IMG/VR virus record: IMGVR_UViG_3300028169_000002
Span: 1 to 37,455 of that record
Source of the DNA: a virus
DNA length: 37,455 nt
Strand: one strand, 5' to 3'
The translations under genes and the position numbers were made by a program. The notes beneath the pieces were generated by a model. It did no database searches and was not told the DNA's origin. It worked only from the letters and a program-made list of their open reading frames with translations. Below, in pieces: positions 1-37,455 of the stretch (the first letter of the stretch is position 1; the number at the start of each line of letters is the position of its first letter).

Positions 1-136
1 GTTTTGAGAGTTGCTAAAACTGTTGTAAATGCTTTTGCTAAACAGGAATTATCTGTAATGAAGTTAAGAAGTGTTCTAAAACTTACTGGAAGTGAAGGGA
101 GTCTAAAAGTATTAACTAAACAAGCGGCAGATTTAC
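1..136. repeat. Terminal direct repeat, left copy (matches 37320-37455)
   Basis: Bases 1-136 equal bases 37320-37455 except at position 10 (g here, a at 37329). Positions 11-136 are identical. This is most simply the overlap left by assembling a circular or terminally redundant genome. The mismatch changes a Val codon (here) to Ile (right copy) in the tape measure protein. Confidence 0.95.
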
Positions 137-1932
137 AAAAAGTTACTATCTTTGGTGATGAAGATATTATAAATGCTCAGGCGATGCTTGGTACGTTTAA
201 ATTAAACGTAGAACAAATAAAGTTATTAACTCCTGCCTTAGTAAGTATGGGAACTTCTTTACAACAAATGGGAAGGGGTGAACAGGACTTGCAAACACTG
301 GCAATCCAAATTGGTAAGGTAGCAGGCACTGAATTAATTAGTTCACTTACCAGGATGGGTGTCGTAATGACAAAAACCCAAACTAAACAACTGAAACTTG
401 CTACAGGGATGGAAAAGACTAAATTACTTGTAGAGATTTTAAATCAAAACTATGGTACTTTAGCAACAGATGTTGGACAAAGTGTTTTTGCAAGATTAGA
501 ACAAATTAAACACGCTTTTGGTGATAATTTAGAAGTAGTGGGACAATTATTAACAACCGGATTAGCTCCTTTAGGTATAGGGTTAAAGGTTGTTTTAGAG
601 CTTTTCTCAGAACTCGGTAAAATGTTAGCAGATACTTATGTTAAATTTGCGGATGCAATACGGGGGACTTGGCAAACGGATGAACAAATGAAATCTTTGG
701 CTTCTACCATTAGGGATGCTTTAGTAAAAGGATTAGCTTTTATGTTAGAACATTTAGAAAGACTAATTCCATTAATTGAAGTTACTTCCTTTGAAGTTAA
801 AACGTTAGTAAAAGAAATGGGAGAGGCAGGTTTATTAGGGGTTGCTAAAATTCTTGCAAAAGTACTCGGTAAAATTTTATACTATGCACTCCAAGGAGTT
901 ATTCAATTATTAAAATATTTCGTAAAAGGGATAAAAGCTATTGTATGGATAGGAACTAAGGTTGTAAAAACTATTGGAATGATAGTTGATGCTGCTAAAA
1001 GACTTGGTAGGGTACTCGGACAGGCAGCACCTAAAACGTTTTTAGGTGGAGTTTTTAATATGCTTGGAGAGGTGGGTAATAGGATTCAATGGGTAATAGA
1101 TAAGATAAATGAGTTGAAAGGCGGGACTGCTACAAGAGGTAAATACTTACCACAGAAAAGTCGAAGGCAGGCAGCTTTTGATGTATATGGGTTGATGGAG
1201 AAAGATGAAACAACGACAGGAACAACTAAAAGCGGTACAGGGAAAACCAAACAAGATTTAAAAGAAATAAACAAGGAAGAGGAAGAGCTACAGCGAATCT
1301 TAAATGCTAATAATATCATTTGGGGTAAGACTGCTGATTTCACAAAACAGACTTTAGACGCCTTAAAAGAAATGAATCAACTTGCACCTAAAGAATTAGG
1401 GCAGGGGCTAATGAATTATGAAGAATGGAGATTAACAAGATTAGAACAAAGCTCTTTAGCAGATTGGGAATCTAAAAAAGGTAAGGATATTGGTTTTGAG
1501 AAAATGGTTGATGGTTTGCAAGAGGCATTTTCAAGCGTAAATAGTGTCCTTACTAATATGATGGATGCCTTAAATATAAAAGCACATACATTTATAGGAC
1601 AGATGGTAAGCGGGTTTAATACTGTTTTAAGTATTATACAAACTATAATGTCAGTTATGAATGCCGTTGATACCATAACGAGTTTTATTGGTATGATTAT
1701 ACCAGGTGCAGCAGGAGGTGCTGGAATGCCGTCAGGTACACAAGGGGGAGCAGGAGCACCTGCGGGAACGCCTACAGGGAACTCAATCACAAATATAATG
1801 AATACCATAAATAATAATACTCGAATAGTTGAAGTTCCTTATGTAGCCTCTACAAGAGTTGAGGGTAGGGATTTGAAATTAGTTTTAACAAGAGAAAATA
1901 AAAATGATTCTTTTAAATCGGGTGATTTATAA
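1..1932 (+). CDS. Tape measure protein, C-terminal part (gene continues from 36882 across the window junction)
   Basis: This frame is open from base 1, so the TTG at position 4 is not the true start. The same sequence recurs at 37320-37455 in frame with an ATG at 36882. Joining the two parts gives about 789 residues. Tape measure proteins line the tail tube and set its length; at about 0.15 nm per residue this predicts a tail near 120 nm. Visible features are long amphipathic helices, hydrophobic stretches around residues 280-330 of this part, and a Gly/Ala/Pro-rich segment near the C-terminus. It follows the tail chaperones and tail completion gene, as expected. The next gene starts at the last base of the stop codon. 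Confidence 0.88.
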   Translation, partial: VLRVAKTVVNAFAKQELSVMKLRSVLKLTGSEGSLKVLTKQAADLQKVTIFGDEDIINAQAMLGTFKLNVEQIKLLTPALVSMGTSLQQMGRGEQDLQTLAIQIGKVAGTELISSLTRMGVVMTKTQTKQLKLATGMEKTKLLVEILNQNYGTLATDVGQSVFARLEQIKHAFGDNLEVVGQLLTTGLAPLGIGLKVVLELFSELGKMLADTYVKFADAIRGTWQTDEQMKSLASTIRDALVKGLAFMLEHLERLIPLIEVTSFEVKTLVKEMGEAGLLGVAKILAKVLGKILYYALQGVIQLLKYFVKGIKAIVWIGTKVVKTIGMIVDAAKRLGRVLGQAAPKTFLGGVFNMLGEVGNRIQWVIDKINELKGGTATRGKYLPQKSRRQAAFDVYGLMEKDETTTGTTKSGTGKTKQDLKEINKEEEELQRILNANNIIWGKTADFTKQTLDALKEMNQLAPKELGQGLMNYEEWRLTRLEQSSLADWESKKGKDIGFEKMVDGLQEAFSSVNSVLTNMMDALNIKAHTFIGQMVSGFNTVLSIIQTIMSVMNAVDTITSFIGMIIPGAAGGAGMPSGTQGGAGAPAGTPTGNSITNIMNTINNNTRIVEVPYVASTRVEGRDLKLVLTRENKNDSFKSGDL

Positions 1933-3266
1933 TGCTAACAAATTGGATTAAGACATATAATGTTCCGACAGGTACAATGACATTCCAATTTGATTATGAT
2001 AATCAATATAGGGAATTAGACTTTGATGTTATCAAGGTAGCTAAATTTAAATATGGATATGAAGATGACGATGCTCTTACATTTTATCCGAACTCGGTAA
2101 CAATGGAGTTTGACGATCCTTACAGATTTAATTATGAAGTATTAAAATTATCTATAGGACAGTTTAATAATACCTTTCCAGAAAATTACGGAGATTACAG
2201 TGGTGTTTCTATTTGGCATAACAGGGCTTTAAAATTTAAAGGTTATATAAATCCTCTTACTTTAGAGTATAAAGACTCAGATAGAACAGTGTCATTTGAA
2301 GTGGTTGATAGGTCGAGAGGTTTAAATGATATGAGTTTAGAACTCCCTGACGGGTGGACAGGACAGGCAATGTATGGATTAGGTGAATTGGTACATGAAA
2401 TATATAAAAAAGTGTTCCCTGACTTAGACGGTACTATTTATACAAGTAGAACTTTTACTAACGGAATATATGTAAATCACGATTGGACGTTTAAAGGTAA
2501 GGATTTATTTTCCTCAGCGACAGCCTCTAAAGATTGGTCAGTTGCGGATGAATTTAATCAAGTTGCTATTAGTTGGAATTATTATACGAATTTATGGGGT
2601 GCTGACAGACCTGCTTCCACCTATAGGGATATGATAAAATTATTAGCTTTACAGTTTGGAATGACTATCGGGGCACTTGATTATAATAAAATCTATTTAG
2701 TAAAAAGATTTAACGTAGCTAATACATCACCTACAAATATTAATGATATTCTTGTAGAGGGTTATAAAAGGACTTTACATTTAAACGTAATGCACGGAGT
2801 AAGGATTACTAATCATTGGCACGCAATCGGTGGAGGTGAAAGAACATTCACTGCGGGGACAGTTGAAACAATTAATTCCGAAGGTGAGTTAAGATACCCT
2901 AATCTTGTGAAACAATTTGATACTTATATCGGGCAGTACGATGCCCCTTGGGTGCAATCAAACATATATGTTTTAGATGGTGGAGTTAAATATATGGTTT
3001 ATACTTATGCAGGAACTGATTTGGGTGTTTATGATCCTGTACTCGGATATAGAGGACATATTTCAAATGTTATATGTAACTGGACTTATCAATCAAGATT
3101 AAAACCAAAGGATAGGATTGAATGCGAATTATACGGGACAGATTTTGAGTTAATAGATTTTTTAACAATCACAGACCCTATTTATCCTTCAATAATTTTC
3201 AGACCGATGACATTAGAAAAGGATTATTTAGGGAACAAAACTTCATTAACAGGTATAGAAGTATGA
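1932..3266 (+). CDS. Tail-tip / baseplate protein (444 aa)
   Basis: I do not recognise a specific family by motif. The gene directly follows the tape measure, where siphophages encode distal tail and tail-hub proteins. The sequence is rich in aromatic residues and predicted beta strands, with no signal peptide and no membrane segment, consistent with a structural virion protein. Its start overlaps the tape-measure stop by one base and its stop overlaps the next start as ATGA, so translation is probably coupled. The role as tail-tip component is inferred mainly from position. Confidence 0.6.
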   Translation: MLTNWIKTYNVPTGTMTFQFDYDNQYRELDFDVIKVAKFKYGYEDDDALTFYPNSVTMEFDDPYRFNYEVLKLSIGQFNNTFPENYGDYSGVSIWHNRALKFKGYINPLTLEYKDSDRTVSFEVVDRSRGLNDMSLELPDGWTGQAMYGLGELVHEIYKKVFPDLDGTIYTSRTFTNGIYVNHDWTFKGKDLFSSATASKDWSVADEFNQVAISWNYYTNLWGADRPASTYRDMIKLLALQFGMTIGALDYNKIYLVKRFNVANTSPTNINDILVEGYKRTLHLNVMHGVRITNHWHAIGGGERTFTAGTVETINSEGELRYPNLVKQFDTYIGQYDAPWVQSNIYVLDGGVKYMVYTYAGTDLGVYDPVLGYRGHISNVICNWTYQSRLKPKDRIECELYGTDFELIDFLTITDPIYPSIIFRPMTLEKDYLGNKTSLTGIEV

Positions 3267-3784
3267 GCGAACATTTTGGATATAGTACACCAATTATAGA
3301 TGTCAAAACAGCTAACGGAACTTTGACTGAAAGGCTCTCATTTCCTTTATGTAATGTCGAGGGACTCCCAACAAATATACAAGAGGAGGTACTTAACTAT
3401 AAATTAATAGATGGAAAATTAAAACAATTTGTAGTCGGGTATAGATATGAATTTACTTTACATTATAACGAATTAATTACTAAAGATACTTTAAAACTAA
3501 TATTCAAGATTTTAAATTATAGAGCATATCCGAAAAGAGGACTAACAGAACAAGAATTATGGCTAACACCTTACAGTGATAATCCGAGTAATAGGTATAA
3601 AGTACTTTTTACAGGAGAAATCAGTTTTAAAAGCGAAAGCGATATTGATGAAAGTTCGGGCTTTGAAATGCCTGTTTTAAAATTTACTACAGTTGATTTG
3701 GTCGATGAAATAATAATGCACGACCCAGATTATACAATTTACTATGCAAGATTTTCAGTATTACCAATAACAGTTTCAATATAA
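3263..3784 (+). CDS. Putative tail-tip protein (173 aa)
   Basis: This protein has no motif I recognise. It is translationally coupled to the gene before it (ATGA overlap) and followed 12 bases later by the tail fibre gene. It is probably a minor tail or baseplate component. It has no signal peptide or membrane segment and looks beta-rich. The function is inferred from position only. Confidence 0.55.
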   Translation: MSEHFGYSTPIIDVKTANGTLTERLSFPLCNVEGLPTNIQEEVLNYKLIDGKLKQFVVGYRYEFTLHYNELITKDTLKLIFKILNYRAYPKRGLTEQELWLTPYSDNPSNRYKVLFTGEISFKSESDIDESSGFEMPVLKFTTVDLVDEIIMHDPDYTIYYARFSVLPITVSI

Positions 3785-3796
3785 AAACAAAATATT

Positions 3797-5173
3797 ATGG
3801 CAGGTTTTAGCATACAATTATTTGAGGCAGATGCAGGGAACTCAAATGCAATGATAGTCTCTACAGGAAAGACAGTTACAATTAGGGTCTCTCCTTATGG
3901 CTCAACAACTTACATACTTTCGGAGGTAGGCTCGACAGGTGTTTATAATATAGCAACTGTAAATGATGGAGTTTATAAATTATACGTTGGTGGGGTTGAA
4001 CAAACACAGTTCGGAACGTTTTGGATAGGCGATGACGCTCCGAGATTCGACACGATAGCAGAAAGAACCGCAGCTACAGGGGTTACTATAGATGGTATTC
4101 TTTTGAAGGACTCCTTAAATGCTTCGAGTATAATGGCTTTAACAGGAAACCAGACAGCGACAGGCATTAAAACGTTTTCAAGTGTCCCAAAGGCTTCCGC
4201 AGCAGCGACACAAACAACGGAATTGATTCGTTGGGATGAGGCAATGCGATTAGCAGATGATCAGACAGCGACAGGCATTAAAACGTTTTCAAGTGTCCCA
4301 AAGGCTTCCGCAGCAGCGACACAAACAACGGAATTGATTCGTTGGGATGAAACGGTAAGAACCTCAGATACACAAACAGGATTAGCGGGGAATAAGGCTT
4401 GGACAGGCGTACACGCTTTTGGTAGTAATGTAGCAATTACGGGGACTCTTGGAACAACGGGGCAGGTAACTCATTATACGCAACCTGCTTTATGCTCTGT
4501 AACCCCTACTAATGACAGTCATTATGCAAGGAAAAAATATGTAGACGATGCAATAGCTTCAGCTACAGGAAATTATACCGATTCCGTTAATGTAGTTTGG
4601 TGTATGCCTGAGATAAGTGCGGATATAGAAAACGTTGCTTATAATACAATGAGTGAATGTATTTCAAGTTTTTCAAGCCCAGCAGAAACGAATCAGTGTT
4701 TAGTAGAGATTCAAGGAACAGGAACTTCGACTCAATACGTTTCTTGTCCTTCAAGTGCTTTAATAGATTATGTTCATATAAGAGGAACAGGGAAACATAT
4801 CTGTTTAGAATTGGGAGGTGAGGTTGTAGAGGCAACAACTAACCACAATCTCAAAATTGAAAATTGTTCAGTATTTATAGGAGCTAATTTTACAACGGCA
4901 GCGAGAACAATGGAAAATTTACAGTTTATTAATTGTGATATTTACTTTTACAATGATATTACTTTTAGTGGTGATAATGGAAAGTTACATAATTGCATTT
5001 TATACTCAGCAAGTGGTAAAGATATAACTTTTGACGATGGTATAGAAGTAATAGGATGCAAGGCAATGCAAAATTCAGTAAAGGGCGGAAGTTTTACGGG
5101 AGTTATGGATATAGTCGATAATTTAAATACAAGCTATACACCACCAACTGATCCAAGCCCGACAGCATCTTAA
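3797..5173 (+). CDS. Tail fibre / receptor-binding protein (458 aa)
   Basis: The N-terminal half contains repeated Q-T-A-T-G-I-K-T-F motifs typical of trimeric phage fibre shafts; two 37-residue units are almost identical. A stretch reading H-Y-A-R-K-K-Y-V-D-D (about residues 243-252) resembles linkers seen before fibre tips. The C-terminal half shows irregular short beta repeats (N-C, I-I-N-C-D patterns) suggestive of a right-handed beta-helix, a fold common in glycan-binding or depolymerising tailspikes. It lies at the end of the tail module, where receptor-binding proteins usually sit. Host recognition is inferred; no catalytic residues could be assigned. Confidence 0.75.
   Translation: MAGFSIQLFEADAGNSNAMIVSTGKTVTIRVSPYGSTTYILSEVGSTGVYNIATVNDGVYKLYVGGVEQTQFGTFWIGDDAPRFDTIAERTAATGVTIDGILLKDSLNASSIMALTGNQTATGIKTFSSVPKASAAATQTTELIRWDEAMRLADDQTATGIKTFSSVPKASAAATQTTELIRWDETVRTSDTQTGLAGNKAWTGVHAFGSNVAITGTLGTTGQVTHYTQPALCSVTPTNDSHYARKKYVDDAIASATGNYTDSVNVVWCMPEISADIENVAYNTMSECISSFSSPAETNQCLVEIQGTGTSTQYVSCPSSALIDYVHIRGTGKHICLELGGEVVEATTNHNLKIENCSVFIGANFTTAARTMENLQFINCDIYFYNDITFSGDNGKLHNCILYSASGKDITFDDGIEVIGCKAMQNSVKGGSFTGVMDIVDNLNTSYTPPTDPSPTAS
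4151..4350 (+). repeat. Tandem in-frame duplication, 111-nt period, in the tail fibre gene
   Basis: Bases 4151-4239 and 4262-4350 are identical over 89 bases, including synonymous positions. The period is 111 bases, or 37 codons, so the frame is kept. Perfect identity at third codon positions indicates a recent duplication or active homogenisation of a fibre shaft unit. Confidence 0.9.
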
Positions 5174-5211
5174 TAAATTCATAATACAAATAAAATAGAA
5201 AGGTTAATAAA

Positions 5212-5481
5212 ATGAAAACAGAACTAAAAGCAATCTTGACAGCAATCGTAACAAATGTATTTTTGTTACTTCTTTATTTTGGAATTGTAATACCGGCTGA
5301 TTTGATTCCATTGATAGTTGGAACTCTTGTAATGTTAATCAGTGCTTTTATTAATCCTGCAAAAGTCTACTCAGACTCAGTAAGTCCTATGAAGAAAAGC
5401 ATAAGTGTCATTGGGAGTTGGGCTTTTTGGATTGGGTTGGCAATTGCAATATTAACAGCTATATATAATTATTTACTATAA
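5212..5481 (+). CDS. Small membrane protein, holin candidate (89 aa)
   Basis: Two or three hydrophobic segments are visible (about residues 8-28, 31-47 and 64-88) separated by a short charged loop. Length and topology fit phage holins, which permeabilise the inner membrane for the endolysin. It opens the lysis/secretion block, three genes before the first secreted protein. A GAAAGG motif lies about 10 bases before the ATG. Two further holin-like proteins occur at 7923 and 8159, so which one acts as holin is unclear. Confidence 0.55.
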   Translation: MKTELKAILTAIVTNVFLLLLYFGIVIPADLIPLIVGTLVMLISAFINPAKVYSDSVSPMKKSISVIGSWAFWIGLAIAILTAIYNYLL

Positions 5482-5547
5482 TACTTTTATTTATCATTAT
5501 TATAGATTATATTATAGTAACTTAAAAGAGAAAGGAAGGCAAACAAA

Positions 5548-5859
5548 ATGAAAGAAAACACAAAATTTAACATAGTATTCTTTGGAATAGTAATACTTTT
5601 TATATTAGCACTTGGTTATTTTGTTATAGGGTGTTCGGAAAATGAAAGTATAGTTGAAACAAATGATAATGTAATAACAAATGGAATGACAATTGATATT
5701 GTTTATTGGGAGGATAGTATATATTGTAATTATAGTCATACCTTCACTGGTGCAAATTTATTTGAAGGGACTCTATACCTTACCTATAATTCAAAACCAC
5801 TTAAAACATATTTTATAAATGATATAAAGGCTTTAACTATTTATGGGAACTCTAAATAA
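5548..5859 (+). CDS. Putative phage lipoprotein (103 aa)
   Basis: The N-terminus has a Lys-containing n-region, a long hydrophobic stretch (about residues 8-28) and a V-I-G-C lipobox near residue 29, followed by an acidic segment. This is a signal peptidase II signal, so the product is probably a membrane-anchored lipoprotein. The remaining 75 residues are not recognised. A GAAAGG motif precedes the start. Possible roles are outer-membrane spanin or superinfection exclusion; neither is shown by the sequence. Confidence 0.55.
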   Translation: MKENTKFNIVFFGIVILFILALGYFVIGCSENESIVETNDNVITNGMTIDIVYWEDSIYCNYSHTFTGANLFEGTLYLTYNSKPLKTYFINDIKALTIYGNSK

Positions 5860-5865
5860 AAAATA

Positions 5866-6591
5866 ATGAAAAAACTAATTTTAATAATCGGATTACTTTT
5901 AATTTTTGTTAGTGCAAGTTCGCAAACAAGGTTAAAGTTTGGTAACGTAACCTTGAAAGACACACTAACTGGAGCATTCAAAGTTACAACAGGGAGTATT
6001 TGGACAGTGGGTTATGACCTACACGGAGATGTGATTTACATAGGAGACTATAATAAAGTATATCTCTCAGATGCTCCGATAACAGGGGACTTTACTATTT
6101 CTAATACTTGGAATGTAGCAACCCCAGAAATGCGATTTTGGGTAGAGTTAAGCAATGGTACGTTTCGATGGTTATTAAATAGTGGCGTTAGTCAAATGAC
6201 TTTAGATATTAACGGATTAGAAATTGAAAAAGATTTGAATGTAAAAGACAACCTAACAGTAGATTCTAATTTAATAATAAAGAACACCGCAATCTATACA
6301 ATACAAAAAGACAACGATACTTTAACTGTAAATGGTTCTTTTATGTGGATTGACTCAGATGATGGAACTGCTACGAACAGAACTTTTATACTTGATGCAG
6401 GGACTACAGTCGGACAGCATTTAATATTACAGTTCTTTGATACTGGAGGGAGTGGTTATGAATGTGAGTTACCAAATGCAGGAGAGGTTTTGACAGCAGA
6501 TGGTAATACTATAACATTTGATAATGATAGAGAGAATGCAATATTTAATTGGGATGGTGTTTATTGGGTTGAGGAAGGCAGGGACTTTTGA
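5866..6591 (+). CDS. Secreted adhesin-like protein (241 aa)
   Basis: A clear Sec signal peptide ends in A-S-S-Q around residue 20, with Gln at the predicted +1 position, a Bacteroidota-style signal. The mature part is predicted beta-rich, with L-T-V-D-S-N-L and T-L-T-V-N-G patterns reminiscent of fibre neck or surface adhesin sequences. It starts 6 bases after the lipoprotein gene. A signal peptide on a protein encoded after the tail fibre is unusual; it may be exported to the infected-cell surface or periplasm. Function unknown. Confidence 0.55.
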   Translation: MKKLILIIGLLLIFVSASSQTRLKFGNVTLKDTLTGAFKVTTGSIWTVGYDLHGDVIYIGDYNKVYLSDAPITGDFTISNTWNVATPEMRFWVELSNGTFRWLLNSGVSQMTLDINGLEIEKDLNVKDNLTVDSNLIIKNTAIYTIQKDNDTLTVNGSFMWIDSDDGTATNRTFILDAGTTVGQHLILQFFDTGGSGYECELPNAGEVLTADGNTITFDNDRENAIFNWDGVYWVEEGRDF

Positions 6592-6622
6592 ATAATTTAG
6601 AACTTTCAAGAACGGAGATGTA

Positions 6623-7834
6623 ATGAAAATACTTATAATAATACTGTTATTTTTCGCAACGAACTTATTCGCACAAATTGAAAGCGATGGTTTAAATATT
6701 GGTAAGTTGGGATTGAATAAGACAAGTGCAGTTGATTCAGGGACTACAGCAATAGATTCAATAGCTTACGTACTGGGGACAGGCAATACAATTTTAGAAA
6801 GGGTTAAGGATGCTTACCCTGTATTGTATTCATTCAAGAAGTTATTCACTACACAAACCGACACCTGTGTAATGCTACAACGAACACTTAATTCAGACAG
6901 TGCGTATTTTGGATTTGTAAATGGAATCCTTGATACAGCAAGTGTTCGTTCATGGTTAGATACGAGTGTGTTAGGGCTTAATTTTTTGGCTGGGATGTGG
7001 ACAGCAACTTCAGGTACGGTGAAAAATAGTAATAACACTTATACAACACCTCCGAACGGAGGAGGAATTTATACGTCAATTATCCCATTAGATGAGCGAA
7101 CATATAAACTTACAATCGAAGGTTCAAGCACTGCTACAGAATTTCAAGTTAAAAGTCCGTCTTCAGGTGTTACATATATGATTGGATTTGGAACAGTTAT
7201 TTATAAATCAAATAATGTTGGAATATGGTTTACTAATAGCGACAGTGGAACAACTAATATAACAAAATTAGAAATCACCGAAATCACCCCTTCCGTAAGA
7301 AAATGGTGGGATGCAAGTGGAAACGGCAATCACGCAGTACAATATACAAGTGCTAATCAACCAATATACAACGATAGTTTAGCGATTAGGTTTGATGGGG
7401 TGGATGATTATTTAGATATAGGAACAGATTTAACTTACTCAACAGCTACATATATATTTGGGATTAACGGAAATGTATCTACTGAAAATAATATTCTTAG
7501 TAGATATGGTGGGTTTCAGAGAATATTTGTATTTAGCGGTGATATTTATATTGAAACAAATACAAATGGTGAATATTTTATTTTTTCAAATTCAAATTTA
7601 ACTGCTAATACTTATTACAATATTGCAATTTCAAGGATAAGTGATAATGCAAGTTTATATAAGGATGGTGCGTTTGTTCAAACAGTAAATACTATAGGGG
7701 CTGACGTAGTAACAATTAGATATATTTCCAGCAGTGCAGGGATTTTTTACAACGGGATTATTTCTCCTGTAATTATTTCCAAATACGGATTTACTCAACC
7801 CCAAATACAATCAATTAACACCTACTTACAATGA
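6623..7834 (+). CDS. Secreted protein with LamG/concanavalin-like domain (403 aa)
   Basis: It has an N-terminal Sec signal peptide ending in N-L-F-A-Q. The C-terminal half (about residues 225-403) matches the general pattern of LamG/ConA-type lectin domains: W-W-D-A-S-G-N-G-N-H, then R-F-D-G-V-D-D-Y, then alternating strands and a closing motif around G-I-I-S-P-V-I-I-S. Such domains bind carbohydrates. The middle region is unassigned. It ends in an ATGA overlap with a short secreted ORF. Export plus a glycan-binding domain suggests a role at the host surface. Confidence 0.6.
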   Translation: MKILIIILLFFATNLFAQIESDGLNIGKLGLNKTSAVDSGTTAIDSIAYVLGTGNTILERVKDAYPVLYSFKKLFTTQTDTCVMLQRTLNSDSAYFGFVNGILDTASVRSWLDTSVLGLNFLAGMWTATSGTVKNSNNTYTTPPNGGGIYTSIIPLDERTYKLTIEGSSTATEFQVKSPSSGVTYMIGFGTVIYKSNNVGIWFTNSDSGTTNITKLEITEITPSVRKWWDASGNGNHAVQYTSANQPIYNDSLAIRFDGVDDYLDIGTDLTYSTATYIFGINGNVSTENNILSRYGGFQRIFVFSGDIYIETNTNGEYFIFSNSNLTANTYYNIAISRISDNASLYKDGAFVQTVNTIGADVVTIRYISSSAGIFYNGIISPVIISKYGFTQPQIQSINTYLQ

Positions 7835-7926
7835 GAGTATTAATAATAATATTGCTTTTATTCGCAACGACAAATATCGCAAATTCTCAATGGCTTTCTA
7901 AAAAACCTAATAAATGCATAGTATGA
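7831..7926 (+). CDS. 31-residue secreted peptide or truncated signal-peptide gene
   Basis: The ATG overlaps the previous stop (ATGA) and the stop overlaps the next likely start (ATGA at 7923). The product is almost wholly a Sec signal peptide ending in A-N-S-Q followed by about 11 residues. Its first 20 codons resemble the start of the 6623 gene (shared L-I-I-I-L-L and F-A-T). It may be the remnant of a secreted paralogue or a short lysis peptide. Confidence 0.4.
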   Translation: MRVLIIILLLFATTNIANSQWLSKKPNKCIV

Positions 7927-8147
7927 CAACGAATAATAACAACGGATTTAACGAATGGAAAAAACTTATTGAAGATAAGTTTAAAAAAATAGATGACATT
8001 GACGGCAAAGTTGATAAAATATTTATTACTCTTGCGGAGTTGAAAACGGAATTAAAATTAAAGTCAGGTGTTTGGGGTTTTATTGGTGGTGCTATACCAG
8101 TATTAATAACACTTGCAATAGCTTTAGTAATACATTTTGTAAAATAA
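7923..8147 (+). CDS. XhlA-like holin accessory / membrane protein (74 aa)
   Basis: The protein has a polar, Lys/Asp-rich coiled-coil N-terminal half (about residues 10-45) and one strong C-terminal membrane helix (about residues 50-71). This is the arrangement of hemolysin XhlA-type proteins that assist holins. I chose the ATG at 7923, which overlaps the previous stop as ATGA; an in-frame ATG at 7914 is an alternative. It lies just upstream of another membrane protein and the endolysin. Confidence 0.6.
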   Translation: MTTNNNNGFNEWKKLIEDKFKKIDDIDGKVDKIFITLAELKTELKLKSGVWGFIGGAIPVLITLAIALVIHFVK

Positions 8148-8158
8148 AATAAATTAAG

Positions 8159-8539
8159 ATGAAAGAGAAAATCATTAATTACTCAATTGAGCATCCGGTA
8201 TTAATAATGATAATCATTCCTATAGTTTTGGGAATAGTAGTTTCATTTATTATCGAGTCTTTGAAAAAACTGTTTTTTGAAAAAGAGACTTCGACAGGTG
8301 TTATTATTAATAGAGTTCCGAAACCTATTTTCAGATTGATTTCATTAATTATTTCAGTAGCAGTTTCATATCTTGCTTTACTAATATTGGATTCATTTAT
8401 ACAAGCGATTGAATTGAAAATATTATTTATGTTGTCTATGACATTCGTACCTTTTATGTTTTATCATTTGAAAGGAGCGTGGATTGTTTCAACTGTAATA
8501 AATAAATTATCTAAAAAAGCAGAAAAAACGGAGATATGA
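8159..8539 (+). CDS. Membrane protein, holin candidate (126 aa)
   Basis: Three hydrophobic segments are visible, around residues 13-35, 57-78 and 88-104, with basic residues between and after them. The stop overlaps the endolysin ATG (ATGA), so it is coupled to the endolysin, the usual place for a holin. No family-specific motif is seen. Of the three membrane candidates in this block it is the closest to the lysozyme. Confidence 0.55.
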   Translation: MKEKIINYSIEHPVLIMIIIPIVLGIVVSFIIESLKKLFFEKETSTGVIINRVPKPIFRLISLIISVAVSYLALLILDSFIQAIELKILFMLSMTFVPFMFYHLKGAWIVSTVINKLSKKAEKTEI

Positions 8540-8982
8540 GAACCTCACAAAAGGGAATTGATTTAATAAAGAAGTTTGAAGGCTGTAAACTCAAAGCGTA
8601 TAAGTGTCCGGGTGGTGTTTTGACTATTGGATACGGACACACTTCAAAAGTTTATAAAGGTCAAATAATTACACAAGAAGAAGCGGAATTATTTTTAAGA
8701 GAAGATTTAATTGTTTACGAAAATTGTATTAAGAAATATGTAGAAGTTAATTTAACTCAGAACGAATTTGATGCTTTAGTAAGTTGGACTTATAATCTTG
8801 GTTGTGGTTCTTTGAAAAAATCAACAATGCTATGGCATTTAAACGATGGTAAGGGGGACTTAGTTCCTATTGAAATGCAGAAATGGAATAAAGCAGGTGG
8901 GAAGGTTTTAAAAGGACTGGTTCGCAGACGTAAAGCGGAAGCGGATTTATTTACAAATGCAAATGAGAGATCGACTCCGTAA
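8536..8982 (+). CDS. Endolysin, T4-type lysozyme (glycoside hydrolase family 24)
   Basis: The 148-residue protein matches phage GH24 muramidases, which cut the peptidoglycan glycan strand. The catalytic pattern is E15, then C24, then T30, i.e. Glu-8x-Cys-5x-Thr; a Cys at the middle position is known in P1-type lysozymes, where most relatives have Asp. T-I-G-Y-G-H-T follows at residues 30-36 and W-T-Y-N-L-G is conserved further on. No signal peptide is present, so release needs a holin. The 3' end overlaps the next gene. Confidence 0.92.
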   Translation: MRTSQKGIDLIKKFEGCKLKAYKCPGGVLTIGYGHTSKVYKGQIITQEEAELFLREDLIVYENCIKKYVEVNLTQNEFDALVSWTYNLGCGSLKKSTMLWHLNDGKGDLVPIEMQKWNKAGGKVLKGLVRRRKAEADLFTNANERSTP

Positions 8983-9646
8983 AATATCAACAACTGTTTA
9001 TAAAGAACTCTTTAACGGATTTGCTGACTCAGGAGTCCCTAACGACTCTAATACTCACTGGATAGATGACTCTTTAAACGTTATTGCTATCCGGTGCAAT
9101 CCTATTTACATCACTAACGATATGACAAGGAATAACGATTGGTTAATTTTATTCTATAAGAGTGAGAAATATATCTTTGAATGTACCGCAGACCCGAAAA
9201 CAAGAAGAAACAGAATAGCAAACCTAATAAGCCAGGTTTATTACGGAAATATCAGACCTCATAAATGGATTAAATGGCGTACTTGTATAGCTCAGGACTT
9301 TTGTAAAGTGATTGTAAGAAGATATTTTAAAAGCAAGTACGATGCAAAACCGAAAATGAAAAAGTCTGAGAATGGTTGGTGGTATTATAATGACTTTGGA
9401 AACTTCGGAATTAACATACATAATCCAGCTAAGTACTTTAATAGTTCTTTAGGGTGCATTATATTAGCTTATGAGCGAAGATATTCGGAGGTTTTTAAAC
9501 CGTTATTAAAATCAGTTTCAAAATCAAAAAGAAATAAAATTCCAGTGGTTGTAATGAATATAGACTATTTTAATCAGCAGGCTCAAGCTATAGATGGAAT
9601 TAATAAAATAACTTATCCGGAGGCAGACAAAGGCAGACAGTTATGA
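8957..9646 (+). CDS. L,D-transpeptidase-like protein of the lysis block (229 aa)
   Basis: A motif I-N-I-H-N ... S-S-L-G-C-I-I (H155, S163/S164, G166, C167) resembles the His/Ser-x-Gly-Cys active site of YkuD-type L,D-transpeptidases and related phage proteins with an H...S-x-G-C signature. If functional it could act on peptidoglycan peptides beside the GH24 endolysin. The rest of the protein is basic and not recognised. It starts inside the lysozyme gene (second ATG 6 bases on) and is coupled to the next gene by ATGA. The enzymatic call is tentative. Confidence 0.42.
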   Translation: MQMRDRLRKISTTVYKELFNGFADSGVPNDSNTHWIDDSLNVIAIRCNPIYITNDMTRNNDWLILFYKSEKYIFECTADPKTRRNRIANLISQVYYGNIRPHKWIKWRTCIAQDFCKVIVRRYFKSKYDAKPKMKKSENGWWYYNDFGNFGINIHNPAKYFNSSLGCIILAYERRYSEVFKPLLKSVSKSKRNKIPVVVMNIDYFNQQAQAIDGINKITYPEADKGRQL

Positions 9647-9846
9647 AATTTAAAACTTTAATATTTCGGAAAGGAAACGGATTTGCTCATCCAATAGAGT
9701 TAAATCACAATCAAGTCGTTTGGGGATTAGCTTCTGATTTACCTATGATAATGATGCCCGATACTACTATCAAAGGGTTAAAGAAAATATATAAGTTAGA
9801 TTTTTCTAAAGTTGAACTAAAAGATGTTGAAATGGAAATATTATGA
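9643..9846 (+). CDS. Hypothetical protein (67 aa)
   Basis: A short soluble protein with no recognised motif. It is held in the lysis operon by ATGA-type overlaps on both sides (start 9643 over the previous stop, stop over the 9843 start), so it is probably co-translated with its neighbours. Confidence 0.5.
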   Translation: MKFKTLIFRKGNGFAHPIELNHNQVVWGLASDLPMIMMPDTTIKGLKKIYKLDFSKVELKDVEMEIL

Positions 9847-10475
9847 CTTGGGTTAAAAACAACTGGATTGTACTTATTATAGTACTTATAATAATTGGTG
9901 GACTCTTTCTATTCTGGAAGTCATTTAAAGGCTGTGGTGAGTCTGTAAACGCAAACTCAGGCATTATAATCAATGATTCGAATGTAGTTACAAGATACTT
10001 ATATAAAACGGACACAGTTGTAAAATGGTATGAAAAAATTATATGGAAACAATCAAAACCGATTGTTACTTATGTTCAAAAAGTAGATTCTGTTTTCCTT
10101 GAAAAAATTAAATACTATGATTTTATGTTACGACTTAAAAAGTCAGGAAGTATGTTAGATGTCTATGCGATTAATCTTCAAGATTCTATTCTTAAAGAAA
10201 GTCATTGGCTTGTAGGGGATGACTTTGAAATTTCAAGTAAAGCAAACAGTTTATTTGTTCAATCAAAATTGTGGTATTGGGAAGGTGTTTCTTTAAAGGG
10301 AGGTTATGAACTCCCTTTGATTGAAAAAACTCAATTAAAAAAAGGCAGTTACAATATAGGATTAGAAACAGGTATAAATTATATGGATAAGGTTGGTTTA
10401 AATACTTCACTCAATTATAACAGCGATAGAAAATTAAATGCTAAATTGGAATTAAAATATAAGTTGATCGAATAG
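9843..10475 (+). CDS. Membrane-anchored protein, spanin-like position (210 aa)
   Basis: One strong N-terminal membrane helix (about residues 8-28) is followed by a polar domain. The C-terminal 70 residues alternate hydrophobic and polar residues with many Gly/Asn/Lys, resembling beta-strands. It is the last gene before two terminators, where the spanin that disrupts the outer membrane often lies. Classic i-spanins are shorter and coiled-coil, so this is only a positional suggestion. Confidence 0.45.
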   Translation: MTWVKNNWIVLIIVLIIIGGLFLFWKSFKGCGESVNANSGIIINDSNVVTRYLYKTDTVVKWYEKIIWKQSKPIVTYVQKVDSVFLEKIKYYDFMLRLKKSGSMLDVYAINLQDSILKESHWLVGDDFEISSKANSLFVQSKLWYWEGVSLKGGYELPLIEKTQLKKGSYNIGLETGINYMDKVGLNTSLNYNSDRKLNAKLELKYKLIE

Positions 10476-10505
10476 GTAAGATGTAATTTCATTTGCTATT
10501 CCTTA

Positions 10506-10537
10506 ACCTCTCAGTAGAAATATTGAGGGGTTTTTTT
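10506..10537 (+). terminator. Rho-independent terminator after the lysis genes
   Basis: An 8-bp stem (10506-10513 with 10524-10531, one wobble pair) with a 10-base loop is followed by seven T. It lies 30 bases after the last lysis gene. Confidence 0.85.
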
Positions 10538-10612
10538 AATTTTGTTTTATCCTGAATGTTTAGGTAAATTATTTATGTCTTCTTTTCTTACCATTTAATA
10601 ATGCTCCATTGG

Positions 10613-10640
10613 AGAGGCTGCTTTACGGCAGTCTCTTTTT
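10613..10640 (+). terminator. Second Rho-independent terminator
   Basis: A 9-bp stem (10613-10621 with 10628-10636, one wobble) with a 6-base loop runs into a T tract. In tandem with the terminator 75 bases upstream it should isolate late transcription from the early promoter at 10690. The 10476-10757 gap otherwise holds only this, the first terminator and that promoter. Confidence 0.8.
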
Positions 10641-10689
10641 ATATATACCTTCCTATTATAACAATATTATTTAAATATTATTTTTTACC

Positions 10690-10720
10690 TTGACAAAGTA
10701 TTATATTATTATTATATTTG
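10690..10720 (+). promoter_or_regulatory. Bacteroidota-type promoter for the early genes
   Basis: TTG at 10690-10692 (in TTGACAAAG) and TATATTTG at 10713-10720, a full match to TAnnTTTG, separated by 20 bases. The first early gene starts 37 bases later. The downstream leader shares an AAAAAACAAA stretch with the promoter at 13694. Confidence 0.75.
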
Positions 10721-10757
10721 TATAGAAATTAAAAAACAAAACAAGAAAGGGAAACAA

Positions 10758-11057
10758 ATGAAAAACATCATAGTAACAAAATCAATTACAGAAGATGAAG
10801 CAAGAAATTATATAGATTCAGTACAAAAAGGAAAACACTCACATAATAGATGCAGTGAAAATGATATAGAGAGTTTTGTTAGAGGTATTCCAAAAGTTGG
10901 AGAAACTGTTATTCTCCAAAACTCTCAATATCACTTCCAAAAAAGTTACATATTCGCAGGTTGGGTATCGTTCAAATACGGTAATTATGTGTGTTTGGAC
11001 ATAGAAAGTAATGGTGTCGTAAGTATGGGCAGGTGGCAAGGCAGAGGACACAGCTAA
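10758..11057 (+). CDS. Early hypothetical protein (99 aa)
   Basis: First gene after the strong promoter at 10690, with a GAAAGG motif about 12 bases before the ATG. The protein is small and soluble, and its C-terminal half looks beta-rich. No motif is recognised. Position suggests an early, host-directed function, which is inference only. Confidence 0.6.
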   Translation: MKNIIVTKSITEDEARNYIDSVQKGKHSHNRCSENDIESFVRGIPKVGETVILQNSQYHFQKSYIFAGWVSFKYGNYVCLDIESNGVVSMGRWQGRGHS

Positions 11058-11066
11058 AAGAACAAA

Positions 11067-11113
11067 TCTCCTGCCCTGCTTCAAGGCAGACGGATTCGTT
11101 ATCCAGCAGGAGA
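11067..11113 (+). ncRNA. Three-way-junction RNA element, copy 1
   Basis: An 8-bp closing stem (11067-11074 with 11106-11113) encloses two hairpins: CTGC 11076-11079 with GCAG 11086-11089, and GGAT 11092-11095 with ATCC 11101-11104. It shares primary sequence with the element at 11556, yet the second hairpin differs in sequence while keeping its pairing. No T tract follows, so it is not an ordinary terminator. It begins the leader of the 11194 gene, where a further TGAGC/GCTCA hairpin (11121-11136) lies. Confidence 0.6.
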
Positions 11114-11193
11114 GCAAAACTGAGCAATTTCGCTCAAACTCGGAAGGCGGAGAAAAAAACAGTCGTTGAAAGGACGGCAAGCCGAAACAAAAA

Positions 11194-11550
11194 ATGTCTA
11201 AAAAAGAATTCCTCAAAAAAATTAAAAATCTATTTGAAGATGTTGAATCAATTGACATTTCAAGAAATGCAGATTTCAACGGAGCATGTGGAGAATGTAC
11301 TGGATGTTGGGGTAATAAAGATTATTATGCTGCCTCACAAAAAATTGGGAACTATAAACTCGTAACGAATACTTGTTACGTGGATCCACAATTATATTAT
11401 GCAAGTGGATACGAAATTAACAAGGTTAACGAGAGCAATCACACATTGAAAGAATTGTTTTCAATATATGAAAGCATAGTTTCCGAAAAGGCGAAAACGC
11501 AAAAGGAATATGCAGAGTTAAAAAACAAAATAGAAAAGATATTTGCATAA
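11194..11550 (+). CDS. Early protein with Cys cluster (118 aa)
   Basis: A C-G-E-C-x-x-C pattern (about residues 32-38) plus a later Cys (about residue 61) suggest a possible metal-binding site. The N-terminus is basic and the C-terminal 40 residues are a charged coiled coil. The start follows a 130-base structured leader. No family is recognised. An overlapping open frame from 11033 runs through that leader and is probably not coding. Confidence 0.55.
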   Translation: MSKKEFLKKIKNLFEDVESIDISRNADFNGACGECTGCWGNKDYYAASQKIGNYKLVTNTCYVDPQLYYASGYEINKVNESNHTLKELFSIYESIVSEKAKTQKEYAELKNKIEKIFA

Positions 11551-11555
11551 TTCTC

Positions 11556-11601
11556 CTCTCCTGCCCTGCTATAGGCATAGAGTCGAACTCAGGCAGGAGG
11601 G
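11556..11601 (+). ncRNA. Three-way-junction RNA element, copy 2
   Basis: A 9-bp closing stem (11556-11564 with 11593-11601, one wobble) encloses a short hairpin (TGC 11567-11569 with GCA 11575-11577) and a GAGT/ACTC hairpin (11580-11583 with 11587-11590). The left arm and following CCTGCT match copy 1 at 11067. It fills most of the gap between two early genes. Confidence 0.6.
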
Positions 11602-11622
11602 CTAATTTCAAAAACAAAGAAA

Positions 11623-11808
11623 ATGAAAAACTACAACATTAAGGACTACTCAGAATTAGACTTTCCCAGCAACGAACCCGAAGTATATCAAGAGTCAGAC
11701 GGTCATATAGACGACTGCCCGGACATTGAAGAAAGAATAGCAGAGCAGGAACGGAACAAACCAAAGAACGAACAATTAAGAAGTTTATTTTTAGCAAATT
11801 TACCATAA
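11623..11808 (+). CDS. Small acidic protein (61 aa)
   Basis: The protein is rich in Asp and Glu, especially in its first 45 residues, and has no membrane segment. Small acidic early phage proteins can mimic DNA or bind host factors, but nothing here shows that. It follows RNA element copy 2 by 21 bases. Confidence 0.5.
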   Translation: MKNYNIKDYSELDFPSNEPEVYQESDGHIDDCPDIEERIAEQERNKPKNEQLRSLFLANLP

Positions 11809-11825
11809 GGAAAGGAGTTAAGGAA

Positions 11826-12341
11826 ATGTCAGTAATTAATTATTCAATGCAAGAAATAGACGACCTTTGCGAAGGTGTTAAGTCTTTTTTTAATCGCAAT
11901 AGTGATAAAAGATTATACGCAAAATATACAAAGGCATATCAACATCATTCAGTATTTAATAAGAAAGATGAAACTGAATATTTTAACGAATTAGTTGATA
12001 GGTGTTTTTGGTATTTATACGTTTCTAATAATATTGCCTATGCTTTGCAATATAGAGAAAAGCTGGATTTATTCAGCGAAGAATCAAACCCGAAACATAA
12101 ACATTTTTCAAATAAAGATTTATTAAAAAAATTAAGAAGTTTAGAGTATAATATAAATACTAACGACGGACATAAATTTATTGAACCTACATTTTGGGAT
12201 TTTTACGAATGGATAAAAAAGAATATTGAAGACCATTTCGTTGAAGCCACCCAAATGGTAAGTTTAGGTTCAGGAGCAAAAAGGGAAATTATTGATACTG
12301 TGTTATATCCTGAACCTGTTTCAGATTTCAATAATGATTAA
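11826..12341 (+). CDS. Early hypothetical protein (171 aa)
   Basis: Soluble, probably helical, rich in Lys, Tyr, Phe and Asn. No motif is recognised. The start is preceded by a purine-rich GGAAAGGAG about 10 bases upstream. An AT-rich gap of 84 bases with a possible promoter follows. Confidence 0.55.
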   Translation: MSVINYSMQEIDDLCEGVKSFFNRNSDKRLYAKYTKAYQHHSVFNKKDETEYFNELVDRCFWYLYVSNNIAYALQYREKLDLFSEESNPKHKHFSNKDLLKKLRSLEYNINTNDGHKFIEPTFWDFYEWIKKNIEDHFVEATQMVSLGSGAKREIIDTVLYPEPVSDFNND

Positions 12342-12359
12342 TTATAATATAAATTTAAC

Positions 12360-12390
12360 TTGATAATCTATTAATAAATAATTATATTCA
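12360..12390 (+). promoter_or_regulatory. Possible promoter upstream of the ribbon-helix-helix gene
   Basis: TTG at 12360-12362 and TATATTCA at 12383-12390 with exactly 20 bases between. The second element matches the TA and the first TT of TAnnTTTG but not the last two bases. The region is very AT-rich, so chance matches are likely. Confidence 0.3.
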
Positions 12391-12425
12391 TATTAAAATT
12401 TATTAATCAATAATACTAAATATTA

Positions 12426-12620
12426 ATGTCAAAAATCACAATTACAAGTAAAGTTTCAAGCAGGGCAACGTTACCTATAAAAACCACAAGCCATATTTTA
12501 TATAAAGATACTGTGGATAAGTTAGGAGAGCTTGCAAATAAATATAATTTATCACGGCGGGATATTATAGCTGATGGAGTTTTACTTGCAGAAGAACATT
12601 ATAAAAAAATAGCAGAATAA
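12426..12620 (+). CDS. Ribbon-helix-helix DNA-binding protein (64 aa)
   Basis: The fold is suggested by a beta-strand-like segment near residues 20-27 followed by two helices, the second starting at L-S-R-R-D-I-I-A-D-G (about residues 42-51), typical of CopG/MetJ-like dimers. Such proteins repress transcription or act as antitoxins. No toxin-like neighbour is obvious, so a phage transcription regulator is more likely. It sits just after a possible promoter and overlaps the next gene by one base. Confidence 0.6.
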   Translation: MSKITITSKVSSRATLPIKTTSHILYKDTVDKLGELANKYNLSRRDIIADGVLLAEEHYKKIAE

Positions 12621-12865
12621 TGAGTAAGCAAAAAGACATTGAGGATTTTTTGTTAAACGGAAATTCAATTACGCAAAGGATAGCGATTGAAATGTTTAAC
12701 GCTTTTAGATTGTCGGCAGTAATTTTTAAAATGAAAGCCAAGTATGGTAAGGATGTTATCGAGGCAGAAATAATAGAGGACAAAGAAAATAAATCAATGT
12801 TTGCAAAATACAAAGTACCGGAATTGAAACTAAAAGAATATCAACAGTATGGAATGTTCAAGTAG
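12620..12865 (+). CDS. Hypothetical protein (81 aa)
   Basis: Starts on the last base of the ribbon-helix-helix gene, so it is probably co-translated with it. The sequence is helical and charged, with no recognised motif. It overlaps the next gene by 17 bases. Confidence 0.5.
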   Translation: MSKQKDIEDFLLNGNSITQRIAIEMFNAFRLSAVIFKMKAKYGKDVIEAEIIEDKENKSMFAKYKVPELKLKEYQQYGMFK

Positions 12866-13106
12866 TAACCATACTACAAATATTATAGAAATGCCTTTAT
12901 TTGACATAGCTAAAGAAATAGCAGAAAAATTAATTAATCCATTCTTATCAGTCAGGCTGAAAAGGAAAGGCAATACTGTTTTCTTTTATTTCAGAGATAG
13001 CGAGTCAAAACTATTAATCATTCAATACAAAGTTGAAAGAAGTATGATTCCGCACATCGAGGCGGAAAAGACAGAGTTAATAAATAATAAATACCATATT
13101 CATTAA
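12849..13106 (+). CDS. Hypothetical protein (85 aa)
   Basis: Mixed helix/strand, soluble, no recognised motif. Two starts are possible: the ATG at 12849, which overlaps the previous gene by 17 bases, and an in-frame ATG at 12891 that would give 71 residues. The core begins around the second start. Confidence 0.5.
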   Translation: MECSSSNHTTNIIEMPLFDIAKEIAEKLINPFLSVRLKRKGNTVFFYFRDSESKLLIIQYKVERSMIPHIEAEKTELINNKYHIH

Positions 13107-13127
13107 TTAAATAAGAAAGGAAAGACA

Positions 13128-13514
13128 ATGAGTATAATCTTAGGCTTTGGTTCAACCGAAGAAGATTTTGAAAAACAGGAAATGAAATTTGTTGATGAGT
13201 TTTTAAAAGGAAATTTCAAAGGCAAGGGAAGTGGAGATATATCCTTTGACGATAAGATTGTAAACGAGTTGGAGAAACAATTAAAAAAACGTGAAAAATA
13301 TTTCCACGAAAAAGACGAAGAATATAAAACAGCAAAAGAATACCCGGATAGATATAGTACATACTATTTTGATATTGTTTGGAATGTGTGTACCCTATGT
13401 GTAGCTTTTCAATTTAGCCATACCAACCGTAGACATGCATTATCGCCTGATGGTTGGGCATTGCTCCAAACCAGAAATGTATATTACGCTGATATATGGG
13501 ATTATAGAGATTAA
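13128..13514 (+). CDS. Hypothetical protein (128 aa)
   Basis: The N-terminal two thirds are charged and helical; the C-terminus has several Trp, Tyr and His. No motif is recognised. The ATG is preceded by AAGAAAGGAAAGACA, the same leader used before the ERF gene and the 15707 gene. It is the last gene before the hairpin at 13531. Confidence 0.55.
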   Translation: MSIILGFGSTEEDFEKQEMKFVDEFLKGNFKGKGSGDISFDDKIVNELEKQLKKREKYFHEKDEEYKTAKEYPDRYSTYYFDIVWNVCTLCVAFQFSHTNRRHALSPDGWALLQTRNVYYADIWDYRD

Positions 13515-13530
13515 AAATAAATAGTTTGAG

Positions 13531-13590
13531 CAAGGTTGTAAGTTTTGTTTTACTCATTGTCTTGTTTTTCTTACAGCCTTGTTTCTTTTA
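13531..13590 (+). terminator. Long-loop hairpin, terminator-like
   Basis: A 12-bp stem (13531-13542 with 13570-13581, one wobble) encloses a T-rich 27-base loop and is followed by a T-rich stretch. It ends the first early block. The rest of the 13515-13784 gap holds the promoter at 13694 and an 11-codon leader ORF at 13747. Confidence 0.6.
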
Positions 13591-13693
13591 AACAAGCTCT
13601 AATTATACCCTACAAGCTCCATATATCAATTCTAAGCGACTTTATTTAGAAAAATGATACATACTATACTACAAATAATTGTTAATTTTATCC

Positions 13694-13722
13694 TTGACAA
13701 ATAAATATATTATATATATTTT
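13694..13722 (+). promoter_or_regulatory. Second Bacteroidota-type promoter
   Basis: TTG at 13694-13696 (in TTGACAAAT) and TATATTTT at 13715-13722, one base off TAnnTTTG, with an 18-base gap. The TTGACAAA element and the AAAAAACAAA leader repeat those of the promoter at 10690, suggesting a common early class. Confidence 0.65.
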
Positions 13723-13784
13723 ACAATAAATCAAAAAACAAAGAAAATGAAAAACTCAAACTTAAACAGAAAGGAAAACTAAAA

Positions 13785-13964
13785 ATGAAAAAAACTTATT
13801 TCGTAATGATAGCTAATACATACTTCACAGGATTCAAAAAAGATTCAGCAAACAATGTTGATTATGTATGTAGAACACGAAACATAAATAAAGCAAAGGT
13901 TTTTACGCTTGCTAAAGCAATGCAAATTGCAGACAATATTTATGGTTCTGTAAAAGAATGTTAA
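13785..13964 (+). CDS. Small hypothetical protein (59 aa)
   Basis: First full gene after the promoter at 13694, with AGAAAGG about 13 bases before the ATG. It is basic, with two Cys and no recognised motif. A strong terminator follows immediately, so this gene may be transcribed as its own short message. Confidence 0.55.
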   Translation: MKKTYFVMIANTYFTGFKKDSANNVDYVCRTRNINKAKVFTLAKAMQIADNIYGSVKEC

Positions 13965-13970
13965 TTTTTT

Positions 13971-14004
13971 AAAGCTACCTAAAATAAATTAGGTAGCTTT
14001 TTTT
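13971..14004. terminator. Strong, probably bidirectional terminator
   Basis: A perfect stem of about 12 bp (13971-13982 with 13989-14000), a 6-base loop and a seven-T tract follow the 13785 gene. A T tract also precedes the stem at 13965-13970, so it could act on both strands. Confidence 0.85.
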
Positions 14005-14015
14005 ATTATAAAATT

Positions 14016-14159
14016 ATGAAAACAAAAACAACAATCAGTTTATCAATAAACCCCGAACTTTTAAAGAAAGCAAAAAAGATTTTAAAAGCTCCACCGAAAA
14101 AAAGTCTTAGTGCTTTTTTGGAAGAAAAATTATTTGAGTTAATAAATTTGAATAAGTAA
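14016..14159 (+). CDS. Ribbon-helix-helix protein (47 aa)
   Basis: A short strand (T-T-I-S-L-S-I) followed by a helix, a turn (A-P-P-K-K-S) and a second helix gives the ribbon-helix-helix outline. It is smaller than most but sufficient for a dimeric DNA binder. It lies between the strong terminator and the ERF gene, suggesting it regulates the recombination block. No partner toxin is visible. Confidence 0.55.
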   Translation: MKTKTTISLSINPELLKKAKKILKAPPKKSLSAFLEEKLFELINLNK

Positions 14160-14186
14160 TCTAAACTAAATAAGAAAGGTAAGACA

Positions 14187-15140
14187 ATGGAAAAGAAAGA
14201 AGGTAAAAAACCAGTCAAAAACCTACCAGCAAAAACCACTCCGGCGGATTTAATCGCAATTGCAATCAGTGAAAACGTTGATGTAGAAAAATTAGAAAAG
14301 TTAATGGAATTGCAAGAAAGGTATGATAAGAACCTTGCAAGGAAATCTTTTTTAAGTGCAATGACAAATTTTCAAGGCTCCGTCCCTGTGCTTGAAAAGA
14401 AAAAGAAAGTTGCTTTTGGAAACACAAAATATTCTTATGCAGACTTAGGCGAAATGGCGGAAACTCTCAAAGATGTTTTAAAAGCAAACGGTATTACTTA
14501 CCGATGGGAAATGGAGGAGGAAGCCGAAAGATTTAAATGCACTTGTATAATTTCTCATGTAGATGGTTACAGTGAAAGAACATCTTTAACCGCAGGTAAG
14601 GACACCACAGGGAATAAGAACGATATACAAGCAATTGCAAGTGCTGTTAAGTATTTGCAGCGTTATACTTTTATCGGTGCTTTAGGACTAACTACGGCAG
14701 ATGAAGATGTTGACGGCAGAACCCAACCCCTTAAATCCGTTGACGACATAATCCCGAAACAATCTTCAAATAAAAAACCTACTGACAACAAATCTTCTGA
14801 CAAAAGCAATCCTTATATTCAAATGAGAGATGCTAAATCATTGGAGGAAGTAAAAAAAATATGGAGTGATAACAAACCACTACAGACAGAAAAATTATTT
14901 GTTGACGGAAAAAATAAGTGCAAAGCAAAATTTGAATTTATATCTTTGAAGAAAAAACTTGAAGATTGTATTATAGAGGATCAGCTCAAGAATGAATACA
15001 ATGAAGTTATAAACAGTAAAGAATATAAGAATCTAAATATTGAACAGAAAGAGGAATTGACAAAAATAAAAAATGACTTACTTAAAATATATACCGAAAA
15101 AATAGAAACCGTTAAGGTTGAGGAGGTTTTAGAGAAATGA
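14187..15140 (+). CDS. erf: ERF-family single-strand DNA annealing protein (317 aa)
   Basis: The region of about residues 45-175 matches the ERF superfamily: L-A-R-K-S-F, then Y-S-Y-A-D-L-G-E-M, then A-I-A-S-A-V-K-Y-L-Q-R-Y and A-L-G-L-T-T-A-D-E-D-V-D-G. ERF proteins anneal complementary single strands during phage recombination and genome circularisation. The C-terminal 130 residues are a charged, poorly conserved tail. It is preceded by the recurring AAGAAAGGTAAGACA leader and overlaps the next gene as ATGA. A separate exonuclease is not visible. Confidence 0.9.
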   Translation: MEKKEGKKPVKNLPAKTTPADLIAIAISENVDVEKLEKLMELQERYDKNLARKSFLSAMTNFQGSVPVLEKKKKVAFGNTKYSYADLGEMAETLKDVLKANGITYRWEMEEEAERFKCTCIISHVDGYSERTSLTAGKDTTGNKNDIQAIASAVKYLQRYTFIGALGLTTADEDVDGRTQPLKSVDDIIPKQSSNKKPTDNKSSDKSNPYIQMRDAKSLEEVKKIWSDNKPLQTEKLFVDGKNKCKAKFEFISLKKKLEDCIIEDQLKNEYNEVINSKEYKNLNIEQKEELTKIKNDLLKIYTEKIETVKVEEVLEK

Positions 15141-15616
15141 ACTTAATACCAAAATTCAAAATCGTTCCTACAAAGTCAGAAATGCAAACTGTTATACAAA
15201 ATTATTTGGAGAGTCCTGAAAAGTCTTTGATTGAGAAATATATCGTTATAAAAACTCTTGAAACGTTTTGCAAAACTGCTTTAAAAATATTTGACAGGCA
15301 GAAAGTCATCGAGAGTGCTTTGACGCTTTCTGAAGGTGATATGAAATTTGACTTAAATAATGCAAAGGTACAAATTACAAAAGAAAAGATTTCCGACACT
15401 GTAAAAAAGTATCAATTCTCAGAAGGCTTGGAGGCTAAAAGAATTAAGTATGAAATCAAAATAGGTGAATATAAAATTAAGTCAGACGCTTTAAAAAAGG
15501 AAATCAAAGACCTTGAAATACACGAAATCAATAGTAATATAGCTATTGATATTTCAGAAACATTAAAGGGCGAACCGGAACCATTGAGACAAGGAATAAA
15601 AATTACTTTACCATAA
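15137..15616 (+). CDS. Hypothetical protein coupled to ERF (159 aa)
   Basis: The start overlaps the ERF stop (ATGA), so the two are co-translated. The protein is helical with a charged coiled coil around residues 100-135. No catalytic motif is visible. It may assist recombination, judged only from its coupling to ERF. Confidence 0.55.
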   Translation: MNLIPKFKIVPTKSEMQTVIQNYLESPEKSLIEKYIVIKTLETFCKTALKIFDRQKVIESALTLSEGDMKFDLNNAKVQITKEKISDTVKKYQFSEGLEAKRIKYEIKIGEYKIKSDALKKEIKDLEIHEINSNIAIDISETLKGEPEPLRQGIKITLP

Positions 15617-15630
15617 ACTTAAAAATAAGA

Positions 15631-15684
15631 TGCGGGGACTTTCAAGAATGTTAAACCGGTTAGTAAAAAACAGGTGTCCCCGTA
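15631..15684 (+). promoter_or_regulatory. GC-rich stem with 36-base loop in the leader of the 15707 gene
   Basis: A 9-bp stem (15631-15639 with 15676-15684, one wobble) encloses a 36-base loop that contains the palindrome AACCGGTT. No T tract follows; instead the AGGAAAGGAAAGACAA leader begins a few bases on. This looks like an RNA control or processing site and not a terminator. Confidence 0.5.
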
Positions 15685-15706
15685 CTCTTTAGGAAAGGAA
15701 AGACAA

Positions 15707-15937
15707 ATGCCATTTTTAATAAAAGATGAGGATATAGTTCATTCTAATAATGAGAGTGAAGATATGACTGTCGAAGAAGTTTCAATCTTTGAAAGACAGA
15801 AAAGGATTAAAGAACTTGAAGAACTTGCAAAGAGAAAATACATAGACAGTGTTGACTGGAATTATATCATACAGTATTTAAATGATGCAGACATTGAGGA
15901 GTATTATAACTTAATGAAAGAGGAGGGAGGTTTGTAA
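15707..15937 (+). CDS. Hypothetical protein (76 aa)
   Basis: I chose the ATG at 15707 because the recurring GGAAAGGAAAGACAA leader directly precedes it; the open frame extends 33 bases upstream into the hairpin. The product is acidic and helical with no recognised motif. It overlaps the RuvC-like gene by one base. Confidence 0.55.
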   Translation: MPFLIKDEDIVHSNNESEDMTVEEVSIFERQKRIKELEELAKRKYIDSVDWNYIIQYLNDADIEEYYNLMKEEGGL

Positions 15938-16380
15938 TGCCAACGAAAAGATATAAACACTACATAGGAATAGACCCTGGCACTCATACCGGCATCGCTG
16001 TTTGGAATGTTGAAGAACAAAAGTTAGAAGATTATTTCACTTCTGTTTTTTGGGGATGTATAGACTACCTGAAAGGAGCAGTTGTAGTACTTGAAGGCTT
16101 GAGAGTATTGGTAGAAGATCCGAACCAGATAAAACCCACTTTCAACCGTTGGCAAAGCAGGAGAGTTAATGAAACAATATCGCAAAGAGTGGGAATGAAT
16201 AAAAGGGATGCACAGCTTATCTTAGAGTTTTGTGAAAGGAATTTGATAGATGCTGCTGGAGTTAAACCAGAAACAACAAAGTGGACTGCTCAAATGCTTA
16301 AAGAAATAACAGGCATTGATAAAAGGACTTCACAGCATACCAGGGATGCTATAAAATTAGTTTGGGGGTTAAGAGGATGA
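15937..16380 (+). CDS. RuvC-like Holliday junction resolvase (147 aa)
   Basis: The RNase H-like fold is indicated by I-G-I-D-P-G (D13), V-V-L-E-G (E53) and H-T-R-D-A (D137), the acidic residues that bind metal in RuvC-type resolvases. The length suits a phage resolvase. Such enzymes cut branched DNA before packaging or during recombination, which fits its place near ERF. Its stop overlaps the next ATG. Confidence 0.8.
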   Translation: MPTKRYKHYIGIDPGTHTGIAVWNVEEQKLEDYFTSVFWGCIDYLKGAVVVLEGLRVLVEDPNQIKPTFNRWQSRRVNETISQRVGMNKRDAQLILEFCERNLIDAAGVKPETTKWTAQMLKEITGIDKRTSQHTRDAIKLVWGLRG

Positions 16381-16562
16381 AGGAGGTTAGGGAACATTTC
16401 AGAAAAAATCATTTCGACCTAAAGACTATGAAATATATAGACAAGTATGGAAAAAGATTAAAGGAATTAAAATCTAATCCTAATGTTAAAATAATAAGTG
16501 CAGGTTTTTATCATTCCCATTGGGGATGGAATAGAAGAATTATATATCAATTTAAAAAATAA
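16377..16562 (+). CDS. Small basic protein (61 aa)
   Basis: I chose the ATG at 16377 because it overlaps the RuvC-like stop as ATGA; an in-frame ATG 15 bases upstream lies inside the resolvase gene. The protein is rich in Lys, Arg and His with a W-G-W-N-R-R motif near the end. It may bind nucleic acid; function unknown. Confidence 0.5.
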   Translation: MKEVREHFRKNHFDLKTMKYIDKYGKRLKELKSNPNVKIISAGFYHSHWGWNRRIIYQFKK

Positions 16563-16573
16563 AAACTTTTTAA

Positions 16574-16759
16574 ATGAGTGCATACCAGAAAAACAGAACC
16601 AATAAATATATAGTGTTATGGTATGGCAAGTTTACTTGCGCAGACAATCAGGCACTAGTACAAAGGAAACAGATTGAGGAAAATTCCATAACAACTAATT
16701 TTAGAAAGTTTACAAAAACTATAAAAAAAAGCAAGAAAGTGGCACAAAACAATGAATAA
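16574..16759 (+). CDS. Small basic protein (61 aa)
   Basis: A Lys-rich short protein with a predicted strand region at the start and a basic helix at the end. No motif is recognised. It is the last gene before a promoter and the structured RNA. Confidence 0.4.
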   Translation: MSAYQKNRTNKYIVLWYGKFTCADNQALVQRKQIEENSITTNFRKFTKTIKKSKKVAQNNE

Positions 16760-16794
16760 AATATATATTTACTTTAATAATAATTATTTATATA

Positions 16795-16826
16795 TTGTTT
16801 TGTTATGAAAAATACTTATAACTTTA
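16795..16826 (+). promoter_or_regulatory. Promoter upstream of the structured RNA
   Basis: TTG at 16795-16797 and TAACTTTA at 16819-16826 (one specified base off TAnnTTTG) with a 21-base gap. Transcription would start about where the structured RNA at 16838 begins. Confidence 0.5.
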
Positions 16827-16837
16827 AAATATTAACC

Positions 16838-16923
16838 AGCTCTATTTCGAGCAGGGTTCTCCGAAAGGAGAAGCGGGTCGTAAGTCCCTCTCATAACACC
16901 CTGTTCGAAGTAGGGCTTTTTTT
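16838..16923 (+). ncRNA. Highly structured small RNA ending in a T tract
   Basis: A 20-bp closing stem (16838-16857 with 16898-16917; all pairs formed, three of them wobble) encloses a perfect hairpin with a 6-bp stem and GAAA tetraloop (16857-16872) and a GGG/CCC hairpin. GAGA at 16868-16871 can also pair with TCTC further on, offering an alternative fold. Seven T follow at 16917-16923. With the promoter just upstream, this has the layout of a self-standing small RNA or an attenuator. The next gene begins 3 bases after the T tract. It fills most of the 16760-16926 gap. It matches no RNA family I know. Confidence 0.7.
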
Positions 16924-16926
16924 ATT

Positions 16927-17571
16927 GTGAGCAAAGAACAGCTATTATTACTCAAGAAGATTAAAGAAATCTGCCCTCAAAGAAGAAGGCAGATAATTGA
17001 AAATTATAGACCCGATACATTAAAAAACCCAACAACAAATAAGAACTTAGAAATTGATATTTACTTAAAACAACTTGACATTGGGATTGAGTATCAAGGT
17101 GGAGTTCATTTTAAATATATCCGAAAATATAAAAATGATGTTGATAAAATAAAATTATATGATATACTTAAAACTGATATGACCATGCTTGATAAAGCTC
17201 TTTGTATTGTTGAGGTATTCCCACAAGATTTAGTAGGTGATTTTTGTTCTAACTTTATAAATAGATTAAATAATACACAAGAATTTTATTTTTTAAACTG
17301 CAAACTTAAACAAGTCAGAAGAATTGAAAAGTTTAAAATGTTAATACATAACGCAAATAAAATTCCATATAAATTAGGATATTATAAAAAAATCACTTCA
17401 ATAATGACAGTGTTGGAAATATTAAGCTCTAAAAGAGATGTTGAAAAACGATTAAGAAACTTTTTTAATATACACTTCATTGGAAAAGATATAGGTTTTT
17501 TATCTAATGAAATATTTGAAAAGTTTATAAAAAAATATACAAATGGCGGGGTTTTTGGTTATGGGACGTAA
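16927..17571 (+). CDS. PD-(D/E)xK nuclease, homing-endonuclease-like (214 aa)
   Basis: Residues 41-62 carry L-E-I-D-I-Y ... I-E-Y-Q-G-x-x-H-F (E42, D44, E55, Q57, H61), the core of Vsr-like/EDxHD endonucleases often found as free-standing homing enzymes in phages. The rest is Lys-rich. The start is a GTG, 3 bases after the structured RNA's T tract, with no SD-like motif. The 3' end overlaps the replication gene by 11 bases. Mobility is inferred; a repair-type nuclease is an alternative. Confidence 0.6.
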
Positions 17572-18277
17572 AACAAAAAAAGGACTTGATTACTTTTCTC
17601 ACGACTGTAATCACGATAACGAATTAAAATATATTGAAGTGTTACATAAAAATGGTTATAAAATATTTTTTAAATTGTTAGAACACATCTACGGAATTGA
17701 AGGGTATTATTGCAAAGCAGATAAAAAGAATGTTGCTATTTTTGTAAGCGATAAACTAAAAGATGTTGACATTAAAGAGGTAAATGCTGTCATTAATGAT
17801 TGTTTGGGTGAACATTTATTCGATAAAAGACTACATAAAAAGTATGAAATCCTTACTTCTTGCTCAATTCAGAAAAGATTTTTTGAGGCAGCGAAAAGAC
17901 GTTTAGAACTTGAATTAATAAAAGAATACATTTTAATAGATATTGCTGACATAAATAGCTTAAATGTAGACATAAATTGGTTAAATGTAGACAAAAGTAC
18001 ACAAAGTAAAGTAAAGGAAGTAAAGGAAGTAAAGGAAAGTAAAGAAAATATATATAGAAAATTCAAACATCTTTTTTTGACTAATAAAGAATATGATAAA
18101 ATGATTGAAGATGGTTTTAGTAAAAAAGAGATTGACGGGATTTTAGACGACATTGAAAACTACAAAAAAAACACCAACTATACCAGCTTGAACTTGACAG
18201 CTCGGAAGTGGTTAAAGAAAAATATTAAACCAACTAAAAACGTTCAAGAAAGAACGGCTACAAATGTAGTGGAGTAA
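17561..18277 (+). CDS. Replication protein with Lin1244/Lin1753-like (DUF4373) N-terminal domain (238 aa)
   Basis: The N-terminus [10 protein letters not shown] and following 90 residues match the DUF4373 type domain found in phage replication genes directly upstream of DnaC-like loaders. I chose the ATG at 17561 because family members usually begin just before K-K-G-L-D-Y-F; an ATG at 17543 is also in frame. A short-repeat Lys/Glu/Val linker (about residues 148-162) joins it to a helical C-terminal domain. It probably recognises the origin or helps load helicase; this is inferred from family context. Confidence 0.72.
18006..18046 (+). repeat. 9-base microrepeat in the replication gene
   Basis: GTAAAGGAA occurs three times in perfect tandem (18011-18037) with imperfect copies on both sides. 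It encodes a K-V-K-E-V-K-E linker. Just upstream TTAAATGTAGACA occurs twice (17960 and 17981), encoding L-N-V-D. Confidence 0.85.
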
Positions 18278-18281
18278 TTTA

Positions 18282-18893
18282 ATGAACTACTCAGATTATT
18301 GGATTTCCGCAGGACTACCAAAGACAAGCAAATTCTTTAATGTTTGCAAAGCTAATTTAAAAGGCAGTGATAAATATTTAGAAATGGTTGATAAGATATT
18401 TAATTGGGATTTTAAGAACCCCTCTTGTGTGGCGTTGCTTTCTGATTATAACGGAAACGGCAAGACTCATATCGCAGTATGTTTAATGAAAAAATACATA
18501 GCAGACCAAGTTAAACTATTTGAAGAAACCCAGCAAGATAAATATTTATACGGACTTGAAAGAGTTAAATTCAAAAAAGCCTACGACATAGAGTTAGAAA
18601 TATTATCAAGTTTTAAAAAAGAGTCTACAGTTTCAGAGGAAGCAATTATAGAAAAATACTGCGAGTTGGATTTTTTAGTGATAGATGATATGTTTGAAAA
18701 GGAAAGTGAATTCGTAAGGCACGTTATGTTAATGTTAGTAGACAAGCGAATAGATTGGCTTTGCAAACCCACAGTAATAACAAGCAACAAAACTTTTAAC
18801 GAGATAAATGAAAAAATAGATTCACGTATAGCATCTCGGATAGACAACGAATTACTTTTCCAAATAGCAACACAAAAAGATTATAGAAAATGA
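18282..18893 (+). CDS. DnaC-like AAA+ helicase loader (203 aa)
   Basis: The Walker A region is S-D-Y-N-G-N-G-K-T-H (residues 54-63), Walker B is F-L-V-I-D-D (131-136), the sensor I region is T-V-I-T-S-N (164-169) and S-R-I-A-S-R (181-186) supplies an arginine finger. This is the DnaC/IstB pattern. The usual first Gly of Walker A is Asp here. Loaders bring the replicative helicase to single-stranded DNA; no phage helicase is seen, so it probably recruits the host DnaB. It overlaps the next ATG. Confidence 0.82.
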   Translation: MNYSDYWISAGLPKTSKFFNVCKANLKGSDKYLEMVDKIFNWDFKNPSCVALLSDYNGNGKTHIAVCLMKKYIADQVKLFEETQQDKYLYGLERVKFKKAYDIELEILSSFKKESTVSEEAIIEKYCELDFLVIDDMFEKESEFVRHVMLMLVDKRIDWLCKPTVITSNKTFNEINEKIDSRIASRIDNELLFQIATQKDYRK

Positions 18894-19093
18894 GAAATCA
18901 ATTTGACACAACAATAGAAAAGCTAAATTCTTTAATTGATTCTCTTGCAAGGAAACCCAGAAACAAAAACACTCGTTTAGCTTTAACTTATCTAAAAGCA
19001 ACAATTGGAGTTTTGAAAGCAGAGCAAGAAAGACTAAACAAAAAGCTACCGAGAACAAATGAATTTCTGGAAGGAATTAAAAGAAGTCGTTAA
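18890..19093 (+). CDS. Small helical protein (67 aa)
   Basis: Coupled to the helicase loader by an ATGA overlap. The protein is basic and entirely helical in outline, with Leu spaced as in coiled coils. No motif is recognised; it may belong to the replication complex. Confidence 0.5.
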   Translation: MRNQFDTTIEKLNSLIDSLARKPRNKNTRLALTYLKATIGVLKAEQERLNKKLPRTNEFLEGIKRSR

Positions 19094-19124
19094 AAATATT
19101 TCAAATAACTAAAATAAAAAGCTA

Positions 19125-19439
19125 ATGAAAAAACTAACAGCTTTATTAATTGTAGCAGCAAGTTTAATTTTTTTCGGATGTAACAATACCTATGATGAAA
19201 TGTCATCGTTAAAGCAGGAAGGTTTAAGTAATGGATATTATGTTTTTGATGATACCACTTTAGAGAAAGACACAATAGAGGATGTTGCTTATCCATTTTG
19301 GCACGAAGTCAGTTTTTACTATCCAATAGATTCAAACACTATGGAAAAGACTACTTATATAATGAGGTTTGTTGCTTATGGAGTAACAGACACAAGTATA
19401 AAAATAAGGAAAGAAATTATAAAAACAGTAAAGGAGTAA
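19125..19439 (+). CDS. Putative lipoprotein (104 aa)
   Basis: A short basic n-region, a hydrophobic core and a lipobox ending in F-F-G-C around residue 19 give a signal peptidase II signal. The mature part is acidic and beta-rich and not recognised. A small lipoprotein expressed in the early/middle region is typical of superinfection-exclusion proteins, but this is a suggestion only. Confidence 0.6.
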   Translation: MKKLTALLIVAASLIFFGCNNTYDEMSSLKQEGLSNGYYVFDDTTLEKDTIEDVAYPFWHEVSFYYPIDSNTMEKTTYIMRFVAYGVTDTSIKIRKEIIKTVKE

Positions 19440-19444
19440 GAGAG

Positions 19445-19675
19445 ATGGAGTGGACAACAAACAAACCAGATTTTCCCTGTGTTTTTTTATGCAGGAGTCA
19501 TTCACAAAATGAATGGTGGTATAGTTTATATTTGATTAAGGAAGAAAAATGTATTGATGAAGATAACGTGTATTATTTAGCTTGGTGCGATTATGAAAGT
19601 GGAGAGGAGTTAGATGATTTAGAAGAATTATCAGCAGAAGAATATTTAATAATTGAACTTTTAAAGGAGAAATAA
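19445..19675 (+). CDS. Small acidic protein (76 aa)
   Basis: I chose the ATG at 19445, preceded by AAGGAGTAAGAGAG; the frame is open further upstream inside the lipoprotein gene but that part is a shadow. The protein has many Trp, Tyr and Cys in its first half and is very acidic in its second. No motif is recognised. Confidence 0.5.
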   Translation: MEWTTNKPDFPCVFLCRSHSQNEWWYSLYLIKEEKCIDEDNVYYLAWCDYESGEELDDLEELSAEEYLIIELLKEK

Positions 19676-19701
19676 AAAATGGGCGTTGAGAGACGGTTGG
19701 A

Positions 19702-20022
19702 ATGCTAAATAAACTATTAACCAAATTCACTACTCTAAAGGTCTACGCTCAAAGGAGTTTATTATATTATCAACTTCTAAATTCTGCTATGATAATATTA
19801 ATCTTTGCAGGACAGAGAGGATTTCCTTTATATTTACAAATAGGACTATTAATAGTTTCGGCAGGAATAATATTAACAATAGGATACTTTGATACAAAAC
19901 TTAAAATCTTAGAGAGGGAACAGGCACATTTTAATAAAGAAAACGATTATGTACAAATGATGAAAAGGTCTGTTCCTGAAATTTTAGAAAGATTAGAAAA
20001 AATTGAAAGGAAAGTAAAATGA
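19702..20022 (+). CDS. Membrane protein (106 aa)
   Basis: Two hydrophobic segments (about residues 22-37 and 43-62) are followed by a charged coiled coil running to the end, so the C-terminus is probably cytoplasmic. It is coupled to the methyltransferase gene by an ATGA overlap and so belongs to the glycan-type cassette that follows. Function unknown. Confidence 0.55.
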   Translation: MLNKLLTKFTTLKVYAQRSLLYYQLLNSAMIILIFAGQRGFPLYLQIGLLIVSAGIILTIGYFDTKLKILEREQAHFNKENDYVQMMKRSVPEILERLEKIERKVK

Positions 20023-20615
20023 TTAAGAAGATAATATTTTTCGCATTACAAATAATATCTAAATTTATGGGTAGGCGTTTTTTAAAACGAAAGGAAATCT
20101 TTTTAAATGTTGGGGCAGGGAATATTAAGGGGGTTGATAATTGGATTACTATTGATAGACAGTTGAAATGTGATATTATTTGGGATTTACGCAAGGGGAT
20201 TCCTTTCCTAACTAACAGTGTTTCAAAAATATATTCGCATCATTTTCTTGAACATCTAACTTATAAAGAGTGTCAAAAGTTTTTGGATGAATGTTTGAGG
20301 GTTTTAAAAATTGGTGGGGAGTTTTCGGTTAGTGTCCCTAATATTAGGGTACATATTAACGCTTATCTAAATTCAGATATGGATAAGAAGTGGTTTGGGT
20401 ATAAACCCGCTTATAATAATACAACAAGGATAGACCATTTAAACTATGCTTTTTATATGGATGGACACCATAAGTATATGTTTGACGAAGAAAACTTAAT
20501 TTATATTTTAAATACTAAATTTAATAATGCACAGATAAGGGAGTTTGACCCAGATATAGATAATGAGGAGGTTAGATTCGCTTCTATTTATGCAAGAGCT
20601 ACAAAATGGGAATAG
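20019..20615 (+). CDS. SAM-dependent methyltransferase, glycan/lipid type (198 aa)
   Basis: Residues 28-34 (L-N-V-G-A-G-N) form the SAM-binding glycine loop; D46 follows a second strand; H-H-F-L-E-H-L and the C-L-R-V-L-K-I-G-G-E-F region are typical of small class I methyltransferases found in polysaccharide gene clusters. A hydrophobic N-terminal segment may associate with the membrane. It is followed by two membrane microproteins and a glycosyltransferase, so the substrate is more likely a sugar than DNA. Confidence 0.72.
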   Translation: MIKKIIFFALQIISKFMGRRFLKRKEIFLNVGAGNIKGVDNWITIDRQLKCDIIWDLRKGIPFLTNSVSKIYSHHFLEHLTYKECQKFLDECLRVLKIGGEFSVSVPNIRVHINAYLNSDMDKKWFGYKPAYNNTTRIDHLNYAFYMDGHHKYMFDEENLIYILNTKFNNAQIREFDPDIDNEEVRFASIYARATKWE

Positions 20616-20758
20616 CATTAATAATAATTTGTATGGTCTGTTTGTTTGTTTTAGGTTTTTATCTTGGATATAAGAATGGATATGCAAGGGGTTATTTTGA
20701 TGGATACACCCCAACAGAAGATGAGGTCGCTGAACATAATACAGAATGGCATAGATGA
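20606..20758 (+). CDS. Membrane microprotein (50 aa)
   Basis: One N-terminal membrane helix of about 20 residues, then G-Y-x-x-G-Y-x-x-G-Y-F-D-G-Y repeats and an acidic tail. It begins inside the end of the methyltransferase gene and its stop overlaps the next ATG. Its place inside a tightly coupled series supports it being real. Confidence 0.5.
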   Translation: MGIALIIICMVCLFVLGFYLGYKNGYARGYFDGYTPTEDEVAEHNTEWHR

Positions 20759-20838
20759 AATTTGACGAGGTTGATATATTGAAGTGGTGGACTATTATTT
20801 TAATTTTAGCAATTATTATAATGATAATTTTTAAATGA
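20755..20838 (+). CDS. Membrane microprotein (27 aa)
   Basis: A short charged start (K-F-D-E-V-D) is followed by one membrane helix that fills the protein. Both ends make ATGA overlaps, with the 50-residue microprotein before it and the glycosyltransferase after it. The coupling is the main evidence. Confidence 0.45.
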   Translation: MKFDEVDILKWWTIILILAIIIMIIFK

Positions 20839-21665
20839 CAACAGCATTAATAATATTCGCTTGGCGTAGACCAGAGCATTTAGAGAGGTGTTTAGAAGCG
20901 GTTAAAAGGAATAGATTAATTCCTACTTACATTTTTTTAGATGGTGGGTACACAAAAGAGGTTTTTGATGTAGCTGAAAATAATATGACAGGGAATTGTA
21001 TAGTCGCTTGGAATGAAGAACACTTGGGATTAACAAAATCTATTTTCAAAGGAATAGAAAGAGCATTTAATCTTTACGACTCCGTCATAGTCTTAGAAGA
21101 TGATATTCTAATAGCTGACAACTTCATAGAATATATGCTTGAAGGATTAGAATATTACAAAGACAAAAAAGACATAGGAACTCTAACAGGGTATAATTAC
21201 ATAGAACATAACGAAGTTTACGGAGCTAAAAGATTCACCGGCTGGGGCTGGGCGACTTGGAAAGACCGTTGGGAGGAATTCAATCAAGAATTAGAACCTT
21301 TGGATCATTGGGGAGAGGACATTCCTCCGGGATTTGACAGAGCGACAAAAACCAAAGACACTTGGGATTACCAATTTTCAGTTACGCACAATTTTAAAAA
21401 TTGGAAATGTGTCCACCCCCCGAAGTCTTTAGTAAAAAATATCGGTATGGATGGAAGCGGAACACACTTTAAAAAGAAAAGCACTAAATTTGACACCGAA
21501 CTAAGCAAAGTAGAACCTGATTTTAAATATCCTTTAGAAATTGACGAAAGAATAAGATTAGAGTTTGTCAAGAAAAACAAATTAAGTTTACAAAAAAAGA
21601 TAATTAACTTTTTAAAATCATTAAGGAGAAACAATGAAAAGACCAGACCTCTTTCCAGAAGATGA
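20835..21665 (+). CDS. GT-A-fold glycosyltransferase (276 aa)
   Basis: The N-terminus A-L-I-I-F-A-W-R-R-P-E-H-L is a nucleotide-sugar binding start, E-D-D at residues 88-90 (within V-L-E-D-D-I) is the metal-binding motif, and G-W-G-W-A-T-W (136-142) is a conserved acceptor-side motif of GNT-I-like/family 2 relatives. It would transfer a sugar to a glycan, the virion or a host structure. Its neighbours are a methyltransferase and two membrane microproteins. The 3' end overlaps the next small gene by 32 bases. Confidence 0.75.
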   Translation: MTTALIIFAWRRPEHLERCLEAVKRNRLIPTYIFLDGGYTKEVFDVAENNMTGNCIVAWNEEHLGLTKSIFKGIERAFNLYDSVIVLEDDILIADNFIEYMLEGLEYYKDKKDIGTLTGYNYIEHNEVYGAKRFTGWGWATWKDRWEEFNQELEPLDHWGEDIPPGFDRATKTKDTWDYQFSVTHNFKNWKCVHPPKSLVKNIGMDGSGTHFKKKSTKFDTELSKVEPDFKYPLEIDERIRLEFVKKNKLSLQKKIINFLKSLRRNNEKTRPLSRR

Positions 21666-21786
21666 TTTGAATTGGACTCCTGACAATACAGACACAAAGG
21701 AGGAGGAACAAAAATATGTAATTGTTGAGGATACTGAAAGAGAGGATATTATAATTTGGTTAATGACTTGTACCATTAATATATAA
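21634..21786 (+). CDS. Small acidic protein (50 aa)
   Basis: Starts within the glycosyltransferase 3' end, with AAGGAG spaced 5 bases before the ATG, one of the best SD-like sites here. The protein is rich in Asp, Glu and Thr. No motif is recognised. Confidence 0.5.
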   Translation: MKRPDLFPEDDLNWTPDNTDTKEEEQKYVIVEDTEREDIIIWLMTCTINI

Positions 21787-21827
21787 AACAGTATTGAAAT
21801 ATTAATGATTAATAGTTAATTTAATTT

Positions 21828-22058
21828 ATGGAAAACAATTCAATTGCAAATTTAACAAAGCAAGACAAGTCAGACCTACTTAAAATCCTTAGACATATCA
21901 GAACAGTAAAAAATATAACAGGACACGGAAACATAGCAGTACAGATATTTGATAAAAAAGTTACTCATTTTAAAACAACTATAACAGAAGTAAATAAACA
22001 GTATGGCAAAGAAAACAACAAAGGCAAAAGGAAAAGCTACAATAAAAAAGTTTTATAA
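21828..22058 (+). CDS. Hypothetical protein (76 aa)
   Basis: Soluble with a basic C-terminal tail, no recognised motif and no SD-like motif. A second, very basic 21-codon frame (22003-22068) overlaps its end; I could not decide whether that is used. Confidence 0.45.
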   Translation: MENNSIANLTKQDKSDLLKILRHIRTVKNITGHGNIAVQIFDKKVTHFKTTITEVNKQYGKENNKGKRKSYNKKVL

Positions 22059-22080
22059 AACTATTTGAAGGAGTAAAGTA

Positions 22081-22350
22081 ATGGGACAAAAGCCGCAGTA
22101 CAAATATTTCATATCTTACAGCACTAACTTAGAATGCACTCCTACAGGCATTGATAATATCATTATAAATTATCCAAAGAAGATAGTTGATGAAAATGAT
22201 ATTACTTTTCTACAATCTTTTATAATTGAAAATCTATACAAGACTTTTAAAATTGAAAAAAATGTCATACCTTATGTAAAAATTATAAATTATATCTATA
22301 TGCCACAATCTAAAATTATCGCGTTACCAAACAATATAAAAGCAAATTAA
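22081..22350 (+). CDS. Hypothetical protein (89 aa)
   Basis: Mixed strand and helix, soluble, no motif recognised. AAGGAG lies about 8 bases before the ATG. It starts a row of small genes leading to the ParB-like gene. Confidence 0.45.
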   Translation: MGQKPQYKYFISYSTNLECTPTGIDNIIINYPKKIVDENDITFLQSFIIENLYKTFKIEKNVIPYVKIINYIYMPQSKIIALPNNIKAN

Positions 22351-22371
22351 ATAGCTTTACAATCGCTTAAA

Positions 22372-22581
22372 ATGGAAACTGTCATAAAATATACAAAGAT
22401 ATTAAAGGAAACTAACAAAAGTAAAGTTATATTGTTGGGTGCTGATTATAAAAATGCAAGTTTGTGCTTACCACTTTCAAAAATACCTAATACAAATTAC
22501 AATAAAGCCAAAAATATTGTTAAAGTCGATGAGGGGTTTTTCTTGTGGTTATTAAAACAAAACAATATAAATTTTGATTAA
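22372..22581 (+). CDS. Hypothetical protein (69 aa)
   Basis: Soluble, Lys/Asn-rich, no recognised motif. The ATG has no clear SD-like motif. The following stretch (22578-22838) is open in another frame but lacks a normal start. Confidence 0.4.
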   Translation: METVIKYTKILKETNKSKVILLGADYKNASLCLPLSKIPNTNYNKAKNIVKVDEGFFLWLLKQNNINFD

Positions 22582-22604
22582 ACTCGGACACCTTAAAAAA
22601 GACG

Positions 22605-22838
22605 ATTAAAGAACAAATTAAAAAAATATTTTACGATAGGTACAACAAAAACGAATGGTTAGAAGTCTCTATACCGGAACGTATAAGATACGCAGCTCGA
22701 GACACCGGCTTTAAAGTAAAAACCTATTCAGATTATCACAAACTAAGCAAAGCAAAAGCAGAACTTGAAAGAGAATTAATGAGAAACTATTCGAAAAATG
22801 TTTTAAAATCAAATATATTTCAGGATAACGACTTATGA
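22605..22838 (+). CDS. Possible protein without a standard start codon (about 77 aa)
   Basis: The frame is open from 22578 to the TGA at 22836 and reads as a normal charged, helical protein (for example S-I-P-E-R-I-R-Y-A-A-R-D-T-G-F). No ATG, GTG or TTG lies in the first two thirds; ATT at 22605 is the position given. A TTG at 22574 in a neighbouring frame could serve if one base of the A6 run at 22595-22600 is skipped or is an assembly error. It ends in an ATGA overlap with a 19-codon ORF. Confidence 0.4.
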   Translation: MKEQIKKIFYDRYNKNEWLEVSIPERIRYAARDTGFKVKTYSDYHKLSKAKAELERELMRNYSKNVLKSNIFQDNDL

Positions 22839-22894
22839 TTAACTGGAAATCAAAAATAGTAAAGGTCTCAGACCTTAAAGAGTACAGAATATGA
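22835..22894 (+). CDS. 19-residue ORF resembling a ParB N-terminus
   Basis: It is joined by ATGA overlaps to the ORF before it and the ParB-like gene after it. Its V-K-V-S-D-L-K-E-Y-R-I resembles the first strand and box of ParB-type nuclease domains, which often precede an N-P-R motif. The ParB-like gene itself begins with another strand and then N-P-K-N-P-R. It may be a leader peptide or a displaced former start. Confidence 0.35.
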   Translation: MINWKSKIVKVSDLKEYRI

Positions 22895-23442
22895 AAAAAC
22901 TATCAACAATAAAACTTAATCCAAAGAACCCCAGACTTATCAAAGATGCGAAGTTTAAAAAACTTTGTGAGTCGATTAAAAAAGATTCTAAATTCTTAGA
23001 ACTCCGTCCTATAATAATTGACAAAGATAATATTATACTCGGTGGGAATATGAGATTCCGGGCATTAAAAGAATTAGGTTATAAAGAAGTTCCTAATAAC
23101 TGGATTAAAAAAGCTACAGATTTAACAAAAGCGGAAAGAGAACGATTTATTGTAAGAGATAACATTGAATTTGGAGAGTTCGATTTCGATATGCTTGCAA
23201 ATGATTTTGAATTTGAGGATTTGAAAGAGTGGGGGTTTGAGGAATGGGAGTTGGGGGTTGATTATAAGGTTCCGATTGAGTTTAACACACTGGGTGAATT
23301 TATTAAAAAGAATACAGATATTTTCGGGGTTACTTTTTATTTTAAAAATGAATTAAAACCAAAGTTTGATAAGTATGTAAAGGAACACTCAAAAGAAAAA
23401 CTTAGGAAAATATTGGAGGCTAAAATTGATAAATGCGGGTAG
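22891..23442 (+). CDS. ParB-like nuclease-domain protein (183 aa)
   Basis: Residues 7-60 show the ParB N-terminal fold: I-K-L-N-P-K-N-P-R, then P-I-I-I-D, then G-G-N-M-R-F-R-A-L (51-59), the conserved nucleotide-binding box. The C-terminal half is acidic. In many phages this domain is fused to an adenine methyltransferase; here the methyltransferase is a separate gene at 25010. It overlaps the radical SAM gene by 17 bases. The domain may bind or cut DNA or bind CTP; true partition genes (ParA) are absent. Confidence 0.75.
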   Translation: MKKLSTIKLNPKNPRLIKDAKFKKLCESIKKDSKFLELRPIIIDKDNIILGGNMRFRALKELGYKEVPNNWIKKATDLTKAERERFIVRDNIEFGEFDFDMLANDFEFEDLKEWGFEEWELGVDYKVPIEFNTLGEFIKKNTDIFGVTFYFKNELKPKFDKYVKEHSKEKLRKILEAKIDKCG

Positions 23443-24472
23443 TCAAATAATACTTTGTGATTTACCAGTAAGGTTAGATAATTATGTAGGGTGCGGACAC
23501 GCTTGTAGTTATTGTTTTGTTAATAGGAAAATTGATATATCGAAAATAAAACCAGTAGAAAGCGGAAAGTCTTTATTGAAATGGATTAAAGGTGGGCGGA
23601 GTAGGGAACTATCTATGTTTGATTATGACATACCTTTACACTGGGGCGGGTTGTCAGACCCCTTTCAACCGTTAGAAAAACAAACAAGGGACTCCCTTAA
23701 ATTATTAAAAATATTTATTGAAAGCCAATATCCTGTTGTTATTTCGACAAAGGGGATTTGTGTAAAAGAAAAGCAATACATTAATGCTTTAAAAAATATA
23801 AGAGGGGTTTTGCAAGTTTCGTTAAGCTGTAAAGAGGTTGAGAGATACGAACAAAAAGCCCCAATATTTAAAGAAAGGTTAAGTATTGTTGAAAGTCTTT
23901 CAAAATATATCAGAGTAAATATAAGGGTACAACCATTTTTCCCTCAGTATTTTAGTTCTATATTAAAAAATATAAAACTGTTTGCTGATAGTGGTGCTTA
24001 TGGTGTGATATTTGAAAGTATAAAATATTTATCTAAACAAAGGGGTTGTGAAAAACTCGGTGCAGATTTTGTGTACCCAATTAATATTTTAAAACCAATG
24101 TTTCTTAGATTGAAAAACGAATGTCATAAGTATGGTCTGAAGTTTTATAGTGGTGAAAACAGATTGAGAAAGTTAAGCGATAATTTGTGTTGTTGCGGTA
24201 TTGAAGGGCTTGGATTTAAAACACATACAAATAATTTAAACCATATATTTTTTGAGAAAGAGTTTAAAGCAGAGCAAACAGCGGGGCAGTTAGCGGAGTC
24301 TGTTGCGGTACGATTAAACCAAAGAACAACAACACAAAGGGCTGTTAATAAAGCAAGTGCGATAAGTAGGTTACATCAGGACTCAATAGCTGACTCAATG
24401 TCTTACGAAGATTTTATAATCCAACTATCAAAAATAAAGCAATACCAAGACATAATGGGATTAAATAATTAA
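23426..24472 (+). CDS. Radical SAM enzyme, spore-photoproduct-lyase-like (348 aa)
   Basis: Cys23-x3-Cys27-x2-Cys30 (C-G-H-A-C-S-Y-C) is the iron-sulfur motif of radical SAM enzymes. G-L-S-D-P-F-Q-P-L-E-K and P-V-V-I-S-T-K-G follow, a pattern shared with the spore photoproduct lyase-related subgroup. A C-C-C cluster lies near residue 256 and a polar tail after 290. The TTG start is supported by GGAGG eight to nine bases upstream. It overlaps the ParB-like gene, so the two are co-translated. The substrate is unknown; placement next to packaging genes suggests DNA or a virion protein. Confidence 0.75.
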   Translation: MINAGSQIILCDLPVRLDNYVGCGHACSYCFVNRKIDISKIKPVESGKSLLKWIKGGRSRELSMFDYDIPLHWGGLSDPFQPLEKQTRDSLKLLKIFIESQYPVVISTKGICVKEKQYINALKNIRGVLQVSLSCKEVERYEQKAPIFKERLSIVESLSKYIRVNIRVQPFFPQYFSSILKNIKLFADSGAYGVIFESIKYLSKQRGCEKLGADFVYPINILKPMFLRLKNECHKYGLKFYSGENRLRKLSDNLCCCGIEGLGFKTHTNNLNHIFFEKEFKAEQTAGQLAESVAVRLNQRTTTQRAVNKASAISRLHQDSIADSMSYEDFIIQLSKIKQYQDIMGLNN

Positions 24473-24504
24473 TAATAAGTTTTATCCAAACTCTAAAACA
24501 GAAA

Positions 24505-24568
24505 AGCAAGCCTCCTTCGACCTCGAAAGGGGATTTTCTCGAATGATATTTGAAAGCGGGGGCTTGTT
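24505..24568 (+). ncRNA. Folded element between the radical SAM and small terminase genes
   Basis: An 11-bp stem (24505-24515 with 24558-24568, two wobbles) encloses a TTCG/CGAA hairpin (24516-24519 with 24524-24527) and a weaker hairpin. No T tract follows, so it is not a classical terminator. It may be an RNA control element or a DNA site recognised by the terminase (pac or cos). Confidence 0.5.
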
Positions 24569-24608
24569 ATTAATTGACACTAAAAGAATTTAGAATTAAA
24601 TTAAGATT

Positions 24609-25013
24609 ATGGTAAAGAAAAAACCAATAAAGAAGCCTGCAATAAAAGTTCAAAAAACTTCAAGGATGCGGAAAGATAAAAAGTTAAATATGACTTTAAT
24701 CCGTGATGCTATCCTAAAATATATGAAAGAACAAAAGAAACCACCTACGGCAGTTGAACTTTCAAAACAATTAGGAATATCAGCGGAAACAATTGGAAAG
24801 CATATATCTAATATGTCTTTTGATACCGAAAAGAGTATATGGCGTTCTTTAACTCCCGATGTAGTCGCTTCTATTTTATCAAGCTGTAAAAAAGGAAGTT
24901 CCGCAAGTCAAAAGTTATGGATGCAGATATTTGAAAAATTCAGTGAACGTCAGGAACTCACAGGCAAAGACGGAGAACCTTTAATAACAGAAGTAAACGT
25001 AACAATTAAATGA
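24609..25013 (+). CDS. terS: Small terminase subunit (134 aa)
   Basis: Residues about 45-70 form a helix-turn-helix (T-A-V-E-L-S-K-Q-L-G-I-S-A-E-T-I-G-K-H-I), and the C-terminus E-L-T-G-K-D-G-E-P-L is a typical small-terminase tail. It recognises the phage genome and recruits the large subunit. The first 25 residues are very basic. A methyltransferase gene is wedged between it and the large subunit. The start of the methyltransferase overlaps its stop as ATGA. Confidence 0.78.
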   Translation: MVKKKPIKKPAIKVQKTSRMRKDKKLNMTLIRDAILKYMKEQKKPPTAVELSKQLGISAETIGKHISNMSFDTEKSIWRSLTPDVVASILSSCKKGSSASQKLWMQIFEKFSERQELTGKDGEPLITEVNVTIK

Positions 25014-25684
25014 GTTCTTATCTTAACATAGATTGTATGGAAGGTATGAAAGAGTATCCTGATAAGTATTTTGAGCTGGCAATCGTGGACCCTCCGTATA
25101 ATGTTGGGGCTTGTGATGGCAATTTCGGTGGTAAAAAATCAGCTCCTTCAATAGTCAGTGGTAAAATAAATGCAAGGGCATATCAAAATGGGGATAAAAC
25201 TCCTGATAAAAATTATTTTAATGAATTATTCAGGATAAGCAAAAACCAAATAATTTGGGGGATGAATTATTATCCTCAGTATTTATATCACAGTGGAGCG
25301 GTTATATGGGATAAACTGAATGATAAAAACAAGGTCTTATCTGACTGTGAAATAGCTTTCCAAAGTTTTAATAAATTAGTAAGAATATTTAGGTGTGCTT
25401 GGGGGGGATTTAATAAAGACGACGAAAGCGTTTCTTTAAAAGTTAGAGTACACCCTAATCAAAAACCTGTCAAGCTCTATACATGGCTTTTAACCAACTA
25501 CGCAAAGACAGGAGACAAGATATTAGACACTCACGTCGGAAGCGGAAGCAGTATCATAGCATTTGAAAAGCACGGATTTGAATATGTAGGATTTGAGATT
25601 GATAAAGATTATTACAATGACAGTTTAAAACGGATTGAGAAACATAGAGAACTTTTAATGCAAGAAACAATATTCAATGATTGA
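25010..25684 (+). CDS. DNA methyltransferase, beta-class N6-adenine/N4-cytosine type (224 aa)
   Basis: The catalytic motif D-P-P-Y is at residues 27-30 and the SAM-binding D-T-H-V-G-S-G-S-S at 173-181, the beta-class order. H-P-N-Q-K-P-V-K-L (148-156) is also characteristic. D-P-P-Y favours adenine N6 methylation. There is no restriction enzyme beside it, so it probably protects or marks phage DNA. It lies between the two terminase genes and overlaps both, which ties modification to packaging. Confidence 0.85.
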   Translation: MSSYLNIDCMEGMKEYPDKYFELAIVDPPYNVGACDGNFGGKKSAPSIVSGKINARAYQNGDKTPDKNYFNELFRISKNQIIWGMNYYPQYLYHSGAVIWDKLNDKNKVLSDCEIAFQSFNKLVRIFRCAWGGFNKDDESVSLKVRVHPNQKPVKLYTWLLTNYAKTGDKILDTHVGSGSSIIAFEKHGFEYVGFEIDKDYYNDSLKRIEKHRELLMQETIFND

Positions 25685-26837
25685 AGGAACTTCTTTAAAT
25701 ATAGAAGCGAGTCGAATATTTACTTTAAATAAAGACTCTACAAAGAAAATCAAATGTAACGAAGGCGGTGCAAGAAGTACTAAGACTTATTCAATCTTAC
25801 AAGTATTAAGTTTTGTTAGAGCCTTAAACGAAACAGGACAAATCTATACAATAATAAGAAAGACTTATAATGCTTTACGTGATACCGTTATGAGAGACTT
25901 CTTTGATATACTCAATGCACAAGGAATGTATAGAGAAGCTAATCATAATAAATCTAATTCAGAATATTTATTAAACGGAAATCTAATTGAGTTCAGAGGA
26001 TTGGATCAACCACAAAAAAAGAGGGGCTCTAAGCGTAAAAGACTTTTTGTCAACGAAGCCAATGAAATAAGTTTAGAAGATTGGATGCAGTTAATAATGA
26101 GAACAACGGGAGAGGTTTTCTTAGACTACAACCCCTCAGAAGAATTTAGCTGGATATATGACAAAGTAATACCAAGAGATGACTGCGAATTAATCCACTC
26201 AACCTACAAAGATAATAAATTCTTAGAAAAGGAAATCATAGACGAGATTGAAAGATTAGAGGTTGCTGACCCTGACTATTGGGAAGTGTACGGATTGGGA
26301 CTGAGAGGAAAAGCTAAAGAGTTGATTTATTCTAACTGGGGTGTATTTAAAGAACTCTCACAGAAAATAGATGAAACTTTTTACGGATTAGACTTTGGTT
26401 ATACAAACCCTACCGCCTTAGTTAAAATTGATTTATGCGATACGCTTCCTTATATGACAGAAATGTTATACAGAACACACCTAACAACCCCGATGATAAT
26501 TACTGAACTTGAAAATTTAAAAGTTAATAAATCAGATTACATTTATGGAGATAGTGCTGAGCCTGGCAAGATAGAAGAAATATCACAAGCGGGATATAAT
26601 ATACACCCTTCCGATAAATCTGTTTCGGATGGTATAGAGTTCTGTCAAAGGAAAAGAATGTTTATTCAAGGTGCTAACTTAGAAAAAGAAATCAAATGCT
26701 ATAAATGGAAAGTAAACAAAGACGGAGTAATTTTAAAAGATGACCCTGTTAAATTTAATGACCACTTATGCGATGCTTTTAGATATGCAAGATATACACA
26801 CACTAAACAACCCTCCTATGATATAGGGTGGGTGTAG
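25677..26837 (+). CDS. terL: Large terminase subunit (386 aa)
   Basis: The ATPase domain has Walker A G-G-A-R-S-T-K-T (30-37) and a Walker B region R-L-F-V-N-E-A-N-E (122-130). The nuclease domain has G-L-D-F-G-Y (D239), Y-G-D-S-A-E (D292) and N-D-H-L-C-D-A (D362, D366), the acidic triad of the RNase H-like terminase nuclease. It belongs to the Terminase_3 / PBSX-like type. It pumps DNA into the prohead through the portal encoded just downstream. Confidence 0.93.
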   Translation: MIEGTSLNIEASRIFTLNKDSTKKIKCNEGGARSTKTYSILQVLSFVRALNETGQIYTIIRKTYNALRDTVMRDFFDILNAQGMYREANHNKSNSEYLLNGNLIEFRGLDQPQKKRGSKRKRLFVNEANEISLEDWMQLIMRTTGEVFLDYNPSEEFSWIYDKVIPRDDCELIHSTYKDNKFLEKEIIDEIERLEVADPDYWEVYGLGLRGKAKELIYSNWGVFKELSQKIDETFYGLDFGYTNPTALVKIDLCDTLPYMTEMLYRTHLTTPMIITELENLKVNKSDYIYGDSAEPGKIEEISQAGYNIHPSDKSVSDGIEFCQRKRMFIQGANLEKEIKCYKWKVNKDGVILKDDPVKFNDHLCDAFRYARYTHTKQPSYDIGWV

Positions 26838-26861
26838 GAGTAGCAGTAATATAAAATAAAA

Positions 26862-27044
26862 GTGAAAAACAAATATTATTATGAACAATACTACTGGTAC
26901 GGTCATAAAGTATATAAAATGACAAAACGGGAATATGACTTGTTAAAGGTACTACGTAGACGCAAGGTCTCGAAGTTCATTAACCTACATAAATATAAAG
27001 CAGTTCGCTTTACCTACCGGCTCTTCAATAAACAAAAAAAATAA
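26862..27044 (+). CDS. Small basic protein (60 aa)
   Basis: Begins with GTG and is rich in Lys, Arg and Tyr. No SD-like motif precedes it and no family is recognised. It lies between terminase and portal. It could be a nucleic-acid-binding accessory protein. Confidence 0.4.
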   Translation: MKNKYYYEQYYWYGHKVYKMTKREYDLLKVLRRRKVSKFINLHKYKAVRFTYRLFNKQKK

Positions 27045-27065
27045 TACCTTTCAATATATAACCTT

Positions 27066-27284
27066 TTGCAGTTATTTTTGTATGTGGAAATATATTTATA
27101 TATATTAGCTGCATACTATATCGGTATAGTAATAGGTTTATTTATTGCTATATCCACTTCTTATTTATTTCATAAAAAGTTTTTAATTGAACGAAAAAAG
27201 AATATAATTCAAAGCGAAAAGCTCGTATTACATTTAAAAGATTTAAAAAGAGTCAACAAGTTTTATTCAGCCTTTACTAATTAA
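27066..27284 (+). CDS. Small membrane protein (72 aa)
   Basis: A long N-terminal membrane segment (about residues 3-35) is followed by a basic helix. The start is a TTG; a GTG 15 bases on is an alternative. Its last base is the first base of the portal gene. A membrane protein here is unusual. Confidence 0.45.
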   Translation: MQLFLYVEIYLYILAAYYIGIVIGLFIAISTSYLFHKKFLIERKKNIIQSEKLVLHLKDLKRVNKFYSAFTN

Positions 27285-28519
27285 TGGATATATTCGACCA
27301 GATAAATAGAGAGACTAACCAATTACAGCGACACTTTAACACAGTTCAAGACCGTGATCAATGGTGGCAACCGATTTCGGGACTTAGTTTATACGACCTC
27401 CCAGCGAATCAAGACGCTTACCGTTCATTTGCCTATGCTTGTATTCACAAGGGAGCGATTAACTTTGCTAAGGGACACCCTTCAGTTTACAGAGAACAAT
27501 TTAAAAAAAGAGTTGAAATAGAAACACACACATTTTTAAAACTTACGAAAAGGTTAAACATTTACGGACAATCCTACAAGGATTTGCTTTACTGGTTATA
27601 TACACAAATGAAAATGTACGGCTTCCAGATATGGAGAATGCCTACATTGAGTTTACCGATAGGGGGTGAATGGTTAATGGATATAGTTCCCGTATCTTCA
27701 AAGTATGTTACACCTGTTTTTAATTCACAAAACACTTTAATAGATTATTACGAATATACACACGGGAATAGTTCTGAAAAACTCTATCCGAAAGACATAG
27801 TAATTTTCAAATATCCTAATCTTGATAATCCTTTGCTTTGGACTGCTCCGGTTAGTAAATTTAATTTCACTCTTGATATAGATTATTTACAAGGCAAACA
27901 AAATAAAAGTTTATTACTTAATAATGCAAGGATACCTGGAGTTTTACAAATACCCGGAAAGGTAGGAGAGGAGTTTAAAAAATCCAAACAGCAACAATGG
28001 GAGCAGGAACAGGCAAGCCCCGAGAATGCGGGTAAGATAGCTATGTTGGGTGATGGTATGAAATACATCCCTAACCAGTTTTCACCTATGGAAATGGATA
28101 ACAGGCAATCACGATTAGCGATACGGGATGAAATATGTACGATATTAGAAATTGACAAAACTATAATGGGAATTACAGAAGATGTCAATTTAGCTAACAG
28201 TAAATCAGCATTAGAGAACTTTACTTATAATACATTAATACCTTTCTCAGATACTTTTTTTGAGCCACAAATAACAGCTTTTGGGAAACGGCTTTACGGA
28301 GAGAGGTTTATATTTGATAACGAATACGTATTTGAAACAAATAGAGAATTACAATTAAAAACAATCAAGACTTACACTGAGTCAGGTAAATGGACTGATA
28401 ACGAAATAAGAGACCTTGACGGATATGAAAGCGTTATAGATGAAAGAGCAGATTCAATTTACAGACAAGACTTTTTTACTCCGATAGGAGAAACAGAAAA
28501 AGAAAAAGATGAAGAATAA
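27284..28519 (+). CDS. Portal protein (411 aa)
   Basis: Position after the large terminase, length and pattern fit HK97/SPP1-type portals. Visible signs are W-W-Q-P-I-S-G near the start, a V-P-V-S-S-K-Y-V-T-P beta segment around residue 130, and a C-terminal helical region with S-K-S-A-L-E-N-F-T-Y followed by P-F-S-D-T-F. Portals form the dodecameric channel for DNA. The C-terminal end is acidic and overlaps the protease gene. Confidence 0.78.
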   Translation: MDIFDQINRETNQLQRHFNTVQDRDQWWQPISGLSLYDLPANQDAYRSFAYACIHKGAINFAKGHPSVYREQFKKRVEIETHTFLKLTKRLNIYGQSYKDLLYWLYTQMKMYGFQIWRMPTLSLPIGGEWLMDIVPVSSKYVTPVFNSQNTLIDYYEYTHGNSSEKLYPKDIVIFKYPNLDNPLLWTAPVSKFNFTLDIDYLQGKQNKSLLLNNARIPGVLQIPGKVGEEFKKSKQQQWEQEQASPENAGKIAMLGDGMKYIPNQFSPMEMDNRQSRLAIRDEICTILEIDKTIMGITEDVNLANSKSALENFTYNTLIPFSDTFFEPQITAFGKRLYGERFIFDNEYVFETNRELQLKTIKTYTESGKWTDNEIRDLDGYESVIDERADSIYRQDFFTPIGETEKEKDEE

Positions 28520-29414
28520 CATACACTCAGAAGGAATAGCTAATTATACTAATTCATTTATTGAAGCTAATGATAGTGAATTATCTTTGGTACACTATGC
28601 TTTAACGGATGAAATCAATTTAGGAAACCAGAAATTCAACCTAAATGGATATAAAGATGACTATGCCCCTAAACGTCCGAAGGTTTTATTTAATCATGGA
28701 TTGGATGGTTTATGGTTTGCAGAGGAAACAGATCCCCGCATTTCTTTTTTATATATGTTAGGGAGGAACGAATGGACTGTTGTAACAAATAACAGCTTAA
28801 AGGAAAAAACTGTTTTCAATAAGAGTAATGAATTAGCAGTTGATTTATACCATGCTTATAAAAATGGGGATTGGACTGACTGGAGTGTAAGATGGGCTTT
28901 TACTCAAACGGATGGAAAGATTGACAAAAACGCTTTTGAAGAAAAGGATAACATTTTATATGTAAATAGCTTTTGGACTCCTGAGTATAGTGCGGTGTTT
29001 ATGGGAAAAGACACTGGAGCGGTAACTGATTTAATGAGTCATTTAAACGATTATAAAAGCGATATATTTAAAAACCACGTATCGAAGATTCATTTAACCA
29101 GTCAAGTACAAAACAGCGATGAAGTTGAAACACTCAAAACAGAAATCGCAGAATTAAAATCAACAATTGAAAACACTCCAGATGACAAGGTACAAGACAT
29201 TTTAAAAGAAGCAAACGAATATACAAACGGAGCTATTAAGAAATATGCTGAATTACTAAAACCGAAATTATTAGATATAACAAACAATATTAACGATTCA
29301 AATAAGATAATTTTAAATAATGATACAATTCTTTCAACTATGAGAAAAGAATTAAGACTCATAGTAAAAGAAGAAATTACTGGCGTAATTAGTGAACAAC
29401 TCGGAAGGGTTTAA
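28509..29414 (+). CDS. Prohead protease fused to scaffold-like domain (301 aa)
   Basis: The N-terminal half (about residues 25-185) resembles HK97-type S78 prohead proteases: V-L-F-N-H-G (H63) and D-W-S-V-R-W (S126) fit the catalytic His and Ser. The C-terminal half (about 200-301) is a charged coiled coil like a scaffold. The protease would remove scaffold and capsid N-termini during maturation. One gene for both roles is known in several phages. It lies between portal and capsid genes. Confidence 0.7.
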   Translation: MKNNIHSEGIANYTNSFIEANDSELSLVHYALTDEINLGNQKFNLNGYKDDYAPKRPKVLFNHGLDGLWFAEETDPRISFLYMLGRNEWTVVTNNSLKEKTVFNKSNELAVDLYHAYKNGDWTDWSVRWAFTQTDGKIDKNAFEEKDNILYVNSFWTPEYSAVFMGKDTGAVTDLMSHLNDYKSDIFKNHVSKIHLTSQVQNSDEVETLKTEIAELKSTIENTPDDKVQDILKEANEYTNGAIKKYAELLKPKLLDITNNINDSNKIILNNDTILSTMRKELRLIVKEEITGVISEQLGRV

Positions 29415-29463
29415 GTTCATAGCGATTGCAGGTAAATAATTATAAATCTAAAAAACGATAATA

Positions 29464-30807
29464 ATGGATACGAAAACACAAAACGAAGTTTTTACCAAAC
29501 TCACAGAGGAAATTACTCCCCTTGTTGAAGATGGTAAAATTGAATCTTCTAAATTAACGGAAGTTCTTAATCGGATGAAAGAGAACGATACAGCAACTCC
29601 TACTGCTGAAGAACTGAAGATAATTGAGAGGGAAGATAAGATAAATAAACTCTTGGAAGATTCTAAAAACCAATTTGCAGAACAGCAAAAGTCTAATATA
29701 ATTTTTAACGATGCACTTTTAAAGCTAAGTGGAAAAGGAAGTGCTACACAAGATTATATGTGTCTTAATGCAATGCAAGAGGGTGAAATAAACAAGGTTA
29801 GAGAAGAAGATAGAAACGATTATACTTTTGGTAGGTATATTGAATGTATGGCTAATAAGTTTTTAAATAAAGCAAGTGAGGCTGACCATAAATATCTTAA
29901 TGCTGTTCAATCAACTTTGACAGATGCGGCAGGTAATTACACTCTTGAAACTCAGGTCTTACAAACTATCTTTGATGACTTGTCAGAAACGGGAAGATTC
30001 TTTTCTGAAACAACCCCGATTAATTTCGCTAAAGGTAAGGGTAAAACAAAACAGATTCCTACTGTAGCAAGTACGGGACACCCGACACCAGCGAAAGTAT
30101 CTGAGGACGGAGCAAAACCAATTCAGAACTTTACATTCACACAAATTGATTTAACATTAATCAAGTATGCTTGTATAGTTCCTTTCACTAAGGAATTTGA
30201 AATGTATTCTCCGTTAGATTTTGCAAGTACGGTACGAAGATATGCAACTGAATGGTTCGGAGCAGTATTTGATGACATTCTTTTTAATGGCGATGCTAAT
30301 ATAAATGGACTTCAAGACATTTCAACTACCAATGCAACGATAACAGGTACACAAATGGCAGGACTGACAGTAAATGATTTACTTGATGTTATCGGTGGTA
30401 TGAGAAGTGGTGATATGGTAGGTGCTAAATGGTACTGGCATCCAACGGTATGGGCTAAGTTATTCCAAAAAGAAAACACAGCAGGTCAAAGAGAATTTCC
30501 GTTAAATGATATTAACGGAAGAACTCTTTTAGGATTCCCGGTAATAGTAAGTGATTATATGCAAACTTATGTAAGCGGTGCTTCTGCAAGTACTGACTTT
30601 GGTTATTTCGGTAACTTAAAGAAATTATTTGTAGGAAAATACGGTGGATTGGATATTTCATTTAGTGATCAAGCATCTTATGTAAGCGGTGAAACAACCG
30701 TTCATATGTGGCAAAAAAACGAAATGGGATTCAGGCTTGAGATGTTTGTTGATATGGATTGTGCATTTCCCTCAAGGATAACAGCAATCAAAACAGCAGC
30801 AGCTTAA
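29464..30807 (+). CDS. Major capsid protein, HK97 fold (447 aa)
   Basis: The N-terminal 110-150 residues are a charged helical region that may be removed as a delta domain. The fold region (from about residue 155) shows P-I-N-F-A-K-G, V-A-S-T-G, A-C-I-V-P-F-T-K-E, and W-F-G-A-V-F-D-D-I-L-F-N-G-D, features of HK97-type capsids. It follows the protease gene by about 50 bases. A separate decoration protein is not recognised. Confidence 0.85.
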   Translation: MDTKTQNEVFTKLTEEITPLVEDGKIESSKLTEVLNRMKENDTATPTAEELKIIEREDKINKLLEDSKNQFAEQQKSNIIFNDALLKLSGKGSATQDYMCLNAMQEGEINKVREEDRNDYTFGRYIECMANKFLNKASEADHKYLNAVQSTLTDAAGNYTLETQVLQTIFDDLSETGRFFSETTPINFAKGKGKTKQIPTVASTGHPTPAKVSEDGAKPIQNFTFTQIDLTLIKYACIVPFTKEFEMYSPLDFASTVRRYATEWFGAVFDDILFNGDANINGLQDISTTNATITGTQMAGLTVNDLLDVIGGMRSGDMVGAKWYWHPTVWAKLFQKENTAGQREFPLNDINGRTLLGFPVIVSDYMQTYVSGASASTDFGYFGNLKKLFVGKYGGLDISFSDQASYVSGETTVHMWQKNEMGFRLEMFVDMDCAFPSRITAIKTAAA

Positions 30808-30834
30808 TTTTTTAAACTTTAAATAACAAATAAA

Positions 30835-31179
30835 ATGGCTAACGAAAAACAAATAGATACTCTTATTGATAAGCTTGATAAGGTTATTGATTTGCTCGTA
30901 GTGTCTAAAAAAATCACTTTGCCTGAGGAAGATACGGGAAAGAAAGAATCCTATATAATTAAAAAAGACCCGAAGAAACATAAAAAAACAGGTACTCCGG
31001 AACATCCACGAGTATACTTGTTATCGGTTTTAATTGACGGGGTTACTTTCACCACAGGTGATAAGGTTGATTTAACACCAAAGCAATTAGCGAGATACGG
31101 TAAAGAGAATTTCGACAAATATGATGAAAAACTTTACATCGAGAAAGATGGGAAATATATTTTGAAACCTAAAAATTAA
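30835..31179 (+). CDS. Hypothetical protein of the head module (114 aa)
   Basis: A coiled-coil start (I-D-T-L-I-D-K-L-D-K-V) is followed by a basic linker and a small beta-rich domain (V-Y-L-L-S-V-L-I-D-G-V). It sits directly after the capsid gene. It may be a head accessory protein; no family is recognised. Confidence 0.5.
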   Translation: MANEKQIDTLIDKLDKVIDLLVVSKKITLPEEDTGKKESYIIKKDPKKHKKTGTPEHPRVYLLSVLIDGVTFTTGDKVDLTPKQLARYGKENFDKYDEKLYIEKDGKYILKPKN

Positions 31180-31184
31180 TAAAG

Positions 31185-31931
31185 ATGAAAAAGAAAACTA
31201 TATTCACGGCAATAGGGAGTTTCGTTGTTGCTCTTGTGGTGTTCGGTATCCTTACGGCAGGTGGGTTTGATGACAGTAAAAGCGGTTATTTAACTGAGTC
31301 TACTAATTCCTCAAATACCGATACGATTAGGACTGCGGGGGATAGTGCCGATACTTCTAACGAATTTATTAACGCTGATGCAAATGGTAATATGTTCAAA
31401 TATTTAATTGTTGAATATATCCAGGCAGCAGCCCCGATAAAAGAATTAGTTGTGGCATCCCCTAACATTGAGGGTATCAGAATGACCTATGACGAAGCAG
31501 ATTCAACTATAAAGTTATGGGCTAATCGACATTTAGGCTGGGTACAACTTGGTTTTTATGCACAGGTTACCAGTACTATGACCAATACTTTAGCTTTAAC
31601 GACTTCTGCGAATGACACCATAGCAGGGACTACGACTAATGCGTCTTATGATACGTTAACAGCAGCCTTAACAGACCAAATTACTGTACAAAGTACAGGA
31701 GCAAATGCAAATGATAGTGTAAGAACAATCACAGGAACAATAATGAATGATATTGAAGGGACTGAAACCCATTCAATAATTAACGATGGTTCGGGAACAA
31801 TTACAGGGACTGAAACGACAACTATGACAGACCCGACTAAAATTATATATGAATTAGTGGTAACTCCTGACTCTGGTACTAAGACAGTGGTTTTCGCAGT
31901 CAGGGGTACAAATTACCTTGTTGGTTATTAG
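31185..31931 (+). CDS. Membrane-anchored Thr/Ser-rich protein of the head module (248 aa)
   Basis: An N-terminal membrane anchor or uncleaved signal (about residues 5-27) precedes a Thr, Ser and Asn-rich, probably beta-structured domain with repeating T-I-T-G-T motifs. A virion-head protein with an anchor is odd; it could be a head fibre or a protein displayed during infection. It is followed by a hairpin at 31948. Confidence 0.5.
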   Translation: MKKKTIFTAIGSFVVALVVFGILTAGGFDDSKSGYLTESTNSSNTDTIRTAGDSADTSNEFINADANGNMFKYLIVEYIQAAAPIKELVVASPNIEGIRMTYDEADSTIKLWANRHLGWVQLGFYAQVTSTMTNTLALTTSANDTIAGTTTNASYDTLTAALTDQITVQSTGANANDSVRTITGTIMNDIEGTETHSIINDGSGTITGTETTTMTDPTKIIYELVVTPDSGTKTVVFAVRGTNYLVGY

Positions 31932-31947
31932 TGCATAGACACTGATT

Positions 31948-31998
31948 AAGGGGTGTCGGAATGAATAGGCAAAGTATATCGAATAATTGACACCCCTT
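31948..31998 (+). promoter_or_regulatory. 10-bp stem with 31-base loop between head genes
   Basis: Perfect pairing of 31948-31957 with 31989-31998 encloses a 31-base loop. Short T-rich sequence follows, so a weak terminator or an RNA processing site is possible. It resembles the hairpin at 15631 in having a GGGG/CCCC core and an oversized loop. It occupies most of the 31932-32017 gap. Confidence 0.55.
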
Positions 31999-32017
31999 TA
32001 ATTTTAAAAATATAAAT

Positions 32018-32404
32018 ATGAAAATAAAAATAATTTTAATACTCGGATTCTTATTAATGGCTTCTGTTTCATATTCGCAGGGGTTTATTACTAAACAATT
32101 AAGGGGAACAGACACAACTGACAGCGTATTAGATTCTTTAACGAGGCATTATACGGATAGTTGTGATAACTTTCAAAGTGAAATGGGTGGATTGTTTGAT
32201 AGGTGGTATCTAATGACTATAGCAGTTGATGACACAGTTTATTTAAGTTCAGATGCGACATTCCCTGCTAATAATACAACAACCCTATACCCTGACGAAA
32301 CGGAGACTTTTGGTGATTATTGGGTTTTTAGTTTTCAGCAATGGTTTATAAAATCAAATTCAGATGACGTTGTTACTTATCGTTATTGGTTTTTGGGGGA
32401 CTAA
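32018..32404 (+). CDS. Secreted protein within the head module (128 aa)
   Basis: A strong Sec signal peptide ends in V-S-Y-S-Q (about residue 21), giving Gln at +1. The mature part is acidic and beta-rich with three Trp and is not recognised. Its stop is overlapped by the connector ATG (TAATG). A secreted protein between capsid and connector genes is unusual. Confidence 0.55.
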   Translation: MKIKIILILGFLLMASVSYSQGFITKQLRGTDTTDSVLDSLTRHYTDSCDNFQSEMGGLFDRWYLMTIAVDDTVYLSSDATFPANNTTTLYPDETETFGDYWVFSFQQWFIKSNSDDVVTYRYWFLGD

Positions 32405-33195
32405 TGATAACACTTGCACAATTAAAATTATATTTAAACATTCCTGATAGTGATACCGATAATGATTCCTATTTAAAGGGTGTTATCTCAAAGGCTCAAT
32501 CACATCTTGAAAGTTATTTAAATTGGGAAAGCTTACAAGAAACTGAATACACAAAGAAGTATAATTATTTGAATATTCAAAGGATTGTCGATAATATAAT
32601 TAATTTAAGGTGCAGAGGTGTTACGGAAATAACTGGTTGGGTTTATAGAGATAGTGATAATAACGAGTCTAATTTATTTAGTGGCGATAATACAATTACT
32701 AATTCTACGGAAATAATCGGTGATAATTCTGTTAAAGTTTTTAAAAAGATATATTTAGGCGAAATGTTCCATATAATAACTTTTAATGCAGGATATACAT
32801 TTGAAACATTAACGGGAACGGTAAGCACTACAATAGGTGATGCAACGGTTACTGGGGTTGGTACAGCCTTTGAAACTGAATTAGCAGTGAATGATTATGT
32901 AATCGTAGGGAACGAAAGAAAGAAAGTTCTAAGCATAACAGATGGGACTCATTTTGAATGTACCGATACTTTTTATAGTGCTAATTCAGGAGTATCAATT
33001 ACATTGACTACCTTACCAGATATAATAAGAGAAAAGATGGAAGAGGTCGGAGCAGTGATTTTCAAGAATAGTTATAGAGGCGATGGTACTTTAAGGGAGT
33101 CAAGCAAAACAATGAATCAAGGCGGTCAAAGTACTACAATAGCTTTAAAGAAACTTGATTTAAGTGAATTAGATGTTTACAGAAACTATCAATAA
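32404..33195 (+). CDS. Head-tail connector with an inserted beta domain (263 aa)
   Basis: I chose the ATG at 32404, which overlaps the previous stop; this gives the start M-I-T-L-A-Q-L-K-L-Y-L-N-I, typical of gp6-like DNA-packaging connectors. The family core seems to run through F-N-A-G-Y-T (127-132) and resume at T-T-L-P-D-I-I (202-208). Between them, residues 137-202 form a separate domain with G-T-V-S-T-T, T-V-T-G-V-G-T-A-F and V-L-S-I-T motifs, usual in tail fibres and surface proteins. Connectors join portal and tail. Confidence 0.68.
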   Translation: MITLAQLKLYLNIPDSDTDNDSYLKGVISKAQSHLESYLNWESLQETEYTKKYNYLNIQRIVDNIINLRCRGVTEITGWVYRDSDNNESNLFSGDNTITNSTEIIGDNSVKVFKKIYLGEMFHIITFNAGYTFETLTGTVSTTIGDATVTGVGTAFETELAVNDYVIVGNERKKVLSITDGTHFECTDTFYSANSGVSITLTTLPDIIREKMEEVGAVIFKNSYRGDGTLRESSKTMNQGGQSTTIALKKLDLSELDVYRNYQ

Positions 33196-33203
33196 CTTCG
33201 TTA

Positions 33204-33704
33204 ATGAGCAAGAATATAGGAATAGACATATTAGCTAAAATTGGAAGTTGTTTACTTAATGTTACAACTGCGAATGGTTATACTGCTATGAATCTCAATT
33301 CTGACACAGTAAAGGAAATAGAAGTGGAATTTGAGGACTGGAATGGAAAAGAATTAGCTACTTATAGTTTGAGCTATGAACAAGACAAGGAAATTGGAAG
33401 TTCGAGGGGTATTCTTGATAATGAATTACTTGCTAACATAGATTTCTATAAAAAGATAACCGATAACACAACTGTTTCAAGAATGACTGAGAAAATGATA
33501 TATGATTTAAAAGCATTCGTCTATCAGTTTAAGTCATTTAGACCAGATACACTGAATTTTAAAAGTGTTAGCAACCAATATCACACGATTGATAAATGGG
33601 GTGTTGTTGGGAATATAGATAGAAATATGGATTTCGGACAAAAGAAAATAGGAGTTGGTATAACAATAAATATTCTTTTTAAACAATTCCCAGAGCAATT
33701 ATGA
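33204..33704 (+). CDS. Putative tail terminator / head-tail joining protein (166 aa)
   Basis: No motif is clear. Its length and position between the connector and the major tail protein fit a tail terminator or second connector. The protein is mixed alpha/beta without signal or membrane segment. It overlaps the next gene as ATGA. Confidence 0.5.
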   Translation: MSKNIGIDILAKIGSCLLNVTTANGYTAMNLNSDTVKEIEVEFEDWNGKELATYSLSYEQDKEIGSSRGILDNELLANIDFYKKITDNTTVSRMTEKMIYDLKAFVYQFKSFRPDTLNFKSVSNQYHTIDKWGVVGNIDRNMDFGQKKIGVGITINILFKQFPEQL

Positions 33705-33964
33705 TTTTTAAAGATATTACAATATTAGAGATGTTTGAAACGAATGGAGATGGCTTTTATATTGTTCGTAGACTTGATGGTATAAAAATAGGAGAAATAT
33801 GGTTAAAACCAGAACCGTTCTTTTTATCACTTAGTCCTAATATGGCGTGGCGTATGAATGAATTGGAATATATAATTAATTTTTGCAAAGGAGATGTTTA
33901 TTCTCCAGATAAGGTGTTTGGAAAAATATTTTATGAAAATTGTAAATCATTAGGAAATGATTAG
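33701..33964 (+). CDS. Hypothetical protein coupled to a glycosyltransferase (87 aa)
   Basis: The protein has several Phe, Trp and Met and no recognised motif. It overlaps the gene before it by ATGA and the glycosyltransferase after it by 8 bases, so it may work with that enzyme. Confidence 0.5.
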   Translation: MIFKDITILEMFETNGDGFYIVRRLDGIKIGEIWLKPEPFFLSLSPNMAWRMNELEYIINFCKGDVYSPDKVFGKIFYENCKSLGND

Positions 33965-34961
33965 TGCTTGTTTAATATTGTACAACTGTGAAAAGTGGAT
34001 TGCAAAGACAATTGAATCTATAATCCCTCACGTTGATGAAATTATTTGTGTTGTTGATGAAAAGTCAAATGATAACACAGAAGATGTTTTAATGAGTTGG
34101 AAAGTTGATTATGAAATTAACATAAAGATTTTCAAAAGAAAGTGGAATGACAACTTTGCAGATGCTAAAAATTATGCAATAAGTAAAGCAAGCGGAGATT
34201 ACATATTATTTATTGAAGGGGATGAAATATTATTTGCTAAGACTCCTTTAAAAAACTATATAGAGTTTTCTGAAAAAAGAGGTGCGGGTGCTTATGCTTT
34301 TAAAATTCATAATCAAGATAACAAAGGGCGTAAAACAATCTTTAAAAATATAAGACTGTTTAAAAACATTCCTGAAATTTATTATGAGTTTGAAAAAGAT
34401 GCTGTAGTTGATAGGACTGTTTTAAAAGCGGGTTATAAGATTGCTCAAATAGAAGATATTTATGTAGAACACAAAGGACATATATTACCAGACAAGAAAA
34501 TGATTCCTAAACTTGAAAAGCAAATAGAACTTTTATTTAAGCAGTTAAAAAACGAACCTAAAAACAGTATGGTAAATTTCCATATTGGAGAAACTTATCA
34601 AATATTGCATAACTTAACTAAGAAAGAAAATTATTTATCAGATGCTATTACGTTTTTAAGTTTAGCAGCAACAGATGGACTTTATACTGGCTCAAAGGCG
34701 ATGTGCTTTTATAGACTTGCAAGATTATATTATGATACTGGAAGTTACGGGGTTTGCACTCAATACATCGAAAGGTCTTTAGAGTTAATCCCTAAACAAG
34801 TTTCAAGTAGGGCTTTAATGTTTCTTATTTTAAAAAATAACGGATACAATAAAGAGGCTCAAATAGAAGCTGACAAGATTAAAAAAATAAATGGTAATTC
34901 AATGTTACCAAACGACAGATATTATTCTGAAAAAGAATTAACTGATATTTTCAAAAATTAA
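33957..34961 (+). CDS. GT2 glycosyltransferase with TPR-like C-terminus (334 aa)
   Basis: The GT-A core shows S-A-C-L-I-L-Y-N-C-E (3-12), D-E-K-S-N-D-N-T (34-41), N-F-A-D-A-K-N-Y-A (66-74) and L-F-I-E-G-D-E (84-90). The metal site is E-G-D-E where D-x-D is usual. Residues about 195-310 form helical TPR-like repeats, as in SunS-type peptide/protein glycosyltransferases. It sits among head-tail structural genes, suggesting virion protein glycosylation. Confidence 0.78.
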   Translation: MISACLILYNCEKWIAKTIESIIPHVDEIICVVDEKSNDNTEDVLMSWKVDYEINIKIFKRKWNDNFADAKNYAISKASGDYILFIEGDEILFAKTPLKNYIEFSEKRGAGAYAFKIHNQDNKGRKTIFKNIRLFKNIPEIYYEFEKDAVVDRTVLKAGYKIAQIEDIYVEHKGHILPDKKMIPKLEKQIELLFKQLKNEPKNSMVNFHIGETYQILHNLTKKENYLSDAITFLSLAATDGLYTGSKAMCFYRLARLYYDTGSYGVCTQYIERSLELIPKQVSSRALMFLILKNNGYNKEAQIEADKIKKINGNSMLPNDRYYSEKELTDIFKN

Positions 34962-34972
34962 ATCAAATTAAA

Positions 34973-35623
34973 ATGACACCTTCAAACGTAGCTTATGACC
35001 CGACTGCAATTCAAGACGCAGATGGTAGGTCTATATACATAAGAGAGAGAAATAACTTAGGCGGTGCTTTAGGAGCTGCCGATCCCTTTGTGAGAGCAAT
35101 GGTTAAGGGAAGTACTGAATTTGTAAATGAACAACCGCTTGAATCTGTTTTTTCTTCTGCTAAGGAGCAAGTAGGTGAAAAATATGGAGAGCATACTGTT
35201 AAATTTACTATTAAAGTTATGCAAACCGATATTGACACGGAAAACTTCTTTAGAGAAGATGTAAAAGGAAAATTCTATCAAATAGTAGACTTTGCGGGAA
35301 TTTCCAGATATTCAAACACTCTTGAAAGGAATATGCAGAAAGTTAGATTTTTTGCTTTGTGTAGGATAACTCCTAAATACTCCGAAAGTACACCTGACGG
35401 TAGAGAAACAGAATGCGAAGTAATTGTAAAACCTAATCCAAACGCAGCACCCATTGCTTTAGCGAATTGCGGAGCATCAGTAACAGGTCTTACAACCGCC
35501 GATGTTGAAAACAACCTTGACACTTCCGCAACAGCGACAAACGGATGGGATGCAACCAACTTTAGTGTTGCAAGTGGGAAGTACTATGACATTGAAGAAG
35601 TGAAAATGGCGGAGGATATTTAA
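34973..35623 (+). CDS. Major tail protein (216 aa)
   Basis: Size, beta-rich composition and position directly before the tail chaperone pair fit the tail tube subunit. The last 60 residues, rich in Ala, Thr and Gly, may be a surface-exposed extension. No diagnostic motif is visible, so the call is positional. It lies 12 bases after the glycosyltransferase. Confidence 0.6.
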   Translation: MTPSNVAYDPTAIQDADGRSIYIRERNNLGGALGAADPFVRAMVKGSTEFVNEQPLESVFSSAKEQVGEKYGEHTVKFTIKVMQTDIDTENFFREDVKGKFYQIVDFAGISRYSNTLERNMQKVRFFALCRITPKYSESTPDGRETECEVIVKPNPNAAPIALANCGASVTGLTTADVENNLDTSATATNGWDATNFSVASGKYYDIEEVKMAEDI

Positions 35624-35624
35624 G

Positions 35625-35816
35625 ATGAAATATAAACTGTTAAGTAATGGGTGGATCCGTAATAACGACACTCATAAAACGGGTGATGAAATAGAAGAAA
35701 ACAAATTACCAAAGACCATTTCAAATGGTAAAAAGGTAATTGATTGGGAACTGTTGAAAAAGTCAGGCGTAGAACTCGAAAAGGTCGAATCGAAAACCAG
35801 ATTGAGAGATGAATAA
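35625..35816 (+). CDS. Small hypothetical protein of the tail module (63 aa)
   Basis: Begins one base after the previous stop and overlaps the chaperone gene by 8 bases. It has a short strand-rich start (Y-K-L-L-S-N-G-W-I-R-N) and a charged end. No family is recognised. Confidence 0.5.
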   Translation: MKYKLLSNGWIRNNDTHKTGDEIEENKLPKTISNGKKVIDWELLKKSGVELEKVESKTRLRDE

Positions 35817-36192
35817 AATAACTATTCAAGGTAAGGAATGTTCTTTTAAAATGCCTTTGGGCGTTTATAAAAAGAATTACAAGTTCTTCCAAAAACTTGA
35901 AAACCCTTTAGCAGATACCGATATTAAAAAAAGTATTGCAAAGATTAATAGCAATTATAAATCGGAAGTACTTAAAATATCTAAACTTGATTTATCTCAG
36001 GATGTTAAGGATGACTTAATCGCAATGGAAAGAGAACTTTTAGAAAGCGAAAAGCAAATACTCATTTCTATTACAATTGATGAACAGGTTGACTTGCTAA
36101 AAACTGCTATTGAGGGAGATGTTAATTGGGATGAAGTCGATATAATTGAATTAGGACAATTAGTCAATGATATTATAAAAAAAAATACGTAA
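35809..36192 (+). CDS. Tail assembly chaperone, short product (127 aa)
   Basis: It lies between the major tail and tape-measure genes, where siphophages encode the gpG-like chaperone. The protein is helical and charged. Near its end it has a run of nine A (36177-36185), and a reading frame opens in -1 directly there, so a longer frameshifted product is expected. The shorter form is made when ribosomes do not slip. It helps the tape measure assemble. Confidence 0.75.
   Translation: MNKITIQGKECSFKMPLGVYKKNYKFFQKLENPLADTDIKKSIAKINSNYKSEVLKISKLDLSQDVKDDLIAMERELLESEKQILISITIDEQVDLLKTAIEGDVNWDEVDIIELGQLVNDIIKKNT
36177..36185 (+). promoter_or_regulatory. Slippery A-run for -1 ribosomal frameshift
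   Basis: In the upstream frame the bases read ATA AAA AAA AAT ACG TAA. The heptamer A AAA AAA (36177-36183) allows a -1 slip into the frame that continues to 36458. That frame has a stop just before (36168-36170) and no start codon until about 36325, so it is hard to translate any other way. Confidence 0.8.
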
Positions 36193-36458
36193 CTGAAAAC
36201 GAGGAGATTGAGCCCTTACTTTCAGAGATTGGCAGACTTCAAAAGCAGTACAAAGCGGATACAAAAGACACAAAGACCTTACCTGACTGGTTGATTCGAC
36301 CTGAGAACTGGAAGTATGAAGGAATGATATATTTCCTTGCAAAGACATTTGGACAATGTAAATACTACGTAGAGAACAATTATACAAGATATGATTTTTT
36401 TGAAACGTTCCTTTTATTTACTTATGAGAATATGCAACAAAACTATATGCCTAAATGA
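36183..36458 (+). CDS. Tail assembly chaperone, -1 frameshift extension (about 91 codons)
   Basis: Read in the -1 frame from the A-run, it continues as K-Y-V-T-E-N-E-E-I-E-P-L-L and ends at the TGA at 36456, overlapping the next ATG. Fused to the short form it gives about 216 residues. It corresponds to the gpGT-like extension that binds the tape measure. Residues D-W-L-I-R-P-E-N-W and Y-E-G-M-I-Y-F-L show an ordinary coding character. Confidence 0.78.
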   Translation, partial: KYVTENEEIEPLLSEIGRLQKQYKADTKDTKTLPDWLIRPENWKYEGMIYFLAKTFGQCKYYVENNYTRYDFFETFLLFTYENMQQNYMPK

Positions 36459-36892
36459 TTGAAGTTGAAACGAAATTAGACGGTCAGAAAGTAACAACTC
36501 TCAGCCCTTTTGTTAAATCAATAAAGGGTATGGGTAAGACTATTTTAAAGCCCTCTATGATTGAACGTTTAGCACAAATCGTAAGAGCAGAACAACGTTA
36601 TAGAATTTCAAGCGAAAAACAATCGGGGGGTGGTGGTTTAAGAGATTTAAAACCATCGACTTGGAAACGTAAAAAAACCAAACATAAGCTAATTGAAACA
36701 GGTCGCTTATATAAATCAATAAGAAGTACAAAAGATAGGGTATTTATTGAAGGTCAAAGAGCAAAGATAGGAGCTTATCTACATTTTGGAACTAAACGGA
36801 TAAAGCCTTTTAATTGGTGGGGTGTTGATTCCGACTTAGAAAATAAAGCAATTGAATATTTAAGTAAAGAAATAACTTTCGATGGCAAGTAG
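36455..36892 (+). CDS. Tail completion protein, phage virion morphogenesis family (145 aa)
   Basis: The pattern L-K-P-S-T-W-K-R-K-K then L-I-E-T-G-R-L-Y-K-S-I (about 66-92) and Y-L-H-F-G-T-K-R-I-K-P (about 109-119) matches gpS-type tail completion proteins. These help finish or join the tail. The start overlaps the chaperone extension stop (ATGA) and the end overlaps the tape measure start by 11 bases. The position between chaperone and tape measure is a little unusual for this family. Confidence 0.72.
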   Translation: MIEVETKLDGQKVTTLSPFVKSIKGMGKTILKPSMIERLAQIVRAEQRYRISSEKQSGGGGLRDLKPSTWKRKKTKHKLIETGRLYKSIRSTKDRVFIEGQRAKIGAYLHFGTKRIKPFNWWGVDSDLENKAIEYLSKEITFDGK

Positions 36893-37455
36893 TAAAAATT
36901 TAGAAATAAAGATAAAACCTAAAGTAATAGGTAAAAATGAATTTACCTCTCTTGCAAGTGCTTTAGATAAGATTAATAAATCTTTAACAGGGATTCATAA
37001 AGCAAGTATAGTAACTTCTAAAAGCACAAAGACTTTAGCGACTGCAAAAAAGAAGTTATCTAAAGTGAATATGACTTTAGTAAAAGGCTCACAAGCTCAC
37101 ATCCAGCAGCTAAAAAGACTTCAAAAGGGTTTGAGCACTACTTCTAAAAGATACCATACATTACAAGCAGGGATTAAAAAATATACTGCTGCACAACGAC
37201 AAGCAAAAGGAAGTACAGGCATATTCAATGCAGGTCTAATGAATATGGGTAAAAATTTATCTGCAATCGGAATTGGTATTGGAATGGCAATTACTAAATT
37301 AATGCAATTGGGTAGGGTTGTTTTGAGAATTGCTAAAACTGTTGTAAATGCTTTTGCTAAACAGGAATTATCTGTAATGAAGTTAAGAAGTGTTCTAAAA
37401 CTTACTGGAAGTGAAGGGAGTCTAAAAGTATTAACTAAACAAGCGGCAGATTTAC
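36882..37455 (+). CDS. Tape measure protein, N-terminal part (continues at base 1)
   Basis: The ATG at 36882 overlaps the previous gene's end. The frame is open to the window end and continues at base 1 (37320 equals base 1), giving about 146 residues before the joined part. It starts with a basic beta/helix segment, then Lys/Ala/Ser-rich helices and a hydrophobic stretch (about 125-150). No start codon nearer to base 1 is needed. Together with 1-1932 it forms one gene. Confidence 0.85.
   Translation, partial: MASSKNLEIKIKPKVIGKNEFTSLASALDKINKSLTGIHKASIVTSKSTKTLATAKKKLSKVNMTLVKGSQAHIQQLKRLQKGLSTTSKRYHTLQAGIKKYTAAQRQAKGSTGIFNAGLMNMGKNLSAIGIGIGMAITKLMQLGRVVLRIAKTVVNAFAKQELSVMKLRSVLKLTGSEGSLKVLTKQAADL
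37320..37455. repeat. Terminal direct repeat, right copy (matches 1-136)
   Basis: Identical to bases 1-136 except position 37329 (a) against position 10 (g). It marks the end of the unique genome unit at about base 37319. Confidence 0.95.

Follow-up and report, generated by a model that had tools for sequence, protein, structure and literature searches.

The stretch of viral DNA analyzed here (the window, 37,455 nucleotides, positions 1 to 37,455 of IMG/VR record IMGVR_UViG_3300028169_000002) carries a ParB-like gene abutting a radical SAM (rSAM) gene, followed by the terminase genes. This ParB-rSAM-terminase order is a real, conserved module that extends beyond one phage and beyond chance, and the cassette occurs in many uncultured viruses whose hosts are gut bacteria or other anaerobes. 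We read the ParB-rSAM pair, with a probability of about 0.68, as a DNA-modification cassette of two genes, belonging to tailed phages whose hosts are mostly anaerobic and acting by the steps proposed below; it probably adds an oxygen-independent chemical mark to viral DNA.

The genes of the cassette and of the terminase stretch were first checked on the window sequence and its translations (Table 1). A first-pass annotation, made from the letters alone, had given their order, coordinates and motifs and had noted that most neighbours overlap; all genes were found at these positions, with overlaps of 17 nt (ParB/rSAM), 4 nt (TerS/methyltransferase) and 8 nt (methyltransferase/TerL), and with 136 nt between rSAM and TerS. 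TerL exceeds the cut-off of its TIGR01547 model (128.7 bits, cut-off 105). The methyltransferase contains an IVDPPY motif and passes the cut-off of PF01555 (E=5e-14, 53.1 bits, cut-off 26.7). The HTH match of the small protein that precedes it is weak, and the identity of TerS is therefore assigned by position.

Table 1. Cassette and terminase features of the window, with the evidence for each.
Feature	Positions	Strand	Evidence
ParB/Srx-fold protein, 183 aa, first cassette gene	22891..23442	+	PF02195, PHROG ParB families, Foldseek ParB/Noc, rSAM adjacency
Radical SAM (rSAM) enzyme, 348 aa, TTG start, SPL-like fold	23426..24472	+	Pfam, NCBIfam, PHROG, alignments, AF2 and Foldseek
Hairpin, 11-bp stem, between rSAM and TerS	about 24505..24568	+	Folding z-scores
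Small HTH protein, putative TerS	24609..25013	+	HTH_11 (E=1e-4), position before TerL
DPPY DNA methyltransferase, N6/N4 family, optional accessory	25010..25684	+	PF01555, phrog_23224
TerL, PBSX type, landmark adjoining the cassette	25677..26837	+	TIGR01547, PF04466

The ParB-like protein belongs to the ParB/Srx fold superfamily. It matches PF02195 (ParB_N) with E=2.9e-5 and 24.5 bits, slightly below the Pfam cut-off of 26.3, and Foldseek associates its AF2 model with ParB, Noc and sulfiredoxin structures (best E about 1e-3). In the region of the G-x-x-R motif, G52 is invariant and R55 is at least 90% conserved in the ParB alignment. The 54-row version of this alignment was too diverse for scanning, and a tighter subset (A5) was used instead. 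Assignment as a partition protein was rejected, the TIGR00180 score being 15.3 bits for a cut-off of 58.45.

The second protein belongs to the radical SAM superfamily by motif, sequence and fold. Its start codon has a GGAGG just upstream. The cluster motif CxxxCxxC (C23, C27, C30) is invariant in a 57-row alignment (A2), PF04055 (Radical_SAM) is matched with E=5e-6 and 27.2 bits, under the gathering cut-off of 29.5, and the AF2 model (pLDDT 88.5) has a radical SAM fold that matches many rSAM structures in Foldseek. Among the relatives C11 and C256-C257 are also invariant, and R167 and E197 are conserved; C11 and the C-terminal Cys-Cys may bind a second iron-sulphur cluster. The closest sequence relatives are of the COG1533 type (PA0069, Rv2578c, rSAM_mob_pairB; NF033668 at E=1e-11, profile match 99.5%), which share the DP[YF]Q motif and GCxHxCxYCF with the window protein. 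Membership of the PA0069/Rv2578c families was rejected (44.4 bits for a cut-off of 360, and 27.1 for 430). The cellular members of this type differ from the window protein: the Cys-Cys is lacking (gap in 94%), position D18 is Asn, and R167 and E197 are not conserved. Among phage families, phrog_13321 is hit by the window rSAM and by each of the three rSAM subfamilies; it covers just part of the 340-aa proteins and carries no assigned function or context.

PDB sequence searches with the rSAM, with the A2 and A6 profiles and with a transglycosylase-like protein gave nothing significant, so that a fold search was needed. A search of BFVD structures found no close named relative. In the PDB, the six best fold matches are to spore photoproduct lyase (SPL; SplB, TIGR04070, PDB 4FHC), with E about 1e-8 and a TM of 0.55, a moderate similarity. 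SPL is itself an rSAM enzyme acting on DNA. The predicted structure thus bears out the SPL type proposed in the first-pass annotation as far as the fold is concerned; repair of the SPL kind is not borne out. The two proteins have in common the radical SAM barrel, T108-K109, E142, R151, P170 and E197, and ten clostridial SPLs all have an upstream Cys at the position of C11. We take the thiol hydrogen donor of SPL to be the Cys before TSD in the B. subtilis type and the upstream Cys in the clostridial type. At the position of the former the window protein has Gly75, and clostridial SPLs have Ala or Ser. The C-terminal third is unrelated in sequence and contains a Cys-Cys-Gly absent from SPL. Despite its nearest fold, the window rSAM is not an SPL, since the C-terminal Cys-Cys that is invariant here is missing from SPL and from the cellular relatives. 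It is quite unlikely that this enzyme reverses thymine lesions in phage DNA as a repair protein. The SPL fold, the aligned C11 and a 281-aa sister subfamily with weak matches to SPL models and to a PHROG called DNA repair photolyase would suit such a role, but the TIGR04070 search of the window's record (E<=0.001) came back empty and the NCBIfam matches do not include this model, Gly75 takes the position of the catalytic Cys of the B. subtilis type, the partner genes are base modifiers rather than repair genes, and many of the hosts come from dark habitats.

The conservation of the pair was then analyzed. With the window rSAM protein as the start, 76 distinct viral or prophage relatives were recovered; an IMG/VR scan with this single protein returned zero relatives, and the family opened once one distant homologue was added to the query (A1). 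The loci were mostly fetched through the rSAM, and their frequencies are therefore conditional on it: of the 68 loci whose upstream sequence is long enough, 61 have the ParB-like gene directly adjoining the rSAM and 65 have a ParB no more than 2.5 kb upstream, and TerL is found up to 2.6 kb downstream in 56/65 loci. Two Clostridia genomes (G001 and G171) also carry the cassette next to phage genes. The association with terminase genes in relatives, a check proposed together with the original observation, is thus borne out. TerL as bait retrieved nothing beyond a fragment (L003) whose TerL is identical. No true member of the rSAM family was found among the 50,697 named phage records searched, which indicates that standard annotation has missed the cassette. 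That the adjacency is due to chance, or was simply inherited within one phage lineage, is highly improbable. Some clusters of near-identical contigs do exist, and phage gene order around the terminase is generally conserved, but the distinct rSAMs have a median identity of 50% and stand beside three groups of terminases without matches to each other.

The slot next to the pair is variable: a PLP enzyme occupies it at 23 loci, a small SAM synthetase at 4 and Mom at 2, and it can also be empty. On the rSAM tree the PLP label changes 13 times, at least 10 of which are forced by well-supported branches, whereas ParB-rSAM remains constant, a further argument against hitch-hiking. With the PLP enzyme as bait, the rSAM was upstream in 31 of 33 loci (close subfamily with upstream sequence present, by our own count). 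In the window a DPPY methyltransferase lies between TerS and TerL. Its separation from ParB, remarked upon earlier, is true here, but the real unit is the abutting ParB-rSAM pair; a methyltransferase occurs at 2/76 loci only and is optional. As the helper genes differ, one product shared by all members is doubtful. A constant pairing of a C5 methyltransferase with the 281-aa subfamily was not retained; it was seen in L002 and L247 but at none of the other loci tested.

The ParB was also used as bait, built from the ParBs linked to the rSAM, which gave 80 loci. Behind or fused to ParB were found N6/N4 methyltransferases, C5-type methyltransferases, TET-associated glycosyltransferases (TAGT), queuine-transglycosylase-like enzymes, Mom, or the rSAM. 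The window genes thus sit in a ParB-linked modification neighbourhood. As in phage ParB-methyltransferase fusions and hypermodification clusters, the ParB domain is near the terminase and is followed immediately by, or fused to, the modifying enzyme; the partner is a separate rSAM here, whereas it is a methyltransferase or a dioxygenase there. Published examples place a ParB near the CmoX carboxymethylcytosine enzymes (PMC12783734) and within a cluster for thymidine hypermodification (PMC11955845). Since the rSAM shares the place behind ParB with known DNA modifiers, phage DNA is its most likely substrate, by guilt by association. The DNA-base modification role suggested at first gains support in this way from the slot and from its neighbours (Mom, methyltransferases, SAM synthetase, glycosyltransferases). 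A step just before packaging, suggested with it, does not: the terminase neighbourhood is the usual place of ParB-linked modification genes in these phages. We consider it unlikely that the rSAM acts on a protein or an RNA (terminase, ParB or a host factor, for example) with ParB as carrier or regulator. Its place beside the terminase is constant and the fold matches after SPL include the peptide-modifying SkfB, SuiB and Mmp10, but DNA methyltransferases, TAGT and Mom occupy the same slot, the neighbouring terminases fall in mutually unmatched groups, and no SPASM-like C-terminus was recognised in the rSAM.

Under the DNA-modification reading, the ParB/Srx-fold protein would be a DNA-engaging, nucleotide-binding partner, as it apparently is beside phage DNA methyltransferases. 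With its [4Fe-4S] cluster and SAM, the rSAM would generate a 5'-deoxyadenosyl radical, which may abstract hydrogen from a base of the DNA or from the methyl group of a base, opening the site to attachment of a new group. Thymidine hypermodification probably includes a radical SAM step. Among the helpers, the SAM synthetase may supply SAM, the PLP enzyme an amino-acid-derived or sulphur precursor, and Mom or a methyltransferase a second mark. The mark would shield phage DNA against host nucleases. The gene order and its conservation, the cysteines specific to the clade, the predicted fold and the slot held in common with known DNA modifiers are observed here; from these we infer DNA as the substrate, a radical reaction, what ParB and the additional cysteines do, and the protective effect. 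Free nucleotides or SAM-derived signals, handled by a counter-defence or nucleotide-pool enzyme with viperin-like chemistry, are a very unlikely substrate: viperin-like enzymes appear among the fold matches, a SAM synthetase is found at some loci and the ParB/Srx fold binds nucleotides, but the viperin match is weaker than that of SPL (E about 1e-4 vs 1e-8) and the neighbour genes act on DNA.

Several routes to hypermodified phage DNA start from modified nucleotides made beforehand or from a dioxygenase that requires oxygen, and oxygen is not dependable for phages of strict anaerobes. To our knowledge the DNA chemistry of such phages has been little explored. The proposed modification cassette may serve as an analogue of the TET/JBP dioxygenases that does without oxygen. 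In a more speculative version, which we put forward tentatively, the clade with C11 and Cys-Cys would install a novel base anaerobically in replacement of TET/JBP oxidation, be targeted by ParB and be diversified by the PLP enzyme, SAM synthetase or glycosyltransferase. With its cysteine signature and swappable helpers, the cassette is a handle for a new DNA base and a new radical DNA reaction, and for the restriction or defence systems evaded. It also suggests a general role of the ParB domain as an adaptor of phage DNA-modifying enzymes.

Some features of the window stand apart from the conserved pair. The stem between rSAM and TerS gave z=-2.5 on a hand-picked 71-nt segment and z=-1.5 to -1.7 over the wider gap, and an Rfam search of the window matched no family, hairpin included; it is thus a possible RNA element with a modest signal. 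A tRNA search of the window found none. The window rSAM has a 15-residue insertion (310-324) missing in nearly all relatives. A protein 45% identical to the window methyltransferase was found at one other locus (L067), where it is placed after TerL.

The gene order around the terminase of the window, i.e. ParB-like, radical SAM (rSAM), small terminase subunit (TerS), methyltransferase and large subunit (TerL), was exactly that described by the first-pass annotation. The stability of the hairpin is mildly above that of shuffles (z of -2.5 for a hand-picked 71 nt, -1.5 to -1.7 for the wider gap). As about 136 bases, with one mismatch, are common to both ends of this 37,455-base virus contig, the contig probably covers the whole of a circularly permuted genome of about 37.3 kb; the end repeat is not recorded for this record.

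Features of the ParB-rSAM cassette and its surroundings in the window
Feature	Position	Remark
End repeat	1-136 and about 37320-37455	
SAM methyltransferase (Methyltransf_11)	20019-20615	upstream of the cassette
Family 2 glycosyltransferase	20835-21665	upstream of the cassette
ParB-like gene	22891-23442	overlaps the rSAM gene by 17 nt
rSAM gene	23426-24472	TTG start preceded by GGAGG
Hairpin		within the 136-nt gap between the rSAM and small HTH genes
Small HTH gene	24609-25013	TerS by position
DPPY methyltransferase	25010-25684	overlaps the small HTH gene by 4 nt
Large terminase	25677-26837	overlaps the DPPY methyltransferase by 8 nt
Glycosyltransferase-like gene	33957-34961	amid head genes; assigned by sequence reading

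The conservation of the ParB-rSAM pair was analyzed. A scan of IMG/VR with the single window protein gave no relatives; an alignment of this protein with one distant homologue gave 344, of which 80 were fetched. Further loci were obtained from assembled genomes by a genome scan, and 76 distinct loci were left once identical proteins had been removed. ParB counts were restricted to loci with at least 650 nt of upstream sequence: a ParB-like gene abuts the rSAM gene in 61 of 68 (from a 38 nt overlap to a 51 nt gap) and is no further than 2.5 kb away in 65 of 68. The upstream ParB genes number two in 27 of 63 loci, and TerL starts at most 2.6 kb downstream of the rSAM in 56 of 65. Since the neighbouring terminases form three groups without mutual match (51, 6 and 5 members) and the median identity among rSAM proteins is 50%, these loci are not one phage lineage repeatedly sampled: the pair is conserved beyond a single lineage. 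No published description of it was found in the searchable literature, which omitted key papers of the field.

Genes located behind ParB were surveyed in 80 loci, using as bait seven ParB proteins, all from rSAM loci; representatives of the partner families were checked with Pfam and PHROGs. Downstream of ParB, or fused to it, we observed an N6/N4 methyltransferase (26 members in one cluster), a queuine-transglycosylase-like enzyme (10), TET-associated glycosyltransferases (TAGT; three clusters with 6, 2 and 1 members, the two-member one identified solely from its sequence), the 340-aa rSAM (5), Mom (3), a C5-type methyltransferase (3, assigned by sequence reading) and a PAPS-reductase-like protein (1), the remaining partners being families without clear role. 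About 20 of the 80 loci encode an rSAM of some kind. As DNA modifiers are found in this place, the rSAM occupies the slot of a DNA-modifying enzyme, which supports the DNA modification initially proposed; the link to packaging proposed with it is not supported. The cassette would be a variant of ParB-linked phage DNA modification. While the gene order, its conservation, the slot in common with DNA modifiers, the cysteine signature and the predicted fold are shown by the data, we infer the substrate, reaction and purpose of the rSAM: most likely, ParB would engage DNA and the rSAM would carry out a 5'-deoxyadenosyl-radical reaction on a DNA base. That it modifies protein or RNA instead is improbable. 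A ParB-like gene is included in a thymidine-hypermodification cluster (PMC11955845), and the literature offers a parallel in CmoX carboxymethylcytosine enzymes, which have ParB nearby, its role there being likewise not known (PMC12783734).

The first-pass annotation had placed the enzyme with spore photoproduct lyase (SPL), a repair enzyme. SPL provides the six best PDB fold matches (E about 1e-8, TM 0.55) of the AF2 model of the window protein (pLDDT 88.5, pTM 0.88), and in the alignment with ten clostridial SPLs C11 falls on a Cys that all of them share. However, the SPL model gives no hit to the protein, Gly75 occupies, by our motif reading, the position of the catalytic Cys of B. subtilis-type SPL, and an extra C-terminal Cys-Cys is present, so that SPL-type repair is not supported and a role in DNA repair is unlikely. 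The phage rSAM profile matches that of cellular PA0069/Rv2578c-kind homologues with 99.5% probability, versus 68% for clostridial SPL. Of these cellular homologues (n=67) 94% have a gap in place of the Cys-Cys region; Asn stands at D18, and neither R167 nor E197 is conserved. Their residue at C11 depends on the alignment, being mostly Ser in one and Cys in about half in another. Besides the 340-aa family, the phage islands also hold 281-aa and roughly 430-aa rSAM subfamilies, and C11, CxxxCxxC, R167, E197 and the C-terminal Cys-Cys are common to all three. The phage rSAMs are a distinct, chemically unexplored enzyme clade, in which C11 may donate hydrogen or, together with C256/C257, belong to a second cluster. 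In one phage (L061:4601-7023) a single ParB gene is flanked by the 281-aa and 340-aa subfamilies.

Helper genes, which would provide either SAM or the moiety that is attached, are variable. A PLP enzyme of fold-type II, related to D-cysteine desulfhydrase and ACC deaminase, lies within 4 kb of the rSAM in 23 loci, nearly always directly downstream. On a tree of 63 rSAMs, where the window protein has a long branch of its own, the PLP label changes 13 times, and well-supported branches force at least 10 of these changes; this helper was therefore repeatedly gained and lost while the pair persisted. With PLP bait, an rSAM is upstream in 31 of 33 close-subfamily loci having upstream sequence (manual count), and upstream of none of the distant homologues. 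A short SAM synthetase is present in four loci, Mom proteins near two, and related methyltransferases in the window (between TerS and TerL) and in locus L067 (after TerL). Free-nucleotide chemistry by the rSAM has a small probability. The short synthetases (L047, L061, L072, L074) measure 263-267 aa against a 377-position model and are filed under phrog_1569, a family without assigned function. DUF5131, a different radical-SAM-like protein, is encoded 3-6 kb upstream in L026, L034, L041, L092 and others.

7-deazaguanine DNA modification involves a transglycosylase-like gene accompanied by a Vut_1-type transporter. In loci inspected in full this transporter gene comes next after the transglycosylase-like gene; four loci (L246:4498-5958, L247, L254, L269) have a stand-alone ParB followed by both, near terminase, presumably a compact 7-deazaguanine island. 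In two others (L249:3989-8569, L303:1171-4802), ParB, a TAGT-type glycosyltransferase, the roughly 430-aa rSAM and an adjoining SAM synthetase stand in a single row and may form an oxygen-free pathway to glycosylated DNA.

Among 50,697 named phage records there were remote sister proteins only and no true family member. The cassette rSAM is encoded in two of 391 genomes from the class to which G001, a Lachnospiraceae assembly, belongs, in both cases beside terminase and other phage genes. Assembly titles in the genome scan name Clostridia, Ruminococcus, Lachnospiraceae, Saccharibacteria, Termititenax, Planctomycetes, Phycisphaerales, Bacteroidota and Cloacimonetes; many of these are anaerobes, in which an oxygen-dependent TET/JBP step would be expected to fail. 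One locus, Dulem virus 31 (PP511318.1), encodes terminase, portal and capsid proteins on 35.8 kb, but its record is assigned to Microviridae, apparently a taxonomic mistake.
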